A stretch of 53,572 nt of DNA from Neptuniibacter marinus (GTDB lineage: Bacteria; Pseudomonadota; Gammaproteobacteria; Pseudomonadales; Balneatricaceae): positions 1 through 53,572 of the forward strand of contig NZ_LUTR01000022.1 in NCBI RefSeq assembly GCF_001597725.1, written 5' to 3'. Below are positions 1-53,572 of this stretch, piece by piece. The position numbers and the translations under genes are program-made. The first letter of the stretch is position 1. Each line of letters begins with the position of its first letter. Under the pieces are notes generated by a model that worked only from the letters and a program-made list of their open reading frames with translations, ran no database searches and was not told the DNA's origin.

Positions 1-129
1 TAACTGGTGTGTGGTAACAACAGTTTACCAGTGGATCTCAGGCTTTTTCATTTACCATCCAAAACTATGGGACAGCAGTGACGCGTAAGTGGTTTTTTTT
101 GTGCCGAATATACCGTAATAAATTAGCCG

Positions 130-717
130 CTAGCATTGTGTATATACGGGGACTAATTTCGGATCATTGAGTTGGCTAGCCGGTGTAATGGTTTTTCGCT
201 GCCAAGGTACAAACCCTAAATACCAGCAGCGCCAAAAGTTAACACTTGCTTGAGGGTTTTCTTGTAGTAATACTTCTAGGGTTTGGACTTTACCAATTTC
301 GATACCTAAGGCCTCTTTGAAGGTCAGGTGAACAAACTTTGAGCAGAACTGGCGTTTAGAATCGTATTTAAATCCCAAATGATAATAACGGCCCATTTTT
401 GTTTCAGCGACAGTTTTAAGTTTCGTAATTTGTTCTTGATTAAGCCCCTCTTTTACCCGCATAACACTGACTTCGTTATTGGTTGTTCTAGAAAGAAACT
501 TGCGTAAGGGGCAGCGTGTTACTTTAGGAACTGCGCTTTCGAGTACATACCACTCATTATCTTCGCGTACTATAAAGCCCACATGTGAGGTCCAGCTTCC
601 AGTGCCTTTGGCGACTTGGCGATAGAGAAAGCTATTAATCGAGATGAAGATAATATCGCCTTCTTTAACTTTATTAGTGATCTCTTTTTCAAGTTGATCC
701 AGTTGTTGTGTATTCAT
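130..717 (-). CDS. YiiX-like permuted papain-fold amidase/hydrolase
   Basis: This 195-residue protein looks like the YiiX/YebB family of circularly permuted NlpC/P60 (papain-like) enzymes, which are thought to cut amide or acyl bonds in cell-envelope or lipid substrates. The permuted order is visible: His45 in the motif WTSHVGF comes first, a likely acidic partner Glu60 follows in VLES, and the nucleophile Cys125 in RQFCSKF comes last. There is no signal peptide or membrane segment, so a cytoplasmic location is likely. The start ATG follows a weak purine stretch. It is a single gene, divergent from the downstream glycosyltransferase. The family call is good but the substrate is unknown. Confidence 0.75.
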   Translation of the reverse strand: MNTQQLDQLEKEITNKVKEGDIIFISINSFLYRQVAKGTGSWTSHVGFIVREDNEWYVLESAVPKVTRCPLRKFLSRTTNNEVSVMRVKEGLNQEQITKLKTVAETKMGRYYHLGFKYDSKRQFCSKFVHLTFKEALGIEIGKVQTLEVLLQENPQASVNFWRCWYLGFVPWQRKTITPASQLNDPKLVPVYTQC

Positions 718-945
718 CTCTGCTATCTCCTGCTACTTACTTAATATTTAAACGTCATCCGTTTTTTGTTGGAGCAAGTATTAATTTTATCTGACTATAA
801 GGGGATTAAATTTTAACAAGTCGCGTATATTGATACTTTATGGCGCATTTAGCTCTATAGGTTGGGTGCAAATAAAAGGGGGAGGGGTAAAATGCCAACG
901 ACTTAACAGCAGTCATTTTAACGAACGGAGTTGGCTAGTTTATTT

Positions 946-2040
946 ATGCGCATTTTACTATTGTCTGCTTATGATGCTGATAGCCATGTTTATTGGCGAG
1001 AAGGCCTAGTCGCACACTTATCTGAATATCAATGGACGGTACTTAAGTTACCGGGTCGATACTTCAGCTGGCGGATGAGAGGTAATAGCTTAAGCTGGGC
1101 TTTCTCTGAATATGAAACACTCTCCCAGCCGTATGATTTAGTGATCGCTACATCGATGACCGACTTATCCTCCTTGCGGGGTTTTGTTCCCTCTTTGGCT
1201 AATACGCCTACCTTGGTTTATTTTCATGAGAATCAATTTGCTTATCCAAGTTCAGGAAAAGAGTTTAAGAGCGTAGAGCCTTGTATTTTGAACTTATATA
1301 CCGCCTTAGCAGCGGATTACTGCTTGTTTAACAGTGAGTATAACCGGAAGACAATGTTAGAAGGCGCGGCTGCTTTACTGGCTAAATTACCTGATCAAGT
1401 GCCTTTAGGTTTAATTGAGAGGATTAGGAAGCGCTCCTCAGTGCTGTCTGTCCCTTTGTGTGATGATAGTTTTTTGCCGAGTACTGCTATAAACGGCGAG
1501 TTTACTATTACTTGGAATCACCGTTGGGAGTATGACAAAAACCCTCAATTACTCTTAGATAGCATGCGGTTGTTATCTGATTTAGATGTGGATTTTACGC
1601 TCAATATTGTTGGTCAGCAGTTTCGTAAGATTCCTAAACAGTTCGATCTACTTAACGCGTTATTGGCCGATAGGATAGGGCATTGGGGCTATATGCCGTC
1701 GCGCTTGGCTTATCAGCAGTTGTTACAGCAATCTGATGTGGTTCTATCAACGGCCTTACATGATTATCAAGGTATTGCTGTACTTGAAGGTGCGGCTGCA
1801 GGTGCGTTTCCTGTTGTCCCTGATAGGCTCGCTTATACCGAACTGTTCCCTGAAGGCTGTCGCTATAGTGGAGAGGATGAGGCTGAGACGCTTGCGCTTT
1901 TGTTAAAGCAATTGATTGATTATAAAAAAGCAGGGAGAGGGCTTAAATGTGTCGATGTTTCTCATTTGAACTGGACGGTAATGGCGGACCATTACCGTCG
2001 TATTATTCAGCAGGTTGCATTAGGTAATGTGGTTAATTAA
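946..2040 (+). CDS. DUF3524 glycosyltransferase, tRNA-queuosine alpha-mannosyltransferase-like
   Basis: The 364-residue product starts MRILLLSAYDADSHVYWREG, typical of the DUF3524 N-terminal domain found in the GTDC1/QTMAN family. These are GT4-type enzymes; the animal member adds mannose to queuosine in tRNA-Asp. A GT-B C-terminal part is visible, with TITWNHRWEYDKNP near residue 185 and a sugar-nucleotide loop YQGIAVLEGAAAGAFPVVPD near residue 280. ATG 946 is chosen over the upstream in-frame TTG at 931 because the protein family begins at this residue and the TTG directly abuts the GGAG. Its stop codon overlaps the convergent dbpA stop by 4 bp. The bacterial function is not established. 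Confidence 0.78.
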   Translation: MRILLLSAYDADSHVYWREGLVAHLSEYQWTVLKLPGRYFSWRMRGNSLSWAFSEYETLSQPYDLVIATSMTDLSSLRGFVPSLANTPTLVYFHENQFAYPSSGKEFKSVEPCILNLYTALAADYCLFNSEYNRKTMLEGAAALLAKLPDQVPLGLIERIRKRSSVLSVPLCDDSFLPSTAINGEFTITWNHRWEYDKNPQLLLDSMRLLSDLDVDFTLNIVGQQFRKIPKQFDLLNALLADRIGHWGYMPSRLAYQQLLQQSDVVLSTALHDYQGIAVLEGAAAGAFPVVPDRLAYTELFPEGCRYSGEDEAETLALLLKQLIDYKKAGRGLKCVDVSHLNWTVMADHYRRIIQQVALGNVVN

Positions 2041-3413
2041 AGGCGGCGAGTATTAAATTTACGACCTTTAATTTTGCCTTTATTTAAGCTCTCTACTGCA
2101 GACCGAGCCACTTTAGCATCAACAGCAACGTAAGCGACATAATCTAGTACGTTGATCTTGCCGACTTGGCTGCCATCAATCCCGGCATCACCGGTCAGAG
2201 CACCGAGAATATCGCCTGGGCGTACTTTGTCTTTTTTACCGCCCGCGATAGAAAGTGTCGTCATGGGAGGCTTGCTAGGAACAAAGTCTGCTTTGGCGGT
2301 AGGTAAAGGCGTCACACTGAATTCAGTCTTTAGATAGGTCTCAATTGCCGCTACTTTATAGGCTTCTGATGGCTGATAAAGGTTGAGGGCGATCCCCTGT
2401 TTTCCTGCACGACCAGTACGGCCAATACGATGGGTGTGTACCTCAGCATCGCGGGTGATGTCATAGTTTATTACACAGGGTAACTCGTCAATATCAAGGC
2501 CACGTGCTGCCACATCCGTTGCAATCAAGAATGAACAGCTGCGATTGGCAAACTGCATAAGCACTTGGTCACGCTCTCGTTGTTCCAAATCGCCGTGGAT
2601 CGCTCTAGCGCTATAGCCCATCGCTTTTAGGTGTTGTTGAACATCGTTACAAGTTTGCTTCATATTACAGAAAATTACTGCAAACTCAGGTTGATAGTTA
2701 CTGATAATATCTGTCAGATTATTGAGTTTATTTTCTTTGTTAATCTCAAAGAAATATTGCTCAATTTGGTTTTGGCTATGGGTTGATTCAACTTCAACTG
2801 TCACAGGGTCTACTAGAATATCAGCGCTAAGTTTAGCGATTGATTTAGGGTAGGTCGCAGAGAAGAGTAGTGTTTGACGCTTTTTGGGTGCATGGGAGAT
2901 GATATCCCTAATATCGTCTGCAAAGCCCATATCTAGCATACGGTCGGCTTCATCTAAAACAACTGTATGGACTTGTTCTAAGCGTAAGGTTTTCTTGCGA
3001 AGGTGATCTTTAATGCGTCCTGGGGTGCCTACAACAATATGTGCACCATGCTCTAAAGAGCCAATCTGTGGCCCGATAGACTGCCCGCCACATAAAGTTA
3101 AAACCTTCACATTCTCTGTAAAGCGTGCAAGTTTACGCAACTCGTTAGCGACTTGGGTGGCAAGCTCACGGGTAGGACAAAGCACTAACGATTGTGTGGC
3201 AAAGTTCTTTGTCTTGAGTTTTAGTAGCGTGCCAATACCGAAAACAGCTGTTTTACCACTGCCAGTCTTGGCTTTGGCTATTAGATCCTTACCTGCAAGT
3301 AGTTCTGGTAATGCTTGCTCTTGAATCGCGGTCATATGTTGATAACCCAAGCTATCTAGGTTGGCAAGCATGGATTGCGGTAGGTCTAAATTGGAAAAAA
3401 GGGTATTGGACAC
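2037..3413 (-). CDS. dbpA: ATP-dependent RNA helicase DbpA
   Basis: This is a 458-residue DEAD-box helicase. Motif I AKTGSGKT lies at residues 48-55, motif II DEAD near 154, motif III SAT near 185, and motif VI HRIGRTGR near 328. The C-terminal roughly 75 residues (from KDKVRPGDILGALTG to the end) match the DbpA RNA-binding domain, an RRM-like fold that targets hairpin 92 of 23S rRNA during 50S subunit assembly. The length matches E. coli DbpA (about 457). The gene is convergent with the DUF3524 glycosyltransferase and their stop codons overlap, so neither has room for its own terminator in between. Confidence 0.93.
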   Translation of the reverse strand: MSNTLFSNLDLPQSMLANLDSLGYQHMTAIQEQALPELLAGKDLIAKAKTGSGKTAVFGIGTLLKLKTKNFATQSLVLCPTRELATQVANELRKLARFTENVKVLTLCGGQSIGPQIGSLEHGAHIVVGTPGRIKDHLRKKTLRLEQVHTVVLDEADRMLDMGFADDIRDIISHAPKKRQTLLFSATYPKSIAKLSADILVDPVTVEVESTHSQNQIEQYFFEINKENKLNNLTDIISNYQPEFAVIFCNMKQTCNDVQQHLKAMGYSARAIHGDLEQRERDQVLMQFANRSCSFLIATDVAARGLDIDELPCVINYDITRDAEVHTHRIGRTGRAGKQGIALNLYQPSEAYKVAAIETYLKTEFSVTPLPTAKADFVPSKPPMTTLSIAGGKKDKVRPGDILGALTGDAGIDGSQVGKINVLDYVAYVAVDAKVARSAVESLNKGKIKGRKFNTRRL

Positions 3414-3640
3414 AGTAGGCTCATTTGGAAAGGATTAAAGATGAGTTGATTATAAATCAAATTCGTCTGCTTCGGAGAAAAAAGCGTCGTAAATCGCCTT
3501 TAAGGACAGAATTATTTATAAAGCTTGAGGTGAAAAAGGGATAGCTTAGAAGATTCATTATTTTCCGGCTCCTTTTCAAGAAGTCAGTATTTTTTTTGCG
3601 TATACTCGTGTCTGCATTTAACGATGATTTGGTAGAAAAA

Positions 3641-4861
3641 ATGAAGACTCGATATGACGTTGTGATAGTAGGCGGTGGCATGGTTGGTGCGACAATCGCT
3701 TGTGCCTTAGGTGGTAGTAATCTATCTGTGGCGGTTCTTGAAAATCACTACCCTGCGGAGTTTGATAGTGAGCAGCCACACGATCTACGTGTTTCAGCTA
3801 TTAGTGTAGCGTCTCAAAATATCTTACAGAAGGTTGGAGCTTGGGAAGGTATATTATCGCGCCGTAGTTGTCCTTATCGTCGTATGAAAGTGTGGGAGGC
3901 GAGTGAAGAGAAGGCTGCTACAGAGTTCGTTTCAGATCATATTGGCTGTGATTACCTAGGCCATATTGTAGAAAATCGTATCATTCAATTAGCTTTGCTA
4001 GAGCGTTTGCAGCAGTTTGATAATATCGACCTTATCTGCCCTGCAGGTATTCAAGAGATTGATTACTCTCCTGGTAGCAGCATCATTCGTTTAGATAATG
4101 ATCGAGAAATTATAGCAAGGCTTCTGGTTGCGGCCGATGGTGGTGAGTCAAAGGTACGTTCAGCGGCAGGTATTGGCGTTAATAAGTGGGATTATGAACA
4201 AAGTGCATTAGTTGCCTCAGTTACAACCCACTATCTGCAACAAGATATCACTTGGCAGCAATTTACTCCTACTGGGCCTTTAGCCTTTCTTCCACTATCT
4301 GGTAATCACGCATCTCTGGTTTGGTATAACACCCCAGATGAGATAAAACGGTTAATGGCATTGCCTGATGATCGCTTTATGGCTGAATTAACATCGGTCT
4401 TTCCTGACTGTTTAGGGAATATAGATCAACTCTTAGGACGTGGCGCTTTTCCACTAAGACGACAGCACGCACAGCAGTATGTACTTGAAGGTGTTGCCCT
4501 AGCAGGTGATGCTGCCCATATGATCCACCCGCTGGCAGGCCAGGGCGTTAACATAGGTTTGTTAGACGCTGCTGCACTCGCTGAAACACTGCTTGTTGCT
4601 GCTAAGACGGGTGAAGATATCACTGAACTAGAGGTATTGAATGATTACGAAAAACAACGCCGTCAACATAACCTCATTATGATGCAAACCATGGATCTGT
4701 TTTATCGTGTCTTTAGTAACCAAAGCGGTCCATTAAAACTACTGCGTAATCTAGGTTTAGGTATTGCGGGTAAAGTGAGTCCTGCTCGAAATAAAGTGAT
4801 GCGCTTTGCTATGGGGCTTGAAGGGCCATTGCCCGACTTGGCAAGATCAGAAGATATTTAG
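3641..4861 (+). CDS. ubiF: FAD-dependent ubiquinone hydroxylase, UbiF type
   Basis: This 406-residue flavoprotein monooxygenase carries the FAD dinucleotide motif VVIVGGGMVGATIA at the N-terminus and the conserved GDAAHMIHPLAGQGVNIG motif near residue 285. Among the UbiH/UbiI/UbiF group it looks most like UbiF, which hydroxylates C6 of the ubiquinone precursor ring: the stretch WQQFTPTGPLAFLPL and the C-terminal LRNLGLG pattern follow UbiF closely. ATG 3641 is chosen over the in-frame TTG at 3596 because the flavin fold starts there. The gene stands alone, separate from a ubiH-type partner. The paralogue choice within the family is inferred from memory of motifs. Confidence 0.8.
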   Translation: MKTRYDVVIVGGGMVGATIACALGGSNLSVAVLENHYPAEFDSEQPHDLRVSAISVASQNILQKVGAWEGILSRRSCPYRRMKVWEASEEKAATEFVSDHIGCDYLGHIVENRIIQLALLERLQQFDNIDLICPAGIQEIDYSPGSSIIRLDNDREIIARLLVAADGGESKVRSAAGIGVNKWDYEQSALVASVTTHYLQQDITWQQFTPTGPLAFLPLSGNHASLVWYNTPDEIKRLMALPDDRFMAELTSVFPDCLGNIDQLLGRGAFPLRRQHAQQYVLEGVALAGDAAHMIHPLAGQGVNIGLLDAAALAETLLVAAKTGEDITELEVLNDYEKQRRQHNLIMMQTMDLFYRVFSNQSGPLKLLRNLGLGIAGKVSPARNKVMRFAMGLEGPLPDLARSEDI

Positions 4862-4877
4862 GATAGAAATTCTGGAT

Positions 4878-4903
4878 AAAAAAAGCCGGTCAGGGCGACC
4901 GGC
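4878..4903 (-). terminator. Intrinsic terminator of the phasin gene
   Basis: On the minus strand a GCCGGTC/GACCGGC-type stem with a short loop is followed by seven T residues. It lies about 70 bp beyond the phasin stop codon. It may also stop convergent transcription from ubiF. Confidence 0.8.
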
Positions 4904-4969
4904 AAAGGATATAGGCTGAATTAACCAGCCAGAGTAGAGAAGTGGGATCGTAACGTGATCCCAAACGAT

Positions 4970-5509
4970 CTATTCTTTCGCTGCTGCTTTTGGCGCTGCA
5001 GGTTTACGCTTTGCAGGCGCTCTTTTCGCTGGAGCTTTCTTTGCAGGGGCTGCTGCAGGTTCTGTTTTTGCTTTTGGCTCCGCCGCTACAGGTGTTGCAG
5101 CCGCCGTCGCTTCAGAAATTGCGGTTGTAGTTGCTTCAGTCGCTTCTGTTATAAATTTGTTGAAGTCGGATACATAAGGCATCTCTTTTATTTCAGAAAG
5201 ACTTTTCTCAACAATGTCTGAAATCTCATCTTTTGCAGTTGTTAATGCAGCGAGTTCTTTTTCAGCGACTGAAGTCATTTTTACTTCTAAGTTTTTGAAA
5301 AATTGAACCTGAAGCTCAATAGCGTCTTTAGCATCTTTAACTTCTGAAAGTGCTTTTAGCTGAGCAACACTTGAATCAACAAAGTCTGTTACGTATTCAG
5401 ACTGAAGGGAAAACAAAGTTTCCAACGCTTTTTTATTTACTTCAGCAACATCAATTGCTGGTTGCATTTTTTCCTGGACGTCTTTCATCAGATCATCATA
5501 CATGTTCAA
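4970..5509 (-). CDS. phaP: Phasin family protein (PHA granule-associated)
   Basis: This 179-residue protein has an N-terminal amphipathic helical region of about 120 residues (MYDDLMKDVQEKMQPAIDVA onward, FSLQSEYVTDFVDSSVAQLK) typical of the TIGR01841/phasin_2 family. Phasins coat polyhydroxyalkanoate granules. The C-terminal 50 residues are a low-complexity Ala/Pro/Lys tail (repeats of APAKR and AAPK), similar to histone-H1-like tails of some phasins that attach granules to DNA. No PHA synthase gene lies in the window. A long palindrome about 80 bp upstream may be its operator, and a terminator follows the gene. The symbol is by family only. Confidence 0.82.
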   Translation of the reverse strand: MNMYDDLMKDVQEKMQPAIDVAEVNKKALETLFSLQSEYVTDFVDSSVAQLKALSEVKDAKDAIELQVQFFKNLEVKMTSVAEKELAALTTAKDEISDIVEKSLSEIKEMPYVSDFNKFITEATEATTTAISEATAAATPVAAEPKAKTEPAAAPAKKAPAKRAPAKRKPAAPKAAAKE

Positions 5510-5907
5510 TTCCTCTGAGAATCAAAAATTAACTTTGTGCGTTGCAGCATTTGTATTCAATATAGTGATTAATAAATAACCTGTCAAATATTTTTTTGTG
5601 CAATGCACAAAAAAAGACTGTTTTTTGCTCTTCCTATTTTTATCTCTTTATAAACAATTAGATAGCTGGTTTAAGGTGCTTTTCTGTGGGGGAGTATTGG
5701 TTGCTATAATAGCTATTAGCGTCTCTCTTAGACCTTAGTTGATTAAAAAGAGTCGAAGAATTATGCGTACTTAGGCTGTTCAAGGTTGTTCATCGTAGCT
5801 AATAGTCATTACAATCAATCAATAGGGTAGAGTTTTCTGTATTTATTGTCTCAAAGCAGGATGCTTTACCGGTTTTAAGCTTGTCAGTAACGGGATCAAT
5901 TTTTTTC
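5510..5907. other. Divergent intergenic region between phasin and M16 peptidase
   Basis: This stretch of nearly 400 bp has no convincing gene. It must hold the two divergent promoters. The clearest element is the 25-bp palindrome at 5591-5615; the rest is AT-rich with no other repeat that stands out. Confidence 0.6.
5591..5615. promoter_or_regulatory. Perfect 25-bp palindrome, candidate operator
   Basis: Two 12-base arms, TTTTTTTGTGCA and its exact complement, flank a central A. The core TTGTGCAATGCACAA is a symmetric TGC-N-GCA site like those bound by PHA-responsive repressors such as PhaR. Its position 82 bp upstream of the phasin start supports a role there. Binding by a PhaR-like protein is an inference. 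Confidence 0.5.
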
Positions 5908-8829
5908 ATGACAATTATTCAGACTGCTCCAACCCCGCATAAGACTTTCGAATTTATCCGTACAGAAATAATAGAATCACTCGGGATTGATGTTACAGAG
6001 TATCGTCATACCAAAACGGGGCTTGTGCATTACCATATAGCAGCTGACCATACTGAAAATGTTTTCTTAGTTGGCTTGCGGACAGTTCCAGAAGATTCTA
6101 AAGGTGTTGCACATATATTGGAGCATACAGCTTTGTGTGGCAGTGAACGTTTTCCTGTACGTGACCCATTTTTTATGATGACTCGGCGTTCTCTAAATAC
6201 GTTTATGAACGCGATGACCAGTAGTGACTGGACGGCTTATCCTTTTGCAAGTCAAAACCGTAAAGACTTTTATAATCTATTAGATGTATACCTTGATGCG
6301 GTTTTCTTTAGTCGCTTAGATCAAATGGATTTTGAGCAAGAGGGGCATCGTGTCGAGTTTTCTGAACCTAATAATGCTGAATCGGATTTAGAATATAAAG
6401 GTGTAGTGTTTAACGAGATGAAAGGGGCGATGAGCTCGCCGGTTTCTCGTTTATGGCAATCAGTGACAAAATATCTATTTCCGACTACGACCTATCATCA
6501 TAACAGTGGGGGAGAGCCGGAAAGTATCCCTGATCTTACTTATGATGAGCTGTTAGCATTCTATAAAACCCATTACCACCCGAGTAATGCGGTTATCATG
6601 ACCTTTGGTGATATTCCCGCTGCGGATCTACAGGCTGTTATTGAAGATAAGGCGCTCTCTCGGTTTGAAAAACTAGATGAAACGATTGAGATACATGATG
6701 AAAAACGTTATTTCTCACCCTTACGTGTAGAAGAGGGGTATGAGTTAGATCAAGAGGATACAACAGGTAAAACGCATCATGTTCTGGCTTGGTTATTAGG
6801 TCAGTCTAATGACTTGGAGGCGCAGTTGAAAGCGCATCTTATGTCTCGAGTACTGTTGGATAACAGTGCATCTCCTTTGCGTTTTGCGCTAGAAACAACG
6901 GATCTGGGCAGTGCTCCTTCACCCTTGTGCGGTTTAGAAGATTCTAATCGTGAAATGAGTTTTATGTGTGGTCTAGAAGGCAGTGAGCCAAAAGATGCTG
7001 ATGCGTTTGAAGCTTTAGTGCTAAATGTATTAGCTGAAGTTGCAGAGAACGGTGTGCCGATCGCAATGTTGGAAGCTCAGTTACATCAGTTAGAACTTCA
7101 TCAAAGAGAGATTAATGGTGATGGCTACCCTTATGGTATGAGCTTGTTAATGGCTTCTTTAGGTGCGGCTATCAATCGAGGAGATCCAATCGCTTTACTT
7201 AATCTTGATCCAGTTTTAGACAAGCTGCGTGAAGAGATTAAAGATCCTAATTTCATTAAAGGGATGGTTAAAGACCTTATCAATAACCCCCATCGAGTGC
7301 GCTTAACCTTACGCCCTGATAATCAATTGGCTGTGAAACGAGATTCGGCTGAAAAAGCGCAGCTTAATAAGATTAAAGCAAGCCTAAGTGAGGCTGAAAA
7401 ACAGAAAGTTATTGATCGTGCTGCTGCCCTTGAAGCAAGACAGTATCATGAAGATGATGAGTCTATTTTACCTAAAGTGACATTAGCGGATGTGCCTGAT
7501 GATATGTCAGTGCCTGAACCGACAGGTGTAGCCTCTAAGTTACCTTATGTACGCTTTGATAGAGCAACGAATGGATTAGTTTATCAACAGGTGATTATTC
7601 AACTTCCTGCGTTAGACCAGGAGGAACAGCATCTATTACCTTTATATAGCCATCTGCTTACAGAGCTAGGTTGTGGTGAACGTAGTTATCAGGAAAATCA
7701 GCAGTATCAAACAGAAGTAACGGGTGGAATTCATGCTTTTGCATCTGTGCGAGGTATGCCTGATGATGAGCAAAATGTTAAAGGTTACTTTACCTTGTCA
7801 GGTAAAGCGCTTGTTTCTAAGCAGGCGCAGCTGACTGATCTTCTGAAAGAGACTTTAGCTTGCGCTCGTTTTGATGAGTTAGCTCGTATAAAAGAGGTTG
7901 TTTCTCAACAGCGTACCCGTAAAGAACAAAGTATAACTGGTCATGGTCATGCGTTAGCGATGATGGCAGCGACTTCGAAGATGAGCCCCGCCGCGGCATT
8001 ATCTCAGGCGACAAAAGGACTTGAGTCTATACATTTTTACAAGACCCTAGATGATGACTTAAAACAGGATTCTGCACTTAAGTCTCTTGCTGAACGCTTA
8101 GAGCAGTTACATCAAAAAATTGCACAAGCACCAAAGCAGTTTTTAATGGTGGCTGAAGAGGAGCATCAGAACCAGCTGCAAGGCTATTTAGAAAGTAGCT
8201 GGCAGTCATTAGCTGATAAGTCTACTGAACTGTTTAGTTTGCCACCCTTGAGAGAGAAGGTTAAGCAGGCTTGGGTGACGAGTACACAAGTTAGCTTTTG
8301 TGCAAAAGCTTTTACTACAGTGGCAGTTGAGCACCCCGATGCTGCTGCGTTGACTGTACTCGGTGATTTTTTACGCAATGGTTTTTTACATAGAGCTATT
8401 CGTGAGCGTGGTGGTGCTTATGGTTCGGGGGCAGGTCAGGATTCAGGAGATGCCGCTTTTAGGTTTTTCTCATACCGTGATCCTCGTTTAACCGAAACCT
8501 TGGATGATTTTGATGCTTCGATAAAATGGCTGTTAGACAGTGAACACGATGAGCAGCGACTGGAGGAAGCGATTCTGGGTGTGGTTAGTTCTATCGATAA
8601 ACCAGGTTCTCCAGCCGGAGAAGCTAAGCAGGCTTATCACAGTAGTTTGTTTGGTCGTACGCCAGAACAGCGTCGTAAAGTGCGTTCACGTATATTGCAG
8701 GTGACTATTGATGATCTGAAACGTGTTGCAGAAACCTATTTACTTGATGCTGAAGCAAGTATAGCGGTGGTTACTAGCCAAGCTCAGGCAGAGACGCTTG
8801 GATCGGACTTTGAGATCATCGAGGTTTAA
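5908..8829 (+). CDS. M16C zinc metallopeptidase (presequence protease-like)
   Basis: The 973-residue product is a full-length M16C peptidase like plant and mitochondrial PreP and their bacterial relatives. These enzymes form a two-half clamshell that degrades unstructured peptides. The inverted zinc motif HILEH is at residues 69-73 and the downstream zinc-ligand region NEMKGAMSSP lies near 175. The C-terminal half keeps the RGGAYGSGAG substrate-binding loop near residue 840. ATG 5908 is used because the TTG at 5881 only adds a hydrophobic run not seen in the family. No signal peptide is visible from 5908, so it is probably cytosolic. A terminator follows. Confidence 0.88.
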   Translation: MTIIQTAPTPHKTFEFIRTEIIESLGIDVTEYRHTKTGLVHYHIAADHTENVFLVGLRTVPEDSKGVAHILEHTALCGSERFPVRDPFFMMTRRSLNTFMNAMTSSDWTAYPFASQNRKDFYNLLDVYLDAVFFSRLDQMDFEQEGHRVEFSEPNNAESDLEYKGVVFNEMKGAMSSPVSRLWQSVTKYLFPTTTYHHNSGGEPESIPDLTYDELLAFYKTHYHPSNAVIMTFGDIPAADLQAVIEDKALSRFEKLDETIEIHDEKRYFSPLRVEEGYELDQEDTTGKTHHVLAWLLGQSNDLEAQLKAHLMSRVLLDNSASPLRFALETTDLGSAPSPLCGLEDSNREMSFMCGLEGSEPKDADAFEALVLNVLAEVAENGVPIAMLEAQLHQLELHQREINGDGYPYGMSLLMASLGAAINRGDPIALLNLDPVLDKLREEIKDPNFIKGMVKDLINNPHRVRLTLRPDNQLAVKRDSAEKAQLNKIKASLSEAEKQKVIDRAAALEARQYHEDDESILPKVTLADVPDDMSVPEPTGVASKLPYVRFDRATNGLVYQQVIIQLPALDQEEQHLLPLYSHLLTELGCGERSYQENQQYQTEVTGGIHAFASVRGMPDDEQNVKGYFTLSGKALVSKQAQLTDLLKETLACARFDELARIKEVVSQQRTRKEQSITGHGHALAMMAATSKMSPAAALSQATKGLESIHFYKTLDDDLKQDSALKSLAERLEQLHQKIAQAPKQFLMVAEEEHQNQLQGYLESSWQSLADKSTELFSLPPLREKVKQAWVTSTQVSFCAKAFTTVAVEHPDAAALTVLGDFLRNGFLHRAIRERGGAYGSGAGQDSGDAAFRFFSYRDPRLTETLDDFDASIKWLLDSEHDEQRLEEAILGVVSSIDKPGSPAGEAKQAYHSSLFGRTPEQRRKVRSRILQVTIDDLKRVAETYLLDAEASIAVVTSQAQAETLGSDFEIIEV

Positions 8830-8897
8830 CGGCGGGTAAGTCGCTATATTGATAAATTAAGTGGCTGACGTGCGTTAAGCGATTACATTTACCCATA

Positions 8898-8922
8898 GCC
8901 CCTAAATATAGGGGCTTTTTTG
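8898..8922 (+). terminator. Intrinsic terminator of the M16 peptidase gene
   Basis: Stem GCCCCT/AGGGGC with a six-base loop, followed by six T residues. It sits only about 14 bp before the proposed start of the EamA gene, so that gene must either be expressed by readthrough or be leaderless-like. Confidence 0.82.
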
Positions 8923-8935
8923 TTTGGCCGTATAT

Positions 8936-9808
8936 ATGCCTATCAATCCGCTTTATCGTGGAGCGTTACTGATTATCCTGTCAGAGTTTTTTTTGGTGCT
9001 CTCAGGGATGCTCATTAAACAATTAAGCGGTGAGCTACCAACCGAAGTAATTGTCCTTGCGCGTAACCTTTTTGCATTACTACTTATACTTCCATGGCTT
9101 TATAGTGTCGGTTTACATCGCATCTATACTCAAAATTTACATTTACATTTTGCCCGCGCAGCCGTCGGCGTTACCGCAATGATGTGTTTGTATTATGCAT
9201 GGGGGAATTTGCCGCTGGCCGAAGCAGCCCTTATCAAACAAACAGCGCCTTTTTTTGTACCTTTGATCGCTTTGTTCTGGCTAGGTGAGCGTATTGGTAA
9301 CAGGGTTAAAACTGCTATTTTCATTGGCTTTTGCGGTGTCTTTCTTATTTTAAATCCTACCGACCAAACGATTAATATCGCTGTGTTAATTGCCTTGTTT
9401 GGTGCCATATTAGGCGCCTTGGCAAAAGTGATTGTCCGCCGGATGAGTATCAGTGAATCTCCGCAGCAGGTTGTTTTCTATTTCGCATTTTTTAGTACAG
9501 TGTTGGCTTTTGTTCCTGCGATGCTTAATTGGGTAACGCCCTCATTAGCCGCTTGTGGGTGGCTTCTTTGTGTTGCTATAACCTCAACAATTGCCCAGTT
9601 ATTATTGAGTAAAGGCTACGGATTAGCGCCCGCTGGTCAGTTAGGGCCTTATACATACTCATCGGTTGTATTTGCAGCTCTGTTGGGTTGGTTGTTTTGG
9701 CAAGAGGTGCTTGATCTAAATAGCATTATTGGTGTCGTTTTAACTATTAGCGCAGGTATTCTTTCTGCTGTTTCTCGCAAAAACAAACAATCAAAAGCGG
9801 ATAATTGA
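8936..9808 (+). CDS. EamA/DMT-family inner-membrane transporter
   Basis: The 290-residue protein is almost entirely hydrophobic with about ten predicted membrane segments and two EamA repeats. The signature region RNLFALLLILPWLY occurs early, and LPLAEAALIKQTAPFFVPLIALFW marks the end of the first repeat. EamA/RhaT-like proteins usually export or import small metabolites such as amino acids or drugs; the substrate cannot be read from the sequence. ATG 8936 is preferred to the in-frame TTG at 8924, which overlaps the preceding terminator. No good ribosome binding site precedes either start. The basic C-terminal tail (SRKNKQSKADN) suggests a cytoplasmic end. Confidence 0.82.
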   Translation: MPINPLYRGALLIILSEFFLVLSGMLIKQLSGELPTEVIVLARNLFALLLILPWLYSVGLHRIYTQNLHLHFARAAVGVTAMMCLYYAWGNLPLAEAALIKQTAPFFVPLIALFWLGERIGNRVKTAIFIGFCGVFLILNPTDQTINIAVLIALFGAILGALAKVIVRRMSISESPQQVVFYFAFFSTVLAFVPAMLNWVTPSLAACGWLLCVAITSTIAQLLLSKGYGLAPAGQLGPYTYSSVVFAALLGWLFWQEVLDLNSIIGVVLTISAGILSAVSRKNKQSKADN

Positions 9809-9972
9809 GCAGAGAGTGTTCAATTTTTTAGTAGAGATTGATTTTTTTATCTAGATGTCAATAAAGTGCTTGTAATCCTCGCTAGGAGTGGTACTACTGT
9901 AAGTGTAGAGGGGATATTGAAAGGCATTTTAATTGAGTCCCCTAATAGCAACATTGCATTAAGGATTTACAC

Positions 9973-10347
9973 ATGAACATTAAAATCACTCACCGCAATG
10001 CTAAAGTTTCTGACAATATGAAAGACAAAGTAGAAGCATGGCTAAACAACAGTCAGGAGCGTTATGAGGTTATTACTAGCGCCCATGTTATCTTAGAAAA
10101 AAATGATCGTGAGGATTTGGCAGAAGCTACTATTCATATTGCGGGCAAAGATATATTTGCTAAAGCGAGTGCCGATAATTTATATGCAGCACTTGATACT
10201 CTAGCGGATAAAATTGATCGCCAGCTAGATAAAATTCATCAGAAAAATGTTAATAAGAAAGGTGCGCAGAAACCAGCAACAGAGTCTGCTGTAGATGACG
10301 CTTTTGATGAAGACTATGATGAAGAAGAGATGACACTCGTTCAATAG
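9973..10347 (+). CDS. hpf: Ribosome hibernation promoting factor, short HPF/YfiA type
   Basis: The 124-residue protein begins MNIKITHRNAKVSDNMKDKV and has the beta-alpha-beta-beta-beta-alpha layout of HPF/RaiA. These proteins sit in the ribosomal A/P-site region of the 30S subunit and silence it in stationary phase. It lacks the long C-terminal dimerisation domain, so it is the short type, but its tail is acidic (DDAFDEDYDEEEM). It has a good ribosome binding site, TAAGGA. It stands alone, not in the usual rpoN-hpf-ptsN cluster, and has its own terminator. This could be the YfiA-like rather than the HPF paralogue. Confidence 0.85.
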   Translation: MNIKITHRNAKVSDNMKDKVEAWLNNSQERYEVITSAHVILEKNDREDLAEATIHIAGKDIFAKASADNLYAALDTLADKIDRQLDKIHQKNVNKKGAQKPATESAVDDAFDEDYDEEEMTLVQ

Positions 10348-10365
10348 GACTATTCATCTATAGAG

Positions 10366-10393
10366 AATGCCCAGCTTAAGCTGGGCATTTTTG
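10366..10393 (+). terminator. Intrinsic terminator of hpf
   Basis: A 24-base perfect palindrome centred on AAGCTT (arms AATGCCCAGCTT), followed by a T-rich run. It is placed directly after the hpf stop codon. Confidence 0.85.
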
Positions 10394-10522
10394 TATCTGA
10401 GTTAAAATTTAAAGTGCTTAGAAAGTCCTTTAATGTGTTCCATAGCTATTGTGATTTTGTAAGCTGCATATAAGGGCTCAATTTTAAAATCTACTCATAG
10501 TTATTTATGAAGGTGTTTTGCC

Positions 10523-11020
10523 ATGAATTCACTCTCGTCTGATATTAAAGTGTTAAGTGTAAAAGCAGATGAATGGGCTATTGTTTACCCTATGTGGGAG
10601 CACTTAATCTGTGAGTTACCGAGTTATCACTTCAATCCCTTTGGCAAACCGCTATTGGATGAACAGAGAGTCCATCTTAAAAACACATTACAGGGCTGTT
10701 TAGCTAAAGATGAGGCGGAAGTGTGTGTTGCTGTTAATGAAAATAATGAAATATGTGGCACGATAGCCGTTATTCAGAACACGCAGCGGGGATATGATCA
10801 ACCAAAGAGCGGGGTTCTTTTTAATCTTTGGGTTAATCCTCTAATGCGCCGCCATCAAATTGGTACCACTTTAGTCAAGTATGCAAAGGAGTGGTTGTTG
10901 GTACAGGGAGCGACCTCTATGCAAGTTGGCTGGCATCTTGATAATAGTATCGCGGCTTCTTTTTGGCTCAAGCAGGGATTTCGTCAATATGAATGTATAG
11001 CTGCCACTTTTTTGAATTGA
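10523..11020 (+). CDS. GNAT-family N-acetyltransferase
   Basis: The 165-residue protein has the GNAT fold. A central strand with the AcCoA-binding loop is seen at LWVNPLMRRHQIGTTLVKYAKEW (R/Q-x-x-G-x-G/T pattern, here RRHQIGTTL near residue 112), followed by a typical ASFWLKQGFRQYE beta-bulge segment near the C-terminus. It would transfer an acetyl group from acetyl-CoA to an unknown amine. The start ATG has an AAGGTG ribosome binding site. Neighbours give no hint of substrate. Confidence 0.8.
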   Translation: MNSLSSDIKVLSVKADEWAIVYPMWEHLICELPSYHFNPFGKPLLDEQRVHLKNTLQGCLAKDEAEVCVAVNENNEICGTIAVIQNTQRGYDQPKSGVLFNLWVNPLMRRHQIGTTLVKYAKEWLLVQGATSMQVGWHLDNSIAASFWLKQGFRQYECIAATFLN

Positions 11021-11162
11021 GTAGCACTAATTGGTGAGGCTCTAGGCAAATAAGCTTGTGTATATACATTGGTATGCTTTGCGAATGCAAGTTATGGGCT
11101 ATGTATATCAGCTATGTGTGTGAAATCAAAAAAAGTGATTTTTTTATCAATTAATTGCCAAA

Positions 11163-11180
11163 TTGTCATAAAACTGTAAT
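11163..11180 (+). promoter_or_regulatory. Pho box (PhoB binding site) upstream of DUF47-PiT operon
   Basis: TTGTCATAAAACTGTAAT matches the 18-bp Pho box consensus of two TGTCA-type 7-mers separated by AT-rich bases. A -10-like CATAAT follows at 11202-11207, about 22 bp downstream, the usual position for a PhoB-activated promoter lacking a -35 box. The operon is therefore probably induced by phosphate starvation. Confidence 0.75.
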
Positions 11181-11273
11181 TACTCAGCGTAACAAATCCG
11201 TCATAATTCGCGCGCCTGAGCATTTTGTTTTTTCCGCTCAAAAATGTTTTTTCGACTCATTAGGGTGCGTTGT

Positions 11274-11957
11274 ATGGTCTCTACCAATAATCCATTTTTG
11301 CAGATGTTTGCGCGTTCGCCGTTCAAACCTATGCAGGAACACATCGCTAAAGCGCAAGAATGTGCGATAGAGCTAATTCCTTTTTTTGAAGCTGTAATGG
11401 CTGATGATTGGGAAGAGGCTAAAAAAATTCAAAGAAAGATCGCCGTGCTTGAAGGCGATGCTGATGCAATGAAGAAAGATATTCGTCAGAACCTCCCGAA
11501 GAGTATTTTTCTACCTGTTCCCCGTACCGACCTATTAGAGCTTTTAAGAATGCAGGACAAAATTGCCAATCGGGCTAAAGACATTTCAGGTCTAATGCTT
11601 GGACGAGAAATGTCTATACCTGCGATTATTCAATCAGATATGACCGAGTATGTTCGCGTTGCTTTGGAAACATCAGAACAAGCTTTAACGGCGCTTAATG
11701 AACTTGATGAACTGGTTAATAGCGGATTTGGTGGCCATGAGATCAGTGTGATTGAGAAGATGCTAGATCAATTAGATGCGTTGGAACACCGTACTGATGA
11801 GCACGAGAGAGATATTCGTGCAAAGTTATTCAGTATTGAGAAAGAGTTACCGCCAATTGATGTCATGTTTTTATATCAGGTAATTACTTTGATAGGTGAT
11901 CTAGCTGATCGTGCTCAACAAGTCGGTAGCCGCTTGCAGCTACTCGTCGCTCGTTAA
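11274..11957 (+). CDS. DUF47/TIGR00153 PhoU-like phosphate transport accessory protein
   Basis: The 227-residue protein is all alpha-helical like PhoU and matches the DUF47 (YkaA) family, typically found next to PiT transporters. The start region NPFLQMFARSPFKPMQEHIAKAQ is characteristic, and acidic/His residues (EHRTDEHERDIRAKLF) near residue 175 are likely metal-binding. ATG 11274 is preferred over ATG 11244 because it gives the family-typical N-terminus. It is 17 bp ahead of the PiT gene, so the two are co-transcribed, and a Pho box lies upstream. It probably regulates the transporter. Confidence 0.88.
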   Translation: MVSTNNPFLQMFARSPFKPMQEHIAKAQECAIELIPFFEAVMADDWEEAKKIQRKIAVLEGDADAMKKDIRQNLPKSIFLPVPRTDLLELLRMQDKIANRAKDISGLMLGREMSIPAIIQSDMTEYVRVALETSEQALTALNELDELVNSGFGGHEISVIEKMLDQLDALEHRTDEHERDIRAKLFSIEKELPPIDVMFLYQVITLIGDLADRAQQVGSRLQLLVAR

Positions 11958-11974
11958 TTTGGTAGGTTATTAGA

Positions 11975-13240
11975 ATGGAAATTATTGCTCAGTACGGCGA
12001 CATAATCGTTATTCTTGCATGCGTATTTGGTTTCTTTATGGCTTGGGGTGTTGGTGCAAATGATGTTGCCAATGCAATGGGCACCTCGGTAGGTTCAAGG
12101 GCGTTAACACTTAAACAAGCGATTATGATCGCGATTATGTTTGAGTTTTTGGGTGCTTATTTAGCCGGTGGTGCCGTTACGGCAACAATTCGTAAAGGTA
12201 TTATTGACCCCAGTCTATTAGCAGGAACACCTGAGTTACTTGTGTTTGGTATGCTTTCAGCGCTTTTAGCTGCAGGTATCTGGTTACTGGTTGCTACGCA
12301 TTTTGGCTGGCCCGTTTCCACAACCCATTCGATTGTAGGTGCCATCGTTGGTTTTGCTGCAGTGGGTATCTCTGTTGATGCGGTCAACTGGGGTAAGGTT
12401 ACTAAGATTGTCGCAAGCTGGGTTGTTTCGCCGGTTACCGCGGGTTTGATTGCATTCTTCTTGTTTAGGAGTGTGCAACGCTTAGTTTTAGATACAAAAG
12501 ATCCCTTTATAAATGCTAAAAAGTATATTCCCGTTTATACCTTTTTAGTAGGGTTTATGGTCTCTATGGTGACCTTCATTAAAGGCCTGAAACATGTGGG
12601 GCTTGATTTTAGTTGGAGTGAAAGTGCTTTAGCATCATTAGCCATTGGTGTGATAGTTATGCTGATTGGTATACGGATGCAGAAAAACATTCAACCGGAC
12701 CCTGAAGCTGATCGTGATCATCACTTTGCGAGTGTTGAGAAGCTGTTTGGCATTTTGATGATGTTTACGGCGTGTGCAATGGCATTTGCTCATGGTTCTA
12801 ATGATGTGGCTAATGCGGTTGGTCCTTTGGCTGCGGTCGTTGGGGTTGTTGCTGCAGGCGGTGAAGTTGCACAGAAAACGGCGATGCCTGTATGGATCTT
12901 GCTATTGGGTGGTGCGGGTATTGTTGCAGGGCTAATTATGTATGGTCATAAGGTTATTGCAACAGTCGGTAGTAATATCACTGAATTAACGCCAAGTCGT
13001 GGTTTTGCTGCTACCTTAGCAGCTGCAACAACCGTTGTATTCGCTTCAGGCACGGGATTGCCTATCTCAACTACGCATACTTTGGTGGGAGCCGTGTTGG
13101 GTGTTGGTTTAGCGCGGGGTATGGCCGCGTTAAATATGCGTATTGTAGGTACGATCTTTGTATCATGGGTTGTCACGCTTCCCGCTGGTGCGGGTCTAGC
13201 CATAATATTCTTCTTTATGTTTAAGGGTATGTTTAGTTAG
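11975..13240 (+). CDS. pit: Inorganic phosphate transporter, PiT family
   Basis: The 421-residue inner-membrane protein carries the two inverted PiT signatures: GANDVANAMGTSVGSRALT near residue 27 and GSNDVANAVGPLAAV near residue 275. About ten hydrophobic segments are visible, with two GxPxSTTH motifs (GWPVSTTHSIVGA and GLPISTTHTLVGA). It moves phosphate as a metal-phosphate complex with H+ or Na+. It is the second gene of a DUF47-pit operon under a Pho box and ends in a strong terminator. Confidence 0.92.
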   Translation: MEIIAQYGDIIVILACVFGFFMAWGVGANDVANAMGTSVGSRALTLKQAIMIAIMFEFLGAYLAGGAVTATIRKGIIDPSLLAGTPELLVFGMLSALLAAGIWLLVATHFGWPVSTTHSIVGAIVGFAAVGISVDAVNWGKVTKIVASWVVSPVTAGLIAFFLFRSVQRLVLDTKDPFINAKKYIPVYTFLVGFMVSMVTFIKGLKHVGLDFSWSESALASLAIGVIVMLIGIRMQKNIQPDPEADRDHHFASVEKLFGILMMFTACAMAFAHGSNDVANAVGPLAAVVGVVAAGGEVAQKTAMPVWILLLGGAGIVAGLIMYGHKVIATVGSNITELTPSRGFAATLAAATTVVFASGTGLPISTTHTLVGAVLGVGLARGMAALNMRIVGTIFVSWVVTLPAGAGLAIIFFFMFKGMFS

Positions 13241-13260
13241 AACGAAAAAGATAATGAAGA

Positions 13261-13296
13261 AAGCCCTGTAATGAATGAATTACAGGGCTTTTTTTT
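13261..13296 (+). terminator. Intrinsic terminator of the DUF47-PiT operon
   Basis: Stem AAGCCCTGTAAT/ATTACAGGGCTT with a short loop, followed by a run of T residues. Confidence 0.9.
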
Positions 13297-13405
13297 ACTT
13301 AATGTTTAAAAAGGATCACAAAAAAGCTTATATTAATGTAAAATTTGTGCCCAATTTTTTGCTTTGGGTCTACCCAAAATCCAACCAGTAATATTCGGAA
13401 AAACA

Positions 13406-14839
13406 ATGCATACAGTTGAGAAGATCGGCGGTACTTCAATGAGCCGCTTTGAGGAGTTGATGGACACTATTTTGGTGGGTAAACGTACCGCTCCAGAAGA
13501 ACTGTATAACCGAATTTTTGTTGTGTCTGCGTATGGGGGGATTACCAATTACCTTCTAGAGCATAAAAAAACAGGTGAACCAGGGGTTTATGCACGGTTC
13601 GCTAATGCTGAGTCTGAACAAGCTTGGGTTGATGAGCTAAATAAAGTTCAAGCGCGTATGGAAGAGATTAATGCTGAACTTTTTGCAGATGCAGAGTTTG
13701 AGCGTAATGCCGCTGATAGCTTTGTAATCGAGCGACTGAATGATGTTCGTGATTGTATGAAAAGTTTACATCACTTGTGTACCTATGGGCATTTTCAGTT
13801 AGAAGAACACTTGATGAAAGTGCGAGAAATGTTGGCATCAATTGGTGAAGCTCATAGTGCATACAACTCGGTACTTGCTTTGCGCAAAGCAGGTATTAAT
13901 GCTCGTTTTGTTGATCTAACCGGTTGGCATATGGATCAACCTCTTCCCTTTGAGGAGATGATTCAGCAACAGTTTTCAGATGTCGATATTGCAAGTGAAA
14001 TGTTGATAGCGACAGGTTATACACATTGCGAAGAAGGGTTAATGAAAACCTTTGATCGTGGTTACAGTGAGATGACGTTTAGTATGATCGCTACAGTAAC
14101 CGGTGCAAACGAAGCAATTATTCATAAAGAGTATCATCTAAGTTCGGCGGACCCTATGTTGGTTGGGCCGGATAATGTGATGACTATAGGTGCTACGAAC
14201 TATGATGTGGCTGACCAGTTATCCAACTTAGGTATGGAAGCTATCCACCCTAAAGCGGCCAAAGGTCTACGTCGTAATGGCGTAAAACTACGTATTAAAA
14301 ATGCATTTGAGCCTGAACATGAAGGGACAATAATTAGCCAAGAATATCATAGCGATACACCTCGTGTTGAGATTGTTGCTGGGCGTAAAGATGTTTTCGG
14401 TATTGAAATATTTGACCAAGAGATGCTTGGTGATGCTGCTTATGATATTGAGATATCTAAGCTGCTTTCACAACTGAAGCTGTATGTAATTAATAAAGAT
14501 GCCGATGCAAACAGTATTACCTACTATGTAGGTGGCTCTCGTAAAATGGTTAATCGTGCAACACGTCTGATGGAAGAGATGTATCCCGAAGGTCAGATTC
14601 GCTTACATAATTTGGCTATAGTGTCTGCTATAGGCTCTCAGATGAAAGTTAAAGGTATTTTAGCTCGTACGGTTAGCGCATTAGCAGAAGCCGGGATCAA
14701 TGTAATGGCATTACATCAATCCATTCGTCAGGTTGAGATGCAATGTGTGGTTTCTGAGGAAGACTATGAGCAAGCGGTGATAGCGCTGCATGCTGCATTG
14801 ATTGAGCAGAGAGGCTCTTCAAAAAATTCTGCGGTTTAA
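13406..14839 (+). CDS. ask_ect: Aspartate kinase, ectoine-type (Ask_Ect)
   Basis: The 477-residue product begins MHTVEKIGGTSMSRFEELMD, the signature of the Ask_Ect subgroup that phosphorylates L-aspartate to feed ectoine osmolyte synthesis. The kinase domain covers about residues 1-290, including FDRGYSEMTFSMIA, and two ACT domains follow (near 330-400 and from SAIGSQMKVKGILART to the end). ATG 13406 gives the family N-terminus; the upstream ATG/TTG extension is rejected. Such genes usually sit directly after ectABC, but here the gene is alone, with its own terminator. Whether ectABC is elsewhere cannot be seen. Confidence 0.87.
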   Translation: MHTVEKIGGTSMSRFEELMDTILVGKRTAPEELYNRIFVVSAYGGITNYLLEHKKTGEPGVYARFANAESEQAWVDELNKVQARMEEINAELFADAEFERNAADSFVIERLNDVRDCMKSLHHLCTYGHFQLEEHLMKVREMLASIGEAHSAYNSVLALRKAGINARFVDLTGWHMDQPLPFEEMIQQQFSDVDIASEMLIATGYTHCEEGLMKTFDRGYSEMTFSMIATVTGANEAIIHKEYHLSSADPMLVGPDNVMTIGATNYDVADQLSNLGMEAIHPKAAKGLRRNGVKLRIKNAFEPEHEGTIISQEYHSDTPRVEIVAGRKDVFGIEIFDQEMLGDAAYDIEISKLLSQLKLYVINKDADANSITYYVGGSRKMVNRATRLMEEMYPEGQIRLHNLAIVSAIGSQMKVKGILARTVSALAEAGINVMALHQSIRQVEMQCVVSEEDYEQAVIALHAALIEQRGSSKNSAV

Positions 14840-14892
14840 GTTGCCTGGTTAAGTTACTTAGACTGCAGTTGCAACTGAGTTGCGACGTTTTA

Positions 14893-14936
14893 ACAGACTT
14901 GAATCTAGTTTATAGTTAGATTCAAGTCTGTTTTTC
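14893..14936 (+). terminator. Intrinsic terminator of the aspartate kinase gene
   Basis: A 15-bp perfect stem (ACAGACTTGAATCTA and its complement) with an eight-base loop, followed by T residues. Confidence 0.88.
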
Positions 14937-15042
14937 TATTCTATTGAAGACGACGTAGTCTTAATTTTTACCTAATGTATAGGTTTTCTATTATTAATAG
15001 CTATTATCCTGTGAGTTTCTGTAACTTATACTGAGTGATTTA

Positions 15043-15717
15043 ATGCCTTCCAATAATGATCAAAAGCAGCAGGATATAACACCTCAAGCGCGGGAGCATT
15101 TCTATGATGTACTATATGGACGTCGTGATGTCCGTGGCCAATTTCTAGCTGATGAGATCCCTGATGAAGTACTAACCAATATATTACATGCGGCTCACCA
15201 TGCGCCTTCCGTTGGTTTATCTCAGCCTTGGAACTTTATTCTTATTCGTGATCCGCAAAAACGGCAGAAAATTTATGAAGCCTTCGTTTCTGCTAACGAT
15301 GAAGCGGCACAGATGTTTGAGGGTGAACGGCGTAATAAATATCAAAGCCTAAAGCTACAAGGAATCCTTGATACACCGCTTAACGTCTGTATTACATGTG
15401 ATCGTGAACGGGGTGGACCTGTGGTTTTAGGTAAAACTCATCAAGTTGAGATGGATCTATATAGTACGGTGTGCGCCGTTCAAAATTTTTGGTTGGCTGC
15501 GCGTGCTGAAAATGTGGGTGTGGGATGGGTTTCAATTATAGAAAAAGAAACCCTGAGTGAGCTTTTGAATTTACCGGATGGCGTTGTGCCTGTAGCTTAC
15601 TTATGCGTAGGTTATGTTTCTGAGTTTTTAAAAAAACCTGAGCTTGAGCTTGCTGAGTGGGAAAAGCGAACCCAGCTAAAAGAGATGATTTTCACAGACT
15701 CTTGGGGAATTAAGTAA
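15043..15717 (+). CDS. bluB: 5,6-dimethylbenzimidazole synthase BluB
   Basis: The 224-residue nitroreductase-fold flavoprotein matches BluB, which breaks down FMNH2 with O2 to make the lower ligand of vitamin B12. Diagnostic segments include YGRRDVRGQF near residue 30, HHAPSVGLSQPWNFI near 55, and the later NVGVGWVSI stretch. The invariant catalytic Asp of BluB would be the one in RRDVR. No cobalamin riboswitch was seen in the 200 bp upstream, and no other B12 genes are nearby, so its regulation is unclear. Confidence 0.9.
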   Translation: MPSNNDQKQQDITPQAREHFYDVLYGRRDVRGQFLADEIPDEVLTNILHAAHHAPSVGLSQPWNFILIRDPQKRQKIYEAFVSANDEAAQMFEGERRNKYQSLKLQGILDTPLNVCITCDRERGGPVVLGKTHQVEMDLYSTVCAVQNFWLAARAENVGVGWVSIIEKETLSELLNLPDGVVPVAYLCVGYVSEFLKKPELELAEWEKRTQLKEMIFTDSWGIK

Positions 15718-15896
15718 ACAGTATGTTGTTTGCTTTTGACGGTATGTTCACTCTTAATAATGGATAAAGAGGAAAAGTGCATCTCTATTACTGTGCTAAA
15801 ACGGTTTATTTTAAACTCCAGAACAGTTGTGACTGGACTAAGTTTAGGTAGGCAGGTACTGTTCTCAAAACTGAATATTACAATAGGAGTTAAATG

Positions 15897-16178
15897 ATGG
15901 CTCGCGCAACTGCACGTCACATTTTGGTCGATACTGAAGAAAAATGTAACCAGCTTAAAGCTGAAATTGAGTCAGGTACTGACTTTGCTGAAGCCGCAAA
16001 AAAGCACTCTACATGCCCGTCTGGTGGTGAGGGTGGAGATTTAGGTTCTTTTGGCCGTGGTCAGATGGTTCCTGAGTTTGATACAGCTGTATTTACCGGT
16101 GATGTCGGTGTTGTTCAAGGCCCTATTAAAACTCAGTTTGGTTACCATCTTCTTGAAGTAACTAGCCGAGACGATTAA
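15897..16178 (+). CDS. ppiC: Peptidyl-prolyl cis-trans isomerase, small parvulin (PpiC)
   Basis: The 93-residue protein is a single parvulin domain: ARHILVDTEEKCNQLKAEIESG, then the FAEAAKKHSTCPSGGEGGDLGSF core and the C-terminal FGYHLLEV. There is no signal peptide, as in E. coli PpiC, so it is a cytosolic prolyl isomerase. Two ATG codons in tandem (15894 and 15897) are possible starts; the second gives better spacing to the AGGAG and the family-like MARATARHILV. A terminator follows. Confidence 0.9.
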   Translation: MARATARHILVDTEEKCNQLKAEIESGTDFAEAAKKHSTCPSGGEGGDLGSFGRGQMVPEFDTAVFTGDVGVVQGPIKTQFGYHLLEVTSRDD

Positions 16179-16187
16179 GTAGTCCGC

Positions 16188-16229
16188 ATTTGTAAAAAAG
16201 AGCAGTGAGTGATTAGTGCTCTTTTTTTG
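16188..16229 (+). terminator. Intrinsic terminator of ppiC
   Basis: Stem AAAAGAGCA/TGCTCTTTT with a 12-base loop, ending in T residues just after the ppiC stop codon. Confidence 0.82.
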
Positions 16230-16373
16230 TATCTAATTAATGCTACTGGGTTTGTCTAGGCTTCTTGTGAAGAATAAACTTATTAAATTAGTTATACCTG
16301 CGTGGGTGGAGCTGGTATCTTAGGCCTATATGCAGTGGAAGCCCTTTGCATGTAAAAAGTGGTATCGACAGGA

Positions 16374-16865
16374 ATGGTAGGGAAGCATTTTTATAAAATG
16401 GAATGGATTGCAGCAGTCCTAGTTATAGTAGTTTTACTGATCTTTGGTTTTATGTCGATGGCTTCAAAAGAAGGCAGGGCCGTCGGTTTGGTAAAGGGAC
16501 GTTTGGCACCTTGTGGGTCTAAGCCTAACTGTGTCTGTTCAGAGTACCCTGAAGATAAAAATCATTTTGTCGAGCCTTTTGTGATCCCCGCACAGGTTGA
16601 TAGTATAGAGTCTTTAAGTCTTCTGGTTAAAAACCTCGTTACTGAGGTTGGCGGAGACGTTCAATTAGAATCTTATACTTACATTTCTGCTATTTTTACT
16701 AGCACCTTATGGGGGTTTGTTGATGATTTTGAGGTGCGTATAGATATGGATACTCGGGAAATTAACTTCCGTTCGGCCTCACGTGTTGGACAATCGGACC
16801 TAGGGGTCAATGCAAAGCGGGTTGAACGATTCGTTGAGTTACTCGAGGAACGGATAGGGCGGTGA
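16374..16865 (+). CDS. DUF1499 family membrane-anchored protein
   Basis: This protein of about 163 residues has one N-terminal membrane segment (WIAAVLVIVVLLIFGFMSM) and then a DUF1499 domain with the characteristic LAPCGSKPNCVCSEYPEDK motif, which has three Cys residues, and FRSASRVGQSDLGVNAKRVE near the end. The function of DUF1499 is unknown; the soluble part would face the periplasm. Start choice is uncertain: GTG 16359, ATG 16374 and ATG 16398 are in frame and all have weak ribosome binding sites. Confidence 0.75.
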   Translation: MVGKHFYKMEWIAAVLVIVVLLIFGFMSMASKEGRAVGLVKGRLAPCGSKPNCVCSEYPEDKNHFVEPFVIPAQVDSIESLSLLVKNLVTEVGGDVQLESYTYISAIFTSTLWGFVDDFEVRIDMDTREINFRSASRVGQSDLGVNAKRVERFVELLEERIGR

Positions 16866-16908
16866 AATTAGCCAATCTAGCGTGTTACGTGATTGGCTAG
16901 GCATAAGT

Positions 16909-17454
16909 CTATCTTAGGTAGTTCTTACTGATCTCTCTAAAAGTATCAGTTCCTGCTTTCTGCATCCATTCAAATGCAACCATTTCTCGGCTTACAATGT
17001 ATATACCGCATTGACGCATGCGCTCCAATGCTAAAGCTTTATCTTTAGGATCTCTTGACGACACACAATCCGCCACAACATAGACTTCTCTTGCTTGCTG
17101 CTTTAATTGAATCGCTGTTTGTAAAACACAAACATGCGCTTCCATACCAACAACAACAACTTGATTTGGGCGTAGTGCGTTAATTTTTTCATTGCAGCTC
17201 GGTTCTGACATGCAGGAAAAGTGTTCTTTTTCCATTATCCCTTCTTCGGGTATAAGTTCTGCAATTTCCGGTATTGTGTGTCCTAAGCCTTGGGGGTATT
17301 GCTCGGATGTTAAAATAGGCACGTTAACTTTAGCGGCTATCTCGGTTAACCATCGAGTATTTTTAATGAGTTCAGTTGGTTCATCAATTGCTGGGACTAA
17401 TTTATCTTGAATATCGACAATCAATAGACATGATTTGTTTGGATGGATCAGCAT
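16909..17454 (-). CDS. Isochorismatase-family cysteine hydrolase
   Basis: The 181-residue protein carries the catalytic triad pattern of the isochorismatase/YcaC family: Asp14 in LLIVDIQDKL, a Lys in IMEKEHFSC near residue 77, and the nucleophilic Cys in VVVGMEAHVCVLQTA near 110. A cis-peptide region VVGMEAHV precedes the Cys. The family hydrolyses amides or vinyl ethers; the substrate is unknown. It is 27 bp downstream of the DUF2889 gene on the same strand, so the two are likely co-transcribed. Confidence 0.85.
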   Translation of the reverse strand: MLIHPNKSCLLIVDIQDKLVPAIDEPTELIKNTRWLTEIAAKVNVPILTSEQYPQGLGHTIPEIAELIPEEGIMEKEHFSCMSEPSCNEKINALRPNQVVVVGMEAHVCVLQTAIQLKQQAREVYVVADCVSSRDPKDKALALERMRQCGIYIVSREMVAFEWMQKAGTDTFREISKNYLR

Positions 17455-17481
17455 AATTAAGTCTCATGTAACGGTTATTAG

Positions 17482-18096
17482 TTAAAACTCATCAGTTGAT
17501 TCGGTTGCTTTGACTGAGTTTGTAGGAATTATTTTATTATTATCATGCTCATAAAAATGAGGCCAGTACTCTTTGACGACAGGGCCATTAGCCGCAAGTG
17601 CGTGACAGGTATCTAGCATAGGTGGCTTTTTGTCGCCATCTTGCCAGAAGTTTTCCGCTAATTCACGTTCTTGGTGAGTTGCTTGGAAGGCGGTTGTTGC
17701 TAAAGGTCCAAGTAATTCAAGCAGGTGTGTGCATCCCCCGCGTCCAGAAAAGAGTGATTTTATTTTACCTGTAAAGCCCCGTGCTATTTGCAGTCCAATA
17801 AGTTGCTTATAGGCTTCGGTAATTTGTTTACAGCCACTGAAGGGGGTGTAATCCATCGAAGCGACCGCATCTAGTATATTGAGATCCATATCAATGGTGA
17901 TACGTACAGACATTCCATGCAAAGGCTCCCCAGGGGGAATGATGCCGTTCTCTCTGTCTTTGTAATCCATGCTAAACGTTTTTGTGTCGATGAGATGGGC
18001 TTCAATGTCCCATAAACCGTCTTCACGTTTAAAACCTTCACAAATAACGCGGCGGGTATGTTTGAGTGAACGGGCAGAGGCTATAGGTAATGGCAT
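17482..18096 (-). CDS. DUF2889 domain protein
   Basis: The 204-residue protein matches DUF2889: the N-terminal TRRVICEGFKREDGLWDIEAHL motif, the central PFSGCKQITEAYKQLIGLQIARGF, and RGGCTHLLELLGPLATTAFQA near residue 135. No membrane segment or signal peptide is visible. The function is unknown. It is the first gene of a likely two-gene unit with the isochorismatase-like hydrolase. Confidence 0.83.
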   Translation of the reverse strand: MPLPIASARSLKHTRRVICEGFKREDGLWDIEAHLIDTKTFSMDYKDRENGIIPPGEPLHGMSVRITIDMDLNILDAVASMDYTPFSGCKQITEAYKQLIGLQIARGFTGKIKSLFSGRGGCTHLLELLGPLATTAFQATHQERELAENFWQDGDKKPPMLDTCHALAANGPVVKEYWPHFYEHDNNKIIPTNSVKATESTDEF

Positions 18097-18213
18097 AAAT
18101 AGATAAACACTATGGTCTGACAGCCTATTGAACGACTGTTGCGGAAGTTATTAGATTATTTTAAAGCTTATTTAGACTGAGAACATTATAAACTTTGGTG
18201 TGCGGCTAAAGGC

Positions 18214-18241
18214 AATAAAAAAGGCAACACTCTGTTGCCTT
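18214..18241 (-). terminator. Intrinsic terminator of the HDOD/EAL-like gene
   Basis: On the minus strand the stem AAGGCAACA/TGTTGCCTT with a tiny loop is followed by T residues, about 30 bp after the stop. Confidence 0.85.
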
Positions 18242-18273
18242 AAATAGATAATCAAAATATAGACAACGTTTAT

Positions 18274-19491
18274 CTATTCATACATTGCTTGCATGGATTC
18301 TTGAGCCCATTCGAGGCTAGCTCGGTAAGCTTTGTCGTAAATATTGCCGTCTAGATCAGGTGGCAGTAGATCCCAGTCACCATTCTCATAGTTCACAACA
18401 TTACGTAGTACTGTACCTATAGGGCCTTGGCCTAAACTAACCGCTTCTTTTATATCATCACCAAGAGGCACTTGTTCTAGCATTGTCTCGCGCTCAATGT
18501 CGAGCATTGCATGCAGACCTGACATTATACCCGCCATAAAGTAACTCCCGTAGTTATTTAGCTTAGCTGCATGGGCTACCTCTTCACACATTCGCCCACG
18601 AATCAGCAAGCTTCTGGACAGTTCTTCGGGTTTTTCTTGATTTGAAGACATTGCGATCAAGGTTGCCCATTTTTTGACTTGCTCTAAACCAAGGAGAACG
18701 ATGGCTTCTGCGATAGACTCAACTTGACGCACTAAGCTATAACCCGCTGAATTGACTATGCGCAGCAACTTATAAGTTAATGCAGGGTCTCTCATTATCA
18801 ATTCTTCTAGCTTCTCCGGTGTAGCTTTAGGGCTTTGCAGTTCTTGTATTAACTGCATGAGCGCTACTTGGCTACCCTGTATCTTTTTGCCTTTAATAAC
18901 CTTTGGTCTGCTTAAAAAGTGCCCTTGGAAAAGCTTGAAGCCTAACTCAATGCACGTTTCTAATTGTTCGTGTGTTTCTATTTTTTCAGCGAGGAGGGTG
19001 ACTTTGTGTTTCTTAAGCTCTTTTACCTGCTCACGCACTTGCTCCATTGTTAATTCATAAACGTCAATTTTGACTATATGGGCAAGTTTTAATAATGGGT
19101 CATACTTGGGGTTATAGACAAAATCATCCATTGCTATTCTATAACCTTCAGAATGCAGTTTTTGAACCGCGCCCACCACTTCTTCATCAGGTTCAATATC
19201 TTCAAGTATCTCAAGTACAATATATTTTTTAGATACTTCTGGAAGTTGTTGGTCTACCAATATATCCCGTGTGAGATTAATAAAAGCAGGCACTCGCTTA
19301 AGTTCACCGGAATCAGAGATGCTAGTATAAGCATTAAGAATGACCTCGCTGGTCGCTTCAGAGTTTGCAAAGAGAGCGTGTCCTTGAACATCCTCAGTTC
19401 GATACAATAACTCATAGGCAACAACTTTTTGGTTCCGGTCGAAGATTGGCTGTCGGGCCATTAATACTTGTGAGTTTTCTGTTTGATCCAT
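18274..19491 (-). CDS. EAL-like and HDOD domain signalling protein (YuxH type)
   Basis: The 405-residue protein has an N-terminal EAL-like domain (about residues 10-205) starting MARQPIFDRNQKVVAYELLYR and a C-terminal HDOD domain (about 205-400). The canonical EAL motif is replaced by ELL, and the c-di-GMP metal-binding residues are only partly conserved (e.g. VLEILED, MDDFVYNP, DVYELT), so it is probably a degenerate sensor rather than an active phosphodiesterase. The HDOD part (RDPALTYKLLRIVNSAGY) follows the family. It is a single gene with a terminator. A role in c-di-GMP-linked regulation is inferred. Confidence 0.85.
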   Translation of the reverse strand: MDQTENSQVLMARQPIFDRNQKVVAYELLYRTEDVQGHALFANSEATSEVILNAYTSISDSGELKRVPAFINLTRDILVDQQLPEVSKKYIVLEILEDIEPDEEVVGAVQKLHSEGYRIAMDDFVYNPKYDPLLKLAHIVKIDVYELTMEQVREQVKELKKHKVTLLAEKIETHEQLETCIELGFKLFQGHFLSRPKVIKGKKIQGSQVALMQLIQELQSPKATPEKLEELIMRDPALTYKLLRIVNSAGYSLVRQVESIAEAIVLLGLEQVKKWATLIAMSSNQEKPEELSRSLLIRGRMCEEVAHAAKLNNYGSYFMAGIMSGLHAMLDIERETMLEQVPLGDDIKEAVSLGQGPIGTVLRNVVNYENGDWDLLPPDLDGNIYDKAYRASLEWAQESMQAMYE

Positions 19492-19654
19492 AAAAGCAGG
19501 CCATCCTATCTATCAGCGTAACATGATCAGGCTATATCTATAGTGTAGTCTGCCTATTATATCTTTAGGGAAAATTATTGCTCTTTATTTCTTTTAAGCT
19601 AATTAAGGTTTCATACAGTATAATATTGAACTTTAATTTTATCAGGGTTTGGTA

Positions 19655-20563
19655 ATGGGTATAAATTGGTTTCCGGGACACATGCATAAAGCTCGGAAAG
19701 AGATTGCTAGCGTAATGGATGAAGTTGATGTGATTATTGAGGTCATTGATGCACGGTTGCCACAATCGAGTGAAAATCCGCTGGTTAATACGCTTCGTAA
19801 AGGCAAGCCTAGATTAAAATTGCTGAATAAGAGTGATCTAGCGGATGAAAAACGTACGCAGGAATGGCTTGAATATTTTAACAATCAGCCTGAAACTAAG
19901 GCGATAGCACTAGATTACACTCAGAAAAAATTAATTAACCGTATCGCTGATATTTGTAAGCAGATGGTGCCTTCGCGTTCTAATTCTGATCGTCCTGTGC
20001 GTGCTATGATTATGGGTATTCCTAATGTTGGAAAATCTACATTAATCAATGCGTTGCTAGGTAGAAAGATTGCTAAAGTTGGAAATGAACCGGCTGTTAC
20101 TAAAACTCAGCAGCGATTCACAACACATAATGGTATGGCGCTTTCTGATACACCGGGCTTTTTATGGCCTAAAATTGACGATAAAGATTCAGGTTATCGT
20201 TTGGCCGCCAGCGGTGCGATAAAAGATACAGCGATAGAGCATGAGGATGTAGCCATTTTTGTCGCGGGCTTTCTTCGGAATGATTATCCCGATCGTTTGA
20301 TCGCGCGATTTAAATTTAAAGAGATGCCAACTATTGCAGAAGATGTGCTAGATGAAATAGGGCGTAGAAGGGGCTGTCTTCGTCCCGGCGGTGTAGTTGA
20401 CCGCAACAAAGCCTCGACGTTGCTTCTTAATGAGCTACGTTCAGGTAAGTTAGGACGAATTAGTTTTGAAACGGTTGAGGAGTGGGCGGAAAAACGTCGT
20501 ATTGCTGAACTTGAACGAATAGAAGCTGAGGCACTCGCTGCCGAAAGTGAAGGTAAAAAATAA
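19655..20563 (+). CDS. rbgA: Ribosome biogenesis GTPase YlqF/RbgA
   Basis: This 302-residue circularly permuted GTPase starts MGINWFPGHMHKARKE. The G-motifs occur in permuted order: G4 NKSD near residue 60, then G1 GIPNVGKST near 120, then G3 DTPG near 165. RbgA helps late 50S subunit assembly. ATG 19655 is used; the in-frame TTG at 19649 adds only two residues. Its stop codon abuts the start of the next small gene, suggesting translational coupling. Confidence 0.92.
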   Translation: MGINWFPGHMHKARKEIASVMDEVDVIIEVIDARLPQSSENPLVNTLRKGKPRLKLLNKSDLADEKRTQEWLEYFNNQPETKAIALDYTQKKLINRIADICKQMVPSRSNSDRPVRAMIMGIPNVGKSTLINALLGRKIAKVGNEPAVTKTQQRFTTHNGMALSDTPGFLWPKIDDKDSGYRLAASGAIKDTAIEHEDVAIFVAGFLRNDYPDRLIARFKFKEMPTIAEDVLDEIGRRRGCLRPGGVVDRNKASTLLLNELRSGKLGRISFETVEEWAEKRRIAELERIEAEALAAESEGKK

Positions 20564-20821
20564 ATGGCACGTATTAAGAAAAGTCGTAAGGCTAAGGGAT
20601 TTATTGATGACTCAGGGCCTAGTCGTAGAGAGCGGTTAGCGGATCCGGATAGTTATGATAGCCGTCGTCGTAAAGCGTTGGAGAAGAAAAAGCGGCATCA
20701 ATCAGTTTATGAAAAGAAAAAAGCAGAGAGTGAAGAGGATGAAAATTCTCAAGAGCAACGGAAAACACGCTTAGCTGATAAGATCCGTAAATTGAATAAA
20801 GAGAAAGCTCAACAAAGTTAA
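20564..20821 (+). CDS. Small highly charged conserved-looking hypothetical protein
   Basis: This 85-residue protein is rich in Lys, Arg and Glu (MARIKKSRKAKGFIDDSG..., later KALEKKKRHQSVYEKKKAE). It has no hydrophobic segment and is probably partly disordered or coiled-coil. Its ATG follows the rbgA stop without any gap, so it is likely translated by coupling with RbgA. The composition suggests an RNA- or ribosome-associated role, loosely like YihI-type GTPase helpers, but I do not recognise the family. Confidence 0.7.
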   Translation: MARIKKSRKAKGFIDDSGPSRRERLADPDSYDSRRRKALEKKKRHQSVYEKKKAESEEDENSQEQRKTRLADKIRKLNKEKAQQS

Positions 20822-21157
20822 TGTTGTGGTTCCAATGTAGAAAAGTACGCAAGGCTTGAAGTGAAGGTGTGCTCGATCTGATTTACTCGAATGGAATTTG
20901 CTTTAGTGCATGATCAGTTGATGTAGAGTTTGAGTACACTTTTTTGTTAATGATAATTTTAAATATAATATTAGTTTTCTTTTGAGTATGTGCTGATTAG
21001 TCGTTTGCTGCTCACCCTCCAGACTATAAGTAATTTTAGTAAACCTGTGAAAATAGGTTTTTTGTTGTTTCTGCAATCACTGTTACTTGGACTTGATTTT
21101 TTCTTGTCACTGCTTTTTTTGTATTAACAGATTATCTGCTTATGAAAATAAGCTCAT

Positions 21158-21203
21158 GATACAGTCTGTTTCATTAAGTTAATTCAATGGAACACTGTGT
21201 CGG
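21158..21203 (+). promoter_or_regulatory. Two candidate AcoR-type activator sites (UAS)
   Basis: GATACA-GTC-TGTTTC (21158-21172) and GGAACA-CTG-TGTCGG (21189-21203) both fit GnnACA-N3-TGTnnC. They are 31 bp apart and lie about 70-110 bp before the sigma54 element, the usual distance for an enhancer-binding protein. Confidence 0.5.
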
Positions 21204-21269
21204 CTTTAACTTCCTTTTTTACGCAATCGTTTTTATTTAACTATTTGATTTTTAAAATAAAAATATCGA

Positions 21270-21284
21270 TGGCATAAAATCTGC
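21270..21284 (+). promoter_or_regulatory. Sigma54 -24/-12 promoter for PQQ dehydrogenase 1
   Basis: TGGCATAAAATCTGC has GG and GC separated by exactly 10 bp, as RpoN requires. It is 91 bp ahead of the start codon. Confidence 0.65.
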
Positions 21285-21374
21285 TTTTTTAGGTATGAGA
21301 ATCATGTTTCTCACTTGGATTCTTACATAGAAATAATAAACCCTAGCGGAAATCCACAGTAAAGGAAGCGGCTA

Positions 21375-23360
21375 ATGTATAAATATAAATTATTCAGCCC
21401 TAGAAAGATTGCTCTAGCAGTTGCTGTCTCTAGTATAGCAATAAGCGGCACCACTTATGCTGCAAACCAGTCCAATTGGACTGAGTATAATGGTGATAAA
21501 TCTGGATCTAAATATTCAGAAGCGCCACTTGTAACGACCGAGAGTGTGAAGGATATGTCAGTAGCGTGGGAATGGTCCATGCCTGATAATCAATTATGGA
21601 AAGACAACCCTGATCTACGGACATGGATGAACCAAAGTACTCCTTTGGCTATCGATGGCATTATCTATTCTAGTTCACCTATGTCGTTGGTATCTGCTAT
21701 TGATGGTGCAACAGGTAAAACATTATGGACGTTTGACCCTAAAGCTTACGCGTTTGGTTCTCCACCAAACTTAGGCTTTATTAGTCGCGGCGTAACCTAT
21801 TGGGAAGATGGGAGTGACAAGCGTATCCTCCTTGGCACCGCTGACGGTTATCTTATCTCGCTTAATGCAAAAACAGGTAAGCCTATAAAATCTTGGGGAG
21901 ATAATGGTCGTATAGATATGACCAAAGGTCTACTCAAGCCGGTCGATCGTGCAATTATATCTTTAACGTCACCACCAATTGTATGTGGTAATCAAATTAT
22001 CCCAAGTATGGCTGTGTTGGACTCCTTTGCTGTAGGTCGTCCGCCTATGCAAAACCATCCTGCAGGTGATATTCAGGCGTTTGATATTAAGACCGGTAAG
22101 CGTTCTTGGGTATTCCATAACCCACCTCAGAAAGGTGAAAAAGGTAATGAAAGCTGGGACAGCGATGCTTGGAAAACCACCGGTGGCATGAATATGTGGG
22201 CACGCCCAAGCTGTGATGAAGAAAATGGTTTAGTTTACTTGCCATTCTCTACACCAACCAATGACTTTTATGGTGGTGAGCGTCCAGGGGATGGTTTGTT
22301 CGGTGAGTCTCTTGTTGCCTTAAATGCTAAGTCAGGAAAAATCGCTTGGTACTATCAATTAGTTCACCATGGGTTATGGGATTATGATATTCCTACCGCG
22401 CCGAACTTAATGGATCTTACGGTTGATGGTAAGAAAATAAAAGCGGCGGTCCAAGTTACAAAACAAGGTTTCATTTACGCATTCGATCGTCTGAATGGTA
22501 AGCCAATTTGGCCAATTGAAGAACGTCCTGTTCCTCAATCCACTGTGCCTGGTGAAAAATCGTCACCAACGCAGCCTTTCCCAACGAAGCCTGCTCCTTT
22601 TGTTCAGCAGGGGGTTACACAGGACGATTTGATCGATCTGACGCCTGAACTGAAAAAAGGCGCAATGAAAATCCTGAAACGTTATAACTACGGTGAGTTA
22701 TTTACGCCGCCTACAACAACTAAAGCCGGTACGCTTCAAGTTCCTGGTGTTCTTGGTGGTGCTAGTTGGGTTGGGGCTGCTCATAACCCTAAAACCAATG
22801 TTCTCTACGTAAACTCGTTTACCATTCCATTTGGCATTAAGCTGAAGAAAGAGAAATCAGCCGCCTATAAGTACACAGGTACTTGGGCTGGTGTAGGTGG
22901 TCCAAAAGGCCTGCCTTTGTTTAAGCCGCCGTTCTCTACAATGACAGCAGTCGATATGAATACTGGTGAGCATCTATGGCGTATACCTGCGGGTAAGGGG
23001 CCTGTTAATCATCCTGAGATTAAACACCTTAACTTAGGCCGTGTTGGTGTTCCTCGTCAGAGTCATTTTACATTGACTGAAGATGTACTGTTTGTTGCGC
23101 CAGAAGGTACTTATAGTGTGTTAGGTTTATCTACACGTGGTAATGCTCTGATTGCTCAAGCAACAGGAGAAGAAGAAGAGCCGTACATGTACGCTCATGA
23201 TGCTAAAACCGGTAAGTTGATTTCAGAAGTGAAATTACCTGGCGGCGTTTTTGGGGCATTAATGTCGTACAGCGTTAATGGTAAACACTATGTTGTGATG
23301 CCAGTAGGCGGTGCGGGTACCGATGCTAAGCTTGTGGCTGTTCAAGTAGGTGGTAAGTAA
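21375..23360 (+). CDS. Periplasmic PQQ-dependent dehydrogenase, glucose-dehydrogenase-like propeller
   Basis: The 661-residue precursor has a signal peptide (KIALAVAVSSIAISGTTYA, cleavage near residue 29) and an eight-bladed propeller with repeated tryptophan-docking motifs such as DGATGKTLWTFD, DIKTGKRSWVF and DAKTGKLISEV. The stretch VHHGLWDYDIPTAPNLMDLT, with the likely catalytic Asp, and VTKQGFIYAFDRLNGKPIWPIEERPVP match the mGDH-like PQQ family, but the N-terminal membrane domain of Gcd is absent, so it is soluble. No vicinal Cys-Cys or cytochrome domain is present. Electrons probably pass to the cytochrome c encoded next. The substrate could be a sugar, cyclic alcohol or diol. It has a good ribosome binding site (AAGGAAG) and a sigma54 promoter. 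Confidence 0.86.
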   Translation: MYKYKLFSPRKIALAVAVSSIAISGTTYAANQSNWTEYNGDKSGSKYSEAPLVTTESVKDMSVAWEWSMPDNQLWKDNPDLRTWMNQSTPLAIDGIIYSSSPMSLVSAIDGATGKTLWTFDPKAYAFGSPPNLGFISRGVTYWEDGSDKRILLGTADGYLISLNAKTGKPIKSWGDNGRIDMTKGLLKPVDRAIISLTSPPIVCGNQIIPSMAVLDSFAVGRPPMQNHPAGDIQAFDIKTGKRSWVFHNPPQKGEKGNESWDSDAWKTTGGMNMWARPSCDEENGLVYLPFSTPTNDFYGGERPGDGLFGESLVALNAKSGKIAWYYQLVHHGLWDYDIPTAPNLMDLTVDGKKIKAAVQVTKQGFIYAFDRLNGKPIWPIEERPVPQSTVPGEKSSPTQPFPTKPAPFVQQGVTQDDLIDLTPELKKGAMKILKRYNYGELFTPPTTTKAGTLQVPGVLGGASWVGAAHNPKTNVLYVNSFTIPFGIKLKKEKSAAYKYTGTWAGVGGPKGLPLFKPPFSTMTAVDMNTGEHLWRIPAGKGPVNHPEIKHLNLGRVGVPRQSHFTLTEDVLFVAPEGTYSVLGLSTRGNALIAQATGEEEEPYMYAHDAKTGKLISEVKLPGGVFGALMSYSVNGKHYVVMPVGGAGTDAKLVAVQVGGK

Positions 23361-23374
23361 GGCTAAGGCCTGTG

Positions 23375-23403
23375 GAGGGCTAAAGGATTTTCTTTTAGCC
23401 CTC
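23375..23403 (+). terminator. Hairpin between PQQ dehydrogenase 1 and cytochrome c
   Basis: Perfect 10-bp stem GAGGGCTAAA/TTTAGCCCTC followed by an imperfect T-rich stretch. It may work as a partial terminator or mRNA stabiliser that lowers expression of the cytochrome relative to the dehydrogenase. Confidence 0.55.
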
Positions 23404-23428
23404 TTTATCTTTGTTAAATGAGTTTATT

Positions 23429-23806
23429 ATGAAAAAAATAGCGATTTATTTGTCAGTTTTATTTGCCATTTTTAGTTTTAATGCTGTGCTTGCGGGTGGC
23501 GTCCCATCGTCAGACGGTGCATCTGATGACGAGAGTTCAATACCCGTTGATTTAACTGATTCAGAACGAATTGAAGAAGGTAAAGGGATTTTCCACTCGA
23601 CTTGTGCGGATTATTGTCATGGACATGAGCCTGATTTATTTATTGGCAGAGGAGATGATTTAGAACCTAAATATATCTATCAAACTATTTTTAATGGCGG
23701 ACAGGGTGCAACGCCGATGCCTCCTTGGGGCGAAGTTTTTAGTGAGGATGAGATCTGGTCGCTAGTCTCATATATAAAGTACTTAGGTGCAATAGATGAG
23801 TTGTAG
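23429..23806 (+). CDS. Small periplasmic cytochrome c with CXXXCH motif
   Basis: The 125-residue protein has a signal peptide (MKKIAIYLSVLFAIFSFNAVLA) and a single class I cytochrome c domain: ERIEEGKGIFHSTCADYCHG, then the likely distal haem ligand Met in ATPMPPWGE, and the C-terminal helix DEIWSLVSYIKYLGA. The haem site reads C-A-D-Y-C-H, one residue longer than the standard CXXCH; the codons were checked directly. It lies 70 bp after PQQ dehydrogenase 1 and probably accepts its electrons. ATG 23429 is chosen because the TTG at 23411 would break the signal peptide. Confidence 0.85.
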   Translation: MKKIAIYLSVLFAIFSFNAVLAGGVPSSDGASDDESSIPVDLTDSERIEEGKGIFHSTCADYCHGHEPDLFIGRGDDLEPKYIYQTIFNGGQGATPMPPWGEVFSEDEIWSLVSYIKYLGAIDEL

Positions 23807-24156
23807 CTAAGAAGTTCCTTTTGTTGTTAAGAACACCCGCATAACCAGTGGGTGTTTTAATGCTTTCGCTTCTCTATCTATTCTGCTTTTGTATCTTTAT
23901 CTTTTTAAATCATGAAATACAGCTCAGAGATTGTATTTTCTTTTATTAAAAAGTTGTTTGCTAATGGCATTATCTCTTGTTCTGATCTTGTCGAATGCCC
24001 TGTAAAAATAACGCTAACCTCAGTTCCGGCTTACGTGCCTGTGTCAGACATTCTGTGTGTCGACTGATCTTTGGTTACTATAAAAAGGCAACCTAGTAGA
24101 GAGTGGTATGTTAAACTAACGCGCTTTAAACCTTCACTTATTAGGTCGATTTAGGG
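23807..24156. other. Intergenic region with weak terminator
   Basis: A hairpin AACACCC/GGGTGTT with a short T-run at about 23832-23860 probably ends the dehydrogenase/cytochrome unit. The remaining 300 bp is AT-rich with no gene or clear promoter that I can support. Confidence 0.5.
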
Positions 24157-25356
24157 GTGAGCGCGTTGTTGTATAATGTTGTAATTATTGGTGCTGGTGC
24201 ATCGGGATTGATGTGCGCTGCAACAGCCGGTTATCGGGGGCGATCAGTACTTGTTTTAGAACATACGGCGAAGATTGGTCGTAAAATTCTTATGTCCGGT
24301 GGTGGGCGCTGTAACTTCACCAATATGCATAATTCCCCAGCTAATTTCATCTCCCAGAACCCACATTTTTGCAAATCTGCCTTAAGTCGTTATAAAGCAC
24401 AAGATTTTATCGACCTAGTGGATCGTCATGGGGTTGAGTATCACGAGAAGACCTTAGGTCAGCTTTTCTGCAATGAGTCCAGTAAAGAGATTCTTCAAGT
24501 GCTATTGACTGAGTGCGAATGGGCCGGTGTTGAGATAAAAACAGAAACAACTGTGATTTCTGTAGAGCAAAGTGGTAAAGGCTGGGTTCTGACAACGTCA
24601 AATGGGAAAATAAATTCTGAATCTGTTGTTATTGCGACAGGTGGGCTGTCGATCCCTAACGGTGGCGCGACCAGTTTTGCATATGATCTGGCCGTGCAGT
24701 ACTCACTTCAGGTACTGCCGCGCGTCGCTTCATTGGTACCTTTTACTTTGCAGCCAAAAGATAAAGAGGTACTGAAAGAGCTGTCTGGCGTATCTCATTT
24801 AATCCAAGCAAGTGTGACTGATAAAAAAGGCATCAAAACGAGCTTTATTGAGATGATGTTGTTTACTCATCGAGGCTTGAGTGGGCCCGCTATTTTACAA
24901 ATTTCTAACTATTGGCATCCCGGTGACGATGTTGAGTTAGACCTGTTTCCTGAACTTGATTTATTAGAATGGCTAAAAGAGCAGCGTAGTGCACGTCCAA
25001 AGGCGGAAATAACCACTATCATGGCTCAACAAATGAGTAAGCGTATGGCGCAAATTTTATGCGCTAAGTTTGAATTAAGTGGGGTAATGGGCTCGTTTTC
25101 TAATAAACAGCTCGAGATGATTAATGACGCTTTTCGTCGTTGGACGATTAAACCTTCGGGTACTGAAGGCTATAGAACTGCTGAGGTTACACTGGGTGGT
25201 ATCGATACTAATGAGATCAATCAAAAAACTATGCAAGCGAAAAAAGTACCAGGACTTTATTTCGTTGGCGAGTGTTTAGATGTCACTGGCCATCTAGGAG
25301 GGCATAATTTTCAATGGGCATGGGCTTCAGGTTTTGCTGCAGGGCAAGTGGTTTAA
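24157..25356 (+). CDS. HI0933/YhiN-family NAD(P)/FAD-dependent oxidoreductase
   Basis: This 399-residue flavoprotein has the dinucleotide motif VVIIGAGASGLMCAATAG at the N-terminus, the family signature GRKILMSGGGRCNFTN near residue 45, and a C-terminal FAD motif GLYFVGECLDVTGHLGGHNFQWAWASGFAAG. The biochemical role of the HI0933 family is unsettled. The likely start is GTG 24157; TTG codons at 24166 and 24169 are alternatives. The gene sits between the two dehydrogenase units but has no visible link to them and no sigma54 element. Confidence 0.85.
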   Translation: MSALLYNVVIIGAGASGLMCAATAGYRGRSVLVLEHTAKIGRKILMSGGGRCNFTNMHNSPANFISQNPHFCKSALSRYKAQDFIDLVDRHGVEYHEKTLGQLFCNESSKEILQVLLTECEWAGVEIKTETTVISVEQSGKGWVLTTSNGKINSESVVIATGGLSIPNGGATSFAYDLAVQYSLQVLPRVASLVPFTLQPKDKEVLKELSGVSHLIQASVTDKKGIKTSFIEMMLFTHRGLSGPAILQISNYWHPGDDVELDLFPELDLLEWLKEQRSARPKAEITTIMAQQMSKRMAQILCAKFELSGVMGSFSNKQLEMINDAFRRWTIKPSGTEGYRTAEVTLGGIDTNEINQKTMQAKKVPGLYFVGECLDVTGHLGGHNFQWAWASGFAAGQVV

Positions 25357-25598
25357 GTGTATCGAATCCAACCCCTTTGACCTGTTATGGTCTGGGTCAA
25401 CTATCGTATTAATAATAGATTAACTTCAACTCATCAATCATTCTTACCGCTACTTGAGCGATAAATGGGGGAAGGGTTATTAAGTCGTTTTTATGACTTG
25501 TTATCCCTAACCTTAATAAACTACGCCTCTTCTTAAGTCGTCTTTAACGTCCTTGTTTATCTTTTGTGCAATGTGCGTTTTTGTGTGCCAATCTCTTT

Positions 25599-25613
25599 GG
25601 AACATAGTGTCGC
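25599..25613 (+). promoter_or_regulatory. Candidate AcoR-type activator site
   Basis: GGAACA-TAG-TGTCGC fits the GnnACA-N3-TGTnnC dyad and lies about 100 bp before the sigma54 promoter. A weaker second copy (ACG-AAC-TGT) overlaps its 3' end at 25611-25625. Confidence 0.5.
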
Positions 25614-25709
25614 ACGAACTGTGTCAGCCTATTTTCTTTAGTCGATTCTTAAAACTGCATATCTATTTTAATTCTTATAAATCAATATGTTACATCATAA
25701 AGGTGCTTG

Positions 25710-25725
25710 TGGCATGACGTTTGCC
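25710..25725 (+). promoter_or_regulatory. Sigma54 -24/-12 promoter for acoA-acoB-lipoyl operon
   Basis: TGGCATGACGTTTGCC is a near-consensus RpoN promoter with GG-N10-GC spacing, 59 bp before the acoA start. Confidence 0.82.
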
Positions 25726-25783
25726 TTGGTTAGAGTAGATTTTATTGCGTTGTTAAACAGTTTTGAATATTTGGGAGCTTGAG

Positions 25784-26770
25784 ATGATACCTAGCCAAGA
25801 ACAAGAAAAATGGATGTATAAACACATGCTCATTAGCCGTTTTTTTGAAGAAGCTATTGAGAAAATTTATATGGAGGGCAAATCGCCAGCATTCAATATG
25901 GCTAATGGCCCAATTCCTGGTGAAATGCACCTTTCTAACGGTCAGGAACCTTGCGCAGTTGGTGTGTGCGCACACCTAAATGCTGAAGATATAGTGACCT
26001 CTACCCACCGTCCCCACCATGTTGCTATTGCTAAAGGTGTTGATCTTAAGGGGATGGCTGCTGAGATATTTGGCAAAACAACAGGGTTAAGTGGTGGCCG
26101 TGGCGGTCATATGCATATTTTTGATCCGGCGGTTAATTTCTCTTGCTCTGGCATTATTGGTCAAAGTGTTGGTCCTGCCGTAGGTGCCGCTCTATCACGT
26201 GTTATGCAGCAGAAAAGCGGTATTGCCGTTGCTTACTTAGGTGAAGGTGCTGCTAACCAAGGGGCATTCCATGAAGCGCTCAATATGGCGGGTGTTTGGA
26301 AGCTTCCAGTTATTTTTATTATTGAGGATAACTCTTGGGGTATCTCTGTCTCCAAGCGTGCAAGTACAGCGGTTGAACGTAACTCTGATCGTGCAGCTTC
26401 TTACGGAATGCCAGGAGAATTTATTCCAGGAAACGACCCCGTTGAAATATTTAAGACGGTTGGCTTGGCAGTTGATCGTGCTCGCAGTGGTCTTGGTCCC
26501 ACATTGATTGAAATAGAAACTTCTCGTCTAGCAGGTCACTTTATGGGGGATGGCGAAGCTTATCGTCCAGCGGGGGAGAAAGAAGCCCTAATGAAAGTCG
26601 ATCCAATTCCTGTGATGAAAGCGCGTTTAACTGACGTCTACAACTGGAGCGATGAAGACGATGCAGAGCTTGTGTCCGATGCGCATAGAGTTGTTGATGA
26701 GGCGATCAAATTCGCACGTGATAGCGAGTATCCAGCACCTGAAGAAGCAATGGAAAAAGTATTTGTCTAA
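25784..26770 (+). CDS. acoA: Acetoin dehydrogenase E1 alpha-like subunit (TPP-dependent)
   Basis: The 328-residue protein matches E1 alpha of AcoA/PDH-type 2-oxo acid dehydrogenase complexes. The TPP/Mg site is visible as YLGEGAANQGAFHEALNMAGVWKLPVIFIIEDN (GEG in place of GDG), preceded by GLSGGRGGHMHIFDP and SGIIGQSVGPAVGAALS. With AcoB it would cleave acetoin (or decarboxylate a 2-oxo acid) and pass the acyl or hydroxyethyl group to a lipoyl domain. ATG 25784 has a GGGAG ribosome binding site. It is first in an operon with acoB and a lipoyl protein, under a sigma54 promoter. The assignment to acetoin rests on the nearby AcoR-type regulator; another substrate is possible. Confidence 0.82.
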   Translation: MIPSQEQEKWMYKHMLISRFFEEAIEKIYMEGKSPAFNMANGPIPGEMHLSNGQEPCAVGVCAHLNAEDIVTSTHRPHHVAIAKGVDLKGMAAEIFGKTTGLSGGRGGHMHIFDPAVNFSCSGIIGQSVGPAVGAALSRVMQQKSGIAVAYLGEGAANQGAFHEALNMAGVWKLPVIFIIEDNSWGISVSKRASTAVERNSDRAASYGMPGEFIPGNDPVEIFKTVGLAVDRARSGLGPTLIEIETSRLAGHFMGDGEAYRPAGEKEALMKVDPIPVMKARLTDVYNWSDEDDAELVSDAHRVVDEAIKFARDSEYPAPEEAMEKVFV

Positions 26771-26819
26771 GGCGATATGTAAAGCCCTAAAGGTCAGGAC
26801 TAAGGTTTAGGAGATAGAG

Positions 26820-27842
26820 ATGACTCAAGTAAAAGAAAAAGAACGTAAGTTGACGATTGCGCGAGCAATGGCTGAAGCGATTGCACAAGAGATGCGTACC
26901 GATGAAAAAGTATTTGTTATGGGTGAAGATATCGGTGAGCTGGGTGGCGTATTTGGTAATACGCGAGGTCTGTATAAAGAGTTTGGCCCAGTTCGTGTAC
27001 GTGATACGCCCATTTCAGAAACGGCCTTTATCGGTGCTGCAGTAGGTGCTGCATCGGATGGTATGAAGCCTGTTGTGGAATTGATGTTTGTTGATTTCTT
27101 TGGTGTGTGTTTTGACGCTATCTACAACATGATGGCAAAAAACACTTACTTTTCTGGTGGTAATGTCACTGTGCCGATGGTATTGATGACTTCTACAGGT
27201 GGCGGTTATTCCGATGCAGGCCAGCATTCCCAGTGTGTACATGCCACCTTTGCGCATCTGCCGGGCATGAAAGTGGTTGCCCCCTCTAATGCTTATGATG
27301 CCAAAGGAATGATGGTCGCGGCTATTCGAGATCCTAACCCTGTTGTCTTTATGTTTCATAAAGCATTGCAAGGCATGGGGTGGTTGGGTACAGAAAAAGA
27401 CGCCATCGTCCATGTGCCTGAAGCTGATTATGAAGTGCCATTAGGCAAAGCGGTTGTTACGCGACCTGGGACAGATGTCACAATCGTTGGTATCACATCC
27501 GGTGTTCATTATGGGCTAAAGGCCGCACGTATCTTAGAAGAACAAGGTGTCAGTGCAGAGGTGCTCGACCTCAGATCATTAGTGCCGCTTGATCGTGATG
27601 CAGTGATTGAATCAGTGAAAAAGACAGGTCGTTTAATTGTTGTGGATGAGGATTACCACAGTTACGGCATGACGGGCGAAATTATTGCCACGGTTGTTGA
27701 GGCGGGTGTTCCGTTGAAGGCCGCACCGCAGCGAGTTGCATATCCTGATATTCCAATTCCGTTTACCCCGCCAATGGAACAGTGGGCGCTTCCAAGCCCA
27801 GAAAAAATTATCGAAGCTTTTAACAAAATGAAGGAAGTATAA
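26820..27842 (+). CDS. acoB: Acetoin dehydrogenase E1 beta-like subunit
   Basis: The 340-residue protein shows the E1 beta fold: TIARAMAEAIAQEMRTDEKVFVMGEDIGELGGVFGNTRGL at the start, the VRDTPISETAFIGAAVGAA segment, VELMFVDFFGVCFDAIYNMMAK, and the C-terminal transketolase domain (LDLRSLVPLDRDAVIESVKKTGRLIVVDEDYHSYGMTGEI). It pairs with AcoA to form the alpha2beta2 E1. The gene has a good ribosome binding site (TAGGAGAT) and ends 3 bp before the lipoyl protein start. Its last part is almost identical in DNA to the remnant at 31290-31531. Confidence 0.85.
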   Translation: MTQVKEKERKLTIARAMAEAIAQEMRTDEKVFVMGEDIGELGGVFGNTRGLYKEFGPVRVRDTPISETAFIGAAVGAASDGMKPVVELMFVDFFGVCFDAIYNMMAKNTYFSGGNVTVPMVLMTSTGGGYSDAGQHSQCVHATFAHLPGMKVVAPSNAYDAKGMMVAAIRDPNPVVFMFHKALQGMGWLGTEKDAIVHVPEADYEVPLGKAVVTRPGTDVTIVGITSGVHYGLKAARILEEQGVSAEVLDLRSLVPLDRDAVIESVKKTGRLIVVDEDYHSYGMTGEIIATVVEAGVPLKAAPQRVAYPDIPIPFTPPMEQWALPSPEKIIEAFNKMKEV

Positions 27843-27845
27843 ACA

Positions 27846-28076
27846 ATGACCGATGTAATCGTTCCAGTAGATCTATGGGAAGAAGACTCTGAAGCAGTAA
27901 TCACTTCTTGGTTGGCCAGTGATGGAGGAGATGTAAGTGAAGGAGATGTGATTGCTGAGCTTATGGTAGAAAAAATTCAGTATGAACTTCTAGCGCCAGC
28001 AAGTGGCAAACTAAGCCTTATTAGTGATGCAGATGATGTTGTCGAAAAGGGCCAGAAAGTCGCCACGATAGGATAA
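27846..28076 (+). CDS. Free-standing lipoyl-domain protein, copy 1
   Basis: The 76-residue protein is a single lipoyl/biotinyl domain with the swinging-arm Lys in the hairpin MVEKIQYEL (Lys43). Its protein sequence is identical to that of the second copy at 31535-31765; the DNA differs at a few synonymous positions only. In this locus the lipoyl domain of E2 is a separate protein, which would carry the acyl group between the E1 and E2 active sites. It is translationally close to acoB. A biotin-carrier reading is less likely because the gene lies among E1/E2 genes and the Met-Lys-Met biotin motif is missing. Confidence 0.85.
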   Translation: MTDVIVPVDLWEEDSEAVITSWLASDGGDVSEGDVIAELMVEKIQYELLAPASGKLSLISDADDVVEKGQKVATIG

Positions 28077-28509
28077 GGTATTGAATATGGTTTTTTGTAT
28101 AACGTATTAATATAAAAAACCGAACATGCTTTTTGAGGCGTTAGCTTCTGGTGTATGAATTGAGGTTTGTCGTAGTTTTTATAGTGGACCTTTGTTTAGG
28201 TGGTTTTTGCCTCAAAGAGCAGACCTATGTGTATTTAATTAATAAAAGTTTAGTGAGTTTGATTCGGAGGTAATGAGGTTATCTGTTCTGAGTGGCATTT
28301 ATCGAAACTGATTGTTCTAGGTGGTGAGGAAGTCGAGCACATTTTTATGTGCTGAGTACCGACACCCCTTGTTTTATCTCGTTTTCTTTCAAAGAAAGGG
28401 CGATTTACATTACTTCGGAACGTTAACTTCAATGAAGCAATTTTACCCGTGAGTATTCGCTTAGGCGTTGTCTGAAGCGAAAAAAACTCTAACTAAGGAG
28501 ATAATAAAA
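28077..28509. other. Intergenic region between lipoyl gene and PQQ dehydrogenase 2
   Basis: This 433-bp gap has two hairpins: GGTTTTTT/AAAAAACC at about 28089-28121, just after the lipoyl gene, and AGCACAT/ATGTGCT at about 28336-28354. No convincing sigma54 or sigma70 promoter was found, so dehydrogenase 2 may be transcribed partly from the aco promoter. Confidence 0.45.
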
Positions 28510-30642
28510 ATGAAATTTAGACGGTCAAGCCTAAGTATGCATATGCTTATGGCAGCTTCGCTTCTTACGTTTATGCCAGCACAGGCATCAGACAGAATTA
28601 TTACGGATAAGGAGCTTTCTGATGAGTCAAATACAACTGATTGGCTTGCTTACGGGCGAACGCACTCTGAGCAGAGGTTTAGTCCTCTTAAAGATATTAA
28701 TGTAGATAATGTTAGTCAGCTAAAGCCTGAATGGTATGCGCCTTTACCTGATCGGTCTGATATGGTTGGGACGCCATTGGTTGTTGATGGTGTTATGTAT
28801 TATGTAGGTGAAATGAATAAAACCCGTGCGTTCGATGCGCGTACAGGAAAAATGCTTTGGGAATATGATCCACAAGTTGCCAAAGAGATTGCCGACAATA
28901 ATATGAAAAAAGTATTTTGGAAGCATAACCGTGGCCTGTCGACTTATGGCGATAAGCTATTTATTGCAACGTGGGATGGCCGTCTAATTGCGATTACAAG
29001 AAAAGATGGTAAGGAAGTTTGGCAAACCCGAACATTTGATCATGACCAACCGCTTAATATTACAGGTCACCCTAAAGCTTTTGATGGCAAGGTGTTTGTT
29101 GGTAATGGGGGAACTGAGTTAGGCCCAATGCGTGGCTATGTGACTGCCTATGATGCAGAAACAGGCGAACAAGTTTGGCGTTTTTACATTGTTCCTGGAA
29201 ACCCTGCAGATGGGTTTGAAGATGCAGCTCAGGAAAGAGCAGCTAAAACATGGAGCGGCAAGTGGTGGGAAAACGGTGGTGGCGGTAACGCTTGGCATGG
29301 TTGGACTTACGATGAGAAGTATAATCAGCTGATCTTCGGTACTGGTAACGGCGGCCCTTGGAATATTAAAGTCCGTAGCCCTGAAGGTGGCGATAATCTG
29401 TACCTTTGTTCTGTTGTAGCAGTAGATGCTGATACGGGTGAATATAAGTGGCATGTCCAAACGGCACCTGGCGACACATGGGACTATAACTCCAACATGG
29501 ATATAGTCTTAGCTGATCTGGAAATTGATGGAAAAGACGTTGATGCCGTGTTGCATGCGCCTAAAAACGGTTTTTTCTATACCATTGATCGCTCAAATGG
29601 CAAGGTTCTTTCTGCTGAAAAATTTACAGATGCTAACTGGTCAACTAAATATGACCTAAAAGAGCAACGCCATATTGTTGCTGAAAATGCTCGCTACCTT
29701 GATGGTGAGAAAAATATTTACCCTTCAGCATTTGGTGCCCATTCTTGGCATGCAATGTCTTATAACCCCGAATTAAATCTCGCTTTCATTCCCACTAACC
29801 ATTTGGGGAATACTTTTAAAGATGGCGGCAAGAATACGAAAACTGGTCATAAGATGAAGAGCCATAAGCTGTATTTGGGCTTAAGTGGTTGGGAGTTGAC
29901 GAAAGATCCTCATGAATCTCGGGGCTCTTTGCAGGCCTGGGATCCAGTTAAAAATGAGCGTGTTTGGCAAGTGAACCAAAAAAGCCCGTGGGGTGGTGGC
30001 ACCTTGACTACAGCGGGTAACTTAATTTTCCAGGGTCTGCCTGATGGTATGTTTAAAGCTTATGATGCGCGCACAGGTGATGTTCTTTGGTCTTATGACG
30101 TAGGTCTGGGTATCTCTGCACCGCCAATTACTTATAAGCTGGATGGTAAGCAGATGGTTTCTCTTCTAGTGGGGCCTGGTGGTGCATTAGCTTCTAACTT
30201 TGGTGGCTCTGGCGAACTCGGCTTTGAGGGGCACGGTTGGAAATACGGCTTGCATGAGCGTCGTATAATGACCTTTTCGCTTGACGGGAAAGCGCTAATT
30301 CCAGAACAGCCGGCACCACAACTTGCCAAGCCAATCTTAGACGAGAAGTTTGAGGTTGATGCTAAGAAAGCGGATGTGGGTGCGGGTGTGTTTGCAGAAA
30401 ACTTGTGTGTCGCTTGTCATGGTGGTGGAGCGGTTGCCGGTATGAAAGCTCCTGACCTGCGTGAGTCCCCGATTCTGCTCAAAGGTAATGAAGAGTTGTT
30501 TGAGAGAGTTGTCCGTGGTGGTGCGCTGCTCGTTAATGGCATGCCTAAATTCCCTGATTTAACCGATGCAGAGTTAGAAAGCATTCGCCATTTCGTTCGT
30601 AGACAAGCGCACGATGGCGTGAAATCAGGAGGAGGGCACTAG
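28510..30642 (+). CDS. Quinohaemoprotein alcohol dehydrogenase (PQQ + C-terminal cytochrome c)
   Basis: The 710-residue precursor has a signal peptide (MKFRRSSLSMHMLMAASLLTF, cut after PAQA), a PQQ propeller with docking motifs (DARTGKMLWEYD, DADTGEYKWHV, DARTGDVLWSYD) and a C-terminal cytochrome c domain with CVACH near residue 635 and a distal Met near NGMPKFPD. The likely catalytic Asp is in GDTWDYNSN; the residue two after it is Asn, not the Asp that marks lanthanide enzymes, so Ca2+ is expected. Type II quinohaemoprotein dehydrogenases oxidise primary and secondary alcohols in the periplasm. The usual vicinal Cys-Cys is missing (FWKHNRG in its place). The start is set by an AAGGAG upstream of 28510. 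Confidence 0.88.
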   Translation: MKFRRSSLSMHMLMAASLLTFMPAQASDRIITDKELSDESNTTDWLAYGRTHSEQRFSPLKDINVDNVSQLKPEWYAPLPDRSDMVGTPLVVDGVMYYVGEMNKTRAFDARTGKMLWEYDPQVAKEIADNNMKKVFWKHNRGLSTYGDKLFIATWDGRLIAITRKDGKEVWQTRTFDHDQPLNITGHPKAFDGKVFVGNGGTELGPMRGYVTAYDAETGEQVWRFYIVPGNPADGFEDAAQERAAKTWSGKWWENGGGGNAWHGWTYDEKYNQLIFGTGNGGPWNIKVRSPEGGDNLYLCSVVAVDADTGEYKWHVQTAPGDTWDYNSNMDIVLADLEIDGKDVDAVLHAPKNGFFYTIDRSNGKVLSAEKFTDANWSTKYDLKEQRHIVAENARYLDGEKNIYPSAFGAHSWHAMSYNPELNLAFIPTNHLGNTFKDGGKNTKTGHKMKSHKLYLGLSGWELTKDPHESRGSLQAWDPVKNERVWQVNQKSPWGGGTLTTAGNLIFQGLPDGMFKAYDARTGDVLWSYDVGLGISAPPITYKLDGKQMVSLLVGPGGALASNFGGSGELGFEGHGWKYGLHERRIMTFSLDGKALIPEQPAPQLAKPILDEKFEVDAKKADVGAGVFAENLCVACHGGGAVAGMKAPDLRESPILLKGNEELFERVVRGGALLVNGMPKFPDLTDAELESIRHFVRRQAHDGVKSGGGH

Positions 30643-30719
30643 GCATAACGTTTATTCAAACGTCAAACGAATCCCTTAGGTTGATGAGACCGACAAGCGA
30701 TAAAGTTTGAAATACATAT

Positions 30720-30791
30720 AAAGCCTGAATCTGCGTGAAGAAAATAGGTGCTCTAGTTAGTACCTCATCACAAAGGATTCGGGCTTTTTTG
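30720..30791 (+). terminator. Intrinsic terminator of PQQ dehydrogenase 2
   Basis: Long stem AAAGCCTGAATC/GGATTCGGGCTTT, with an inner small hairpin (AGGTGC/GTACCT), followed by six T residues. Confidence 0.78.
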
Positions 30792-30885
30792 TTTTAATTT
30801 GTCGAAATTGCAGTGTTTGAAATGGTAGTGGGATCCCGTCCCGTTTAACTATATATGCGTCTATGCCTCATAGCAGAAGCTTTCT

Positions 30886-30900
30886 GGAACACACTGTAGC
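30886..30900 (+). promoter_or_regulatory. Candidate AcoR-type activator site
   Basis: GGAACA-CAC-TGTAGC matches the same dyad as the site before acoA copy 1, again about 100 bp before the sigma54 promoter. Confidence 0.48.
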
Positions 30901-30986
30901 AGTCTGTGAATCACCTTGACCTTAGCTAAGTGTTTTAAATAACTTGGCTATTCAAAATAATCCATATAAAACAATGAGATAGCTTA

Positions 30987-31002
30987 TGGCATGCTGTTTG
31001 CT
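30987..31002 (+). promoter_or_regulatory. Sigma54 -24/-12 promoter for lipoyl-E2-ligase operon
   Basis: TGGCATGCTGTTTGCT has exact GG-N10-GC spacing. It lies 60 bp before the acoA remnant start, the same layout as the intact operon, so the promoter was kept after the duplicated E1 genes decayed. Confidence 0.8.
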
Positions 31003-31061
31003 TTTATGGAATATAACTCTGGTACGTGTTTAAGCAATAACACAGATGTTGGGAGCTTGAG

Positions 31062-31531
31062 ATGATACCTAGCCAAGAACAAGAAAAATGGATTTATAAA
31101 CACATGCTCATTAGCCGGTTTTTTGAGGAAACTATTGAGACGATTTATATGGAAGAAAAACCACCTGTCAATATGGCTAATCACTCTCTCCCCAGCGGAA
31201 TACGTTTTTCTAATGATCAAAAATCATGTGCAGTTGATGTATGTACCCTCCTTAACGCTGACGATATTGTTACCTCTACAGTGCAGCTTGATTGTGAAGC
31301 ATTGATTGAGCCAGTGAAAAAGGAAGGTCGTTTAATTGTTGTCGATGAGGATTATCACAGTTATGGCATGAGCGGTGAAATTATTGCCATTGTCGTTGAT
31401 GCCGGAGTGCCATTGAAAGCAGCGCCGCAGCGAGTTATAACCCAATTCCGTTTACCCCGCCAATGGAACAGTGGGCGCTTCCAAGCCCAGAAAAAATTAT
31501 CGAAGCTTTTAACAAAATGAAGGAAGTATAA
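31062..31531 (+). pseudogene. acoA/acoB deletion fusion remnant
   Basis: The first roughly 70 codons repeat the N-terminus of AcoA (MIPSQEQEKWIYKHMLISRFFEE) with many substitutions. After IVTST the reading frame jumps into the C-terminal part of AcoB (LDCEALIEPVKKEGRLIVVDEDYHSYGM). A short deletion near APQRV then shifts the frame, while the DNA beyond it stays nearly identical to the end of intact acoB up to its stop at 31531. About 1.5 kb of E1 coding sequence is missing, including the whole TPP site. A 152-residue chimera with a good ribosome binding site could still be made, but it could not be an E1 subunit. Confidence 0.88.
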
Positions 31532-31534
31532 ACA

Positions 31535-31765
31535 ATGACCGATGTAATCGTTCCAGTAGATCTATGGGAAGAAGACTCTGAAGCAGTAATCACTTCTTGG
31601 TTGGCCAGTGATGGAGGAGATGTAAGTGAAGGAGATGTGATTGCTGAGCTTATGGTAGAAAAAATTCAGTATGAACTTTTAGCCCCAGCAAGCGGCAAAC
31701 TAAGCCTCATTAGTGATGCGGATGATGTTGTCGAAAAAGGCCAGAAAGTTGCCACGATAGGATAA
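31535..31765 (+). CDS. Free-standing lipoyl-domain protein, copy 2
   Basis: This 76-residue lipoyl protein is identical in sequence to copy 1 at 27846-28076, while the DNA has a handful of synonymous changes (for example CTTTTAGCC against CTTCTAGCG). That pattern shows a fairly recent duplication followed by selection or gene conversion on the protein. Lys43 in MVEKIQYEL is the lipoylation site. It is 16 bp ahead of the E2 catalytic gene, so in this copy the lipoyl protein and E2 are coupled. Confidence 0.88.
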   Translation: MTDVIVPVDLWEEDSEAVITSWLASDGGDVSEGDVIAELMVEKIQYELLAPASGKLSLISDADDVVEKGQKVATIG

Positions 31766-31781
31766 GGTTTAGGAGATCCAG

Positions 31782-32465
31782 ATGATAGATTCAGATGCAG
31801 ATACAATTAAAATAACGCCCCTTAAAGGTTTGAGAGGCATGATAGCGAATAACATGCGACGTAGTCTTGATGAAGCAGCACAGCTGACACATCACGCCGT
31901 ATGTTCAGTTGAAAATATGTGGTTACGTAAAGAAAAAATGGCAGAGCAGGGAGTGAATATCTCCATTGAAGACCTGCTAGCCGATTACCTTGTTCGTACA
32001 CTTAAAAAGCATCCAACAATGAATGGGCGTATTGAAGATGGAGAGATACGTGTTTATCGCAATATTGATTTGAGTTTTGCAATTGGCTTGCCCGGGGGGA
32101 AATTGATGGCCCCAGCTGTATTTGCTGCGGACCAAAAAGATCTCCAAGAGCGAGCTCTAGCACGACGTGATGCTTTGCAACGAGCTAAAACTGGAGGTCT
32201 GACTGTATCTGAAATGACGGGTGGTACCTTTACATTGACTAATATCGGTCGAAGTCGAGTTAGGTTTTTTACGCCTATTATCAATTTGCCTCAATTAGCT
32301 ATTTTAGGGGTAGGTGAAACTTATACCGATTTAGTTATTGATAATGGTCAGTTATCTGAAAAAAGAATGATGGGGTTATCGCTGACGTTTGACCATCGTG
32401 CAATTGATGGTGCACCTGCCGCGGACTTCCTATCTGACCTTTGTCAGGAAATTGAAAGTGAATAG
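31782..32465 (+). CDS. acoC: Stand-alone E2 acyltransferase catalytic domain
   Basis: The 227-residue protein is only the C-terminal catalytic domain of dihydrolipoamide acyltransferases (family 2-oxoacid_dh). It begins with a short linker and PLKGLRGMIANNMRRSL and ends with the active-site motif DHRAIDGAPAADFL (HxxxDG). A lipoyl domain and the peripheral E1/E3-binding domain are both absent, so the lipoyl group must come from the separate 76-residue protein. It has an AGGAG ribosome binding site. In E2 enzymes this domain transfers the acyl group from lipoamide to CoA. The symbol is tentative. Confidence 0.85.
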   Translation: MIDSDADTIKITPLKGLRGMIANNMRRSLDEAAQLTHHAVCSVENMWLRKEKMAEQGVNISIEDLLADYLVRTLKKHPTMNGRIEDGEIRVYRNIDLSFAIGLPGGKLMAPAVFAADQKDLQERALARRDALQRAKTGGLTVSEMTGGTFTLTNIGRSRVRFFTPIINLPQLAILGVGETYTDLVIDNGQLSEKRMMGLSLTFDHRAIDGAPAADFLSDLCQEIESE

Positions 32466-32466
32466 C

Positions 32467-33234
32467 TTGGTAAAGGCTGATTATAGGCGTATAGCGAAGA
32501 TTAAAGTCCCTACGCCTATGCATATCTCCTCTGGTCTGGATCTTGAGCAAAGCTTACTGGATCAGGTTCTTAAAGGGGACGCGCAGTGTGGCTATGCGCT
32601 TTGGCGAAGTAAGCAGGCATTAGTGGTTCCTAAAAGTGCGACTCATCGTGATAACTTTAAACAGGCCTGTGATTTTTGTGCAGAACAGGGGTGGCCGGTC
32701 GTTGTAAGAAGTACTGGAGGGGAGCTAACACCGCAAAGTGAAGGCTTTATTAATCTCTCTATTGTTTTAAAGTGCAAGAAAGGTCAGTTAAGCATTAAAG
32801 AGAGCTATCAAGTTATCTGTCAAGCGATTATTCAATGGTTAGCCGAACAGAATATAACGGGCAGTTGTTCCTCTATTGATGGTGCTTTTTGTGATGGCGA
32901 CTTTAATGTTGTTGTCGATGGCCAAAAGTTAGTAGGTACTGCGCAGCGGTGGAAAAAAATCACAGATCCTGCAGTAAGAGAAGATGGCAGTGATATGGCT
33001 TTGTTGATGCACGCGGTTATTTTATGCGATGGTGACTTGTCGTCCATGTGGAATATATCAAATGCTTTTTATAAAACCTGTAATTTGAAGCCATTCATTA
33101 TCGATAATAAACATATTTCGCTTTCTCAACTACTTAATAGTGGGGGAGAGGGATTTGTTATAAAAATGCTTGATGGTTTGGATTTGTCTTTAAGTAAATA
33201 TATTGATGAATTTTCTGAAAATCATTTTAAATAA
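32467..33234 (+). CDS. Lipoate-protein ligase A-like protein
   Basis: The roughly 255-residue protein resembles the BPL/LplA/LipB ligase fold: DLEQSLLDQVLKG near the start, CGYALWRSKQALVVPKSATH, VVVRSTGGELTPQSEG (equivalent of the RRxSGGG motif, here RSTGGE), and DFNVVVDGQKLVGTAQRW (equivalent of DxxxxxxKxxG). It may attach lipoate to the small lipoyl protein encoded two genes upstream. The start is uncertain: TTG 32467, directly after the E2 stop, or ATG 32518. Both lack a strong ribosome binding site, so translational coupling to E2 is likely. Confidence 0.78.
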   Translation: MVKADYRRIAKIKVPTPMHISSGLDLEQSLLDQVLKGDAQCGYALWRSKQALVVPKSATHRDNFKQACDFCAEQGWPVVVRSTGGELTPQSEGFINLSIVLKCKKGQLSIKESYQVICQAIIQWLAEQNITGSCSSIDGAFCDGDFNVVVDGQKLVGTAQRWKKITDPAVREDGSDMALLMHAVILCDGDLSSMWNISNAFYKTCNLKPFIIDNKHISLSQLLNSGGEGFVIKMLDGLDLSLSKYIDEFSENHFK

Positions 33235-33284
33235 ATATTCAATAAACTTTTCTTTTTACTGTGAGGTAGAGAATTGGAGCTATT

Positions 33285-33851
33285 ATGAATAAAAATAAAA
33301 AAACATTATTATCATCATTTGGAAAATCTGATAATCACTGTTCCGATCGTAGAAATTTTTTAGCTAAATCGGGTAAATTAGCGTTAGGGGCTTCAGCAGT
33401 TGTTGTCGGTGGCGGTTTATTTTCTCCAAATAGTTTTGCCGCTCAAAAAATAGGCAATGATGCAAATACAACTTTATTAAAACTTGCGCGTGATATTTAT
33501 CCTCACGATACATTGGAAGATAAATATTATGTACAAGTAATGTCACCAATGGCTGAAGCTGCAGAGAAAGATGCTGAGCTTTTTTCGCTATTAGAAGATG
33601 GGGTTAAATTATTAGATAAAACCTCAGTTGAAAAATATGGTGTAGCGTTTACTCAAATTAAATCTGAACAGGAACGTGTCGTTGTTCTTAAAATGCTAGA
33701 ACCTACCCCGTTCTTCCAGAAGATCAAAGGTGCCTTGATGATGGGCATTTATAACAATCCAGAGATATGGCCGCTTTTTGGTTTTGGTGGTTCTGCTTGG
33801 GAAAAAGGCGGTTATATCAACCGCGGTTATGATGCAATCGATTGGCTTTGA
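33285..33851 (+). CDS. Tat-exported small subunit of a GMC dehydrogenase (gluconate 2-DH subunit 3 family)
   Basis: The 188-residue protein has a twin-arginine signal (DRRNFLAKSGKLALGASAVVV) and then a helical domain of the gluconate 2-dehydrogenase subunit 3 type (TTLLKLARDIYPHDTLEDKYYVQVM, and a C-terminal YNNPEIWPLFGFGGSAWEKGGYINRGYD). In such enzymes the small subunit carries the Tat signal and takes the folded flavin subunit to the periplasm with it. It has a GGAG ribosome binding site and is followed 17 bp later by the GMC gene. Confidence 0.85.
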   Translation: MNKNKKTLLSSFGKSDNHCSDRRNFLAKSGKLALGASAVVVGGGLFSPNSFAAQKIGNDANTTLLKLARDIYPHDTLEDKYYVQVMSPMAEAAEKDAELFSLLEDGVKLLDKTSVEKYGVAFTQIKSEQERVVVLKMLEPTPFFQKIKGALMMGIYNNPEIWPLFGFGGSAWEKGGYINRGYDAIDWL

Positions 33852-33868
33852 GCAACGGGAGAATAAGT

Positions 33869-35449
33869 ATGTCTGCAAAATTTGATTTAAATGATGATAG
33901 CTTGGTAGTAATCATAGGTTCTGGTGCTGGTGGCGGCACATTAGCGAATGAGCTTGCGCAGAAAGGTATTCGTTCTGTTGTTCTTGAAGCAGGTAAACGC
34001 TTTAAAATGGATGATATAGAAAACGATGAATGGAAGATGTTTGGAAAAATCTCGTGGCTGGATAAACGCTATGTGGTTGGACCTGCACGAATTGCTGAAG
34101 ATTTTCCAAACTTACCTGCTTGGATAGTAAAAGGGGTAGGTGGTGCTACTATGCATTGGGCCGGTGTAGCGATGCGTTTTCAGGAACATGAGTTCAAAAT
34201 GAAAACGACCAACGGTACGGTGCCAGGAGCCAATGTTTTAGATTGGCCTATATCGCTTAAAGAAATGGAACCATATTACGTCAAGGCAGAGAAAAAAATG
34301 GGCGTCTGTGGTACCGAAGCTACAGGCATGCCTTATCACGGTAAAAGTAGTCATTACAAAGTGGTTGCTGAAGGGGCTAAACGTATTGGAGCTCGTTGTG
34401 AACAGGCTAAGTTAGCGATCAATACGGAAGTGCGTGATGGTCGTCCACCTTGTCAGGTTAATGGTTTCTGTATGCAAGGCTGTCGTATTGGTGCGAAATG
34501 GTCAACCATGTATACAGAGATTCCAAAAGCGGAAGCGACCGGTAATGTTGAAGTCCGCCCTCAATCTATGGTGCTTCGTATTGAGCATGACAAAACAGGT
34601 AAAGTCACTGGTGTTCTATATGCTGATAAAGATGGAAATCAGCAGCTGCAAAAAGCTCGAATTGTTGCGGTAGCGGGTAACTCAATTGAATCGCCACGTA
34701 TGCTTCTTAACTCTGAATCCTCTATGTTCCCTGATGGTTTAGCTAACTCCTCTGGTCAAGTGGGTCAAAATTATATGACCCATACAACTGGTGGTGTTTA
34801 TGCAGAATTTGAAAAGCCCGTACATATGTATAAAAGTACCGTTGTGCCGGGTATTGTGCATGAATGGAAGGATAATGATCCAACACGTGGGCACCTTGCA
34901 GGCTATGAATTAGAAATCCTTCATTTAGGTTTACCTTTCATGTCAGCGTTCCTTAATCCTGGTAAAGGTGGCTGGGGACGAGAATTAGCGGATTCACTTG
35001 CTAATTATGGCAACATGGCAGGTTTTTGGATCTGTGGTGAGGATATGGCGGTTGAATCAAACAATATAACGTTGCATGCAACTGAAAAAGATCAGTACGG
35101 TTTACCTGTACCCGTTGTTTATAAAACAGACCATATTAATGATACGCGTATGCGTAACCATGCATACGATCGATCAAAAGAGTTGTTCGATGCGGTTGGG
35201 GCACTGAAAGTGAATAACTTACCTCCGTACCCTGCGAGCCATAATATGGGTACAAACCGTATGAGTGAGCATGCACGTGATGGTGTAGTTAACCGTTGGG
35301 GGCAAGCCCATGATATTAAAAACCTGTTTGTATCAGATGGTAGTCAGTTTACCTCGAGTGGCACTGAAAACCCGACGTTGACCATTGTCGCGTTGGCAAT
35401 AAGACAGGCTGACTACATTGCTGATCAGATGAAGCGTAAAGAGATCTAA
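33869..35449 (+). CDS. GMC-family flavoprotein dehydrogenase (gluconate/sorbitol/alcohol DH large subunit-like)
   Basis: The 526-residue flavoprotein has the FAD motif VVIIGSGAGGGTLANELAQKG near the N-terminus, GVGGATMHWAGVAMRF near residue 95, and the C-terminal GMC region SHNMGTNRMSEHARDGVVN and DGSQFTSSGTENPTLTIVALA with the catalytic His/Asn zone. It lacks its own signal peptide, which fits export by the Tat partner just upstream. It would oxidise a sugar, sugar acid or polyol at the periplasmic face. The third, cytochrome c subunit common in this family is not encoded nearby. ATG 33869 follows GGGAGA. A terminator closes the unit. Confidence 0.85.
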   Translation: MSAKFDLNDDSLVVIIGSGAGGGTLANELAQKGIRSVVLEAGKRFKMDDIENDEWKMFGKISWLDKRYVVGPARIAEDFPNLPAWIVKGVGGATMHWAGVAMRFQEHEFKMKTTNGTVPGANVLDWPISLKEMEPYYVKAEKKMGVCGTEATGMPYHGKSSHYKVVAEGAKRIGARCEQAKLAINTEVRDGRPPCQVNGFCMQGCRIGAKWSTMYTEIPKAEATGNVEVRPQSMVLRIEHDKTGKVTGVLYADKDGNQQLQKARIVAVAGNSIESPRMLLNSESSMFPDGLANSSGQVGQNYMTHTTGGVYAEFEKPVHMYKSTVVPGIVHEWKDNDPTRGHLAGYELEILHLGLPFMSAFLNPGKGGWGRELADSLANYGNMAGFWICGEDMAVESNNITLHATEKDQYGLPVPVVYKTDHINDTRMRNHAYDRSKELFDAVGALKVNNLPPYPASHNMGTNRMSEHARDGVVNRWGQAHDIKNLFVSDGSQFTSSGTENPTLTIVALAIRQADYIADQMKRKEI

Positions 35450-35476
35450 GTTTTTTGACATTCCTATAGACCCTTT

Positions 35477-35501
35477 AGCACGCCTTATGGCGTGCTTTTT
35501 T
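35477..35501 (+). terminator. Intrinsic terminator of the GMC operon
   Basis: AGCACGCC/GGCGTGCT stem with a TTAT loop followed by a T run. Confidence 0.9.
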
Positions 35502-35519
35502 ATGTTTGTGCTTTCCTTA

Positions 35520-35548
35520 TTGTATCTATTCTTTGATCTTTCGATAAT
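35520..35548 (+). promoter_or_regulatory. Possible sigma70 promoter reading into the hairpin array
   Basis: TTGTAT and GATAAT are separated by 17 bp, directly after the GMC terminator and pointing toward the array of hairpins. It would start a transcript near 35555. It is a sequence match only. Confidence 0.4.
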
Positions 35549-35735
35549 GTTTATAAGACTAGGCGTCCATACAAATAATTGTTGACGTTTACTCTGTTTT
35601 ACACAGACGTAGTATCTACGCCTCACTCACTTTCTTGTATCTCGTCATTCTCTTTGAAAAGTTAATTTGCCTAGAGAATATTTGGCGTTGGATATGAGGG
35701 GAGCTAGGGCATTAATAAGGAGTATGGAAGGTGTT

Positions 35736-35769
35736 AAAAAAAACCGGCGACGTTTAGGCACCGGTTTTT
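35736..35769 (-). terminator. Minus-strand intrinsic terminator formed by first array hairpin
   Basis: Read on the minus strand, AAAAACCGG/CCGGTTTTT ends in eight T residues. It could end a transcript that runs through the hairpin array from the porin side. Confidence 0.6.
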
Positions 35770-36103
35770 AGTGAGCCATATTTAACAAAGGCTAGCTTCA
35801 TAGCTTGGGGGCGACGAAGTTAGTCAAGCTAGACTCTTACGTTTAGGATGTTTGAAGAGCCGCGACGTTTAAACGCTTACCTTCAAATTCAAGGTTTACA
35901 CTAAACAAACGCTAATGCTTGGGGAACAAAGTGATTGTTTTAGCTACCTGAGTATCCTGACGTATTGCGGGAACGGTGACGTTTAAACACCGATATCCCT
36001 AATAGAGTTTTAGTGATTGCTTACCGCTTGGGGGCGAAAAACCAGATCAATAAAACCCTATTTCTAGCAGTAAACATCAGAGACGTTTAAACACTGATGT
36101 TTA
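35739..36103. ncRNA. Seven alternating hairpins, candidate structured RNA
   Basis: Seven successive stem-loops occur at 35739-35769, 35792-35832, 35851-35887, 35901-35942, about 35969-35999, 36006-36056 and 36071-36103. The odd ones carry a GACGTTTA(AAC) loop and the even ones a GCTTGGGG(GCGA) loop, while the stem sequences all differ. That is the mark of conserved loops on diverged stems. On the minus strand the loops read GTTTAAACGTC and CGCCCCCAAGC, and the last hairpin then forms a terminator with eight T residues. The strand is undecided: a plus-strand promoter lies at 35520 with a terminator at 36184-36215, and on the minus strand the array would be a porin 3' region or a separate RNA. 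I do not recognise the family. Confidence 0.6.
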
Positions 36104-36183
36104 ACTGAGCCTCTGTACCTTACGATAAGTTCATGCTGTGAAAGTTATGAACATAGCGTATCTACATAGGCTTCTAGAACTGG

Positions 36184-36215
36184 AAAAACTAGCGGAGCTG
36201 ATCTCGCTAGTTTTT
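36184..36215. terminator. Bidirectional terminator-like hairpin
   Basis: AAAAACTAGCG/CGCTAGTTTTT, an 11-bp stem with a ten-base loop, is symmetric and can end transcription in both directions between the array and the porin gene. Confidence 0.65.
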
Positions 36216-36228
36216 GGTCGGGGTTATG

Positions 36229-36270
36229 GCTAAGCAGATGGCTCAGAAGGGGGTGAGAAATCTGCTCAGC
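36229..36270 (-). ncRNA. 3' hairpin of porin 1 with CCCCCUUC loop
   Basis: On the minus strand GCTGAGCAGAT pairs with ATCTGCTTAGC and an inner CTCA/TGAG stem closes a loop CCCCCTTC. It starts 22 bases after the porin stop codon. The same loop occurs after the second porin gene. Confidence 0.55.
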
Positions 36271-36291
36271 GATATTTAGCCCCTGTTTCTC

Positions 36292-37500
36292 TTAGAAAGC
36301 GAAGTTAACACCAATGTTGACCAGTGTTGTTTTTTCGCCCACTGGTGCTGGAGTCGCTACAATAGAAGTTGCATATTGTGAAACAGTGCTCATGCCTGCA
36401 TCGGAATCGACATAAGCCATTTGAGCGTACATGGTTGTAGAGTCACCCATAGTGTACTCATTACTAAGTACTAAAGACTTAGTTTCTGCACTTGTTGTAG
36501 GTGCATTATCTTCATTGATATAGTACGCAACGGTGGCTGTGTGTTTTGCCGCCCATTTCCAATCGACACCCATGCCTAGGGCATCAAGATCAAGGATTTC
36601 GTTGCCATTTTGATCGTTATTCTCAGTGTTCATGTAGTTAATCTTAAAAGTAAGATCACCCAAGTTGTAGGCCGCACCGGTTGCCCAGCTGGTGACTACA
36701 TCTTCACCTGTTTGTTGGTCATGCATATTCTGGAATGAACCAGACAGTGAAAGTGGGCCAGTTGTGTAAGCCGCGCCGATCGCAATTACGTCACCATCTT
36801 TTTGTGAACCTTCTTGGCCACCAAAAGAGTACAGAACACCAAAATCTAAGCCATTGATGTTGTTACGGTATTGAATCGCATTTTTGAAGAAAATACCGAC
36901 ATCATTGTTGGCATTACGGCCACCGGAACCTGCGTTGTTGATAGTGGAGAAGTATTGGCTGTAGGCCCAAGCGTACAGGTTGGAGAACTGCTCTTTAAAG
37001 ATGCGTGGTTCCGTTGCAAGGTGGGCAAGTAGTGCTGGCCCATATTGGCGACCTGCGATGACGGTACCCCAATCGCCTGTCAAACCTAAGTTAGCTTGAC
37101 GACGAAAAAGAATGTCGCCACTGCCATCATCAGCATCCGCTGTTGTAGTGTCACCTGTACCATGGAACATACCTGTATCTAGGTCAAAATGAGCTTCAAG
37201 GTTAAAGAACGCCTCCATGTCGTTATCTAAACTGCGGCTGCCTTTAAAGCCAATAACGGTCTGGCGCAAGCCACTTGTTTCAACGCCAACTTTTTCATTT
37301 CCGTTCGTAGTGACATTATCTTGTGCGAGAATACCTATATCTAAAATACCGTACATAGATAATTTAGTAGAATCTGTTTCACCGATAAGAATATCAGCAG
37401 ATACAGTGCTTGCAGTGGTGGATAGAAGAATCGCTGCTGTCAGCGCCTTAATAGGGCTGACCGTGCCAAGCTGAGCTTGGGATACCTTCTTAGCGTTCAT
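36292..37500 (-). CDS. Outer-membrane porin 1 (gram-negative porin, Porin_4 type)
   Basis: The 402-residue precursor has a signal peptide (about residues 1-35, ending STVSA) and a 16-strand-type beta-barrel pattern: YGILDIGILAQDN, SGLRQTVIGFKGSRSLDNDMEAFFNLEAHFD, LTGDWGTVIAGRQYGPALLAHL, and the C-terminal TLVNIGVNFAF ending in Phe as barrel proteins do. It is a general-diffusion or substrate-induced porin. Its ribosome binding site is GGGGAG. A sigma54 element and two activator-like dyads upstream place it in the alcohol-oxidation regulon. Confidence 0.87.
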   Translation of the reverse strand: MNAKKVSQAQLGTVSPIKALTAAILLSTTASTVSADILIGETDSTKLSMYGILDIGILAQDNVTTNGNEKVGVETSGLRQTVIGFKGSRSLDNDMEAFFNLEAHFDLDTGMFHGTGDTTTADADDGSGDILFRRQANLGLTGDWGTVIAGRQYGPALLAHLATEPRIFKEQFSNLYAWAYSQYFSTINNAGSGGRNANNDVGIFFKNAIQYRNNINGLDFGVLYSFGGQEGSQKDGDVIAIGAAYTTGPLSLSGSFQNMHDQQTGEDVVTSWATGAAYNLGDLTFKINYMNTENNDQNGNEILDLDALGMGVDWKWAAKHTATVAYYINEDNAPTTSAETKSLVLSNEYTMGDSTTMYAQMAYVDSDAGMSTVSQYATSIVATPAPVGEKTTLVNIGVNFAF

Positions 37501-37613
37501 ATAATTACTCCCCAGTGGAATTTTATAATTAGATTTATCAACGGGATTTCACTCAGAGTTCTTTTTAATCGCTCCAATGTGAAATTGGCTTATCATCAAT
37601 TCATAGGGGGAAA

Positions 37614-37629
37614 AGCATTTTATGTGCCA
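37614..37629 (-). promoter_or_regulatory. Sigma54 -24/-12 promoter for porin 1
   Basis: On the minus strand TGGCACATAAAATGCT has exact GG-N10-GC spacing and a perfect TGGCAC -24 block, 114 bp upstream of the porin start. Confidence 0.78.
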
Positions 37630-37924
37630 ATAGATTTTTATTTTGAGTGTTTTTTTTAGTAAAAATTGTTATTTTTCAATTGTTTATATTGTTTTTTTGA
37701 GGGTGTTGAATTTTTTTTGTTTTGATCATTATAAAATGATGGAGCGTAGTGTTTTTTTGGGGGAGTGGAGAGTTCTTTTGTTTTATTTATTAATATATAT
37801 CAATGGGTTATATTATTTATCAAATAGCTACAGGCACTTAGTAAGAATGACTTCTTGATTATTTTTAAGAAAAATTTTGAGTGGAGTAAAAAAATAAGAT
37901 TATTAGTTATTTTTTAAGATTATT

Positions 37925-37961
37925 GAAACAGTTTGTTTCAGAAATTGAATCACATTGTTTC
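37925..37961 (-). promoter_or_regulatory. Tandem candidate activator dyads upstream of porin 1
   Basis: GAAACA-GTT-TGTTTC (37925-37939, a perfect dyad) and GAATCA-CAT-TGTTTC (37947-37961) are 22 bp apart centre to centre, two helical turns. This suits a dimer-of-dimers enhancer-binding protein. They lie about 300 bp upstream of the promoter. Confidence 0.55.
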
Positions 37962-38333
37962 GTTAGTCCGAAGCTTGATACAAAACTATTTTATTTGATT
38001 TTTTCTATATAGCTAGAAAATAACCATTTTAGGATAGGTCAATACAGATGCTTAGATTGGATTTTATTGTGTATCTATAGGCGTGAACCTGCTTTGCATT
38101 AATGGTCCCTGTGATTCTGGGTGGTATTCGCATGTTAGCTGTGACTTGTTTGGTCGATTTGTCGCATTAGATCGATACGGTATGTTGCATAAACAAAATT
38201 TTAAAAATAAATAGATTGATATTATTCCTATATATCAATTAGTTATGTTTTTGGTATCCATTTTGCTATTTACTCTTATGTTAGTAATGACGCTCTACTC
38301 TAGCTTAGTGAATGCTGTCGCTTAAGCTATTCG

Positions 38334-38408
38334 CTCGATATATCGCAAGTAGTGTCTCTTCTTACCCATCTCCCTTCAGGGTTTTTGCGATATATCGAGT
38401 ATTTTTTT
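38334..38408 (+). terminator. Long hairpin with T tract, possible sRNA 3' end
   Basis: Perfect 15-bp arms CTCGATATATCGCAA and its complement enclose a 36-base pyrimidine-rich loop (CTTACCCATCTCCCTTC) and are followed by TATTTTTTT. No gene precedes it, so it may end a small RNA. Confidence 0.5.
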
Positions 38409-38644
38409 ATGAGGCATAGTTTCAACTACTGATCATTTATCTCTCTTTTTAATACTTCCCTGTACTACTATAGCTGTGACAGTTTGAGGATGATTAACTA
38501 GTGCTGATGGTGGTCTTTGTTGTTCCCCTGTTACTGCTAGGACTAAAAGAAGGCTAAGCATTTTCCTAGCTAGCGGTTTAATCGGCGTTGGGTAAAGCTA
38601 TTTTTGGTTTTTATTGAACCTTGTGTAATGTTATTGAGAATAGT

Positions 38645-39325
38645 AATGGCCATTTAATGATTCATTTTCCAAGTAAATATTTTTAAACAGATTCGGGCAC
38701 TAACTCTAATATGAATGCGAATGAAGATATTGTCTAAGGGGCAATGTATAGCCGTTCGTGTCTTTTTTGTTGATTGGTACTCAAGCTGATGCCATTGACT
38801 TATTTGAACAGTTGAAAACTACCGCAATGTCATTAATGAAAATAGCGAATGAGTTACGATGGGTGAATTCGGGTTCATTGACGGGTCTTGGCGAAATTTT
38901 CATTGTTAGTTTCACAATTAGGCTCCTCAATTGTATTTAAGTGACGTTATTCTTTTACTTCTAACGATACGAATAAAACCGTGGTGGGGTAGTTTGATAA
39001 TGTTGATTTGAATCTGATGTTGTCTGTCATTACCGATAATTTGTTAAGCAGTATTCGTCTTCTGAACAATAGGAGTCACTTATTAGTAGAAAAGTAATTC
39101 CTGAGTTTATCGTAAACAAGGAAAGTTTTAAAAAATAATTAGCGGCTCCCCTTATCTTGGTTACGGATTTTAAGTTGGCAGTTGACTATACCAAAAATTA
39201 CTAAAGCAACTTATAAAAAAGGTCGTCCAGTGGTAGGGATGGCGACAGAGGAAAATAATATTCACCCATAAAGCGTTAGTGAGTTTGTTTGATCCGGTTG
39301 AATTGACGAAAGGGAAGAGTGGTAA
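38645..39325 (+). pseudogene. fumC: Decayed class II fumarase (fumC) pseudogene
   Basis: Several stretches in successive broken frames match FumC. GHLMIHFPSKYF-stop-TDSGTNSNMNANEDI corresponds to the GKLDDQFP...QTGSGTSSNMNANEVI block. QLKTTAMSLMKIANELRW and SGSLTGLGEI match the SLMKIANDLRWMNSGP block, LMLSVITDNLLSSIRLLNN matches the next helix, KATYKKGRPVVGMATEE follows, and DPVELTKG matches the C-terminus. A central part of roughly 170 residues and the GSSxMPxKxN signature are gone, with multiple stops and frameshifts. It is clearly non-functional. Confidence 0.8.
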
Positions 39326-39866
39326 GTATTGCCATAATAAGGAATACCTTATTGGAGCGAATTAAGGTGTAATTATCTTTATGCCTAGGTTACTAGCAAA
39401 CGGAGTATTCAGCTCATGCATTTTTATATGGGTATCCCTTCCCGTTTAAACGCTGTATTTCGTTAGTAAGGTCAATATTAGTTACACATGGTTCTTTATT
39501 TAATTAAGCAGTTTCTTTGGGTACGCTTAATTGTTTTTCTACTTCACACTTTTTCTATATAAAAATAAAAGCTTTTAATAACTTTTATGTGAGGGTTCGC
39601 ATTAATATTTTTAGCATAAACTTACTAATCTGAGTGAAAATGGTTGAGTTTCCATACGGGATATAAATGCTTGATATAATAAGTAAGAAGGCAATGCTGA
39701 AAACTATTATTTCATAATCATCACTGATGAATAATTTATGATCACTACTTTTACCCTTAATGTAGACAATATAGGGGTAAAAGTAATGATATAAAAATGT
39801 ATCAGACAATTTTTTACTGCTATTTATCCACAATACTCAAGATCAAAAGCTGTTATTAATCGGGAT
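39326..39866. other. Gene-poor region after the fumC remnant
   Basis: AT-rich sequence with no supported gene. A TTG-started minus-strand frame of 82 codons (39585-39833) is too weak to call. No promoter, repeat or RNA was recognised. Confidence 0.45.
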
Positions 39867-40817
39867 TTACAGTTCACTTATTATAGCGTTCATTTTTTTG
39901 AGGTAAACGCTTTCCGGAATAACGCCTTGCTCGTAAAGTGATTTCACCTTTTTAAGTCGGGCTTCTACGGAGTTTGCATTAGGAGAAGGAGCTGTTGTTG
40001 CAACAGAGGCTTTTTGTGTTGCCTTTTCTAAGCGCTGTAGACGTTCTTCTATGGCCGATTCTTTCTCGTCCTGTTTGTTTTTCTGATTTTCGGATAGGTA
40101 TTTATTTTGTATAACTTCTGTTGGATTCTGCGGCTGAAGGTAATCGTATTTATGATCTAAGTTTACACTTAACCAATCGTTACGGTTATTAACCCTGGTT
40201 GCTCCGGGGAAGGTTTTGAGCTTCCATGCGTGATCTGTTTCTTCTGTTATATCGCCTGTTGAAAGCTTAAAGTGAGATAGTTCAACATTTGAAGCAAAGC
40301 GGCTGTTACTAACGCCTTCTCCTGAGCGTATATATTTTTTGTGTAGGTCTACATGAATTTCACCAAAAAGCAGGTTCAGTGCATCACCTTGGACAAAGGC
40401 TGTTCCACTGATAGATAAACGCTTATCACCAAAATAGATGCTTCTTAAGTCCGAAATAGAGAATGTAATCGCTTCATTTTTGGAGGCTTTTTGTAATGCA
40501 TCACTTATACCTTGGGCGAGAATATCAATCTCTTTATCTGTGAAAACACGTCTTTCCTTACTACTCGAGCTGGTGGATATAATAGAGGTCAAGCTTGTTT
40601 TTTGTTTTTCTTGAATTTCAAGATGGCTAAGAATTCTAGCGACCTTTTGGGAGTTTAATTGGTAGGGATGGGTTGCGTTTGCAGCAGTTGGTTGAGAGCT
40701 GATTCCTATATAGTCAGTACCATCTTTCCAAAGTATTTCTGTCGCAGCTTGGCTATTAGTGAAAGATAGTGAGAGAGCAGGTATCAACATAAGTTTAATT
40801 AAAGTGGCACGATTCAC
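39867..40817 (-). CDS. Secreted hypothetical protein with C-terminal SHOCT-like motif
   Basis: The 316-residue protein has a signal peptide (TLIKLMLIPALSLSFTNSQA), a middle region I do not recognise (KEIDILAQGISDALQKASKNE, FVQGDALNLLFGEIHVDLHKKY), a coiled-coil stretch (KQDEKESAIEERLQRLEKA) and a C-terminal SHOCT-like helix pair (VEARLKKVKSLYEQGVIPESVYLKKMNAIISEL). SHOCT motifs usually mediate oligomerisation. The start is GTG 40817 with AAGGA before it. It stands alone in a gene-poor area. Its function is unknown. Confidence 0.72.
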   Translation of the reverse strand: MNRATLIKLMLIPALSLSFTNSQAATEILWKDGTDYIGISSQPTAANATHPYQLNSQKVARILSHLEIQEKQKTSLTSIISTSSSSKERRVFTDKEIDILAQGISDALQKASKNEAITFSISDLRSIYFGDKRLSISGTAFVQGDALNLLFGEIHVDLHKKYIRSGEGVSNSRFASNVELSHFKLSTGDITEETDHAWKLKTFPGATRVNNRNDWLSVNLDHKYDYLQPQNPTEVIQNKYLSENQKNKQDEKESAIEERLQRLEKATQKASVATTAPSPNANSVEARLKKVKSLYEQGVIPESVYLKKMNAIISEL

Positions 40818-41317
40818 GGCATTATTCCTTATTATCTTTTTAGTTTTACCTCATAACGCAAAAGGTATGCCACAGCGATCAATGAATATGCAATATACGC
40901 TCTAAGGGTGGGACTGGTGAAATGCATTGGGGTCGCCCTATGCGAAAAAGTAAAGAGAGCAGATTTTTGAGTATATATAGGCAGTGGCGTGTTGTAGTAG
41001 CGCCACAGGTGTTATTTGTTTTGCTACACTTGTTGTATTCTTGTTTCGCTGCCTAGTTTGTATGTTTTTGTTGTCTAATTTTACTCTTTTTTGACTTCCT
41101 GTTTTTTTATTAAGGCATTGTTTTTAAAGCTGTTTTTGTTTTTTTATTAGTCATTTTTATTGTTTTTAGTTGTCGTTTTTTCCTTTCAAGTTAGTCCATT
41201 AAACTTATAATTGCATCACGCTTTTTTTATATAATCATTGTAAATCAATAGGTTACATTTTTTCTGTGTTTGTTTGTCTCTTTGGCTCACCCTTTGCAGT
41301 TTTATGAGAGGTTGGTT
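40818..41317. other. Promoter region for the aldA unit
   Basis: This 500-bp stretch has no gene apart from the upstream start of the SHOCT protein. It carries a possible activator dyad GCCACA-GG-TGTTAT (41002-41015) and a sigma54 element at 41283-41298. Confidence 0.5.
41283..41298 (+). promoter_or_regulatory. Sigma54 -24/-12 promoter for aldA unit
   Basis: TGGCTCACCCTTTGCA has exact GG-N10-GC spacing and a strong TTTGCA -12 block. It is 35 bp before a 38-codon leader frame and 283 bp before aldA. Confidence 0.68.
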
Positions 41318-41434
41318 ATGAAGCGTAGGCTATTTTTAAATTTTATGCTTATGGATGTGTTACAGCAATTGGTGCTATGGAAGGGTTTTAGTAGTACTGA
41401 GATGGTTGTGAGCTTTTTAAAAGTGACCAAGTAA
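41318..41434 (+). CDS. 38-residue leader peptide candidate upstream of aldA
   Basis: ATG 41318 is preceded by GAGAGG at good spacing and opens a 38-codon frame (MKRRLFLNFMLMDVLQQLVL...). It lies between the sigma54 promoter and aldA, so it would be the first translated frame on this mRNA. The product is hydrophobic at its N-terminus. I do not recognise a family; it may be a regulatory leader or a chance frame. Confidence 0.35.
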   Translation: MKRRLFLNFMLMDVLQQLVLWKGFSSTEMVVSFLKVTK

Positions 41435-41580
41435 TACGCATTTTTACGCTTTATAAAAAATAGAAAAACCGATGAGTGTTACTACTAAGTAATTAATTGT
41501 GGTAATTCCTAGAGTTGGGCGAGCAGTTTACTTTTTATGCTTTCCTTTCTTTCTCACAATAAAACAAAAGAGAATGTGTC

Positions 41581-43020
41581 ATGTTAGAAGCCCCTGTTTA
41601 TAAAAATTATGTTAATGGCGAATTTATGGCGGAGCCTACGTCAACTATTGATGTATTTAATCCTGCTAATGGCCAATTATTATCCCGTGTTCCTAGTGCT
41701 TCAGCTAATGAAGTTGACTTGGCTGTTGGCGCTGCAAAAGCAGCGCAGAAAGATTGGGCTGCAAAACCAGCAAATGAGCGTGCGGGCTATTTGCGAGTGA
41801 TTGCAAACAAAATTCGTGAAAATGCAGACAGGTTGGCAAAAATCATCACAGAAGAGCAGGGTAAAGTGTTAAGCCTTGCTAGAGTTGAAGTGGATTTTAC
41901 TGCCGACTATATGGACTATATGGCTGAGTGGGCTCGTCGTATTGAGGGTGAAGTCATTACAAGTGACCGTCCGGGTGAAAATATTTTCCTTTTTCATAAG
42001 CCTGTAGGTGTGGTTGCGGGTATTTTACCTTGGAACTTCCCATTTTTTCTTATTGCGAGAAAAATGGCGCCAGCTTTAGTTACGGGTAACACTATTGTTA
42101 TAAAACCAAGTGAAGAAACACCTAATAACTGCTTTGAATTTGCTAAGTTGGTTGCAGAAACTGATTTGCCGAAGGGTGTATTTAACGTTGTATGTGGAAC
42201 AGGTGCTGGTGTAGGTAGCGCTTTGACGACTCATACAAGTGTCGACCTTATTAGCTTTACCGGTAGTGTTGAGACGGGTTCTCGTATCATGGCTGCCGCA
42301 GCACCGAATATCACTAAGCTAAACCTTGAGCTTGGTGGTAAAGCGCCCGCAATTGTAATGCCAAGTGCCGATATTGACCTCGCTGTTACTGCAATCAAAA
42401 ACTCCCGTGTGATTAACTCAGGCCAGGTTTGTAACTGTGCAGAGCGTGTTTATGTTCATGCATCAGTTGCGGATGAATTTATTAGTAAAATGACCGCTGC
42501 TATGGCTGAAACCACTTATGGGGATCCAATTGCGAACCCAGATGTTGATATGGGGCCTTTGGTTAACAAAATTGGTTTAGATAAAGTTGCCGCGATGGTT
42601 GAGACTGCTAAGCAGCAGGGGGCGACAGTAACTACAGGCGGATCTATTGCTGATCTAGGTGAAGGCTTCCATTATCAACCGACAGTTATTTCCGGTTGTA
42701 CAAGCGATATGGAGATCATGAACAAAGAGATCTTTGGTGCAGTACTGCCTATCCAAATCGTTAATGATTTAGATGAAGCGATCGCTATTGCTAATGCGTC
42801 TGAATATGGCTTGACCTCTTCAATCTATACCCGTGATTTAAGCGAAACGATGAAAGCTATCAATGAGTTGGACTACGGTGAAACTTATGTAAATCGTGAA
42901 AACTTTGAAGCTATGCAAGGTTTTCATGCTGGGGTTCGTAAATCGGGTATCGGTGGAGCTGACGGTAAGCATGGTTTGTATGAATATACTCATACTCATG
43001 TTGCCTATATTCAGAGCTAA
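41581..43020 (+). CDS. aldA: Lactaldehyde/glycolaldehyde dehydrogenase AldA
   Basis: The 479-residue enzyme has the same length as E. coli AldA and close matching blocks: FTADYMDYMAEWARRIEGE, ILPWNFPFFLIARKMAPAL, LELGGKAPAIVM with the catalytic Glu, VINSGQVCNCAERVYV with the nucleophile Cys, and GETYVNRENFEAMQGFHAG near the end. AldA oxidises L-lactaldehyde to lactate and glycolaldehyde to glycolate with NAD+. In this locus it could act on aldehydes made by the PQQ dehydrogenases from 1,2-diols. It is driven by a sigma54-type promoter. A terminator follows. Confidence 0.9.
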   Translation: MLEAPVYKNYVNGEFMAEPTSTIDVFNPANGQLLSRVPSASANEVDLAVGAAKAAQKDWAAKPANERAGYLRVIANKIRENADRLAKIITEEQGKVLSLARVEVDFTADYMDYMAEWARRIEGEVITSDRPGENIFLFHKPVGVVAGILPWNFPFFLIARKMAPALVTGNTIVIKPSEETPNNCFEFAKLVAETDLPKGVFNVVCGTGAGVGSALTTHTSVDLISFTGSVETGSRIMAAAAPNITKLNLELGGKAPAIVMPSADIDLAVTAIKNSRVINSGQVCNCAERVYVHASVADEFISKMTAAMAETTYGDPIANPDVDMGPLVNKIGLDKVAAMVETAKQQGATVTTGGSIADLGEGFHYQPTVISGCTSDMEIMNKEIFGAVLPIQIVNDLDEAIAIANASEYGLTSSIYTRDLSETMKAINELDYGETYVNRENFEAMQGFHAGVRKSGIGGADGKHGLYEYTHTHVAYIQS

Positions 43021-43042
43021 TTAGCTATCAGACCTTTTTGGT

Positions 43043-43070
43043 AAAAGGGGAATTAATGGTTCCCCTTTTT
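43043..43070 (+). terminator. Intrinsic terminator of aldA, abutting the next ribosome binding site
   Basis: AAAAGGGGAA/TTCCCCTTTT with a seven-base loop and a T run. The last T is next to the AGGAG of the following gene, so that gene depends on readthrough, or the hairpin modulates its translation. Confidence 0.8.
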
Positions 43071-43080
43071 AGGAGTATTT

Positions 43081-43521
43081 ATGGGTAAATTAAAACGTAA
43101 ATTATCATTATTAAATATTCCTGTTTATGACATAAAGGATGAAGGTGAAATATATAATGTTTTATTGTCGCACCTTGAATTAACTGGGGAGGTAGGTGAT
43201 AAATTAAATTTATGCTTTGCTGAAAAAGGAACTTCTTCTTTTTCTTTTGATAGAAATTTAAGCTTTGTTGTTTTTAAAATGTTGCTGGCGGTTGAGGAGA
43301 GTTCGATTTTATTTGTTGATAAGAGAGTTCATGATAATATTAAGTCGATAGATATGCCTCATTATACTGTATTGATTATCCAAGAGCGGGATGTTGTTGA
43401 TAATATCGAGTTGGCTTTGCATCGTATTGCTAGTGGTTCAGGATATAGTAATGAATATATTGAAATAATCTCCCCTAACTCTATCTCTTCTAACTCAATC
43501 GTCCTTATTGTAAAAGATTAG
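43081..43521 (+). CDS. Unrecognised 146-residue protein after aldA
   Basis: This protein has no signal peptide or membrane segment. It begins with a basic patch (MGKLKRKLSLLNIPVYDIKDE), and predicted alternating strands and helices follow (FSFDRNLSFVVFKMLLAV, SILFVDKRVHDNIKS, YTVLIIQERDVVDNIELALHRIASGSGYSNEYIEIIS), suggesting a small alpha/beta fold. The AGGAG ribosome binding site is excellent. Base composition is more AT-rich than in its neighbours, hinting at acquisition or relaxed selection. I do not recognise a family; a distant LUD-like domain is conceivable but unsupported. Confidence 0.65.
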   Translation: MGKLKRKLSLLNIPVYDIKDEGEIYNVLLSHLELTGEVGDKLNLCFAEKGTSSFSFDRNLSFVVFKMLLAVEESSILFVDKRVHDNIKSIDMPHYTVLIIQERDVVDNIELALHRIASGSGYSNEYIEIISPNSISSNSIVLIVKD

Positions 43522-43860
43522 TTTTTTATATCGCTGTTTTTTAAAAATTATTTATTCATAAACGTATATTTTTTATCCCCCTAGTTTTTATCTTCTTTAT
43601 AAGATTGACCTTTTAAGTGTCGCTTTCTGTATTTTTATTCATGATTTATGTTTAAGTTATGCGACAATTGACGCAGTTTGTTTTTTGTTTTTTTGTTGCT
43701 TTTAAATATACAGCCTCCATTTTATAAGGGGTTATGGCTTATTTTGTTTTTATGCGTAGTTGGCATTATAACTGCTTTGTTTATATTGATAATTAATAAA
43801 TGGTTAGTTATATCATTTATTCAATGACATAAATTTAAGAAAAATAAGGAAAAGTCATTT
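43522..43860. other. Promoter region of the DUF1097 gene
   Basis: AT-rich 339-bp gap holding a candidate activator dyad GCGACA-AT-TGACGC (43661-43674) and a sigma54 element (43761-43775). No gene is seen. Confidence 0.55.
43761..43775 (+). promoter_or_regulatory. Sigma54 -24/-12 promoter for DUF1097 gene
   Basis: TGGCATTATAACTGC has exact GG-N10-GC spacing, 86 bp upstream of the start codon, with a candidate activator dyad about 90 bp further upstream. Confidence 0.68.
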
Positions 43861-44385
43861 ATGAACCCTTTAACCGCTACTTCTTTAAGTATCGCTATAT
43901 TCGGTGCGTTAGCTACCTGGATGGCACTTAGTCCTTTATCAGGTCTCGTTCTGATTTGGGCGATCTTCGTTGCGTGGGCAGCATTTGCTGCTTTAGGCGC
44001 GGATAACACTGCATTTAAAAATACTATTGTTTGCGGCGTCTTCGGCGTTGTTATTGGCTGGATAGGCGCTTTTATTCTATTAAAACTTCCACTGGGTGAA
44101 GTTTTAGGAGGTCCATTATGGGCGGCAATAGTCGTGGCAGTAACTGCCTTTACCGTAGTGTTCGCTTCTAACCTTTCAATTTTTGGAGCGGTGCCTGCAT
44201 CGGTTCTTTCTTATGCTGCAACCTTTGCTTACCTGCTCCAGACTGAAGGGAAAATGTCTTTAGAGACATTAACATCAGCATCATTTGAAAACCCATTATT
44301 AATCATCTCTCTATCATTTATTTTGGGAGCTATTTTTGGAAAGCTTTCAACCTTAGCAGCAGGCGCAGTGTCAGCAGAAGCATAA
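43861..44385 (+). CDS. DUF1097 family inner-membrane protein
   Basis: The 174-residue protein has about five hydrophobic helices (LSIAIFGALATWMALSPL, LVLIWAIFVAWAAFAALG, TIVCGVFGVVIGWIGAFILL, LWAAIVVAVTAFTVVFASNL, LLIISLSFILGAIFGKLSTL) and matches DUF1097, a family related to small permease-like proteins of unknown substrate. With its sigma54 promoter it belongs to the local regulon and might move an alcohol-oxidation intermediate. The ribosome binding site is TAAGGA. A terminator follows about 100 bp downstream. Confidence 0.8.
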   Translation: MNPLTATSLSIAIFGALATWMALSPLSGLVLIWAIFVAWAAFAALGADNTAFKNTIVCGVFGVVIGWIGAFILLKLPLGEVLGGPLWAAIVVAVTAFTVVFASNLSIFGAVPASVLSYAATFAYLLQTEGKMSLETLTSASFENPLLIISLSFILGAIFGKLSTLAAGAVSAEA

Positions 44386-44419
44386 GGTTTTTCACCCTGT
44401 TATACGAGTAGTACCCTTC

Positions 44420-44510
44420 GCTCTCGGTACCGCATCTTCTACGGTGGTACCAAATCCATCCGCTATTCACGGCGGCTTTAGCCCTAAGCCTTTGGTTTAG
44501 GGTTTTTTTT
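44420..44510 (+). terminator. Structured 3' end and intrinsic terminator of DUF1097 gene
   Basis: Two small hairpins (GGTACCG.../...CGGTGGTACC near 44426-44452, and CCG/CGG near 44459) precede the terminator CCCTAA/TTAGGG followed by eight T residues (44482-44510). Confidence 0.75.
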
Positions 44511-44619
44511 ATATTTTATTGTCACTTATAAAAACGTTATGAAGTGCACTCTTTGCTGAAAATAATTAGTTATAAATCTTGATGTGAAAGGGGGATATGA
44601 GAGGGGCTAACTTAGAGAT

Positions 44620-44655
44620 AAAAAAAACCGGGCATTTATATAAATACCCAGTTTT
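44620..44655 (-). terminator. Intrinsic terminator of aldehyde dehydrogenase 2
   Basis: On the minus strand AACTGGGTATTTA pairs with TAAATGCCCGGTT (with G-U pairs) and eight T residues follow. Confidence 0.85.
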
Positions 44656-44674
44656 GTTTTAAGAGCAATAAGGG

Positions 44675-46156
44675 CTAGCCAAGAGGTCTAGCAATAGTTA
44701 GTTCACGTAAGTAATCATAGAATGTTTCTGGGGAGTTTACGCCACCACCAACACCACTCATATTGATCCCGCCGTAAGGTAAGCCGTATGCAAAAACGTT
44801 ATGAGCATTAATCCAGCTATTCCCTGCAATCATCTGTTCTGCTACACGGTTGCAGCGTTCAATATCACGACTGAATACACTATTTGCTAATCCGTACTCT
44901 AAGCTATTAACTAGTTCTAGTGCTTCACCTTCAGTTTTGAATTTAACAAGAAAAGCGGCTGGGCCGAAGATCTCTTCTTTAAAGCAGATGTTGTTAGGTG
45001 AGCCTGTTAATAGATAAGGTGATACGTAATACCCCCCATCATGACCATTAACAGAAACCTTGCCGCCAGCTAAGACTTCAACGGCACCTTCAGTTAAGCC
45101 TTTATCTAAATACTCGAGAACTGTATTTTGTTGAGCTTGGCTCACGACAGGTCCCATCTCTGTTTTTGGATCTATACCAGGCCCAATAACGGTGCTTTTC
45201 AATTTAGTTGTTACTTTTTCAACAAATTGATCGTAGATGTTTTCGTGAATTAACCAACGCGTTGCGGTACAGCAAACTTGTCCAGTGTTTAGAGTGATCG
45301 CGCCTGCAAGTTGCTCCACAGCATTATCGATATCAGCATCATCAAAGACAACCGCAGCACCTTTACCGCCAAGCTCTAGTTTGCAAGGAATAGGGCGTTG
45401 ACCACACATGGAAGCTATTTGTTTGCCTACACCGGAAGAGCCAGTAAACGAAATACGGCGTGTTTTAGGATGCTCAATAAGTGGTGTGCCTACAGCTCTA
45501 CCTGCACCAACAACAACATTAATTACGCCAGCAGGAATGCCAACTTCTTCAGCTAACTTACATACATACAGAGTGGTTAGAGGTGTTAACTCGGCTGGTT
45601 TTATAACAACGGTATTACCCGCAGCTAACGCAGGTATAACGTTCCACATGAGAAGGTCAAAAGGGAAGTTCCAAGGAAATATAAAACCACAAACGCCATA
45701 AGGAGCGCGGTGGACGCGTGCGTCCATATCTTTTAAATCTAAAGTTTTGCCGTAATCAGCATTGACAGCAAGATCTGCATAGTAACGTACACATTCAATG
45801 CCGAAAGGAATATCGAAGCCATCAGCATTGACGAATGCTTTACCTACATCAAGCGCTTCTAATTGGGCGAGCGTCTCAGACTCGCTTTCAAGTTTGTCAG
45901 CAAGGCGGTTTAAATATTGAGCGCGTTCTGCAGGTGATAGTGCTGACCAGTTTTTAAATGCCTTATCTGCTGTTACTACGGCCAGGTTAACATCTTGTGC
46001 GTCACCAGAAGAGACCGTGGCAATTTTTGATCCAGATGATGGATCAATAACATCTGTAGTTTTTCCGCTTTCACTATTGATCCAAGTACCATTAATGAAT
46101 TGTGGGATCGACTGACTTAAAAATTGTTTCGCTTGCGGGGTTAGGAAATCGTTCAT
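44675..46156 (-). CDS. NAD(P)+-dependent aldehyde dehydrogenase
   Basis: This 493-residue ALDH superfamily enzyme shows the Asn in FIFPWNFPFDLLMWN, catalytic Glu in LELGGKGAAVVF, nucleophile Cys in NTGQVCCTATRWL and the late FGPAAFLVKF motif. It resembles broad betaine/acetaldehyde-type ALDHs more than AldA. In this locus it could oxidise acetaldehyde from acetoin cleavage or aldehydes from PQQ alcohol dehydrogenase 2. The start ATG has GGAG upstream. A sigma54 promoter and candidate activator site precede it on the minus strand. Confidence 0.87.
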   Translation of the reverse strand: MNDFLTPQAKQFLSQSIPQFINGTWINSESGKTTDVIDPSSGSKIATVSSGDAQDVNLAVVTADKAFKNWSALSPAERAQYLNRLADKLESESETLAQLEALDVGKAFVNADGFDIPFGIECVRYYADLAVNADYGKTLDLKDMDARVHRAPYGVCGFIFPWNFPFDLLMWNVIPALAAGNTVVIKPAELTPLTTLYVCKLAEEVGIPAGVINVVVGAGRAVGTPLIEHPKTRRISFTGSSGVGKQIASMCGQRPIPCKLELGGKGAAVVFDDADIDNAVEQLAGAITLNTGQVCCTATRWLIHENIYDQFVEKVTTKLKSTVIGPGIDPKTEMGPVVSQAQQNTVLEYLDKGLTEGAVEVLAGGKVSVNGHDGGYYVSPYLLTGSPNNICFKEEIFGPAAFLVKFKTEGEALELVNSLEYGLANSVFSRDIERCNRVAEQMIAGNSWINAHNVFAYGLPYGGINMSGVGGGVNSPETFYDYLRELTIARPLG

Positions 46157-46206
46157 AGACTACTCCATTAGCTGGTTATTAGTTTTATTGTGAATAAGAT
46201 TAAATT

Positions 46207-46222
46207 AGCAGTATATGTGCCA
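46207..46222 (-). promoter_or_regulatory. Sigma54 -24/-12 promoter for aldehyde dehydrogenase 2
   Basis: On the minus strand TGGCACATATACTGCT has exact GG-N10-GC spacing and a perfect TGGCAC block, 51 bp upstream of the start. Confidence 0.82.
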
Positions 46223-46344
46223 TGTTTAAGATGTTTTTTTGGAAAAAAATAAATTTTAATTATCTGTTTTATAAGGACTTTTATGGGGTTCTAAATGTTT
46301 TGGTTTGCGGGTTTATTCCGTAGTGCTATTACTGTTTTAGTCAC

Positions 46345-46358
46345 GCAACAAGTGATGC
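46345..46358 (-). promoter_or_regulatory. Candidate activator dyad for aldehyde dehydrogenase 2
   Basis: GCAACA-AG-TGATGC (plus-strand reading) resembles the DUF1097 and porin 2 sites and lies about 125 bp upstream of the sigma54 promoter. Confidence 0.42.
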
Positions 46359-46389
46359 TTTTTTGTTTAAATTTCTGGGCCTAGGGGTA

Positions 46390-46426
46390 AAAAGGGCCTG
46401 CCTTAGAGTGCGAACTTAGGCAGGCC
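46390..46426 (-). terminator. Intrinsic terminator of porin 2 transcript
   Basis: On the minus strand GGCCTGCCT/AGGCAGGCC with a 14-base loop is followed by CTTTTT, about 180 bases after the porin stop. A 3' UTR of that length is unusual. Confidence 0.7.
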
Positions 46427-46446
46427 AAAGCCACTGCTGTCGTAAC

Positions 46447-46595
46447 AGTAGATTGAAGAAAACGGAGGTATCGATTTTCTTCAAGGGTGAAAATCACAAC
46501 GAAATAGGTGAGACTCACCGAGAGTAAATGATGACGTAATTATCTAACGAAAGAGAGAAAGAAAACGATGGGAGCCCGAAGGGGGTGGGCTCCCA
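46447..46595 (-). ncRNA. Structured 3' UTR of porin 2 with C-rich loops
   Basis: Between the porin 2 stop and its terminator three hairpins occur on the minus strand. TGGGAGCCC/GGGCTCCCA closes a loop ACCCCCTTC (46569-46595). A GGTGAG/CTCACC stem follows near 46510. TTGAAGAAAA/TTTTCTTCAA closes a 12-base loop that contains CCTCC (about 46452-46483). The layout resembles small RNAs with exposed C-rich seed loops. Confidence 0.5.
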
Positions 46596-46605
46596 CGTTA
46601 ATCGA

Positions 46606-47835
46606 TTAGAAGGTTACAGATGCTTCTACGATTAAACCGTCCCATTCTGTTCCGCCAGCAACACTAGAGTCTGTAGCGCCACCGCCGGAGAACTGATCTT
46701 CTTCCTGTTTAACATATTCAGCTTTAAACAGAGTAGAGTCGTTCATCCAGTAACCGGCACCAACCTGTAAGCGTGTAGCTTCGTTTGGACCGCTGATACC
46801 AGCACTTTTGTTTTCTGATTCTGCATAACGAGCAGCGACGTAGAAATCATTGCTGATATCGTATTTACCCTCGATTGACCAGAAGGCCATCTTAGATTTT
46901 TGTGCTACGTAGCTTGTCGAGGTTAAACCTGAGCCGCCTGCACCTTGGCCTACCCAGCTGTAATCATCTTCTGCTTGACCGATAAGGCCGTGTACAAGGA
47001 AGTTGTTAGCTTTATATTGCACATCAGCCTGCCAAATGAAGGCATCAACACCTGGAACGATCAGTGGGTGAGTTCCGCGTGCATTAACAGCAGTGTTTGC
47101 GAACTGGTAGTTGTCGCCATCACCAACAGCAATCAATGAACCAGCCGCTTTGCCAGCAACTGATGCTTGGTCGTGATTGGTTTTAAACGTACCTGCACCA
47201 AAAGAAAGACCGCTTTCTAGGTTAATGGTACCGCGTAAGCCCATGTTATAACCGTGACCGTCAGAGAAATCTGTGAAGAAGTCAGGTGTTGCTAGTACGG
47301 CATCCCATGTTACGTTTGTGCCGCTAGATAGATTATGAGAACCATAAGCCCATAGACCTTCCTCAGCAGTAATCATGTCGACTAGACCGTTACCTACAAA
47401 CGGGTTACTTTGTACAGCAGCACCATCTGAGTAGCGGATAAAGTTTTGAGTTGTTGAAATAACATTACCTAGGCGAACACCTGTGTTGCTAGGTAGGTCA
47501 AACTGAATCCAGCCTAAATCTTGGCTGATTGCAGCGCTGCCGTTACCCCAGTCGTTAGGTTCTTCAGATAACTCAGCGAATACGGAAACATTCTCAGATA
47601 TCTGCGCATTGATGTTTAATGCAAAGCGCATGCGTTGAAAAGCAGAATCTGCGGCTGCATCTGCAGAATTCGCAGCTGCTCCGTCTACTTCAATGCCTGA
47701 TTGCCATGCTTGCATAGCTGCGCCACTGATTTTTATTTTTCCATCCATGAATTCAGCAGCGTTTACTGTGGTTGCTGCAGTGGACATAGCAAATATTGCA
47801 GCAGCAACATTCATGTTTATTAGTGTTCGTTTCAT
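46606..47835 (-). CDS. Outer-membrane porin 2
   Basis: The 409-residue precursor has a signal peptide (MKRTLINMNVAAAIFAMSTAATTVNA) and a barrel pattern of alternating strands: KIKISGAAMQAWQSGIEVDG, FQRMRFALNINAQISENVSVFAELSEEPNDWGNG, LGWIQFDLPSNTGVRLGNVI, and the C-terminal GLIVEASVTF ending in Phe. It resembles alginate/phosphate-type or carbohydrate porins rather than the Porin_4 of porin 1. GGGGA is the ribosome binding site. A near-consensus sigma54 promoter precedes it. It probably admits the substrate of the dehydrogenases. Confidence 0.83.
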   Translation of the reverse strand: MKRTLINMNVAAAIFAMSTAATTVNAAEFMDGKIKISGAAMQAWQSGIEVDGAAANSADAAADSAFQRMRFALNINAQISENVSVFAELSEEPNDWGNGSAAISQDLGWIQFDLPSNTGVRLGNVISTTQNFIRYSDGAAVQSNPFVGNGLVDMITAEEGLWAYGSHNLSSGTNVTWDAVLATPDFFTDFSDGHGYNMGLRGTINLESGLSFGAGTFKTNHDQASVAGKAAGSLIAVGDGDNYQFANTAVNARGTHPLIVPGVDAFIWQADVQYKANNFLVHGLIGQAEDDYSWVGQGAGGSGLTSTSYVAQKSKMAFWSIEGKYDISNDFYVAARYAESENKSAGISGPNEATRLQVGAGYWMNDSTLFKAEYVKQEEDQFSGGGATDSSVAGGTEWDGLIVEASVTF

Positions 47836-47923
47836 TAACGAATCCCCCGAACTTTTTATTAGTAAGTTTTTGTTTTAGTGAACAAAAATAATTAACTTTA
47901 ATTACTCTAGCCAATACCTATAT

Positions 47924-47939
47924 GGCAATTGTTGTGCCA
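47924..47939 (-). promoter_or_regulatory. Sigma54 -24/-12 promoter for porin 2
   Basis: On the minus strand TGGCACAACAATTGCC has exact GG-N10-GC spacing and consensus blocks, 89 bp upstream of the start. Confidence 0.85.
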
Positions 47940-48036
47940 GATATTTTTTGCAAATTTATTTTATTTATCTTATTGAAAGTTAAGAGGAATTTTATTTTTC
48001 CGGCTTGTTTGTAATTATTCTCGTGTTTTTTTTTAT

Positions 48037-48078
48037 CCACTTGTCGCATAAGTGCTTTGTTTTTGCGACAAGTGTTTT
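48037..48078. promoter_or_regulatory. Inverted activator-like sites upstream of porin 2
   Basis: CCACTTGTCGCA and TGCGACAAGTG form an 11-bp inverted repeat. The right arm reads GCGACA-AG-TGTTTT, fitting the local dyad. It is about 110-140 bp upstream of the sigma54 promoter. On the plus strand it is followed by T residues, so a terminator role cannot be excluded. Confidence 0.45.
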
Positions 48079-48418
48079 TTTATTTTTAGGTGGTTTTTTA
48101 TGTGTTCTGAAGGGTATTCAATAATATTTATTTCTTTTAAAAATAGATGAGTTTTTTATTTAAGTTTATATATGGATATTTGTGATTATTATTTAGAGAA
48201 TACTGGTTTTCAATTTTTTATAAGGTGTTGGCTTTTATTGAACAGTGTGTTTTTGTAGGTGTGGATAGAGGAAGTATCGTTGGTGCTGATTCTGTTTTGA
48301 ATAATAGGTGTGTAAGAGGATTGTTTATAAATAATAAAAATATTAGGTAGGTTGTAGTGATATATAAAGGCTGAGGCAATGAGCCCCAGCCTTTAATGGA
48401 TTAATGGATTAATGGATT

Positions 48419-50416
48419 TTAATATATATCGTTAGGTTGAACTATATTGTATTTTTTCATTTTTCTGTAAACGGTCGAACGACAAATATTAAGTTCTTCA
48501 GAAACTTGAGTTATATTCCAGCGATATTGGCGTAGCGCATCAATTAAGCGGCGGCCTTCTTCGTCGCTTACAAAATCGGATAAGCTCATTGACTTTTCAG
48601 CTTCAGGAATAATTTCCTCTTCTTTGTATATTTCTTTGGATGCGCGAACTTCAATAGGGAGGTCGTCAACGGTGATATGCTTGTCTTTTGACACCGCGAG
48701 GGCGTAGCGGAGCACGTTCGCTAATTGGCGTATATTGCCAGGCCAATGATAATCGTGAAGAATCTGCCGTGCTTGAGGTGCAAATGCTACCCCGTCTGCG
48801 CCGCCTAATTCACTGTCTAGTATGCAGTTTATTATGAAGTCTTTATCATTGCGCTCGCGAAGGGAGGGTAGTTTTAGTGACATCCCATTTAACCGATAGT
48901 AAAAGTCTTCACGGAACATTTTTTCTTTTATTCGTTGCATTAAGTCTTGATGGGTTGCTGAAATGACTTGTATATCCAATGGGATAGGAGCGGTTGCGCC
49001 GAGAGGCATTATTTCACGTTCAGCGAGTGCTCGTAATAAGCGTGTTTGCAGCTGTGCAGGCATATCTCCTATCTCATCAAGAAATATTGTGCCCTCATTT
49101 GCTTGTTCGAGCTTTCCTTTCATTCCTTTACGGTTAGCGCCAGTAAATGAGCCGCTTTTGTAGCCAAATAGCTCGCTTTCTATTAAAGATTCTGGAATAG
49201 CGGCGCAATTTAAGGCAATGAAAGGGCCGTTCTTTTTATTGCTTGCGTCGTGGATTGCGCGAGCAAAGGCTTCTTTTCCTGTGCCAGTTTCACCTGTAAT
49301 TAGAATAGGGATATCTTTGTTGATAATATGCCTTATTTGTTGCACATTACGAAGTACTTCTTCATCCTCCCCAGCTAGTTTTTCTAAAGTAGGGTGCTTG
49401 TGTTTTACGGAAGGTGATGCGATATCTTTTTGTTTTGCTATGGTATTTTCTTGATTGTTTCTCATTGCCCTATTAGCGGGGACTCGAATAGCTATCTCTA
49501 TTTCATCAAGTAGCTTTGGTGATTGCTGCCTGATTGTTGATGCACCACCGTTGCTTTGGGTGAGTAGTTGATCCACATTTAAACCAACAATATCCTCAAT
49601 TTGGGTGCCAAGTAATTGTTGGCCTCGATCTAGTAGGCTTTCGTATTCTGCGAATGCTGAACGGTTCGCGCCGATAATAACGCCGCGTTCGTTAATTGCT
49701 AATAGCTGTTCCTGTGCTAAGTCAGAAAAGTTATTAGTTTCTTTTACATTCATTGTAATCTGGCTTCGGTACGTTTGGCGGAAATAGCTATTTTCAATCA
49801 TCCTGCCGTACATGATAATCATTTGCAGGGTTAGAAATTGATTTTCTTTGCTACCGGAGACATTGAGGCATGAAGCATTTAAACAGCCTTTTAGATTGCC
49901 TAGTGGATCAAAAATAGGGGTGACTGAGCAACTTAGGGCGCTGTGGTTGGCGAAAAAGTGCTCATGATGGTGAATTATCATGGATTCCTTTTCTTCTAAG
50001 CAAGTGCCTATGCCATTGGTTCCAGCTTGTGATTCTTTCCAAGTTGAGCCGACTAATAGCCCTGCCTCTTGGCATGTATCTTTAAACATTTTTGGCAGGC
50101 GTGCGTCTAACGTTAATCCGAATTCATCTGTGAGTAAGACGGAAAAACCTGCGTTAGCTATACGTTTTGATAAGCCGGTTAATCCATTTCGAGCAATATT
50201 TAGATAGTCCTCATGTAACTGTAGCTGCTCTTGGATCTCATAATGAGTAAGGATGTCTACGGGTTGGGGGATTTTAGGGTCTAGGCCATGCTTTAATAGG
50301 CTTCTTTCCCATGATCTAGCGATTCGATCTCCTGGGATAATTTTTCGATCTTGTAAATTCCCTGTTACATAGGCGACAACGTCCTTGGTGCCATTTATTT
50401 GTGGCATATTTCTCAT
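48419..50416 (-). CDS. acoR: AcoR-type sigma54-dependent transcriptional activator
   Basis: The 665-residue regulator has an N-terminal GAF-like sensing domain (about 60-220, SVTPIFDPLGNLKGCLNASC), a PAS-like segment (about 230-290), an AAA+ domain with Walker A GETGTGKEAFARAIH and Walker B GTIFLDEIGDM, and a C-terminal Fis-type helix-turn-helix (YRWNITQVSEELNICRSTVYRKM). The sigma54-contact loop reads GSFTGA, not GAFTGA. Proteins with this layout activate acetoin and alcohol catabolism with RpoN. Its place among nine sigma54 promoters makes it the likely master regulator of the locus. The start has AGGAG upstream. Confidence 0.88.
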   Translation of the reverse strand: MRNMPQINGTKDVVAYVTGNLQDRKIIPGDRIARSWERSLLKHGLDPKIPQPVDILTHYEIQEQLQLHEDYLNIARNGLTGLSKRIANAGFSVLLTDEFGLTLDARLPKMFKDTCQEAGLLVGSTWKESQAGTNGIGTCLEEKESMIIHHHEHFFANHSALSCSVTPIFDPLGNLKGCLNASCLNVSGSKENQFLTLQMIIMYGRMIENSYFRQTYRSQITMNVKETNNFSDLAQEQLLAINERGVIIGANRSAFAEYESLLDRGQQLLGTQIEDIVGLNVDQLLTQSNGGASTIRQQSPKLLDEIEIAIRVPANRAMRNNQENTIAKQKDIASPSVKHKHPTLEKLAGEDEEVLRNVQQIRHIINKDIPILITGETGTGKEAFARAIHDASNKKNGPFIALNCAAIPESLIESELFGYKSGSFTGANRKGMKGKLEQANEGTIFLDEIGDMPAQLQTRLLRALAEREIMPLGATAPIPLDIQVISATHQDLMQRIKEKMFREDFYYRLNGMSLKLPSLRERNDKDFIINCILDSELGGADGVAFAPQARQILHDYHWPGNIRQLANVLRYALAVSKDKHITVDDLPIEVRASKEIYKEEEIIPEAEKSMSLSDFVSDEEGRRLIDALRQYRWNITQVSEELNICRSTVYRKMKKYNIVQPNDIY

Positions 50417-50835
50417 GCTGGATTCGCTCCTGCCTTTACAATTTTATCTATATAGATGAGAGCATGCTTTCACGCTATTTAAATTGTAAGGCTTTTTGTT
50501 ATACGAGTTCTACTGTAGCAATGTTTGGCTTCATTGTTCATGAAATCTTTGCAGGATGTATGCCAGCCTAAATTTTCTTTTATGTGTGTGATTTTCATAG
50601 TTGCTAGGCTCAAAATACGGCTTTAAATTGCATGACTTGCATGTGGGAATTGGTTGAAATATAAGGCGGTTTTATCGTGCCTTAAAAGTGTTTCTTTGTG
50701 TTTGTTTTTTATAACTATTTGATAGGAAAGATTAATTAATGCATCTGCTGCTGTTGTGCACCGTTTTTTTGCTGCGTTGAGGCAGGTGTTTCTGTTTGTG
50801 TGGTTTGGTGCAGGGTTTGTACTCAGGACGGAAAT

Positions 50836-50869
50836 GATACAGATGTTGCAGTTTTGCAACAGTTGGCGC
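50836..50869. promoter_or_regulatory. Tandem dyads, candidate AcoR sites
   Basis: GATACA-GA-TGTTGC (50836-50849) and GCAACA-GT-TGGCGC (50856-50869) are direct copies 20 bp apart. Between them a perfect dyad TGTTGCA-N4-TGCAACA (50844-50861) is formed. They lie in the divergent region and could control both acoR and the chemoreceptor. Confidence 0.5.
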
Positions 50870-51188
50870 TTTTTATCCACAGAGTTAGTATTTTTGCTCA
50901 TAAGGGCAAAGGATCTGTAGTGTTGGTGGTAGGTTGTTGATGTAGGTGCCGATGTCGATTTTGTTTTGTTTTGTTTGGTGGCGTATTTTATTTTTTCCAT
51001 TTTATTATTCTTTTTAGTGTTTCATACCTAAGATGGATTTGTCTCGCTTTGATTGGGGATGTCTAGAGCTCTTATCTCCTTTTTTATTTACTTATTTTGC
51101 ACTTTTTTATTTTTGGCATATATTTTGATAGCTAAAAGTCTTGGTTATTGCTCATCGCTCGTTGTTAAAAAGTGGTTTCTGACAATTG

Positions 51189-51202
51189 GGAAGCCTGTTT
51201 GC
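51189..51202 (+). promoter_or_regulatory. Weak sigma54-like element before the chemoreceptor
   Basis: GGAAGCCTGTTTGC has the GG-N10-GC spacing and a good TTTGC -12 block but a poor -24 block. It is 55 bp before the start codon. Confidence 0.35.
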
Positions 51203-51257
51203 AAGTGCTTTGGGTTGAGCCCTTAAAGATAATTATAAAAAGAAGAGCAGTGGATAT

Positions 51258-53048
51258 ATGAGTTTATATAAAAGTATTGAACGGACTTTATTTAATTCTC
51301 TTACTAAAAAGATAGTAGGTAATGTCTCTTTTCTGATCATTCCTAATATTGTTTTGATGGTTCTAACTTATCGTCATACACAATATGTTGAGTCGATTGT
51401 GTTGTCTGCTAAGGTGGCTGAATCGACTAAGCTGTTGTTGGGGGATGCCTTAAGTATGTTTTGGTTATCGGCTTCAGTGACGGTGGGGTTGGCTTTGGTG
51501 GGTGGTATTTTCACTATTTTTTTTATGCGCCATCTTTTTCTCAAACCGATCCAAGATATTACTCGGGTTTTAAGTGCTATTAAAGAAAAAGGGGGGGACA
51601 TATCAGTAACGCTACCTGTTTATACCTGTGATGAAATTTCGGTTATGGCACGGAGTTATAATGAGTTCTCTTCTAAGCTTAAGGATATTATTGCGGATAC
51701 GCGTTCAAGAAGTGTGAACATTGCGGTGTCGGCGGCACGCCTCAAAAAAGTGATTGGGCAGGCAAGTAATAACGCAAGTGATCAAGAGGATAAAGCGCAT
51801 CAGGTTTTTCAGTCTAGTAGTGAGTCTACTCAGGCTATAGAGGAGATCGCTAGAAGTACTATCCAAATAAGCGAGCAGAATTCATCAAATCTTAATGATG
51901 TACGGGGCTCCAGTTCAGAGCTGTTGAAGGTCCAGGAACAAGTTGAGGCCATTCAGCAGCTAGTTAGTGAGTTTCAAACTAAAATCGCGAGCTTGCATGC
52001 AAATTCGCAAAATATTACGCAAATATTGTTGATGGTTCAGGAGTTCTCTGAGCAAACAAACCTGTTAGCGCTTAATGCCTCTATTGAGGCTGCGCGTGCG
52101 GGTGACGCTGGGCGAGGGTTTGCGGTTGTGGCTGATGAGGTCAGAGGGTTGGCCCAAAAAGTGGGCTCAGCTACGAGCGAGATTGATAAAAATATCTCTC
52201 AGATGTCATCCTTAGTATCAGATACAGGGAGTAGCGCCAAGAATATTTTGGGTTATGTTGAATCGACTGGGCAGTTTATCGAACAAACAACCGTTCAGTT
52301 TGGCCAGTTGGTAACTGACTTTGAACAGGTGGATGGTCAGTTGTCCAGTATTAGTGCTGCTATTGATGAGCTTTCGTACACCAATAAAAGCTCTCATAAG
52401 CAGGTGGATCTGATTACTAAAATTTCTGCGGATATTAAGCAGGAGATGGAGCACTCTCAGAGTTTCTCTAATGATCTAGAGGTATCGACTGAGGAGAGTC
52501 AAGAGTTACTGTCTCGTTTCATTATTGGTTATGGTGCTTTTGAGAGCATTATTGTAAAGGGTAGGGGCTTTCATGGTGAGTTACAGGGATTGCTCGAAGA
52601 GCTTGGTCAGCGTTGTAATATTTTTGATACTAATTACCAGCGGGTTAATCCAGATCAGCAGCCAGCAAAATTTGTAACATCTTGTACGGATAAGTTTGAT
52701 GGTTGTTTTCAGACTGTCATTGATCGCTTTATAGAGTTGAACTCTGAGTTTATCTATACCGTATTGGTGGATCAACGTGGCTATATAGCTACACATCATA
52801 AAAAAGTGTCTAAGCCTATGATCGGGGATTTCTCAATTGATAATCTCCAAAGTCGTAATCGGCGGATTTTCTTTGATACGCGCTCAGAGCAGCGCAGGGC
52901 AACTCATACACAACCTTTCCTTATGCAGACATATATACGCGATACAGGTGAAATACTTAATGAGCTATCAATTCCTGTCTTTGTGGGTGGTAGGCACTGG
53001 GGGGCATTAATTATGGGCTTTAACCCCGAAGTGCTTTTGTCGAATTAG
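51258..53048 (+). CDS. Methyl-accepting chemotaxis protein with C-terminal sensor domain
   Basis: The 596-residue receptor has two N-terminal membrane segments (VSFLIIPNIVLMVLTY and FWLSASVTVGLALVGGIFTIFFM) separated by only about 30 residues, so no periplasmic sensor fits between them. A HAMP domain follows (HLFLKPIQDITRVLSAI), then the signalling coiled coil with the conserved tip EFSEQTNLLALNASIEAARAGDAGRGFAVVADEVRGLA. The last about 170 residues form a separate cytoplasmic domain with three Cys residues (QRCNIFD, TSCTDKFDGC) and an HTQPFLMQTYIRDTGEI block, probably the real sensor. Its neighbours suggest taxis to alcohols or to redox state. Confidence 0.87.
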   Translation: MSLYKSIERTLFNSLTKKIVGNVSFLIIPNIVLMVLTYRHTQYVESIVLSAKVAESTKLLLGDALSMFWLSASVTVGLALVGGIFTIFFMRHLFLKPIQDITRVLSAIKEKGGDISVTLPVYTCDEISVMARSYNEFSSKLKDIIADTRSRSVNIAVSAARLKKVIGQASNNASDQEDKAHQVFQSSSESTQAIEEIARSTIQISEQNSSNLNDVRGSSSELLKVQEQVEAIQQLVSEFQTKIASLHANSQNITQILLMVQEFSEQTNLLALNASIEAARAGDAGRGFAVVADEVRGLAQKVGSATSEIDKNISQMSSLVSDTGSSAKNILGYVESTGQFIEQTTVQFGQLVTDFEQVDGQLSSISAAIDELSYTNKSSHKQVDLITKISADIKQEMEHSQSFSNDLEVSTEESQELLSRFIIGYGAFESIIVKGRGFHGELQGLLEELGQRCNIFDTNYQRVNPDQQPAKFVTSCTDKFDGCFQTVIDRFIELNSEFIYTVLVDQRGYIATHHKKVSKPMIGDFSIDNLQSRNRRIFFDTRSEQRRATHTQPFLMQTYIRDTGEILNELSIPVFVGGRHWGALIMGFNPEVLLSN

Positions 53049-53091
53049 AGTTGGCATGAAATCATGCGGTAAGTATGCGTAATTTGATATT

Positions 53092-53107
53092 TTGGCATGA
53101 ATCTAGC
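53092..53107 (+). promoter_or_regulatory. Candidate sigma54 promoter for the pqq operon
   Basis: TTGGCATGAATCTAGC has exact GG-N10-GC spacing, 127 bp before pqqA. A good dyad GCAACA-GG-TGTTTC (53164-53177) is present but lies downstream of the promoter, which is unusual for an activator site. Confidence 0.5.
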
Positions 53108-53233
53108 TTGGTATTTACGTAAGAAGTGTAATGCCTGTATATCGCAAACAGCTGTCCGCTTCTGCAACAGGTGTTTCACTTTGATAAGCAATATTAAAAC
53201 AAGAGATAATAAATTTAATAATAGGAGTTACTT

Positions 53234-53308
53234 ATGAAATGGTCTAAACCTACGTATAGCGATCTAAGAATTGGTTTTGAAGTTACTATGTACTTTGCAA
53301 ACCGTTAA
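53234..53308 (+). CDS. pqqA: PQQ precursor peptide PqqA
   Basis: The 24-residue peptide MKWSKPTYSDLRIGFEVTMY ends FANR and has the conserved Glu and Tyr in FEVTMYF, separated by three residues. PqqE links these two side chains and the fused pair becomes the PQQ cofactor. AGGAG precedes the start at good spacing. It is the first gene of the pqq operon, followed 200 bp later by pqqB. It makes the cofactor needed by both dehydrogenases in this window. Confidence 0.97.
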   Translation: MKWSKPTYSDLRIGFEVTMYFANR

Positions 53309-53371
53309 GCTTTATTTCATCTTCCCCAGATGATGGTCGCAACTGTATATCTATAAGTTGCATAAGATCGG

Positions 53372-53433
53372 CGTCTAATCAAAGCTGTAATATAAAATGA
53401 TTTATTGAATAGCTTTTTTGGTTAGGCGCCTTT
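53372..53433 (+). promoter_or_regulatory. Attenuator-like hairpin between pqqA and pqqB
   Basis: GGCGTCTAATCA...AAGCT pairs with AGCTTTTTTGGTTAGGCGCC over a long imperfect stem. It probably reduces readthrough or protects the short pqqA mRNA, so that far more PqqA peptide is made than PqqB-E enzymes. Confidence 0.55.
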
Positions 53434-53507
53434 CCTTATTAGTTCTACCTCTTATTTTTATAGATACCAAAAAGCCTGTAATAAAGTAATCAACTAGAAG
53501 AAAAATA

Positions 53508-53572
53508 ATGAAAGTACAAGTATTAGGCTCAGCCGCTGGCGGCGGTTTTCCTCAGTGGAACTGTAACTGTCG
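53508..53572 (+). CDS. pqqB: PqqB, 5' end only (cut by window edge)
   Basis: The visible 21 codons read MKVQVLGSAAGGGFPQWNCN and continue past the window end. This is the diagnostic start of PqqB, a metallo-beta-lactamase-fold protein that acts as an iron-dependent hydroxylase on the cross-linked precursor in PQQ synthesis. The ATG lies 199 bp after the pqqA stop, behind the hairpin. Confidence 0.95.
   Translation, partial: MKVQVLGSAAGGGFPQWNCNC

Follow-up and report, generated by a model that had tools for sequence, protein, structure and literature searches.

What do seven consecutive hairpins downstream of a porin gene in Neptuniibacter marinus encode, and on which strand? The stretch of DNA analysed here, hereafter the window, comprises 53,572 nucleotides of contig NZ_LUTR01000022.1. 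A preliminary description of its letters had proposed seven hairpins at about 55-bp steps, with two strictly alternating loops, as a candidate RNA of an unrecognised family, and had left the strand open. We consider it very probable that the locus is a candidate gene for a conserved structured RNA, of narrow known distribution, most likely located on the minus strand and provided with its own terminator.

Architecture and strand of the array

The proposed array was recovered at 35739-36103, where seven inverted repeats spaced by about 55 nt carry loop classes in the strict order A-B-A-B-A-B-A. Read on the minus strand, the hairpins follow each other as A1-B1-A2-B2-A3-B3-A4. The features of the locus and of the porin genes discussed below are the following, with the hairpin numbers of the preliminary description in brackets.

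46606..47835, minus strand: porin-like outer-membrane protein of 409 aa, Shine-Dalgarno CGGGGG; possible target
36292..37500, minus strand: porin (Porin_4), Shine-Dalgarno CUGGGGAG; possible target
36234..36265, minus strand: hairpin C, within the 3' UTR of the porin, with loop CCCCCUUC; found in 4/5 Neptuniibacter porin orthologues
36184..36215, minus strand: hairpin resembling a terminator, belonging to the porin gene, with stem AAAAACTAGCG/CGCTAGTTTTT
36105..36178, minus strand: conserved leader stretch from the porin terminator to A1, with a predicted hairpin lacking loops A and B
35736..36103, minus strand: array of seven hairpins with U8 tail, running as RNA from 36103 to 35736
36072..36102, minus strand: hairpin A1 (7), loop UUUAAACGU
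36004..36057, minus strand: hairpin B1 (6), loop GCCCCCAAGC
35968..35998, minus strand: hairpin A2 (5), outer arms changed and pairing restored in N. pectenicola
35890..35950, minus strand: hairpin B2 (4), loop UUCCCCAAGC, the weakest B stem of the window
35854..35884, minus strand: hairpin A3 (3), internal mismatches in the window, better paired in N. pectenicola
35781..35834, minus strand: hairpin B3 (2), loop GCCCCCAAGC, better folded on the plus strand when taken alone
35736..35769, minus strand: hairpin A4 (1) with U8, a Rho-independent terminator that includes loop A

The A loops count nine nucleotides, end with UAAACGU and are closed by a G-C pair. Their invariant part, TAAACGTC, occurs in 8 copies in the window for 1.5 expected (0/100 shuffles contained as many), and CCCCAAGC in 4 copies for 1.3 expected (5/100 shuffles). 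Within 35730-36110, there are four copies of one 8-mer and three copies each of four others; any 8-mer in four copies arose in 44/5000 dinucleotide shuffles of this segment, a test that is blind to alternation and pairing. The B loops share the core CCCCAA, followed by G or A and then by C. An additional TAAACGT-like motif at 35839-35846 (minus strand), between A3 and B3, probably lies outside the pattern because it is not kept in Neptuniibacter pectenicola, where its counterpart reads TTAGCGT.

As initially noted, no open reading frame accounts for the array, the longest one starting with ATG encoding 23 aa in the window; in N. pectenicola, one of 39 aa runs antisense to the array. The family also escaped recognition by Rfam 15 (4227 models), which gave 0 matches to the window at the gathering threshold and, once the search was relaxed to E<=10, three weak matches all scoring far under gathering.

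Several observations favour the minus strand for the array RNA, which places it downstream of the porin gene. The stem of A4, AAAAACCGGUG/CGCCGGUUUUU, runs into eight U and forms an intrinsic terminator on this strand, a U8-tailed structure also kept in N. pectenicola and in a third Neptuniibacter genome (G001). Compared with shuffles, the array folds with a z-score of -5.2 on the minus strand and -2.1 on the plus strand, the gap being narrower over 36174-35735 (-5.3 vs -4.0), and it contains 14 G-U pairs if read on the minus strand vs 7 on the plus strand. Against this reading, B3 taken on its own is more stable on the plus strand. The strand, open in the preliminary description, is most likely minus. 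Single-hairpin z-scores on the minus strand were strongest for B1 (-4.3) and weakest for B2 (-0.9) and A3 (-0.8). Across the window, 25/820 window-strands were as structured as the minus strand of the array or more, so that the array is not extreme in this respect. No sigma-70-like site at 9/12 was found on the minus strand of 35400-36400, which displays weaker sites only.

Elsewhere in the window, a 152-aa open reading frame (31062-31520, plus strand) gave a partial Transketolase_C match just under the cut-off, and a 227-aa one (31782-32465, plus strand) encodes an acyltransferase domain alone, next to an open reading frame with a lipoyl-ligase domain. This domain content suggests a 2-oxoacid dehydrogenase cluster that has been reduced or has decayed.

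Covariation and distribution

The whole seven-hairpin RNA is present in N. pectenicola (G004), at the same position as in the window, and this relative furnishes the strongest support that the array is real. The loops of the two species differ at 2/60 positions, while the arms differ at 24/88 positions for A and 13/66 for B (20-27%); over all aligned columns, 93/447 differ, 4 of these 93 being end gaps due to trimming. Pair counts for hairpins A, B and C lean to the assumed structures because they derive from loop-anchored alignments and structures named by the analyst: for the eight A hairpins of the two species, 88.6% of 88 cells pair standardly (0/500 shuffles), 15 cells are changed on both sides (0/500) and 7/11 pairs show a change on both sides (1/500). 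The covariation of the A hairpins reaches 0.552 vs 0.240 (0/500 shuffles). The B set also comprised eight hairpins, three from the window, three from N. pectenicola and two from G001; 71.6% of their cells pair (0/500 shuffles) and 16 cells are doubly changed vs 8.8 in shuffles (0/500). Seven B pairs carry a double change, a number that 157/500 shuffles reach, and the B pairing is therefore less certain than the A pairing. RNAalifold run on a longer B alignment returned no consensus structure. The earlier impression that the stems differ while pairing is kept extends to the relatives, where the covariation proposed as a check was found for A by cells and by pairs, and for B by cells but not by pairs.

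Hairpin C, between the porin stop codon and the terminator, displays 5/10 pairs changed on both sides (1/500 shuffles). It is absent in one congener (G005); its conservation in the other orthologues suggests that the porin mRNA has a C-rich loop of its own.

The same comparison bears on the idea that the RNA forms loop-loop kissing complexes or multimers through palindromic A loops. Self-complementary GTTTAAAC occurs in 5/8 A loops (3/4 in the window, 2/4 in N. pectenicola), but the other three are non-palindromic at this place, both terminator loops among them, and it is UAAACGU that stays fixed. Kissing, put forward in the preliminary description, is not supported as a conserved feature and appears very unlikely to explain the array.

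Of the 116 genomes of the family, 5/11 Neptuniibacter (counting that of the window) and 3 members of another genus have a close orthologue of the porin. In G001, the stretch downstream of the porin gene contains two B motifs placed in hairpins 73 nt apart, a hairpin with loop CACUCCCGGAU and a terminator, AAAAACCG...CGGTTTTTTTT, and no A loop. The GCCCCCAARC motif is present in 12 copies in this genome, the two array copies counted, and two copies in one stretch are therefore improbable by chance (~1e-6 by our arithmetic). Close pairs of the same motif in G002 and G009 were discarded, as they fall within open frames or at their ends. After the porin of the other genus (three genomes), C-runs occur in isolation, with neither an A loop nor paired B motifs. 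By these comparisons, the known distribution of the RNA is the full form in two species and a partial form in one.

Two further Neptuniibacter, G003 and G005, possess the porin and have no array beside it. The fold z-score after the porin, in porin sense, is -0.2 in G003, which shows no excess structure, vs -5.3 in the window and -6.2 in G001. Since the porin of G003 is nearer to that of the window (90% identity) than the porin of G001 (86%), this single gene suggests that the RNA is older than the G001/G003 split and was then lost in G003. In the stretch that lacks the array, about 670-750 nt past the porin stop codon, G003 carries GCGATAA units head to tail (L055). In G005, the porin and the GMC gene are separated by a longer open stretch that seems to be a further gene (L056).

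These genomes also weigh on a cis-acting interpretation, in which the array, together with hairpin C and the terminator, would constitute one long porin 3' UTR setting stability or termination of the transcript. The array lies directly downstream of the porin on the same strand, hairpin C is conserved and the array has no clear promoter, all of which suits this interpretation. Yet a terminator-like hairpin separates the porin from the array, 3' UTR protection needs no pair of fixed loop sequences, and the porins of G003 and G005 do without the array; we regard it as quite unlikely. In bacteria that use Hfq, 3'-UTR-derived sRNAs lie on the same strand after a gene and end at a U-tailed terminator. 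The array resembles them by its place after an outer-membrane protein gene and by its U-tailed end, and differs from them by the separate terminator-like hairpin in between and by its long repeat architecture.

Beyond the genus, the exact A-B-A pattern was found in 390 genomes of the order only in the window genome (G000) and in G004, and a search of 57 genomes, the window genome included, gave G004 as its one other match; such A-B-A patterns could miss forms with B loops only. A tighter pattern retrieved 9 stretches of genome_contigs, with two matches in N. pectenicola and one in each of 8 unrelated records, for a chance expectation estimated at about 17. In viral_contigs, the one stretch retrieved had a single match and no array, and blastn against plasmids gave no match. 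The A-hairpin model, run on 11 Neptuniibacter, yielded 8 matches of 38.8-47 bits, all within the two arrays, the next best scoring 29 bits; of nine other loci displayed, four resemble plain terminators and five resemble single chance matches (one, L107, being incomplete and only approximately placed). With the B-hairpin model, the top scores in the 116 family genomes were the 8 known hairpins. Of 27 other matches for which a locus was given, 26 overlap open frames of at least 100 aa and one is single, the centres of L132 and L140 being approximate.

Could the array be a DNA element, either a dispersed repeat, a protein-binding array or a single-stranded DNA hairpin site? The A sites are near-palindromic and spaced by 104-115 bp, as such an element might require. 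On the other side, GACGTTTAAAC has 3 copies in the genome, all at the array, which also holds the four matches of the A-hairpin model below E 1e-6, and the G-U pairs and terminator suit an RNA. A dispersed repeat of the REP/BIME type was rejected, the array being confined to one locus instead of occurring in many copies. The match to a known repeat element that the preliminary description had allowed for did not materialise, and we consider a DNA element highly improbable.

Candidate function and targets

Structure, covariation, loop conservation, terminator, distribution, C-rich loops and G-rich porin Shine-Dalgarno sequences can be read from the DNA itself; transcription, action in trans, targets and repression are what we infer. 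Given the C-rich B loops, the C-rich loop of the 3' UTR and the G-rich Shine-Dalgarno sequences of the porins, we tentatively favour a trans-acting antisense regulator with C-rich loops, expressed from the minus strand. The regulatory RNA would be roughly 370-440 nt long and would end at A4, the intrinsic terminator with U8. It would start at a promoter of its own past the terminator of the porin gene or, alternatively, be cut out of a porin transcript that reads through this terminator. Function would reside in the loops, the stems serving as scaffolding. The three B loops, with their CCCCAA core, would act as antisense seeds that pair with G-rich ribosome-binding sites and impede translation; porin mRNAs, with their G-rich Shine-Dalgarno sequences, would be the most probable targets. 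Hairpin C, in the 3' UTR of the porin, may act likewise, as its CCCCUUC would pair with GAAGGGG in front of a porin paralogue. The A loops, four in number and found only in the window species and N. pectenicola, would form a second recognition module.

To what extent do the leaders of these mRNAs agree? GGGG at positions -17 to -4 was found before 2/41 ATG open reading frames of the window, the porin and 46606-47835. The latter has no Pfam or NCBIfam match and is porin-like in the analyst's reading of its signal-like start and C-terminal F; its N. pectenicola orthologue (95% identity) also has a G5 Shine-Dalgarno. Over the window and the loci not fetched by a G-rich pattern, 17/264 open reading frames satisfied the GGGG test, corresponding to 7/7 orthologues of both window porins (five species for one protein, two for the other) vs 10/257 other sampled open reading frames. 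Among eight displayed loci of porin paralogues, GAAGGGGAA precedes the start in five (L047, L048, L050, L052 and L053); L051 lacks GGGG, L046 starts further upstream and L049 has no row. The GAAGGGG before the paralogue is the exact 7-nt complement of CCCCUUC in loop C. When 39 leaders of the window were ranked by duplex energy with the B loops, 46606-47835 took first or second place; the porin came eighth or fourth, with only 5-7 bp formed at its leader. The G-rich porin Shine-Dalgarno also occurs in the array-less species G003, G005 and G414, so it may mirror strong translation alone.

Genome-wide, CTTGGGG near ATG is little above its reversed-pattern control (56 vs 43 in the window genome; 60 vs 36 and 66 vs 39 in further counts), and most of the 14 stretches fetched among the CTTGGGG...ATG matches listed lie inside genes. 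GACGTTTA near ATG does not exceed its control (32 vs 29 and 25 vs 20), 30 of 57 GACGTTTA...ATG rows having been looked at. The candidate RNA probably regulates other messages, perhaps porin messages; that porins are its main targets seems rather doubtful.

The isc operon provided the best lead for loop A, with a loop A complement at iscA and a loop B complement at fdx, alike in both A-loop species. The 8-nt complement GACGTTTA overlaps the iscA start codon (G000:C50:12606-12627; G004:C2:12603-12624) and was also seen in 1/8 other congeners read. GACGTTTATG is found at the iscA start in G000, G004 and the array-less G010 (10 congeners read, G002 unmatched), and CTTGGGG at the fdx start in 5/10 congeners read (G005 unmatched), three of them array-less (G003, G008 and G009); it is absent from the fdx start of G001 despite its B loops. 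The operon was discarded as evidence for a target, the complements occurring in array-less congeners and missing in the B-loop-bearing G001. With this lead failing its control, loop A has no supported mRNA target among the inspected rows.

This result and the near-identity of loops carried on free arms, repeated four and three times, could fit a protein sponge, in which the two loop motifs would titrate one or two RNA-binding proteins and the repetition would reflect stoichiometry. CsrB and RsmZ titrate CsrA and CrcZ titrates Crc-Hfq in this way, by many hairpins that repeat one loop motif, GGA in CsrB/RsmZ and A-rich in CrcZ, whereas the array loops are C-rich and UAAACGU. Neither loop class contains GGA on the minus strand, and on the plus strand it occurs in B2 only; the CsrA-type loop binding first suggested by analogy is thus not indicated for the minus strand. 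With no candidate protein known, a short form in G001 entirely without loop A, and B loops composed like C-rich antisense seeds, a sponge is possible but, in our analysis, rather unlikely. An alternative use of both codes would be a bivalent scaffold, whose C-rich loops capture mRNAs while the interleaved UUAAACGU loops, at steps of about 55 nt, recruit a protein or RNA partner, thereby joining target and effector; we hold this for unlikely.

Relation to described RNAs and significance

The favoured antisense reading has its closest parallels in two described groups. The sX13 sRNA of Xanthomonas acts on G-rich mRNA sites through C-rich loops (PMC3771888). The array shares with it stable stems whose apical C-rich loops (CCCC and CCCCC in sX13) serve as recognition sites, a role that is putative here, and the G-rich motifs near the start codon of sX13 targets recall the G-rich Shine-Dalgarno sequences of the porin candidates (PMC3771888). 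At least four C in the loops of stem-loops, the structural feature of sX13-like RNAs, is found in the array, CCCC being present in 8/8 B loops and in loop C; this denotes a way of working and not a homology family. Unlike sX13, with three stem-loops at the polA locus, the array comprises seven hairpins after a porin and a second, alternating loop class (PMC3771888). It also resembles the alpha-r14 RNAs, e.g. NfeR1, in that several hairpins with differing stems expose an identical unpaired motif (PMC10746234). There, the motif CCUCCUCCC is borne by three hairpins of one loop class, whereas the array combines CCCCAA with a second class, UUAAACGU (PMC10746234); its loops, CCCCAA(G/A)C and UAAACGU, do not contain CCUCCUCCC in three hairpins. 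The likeness of the minus-strand B loops to C-rich sRNA seeds, anticipated in the preliminary description, is thereby reinforced.

In the portions of the literature retrieved by our searches, there was no description of this array RNA or of two alternating loop codes. We know of no described bacterial RNA in which two loop codes alternate; the elements of the architecture are of known types and, as far as known, their strict two-code alternation is new.

If transcribed, the array would offer a compact natural test of the division of labour among repeated loops of one RNA, with two strictly alternating loop codes on arms that can drift freely, and with a relative in which the C-loop code stands alone. 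It also suggests a rule, testable in culturable marine bacteria, that would associate C-rich loops beside a porin gene with G-rich Shine-Dalgarno sequences on porin mRNAs.
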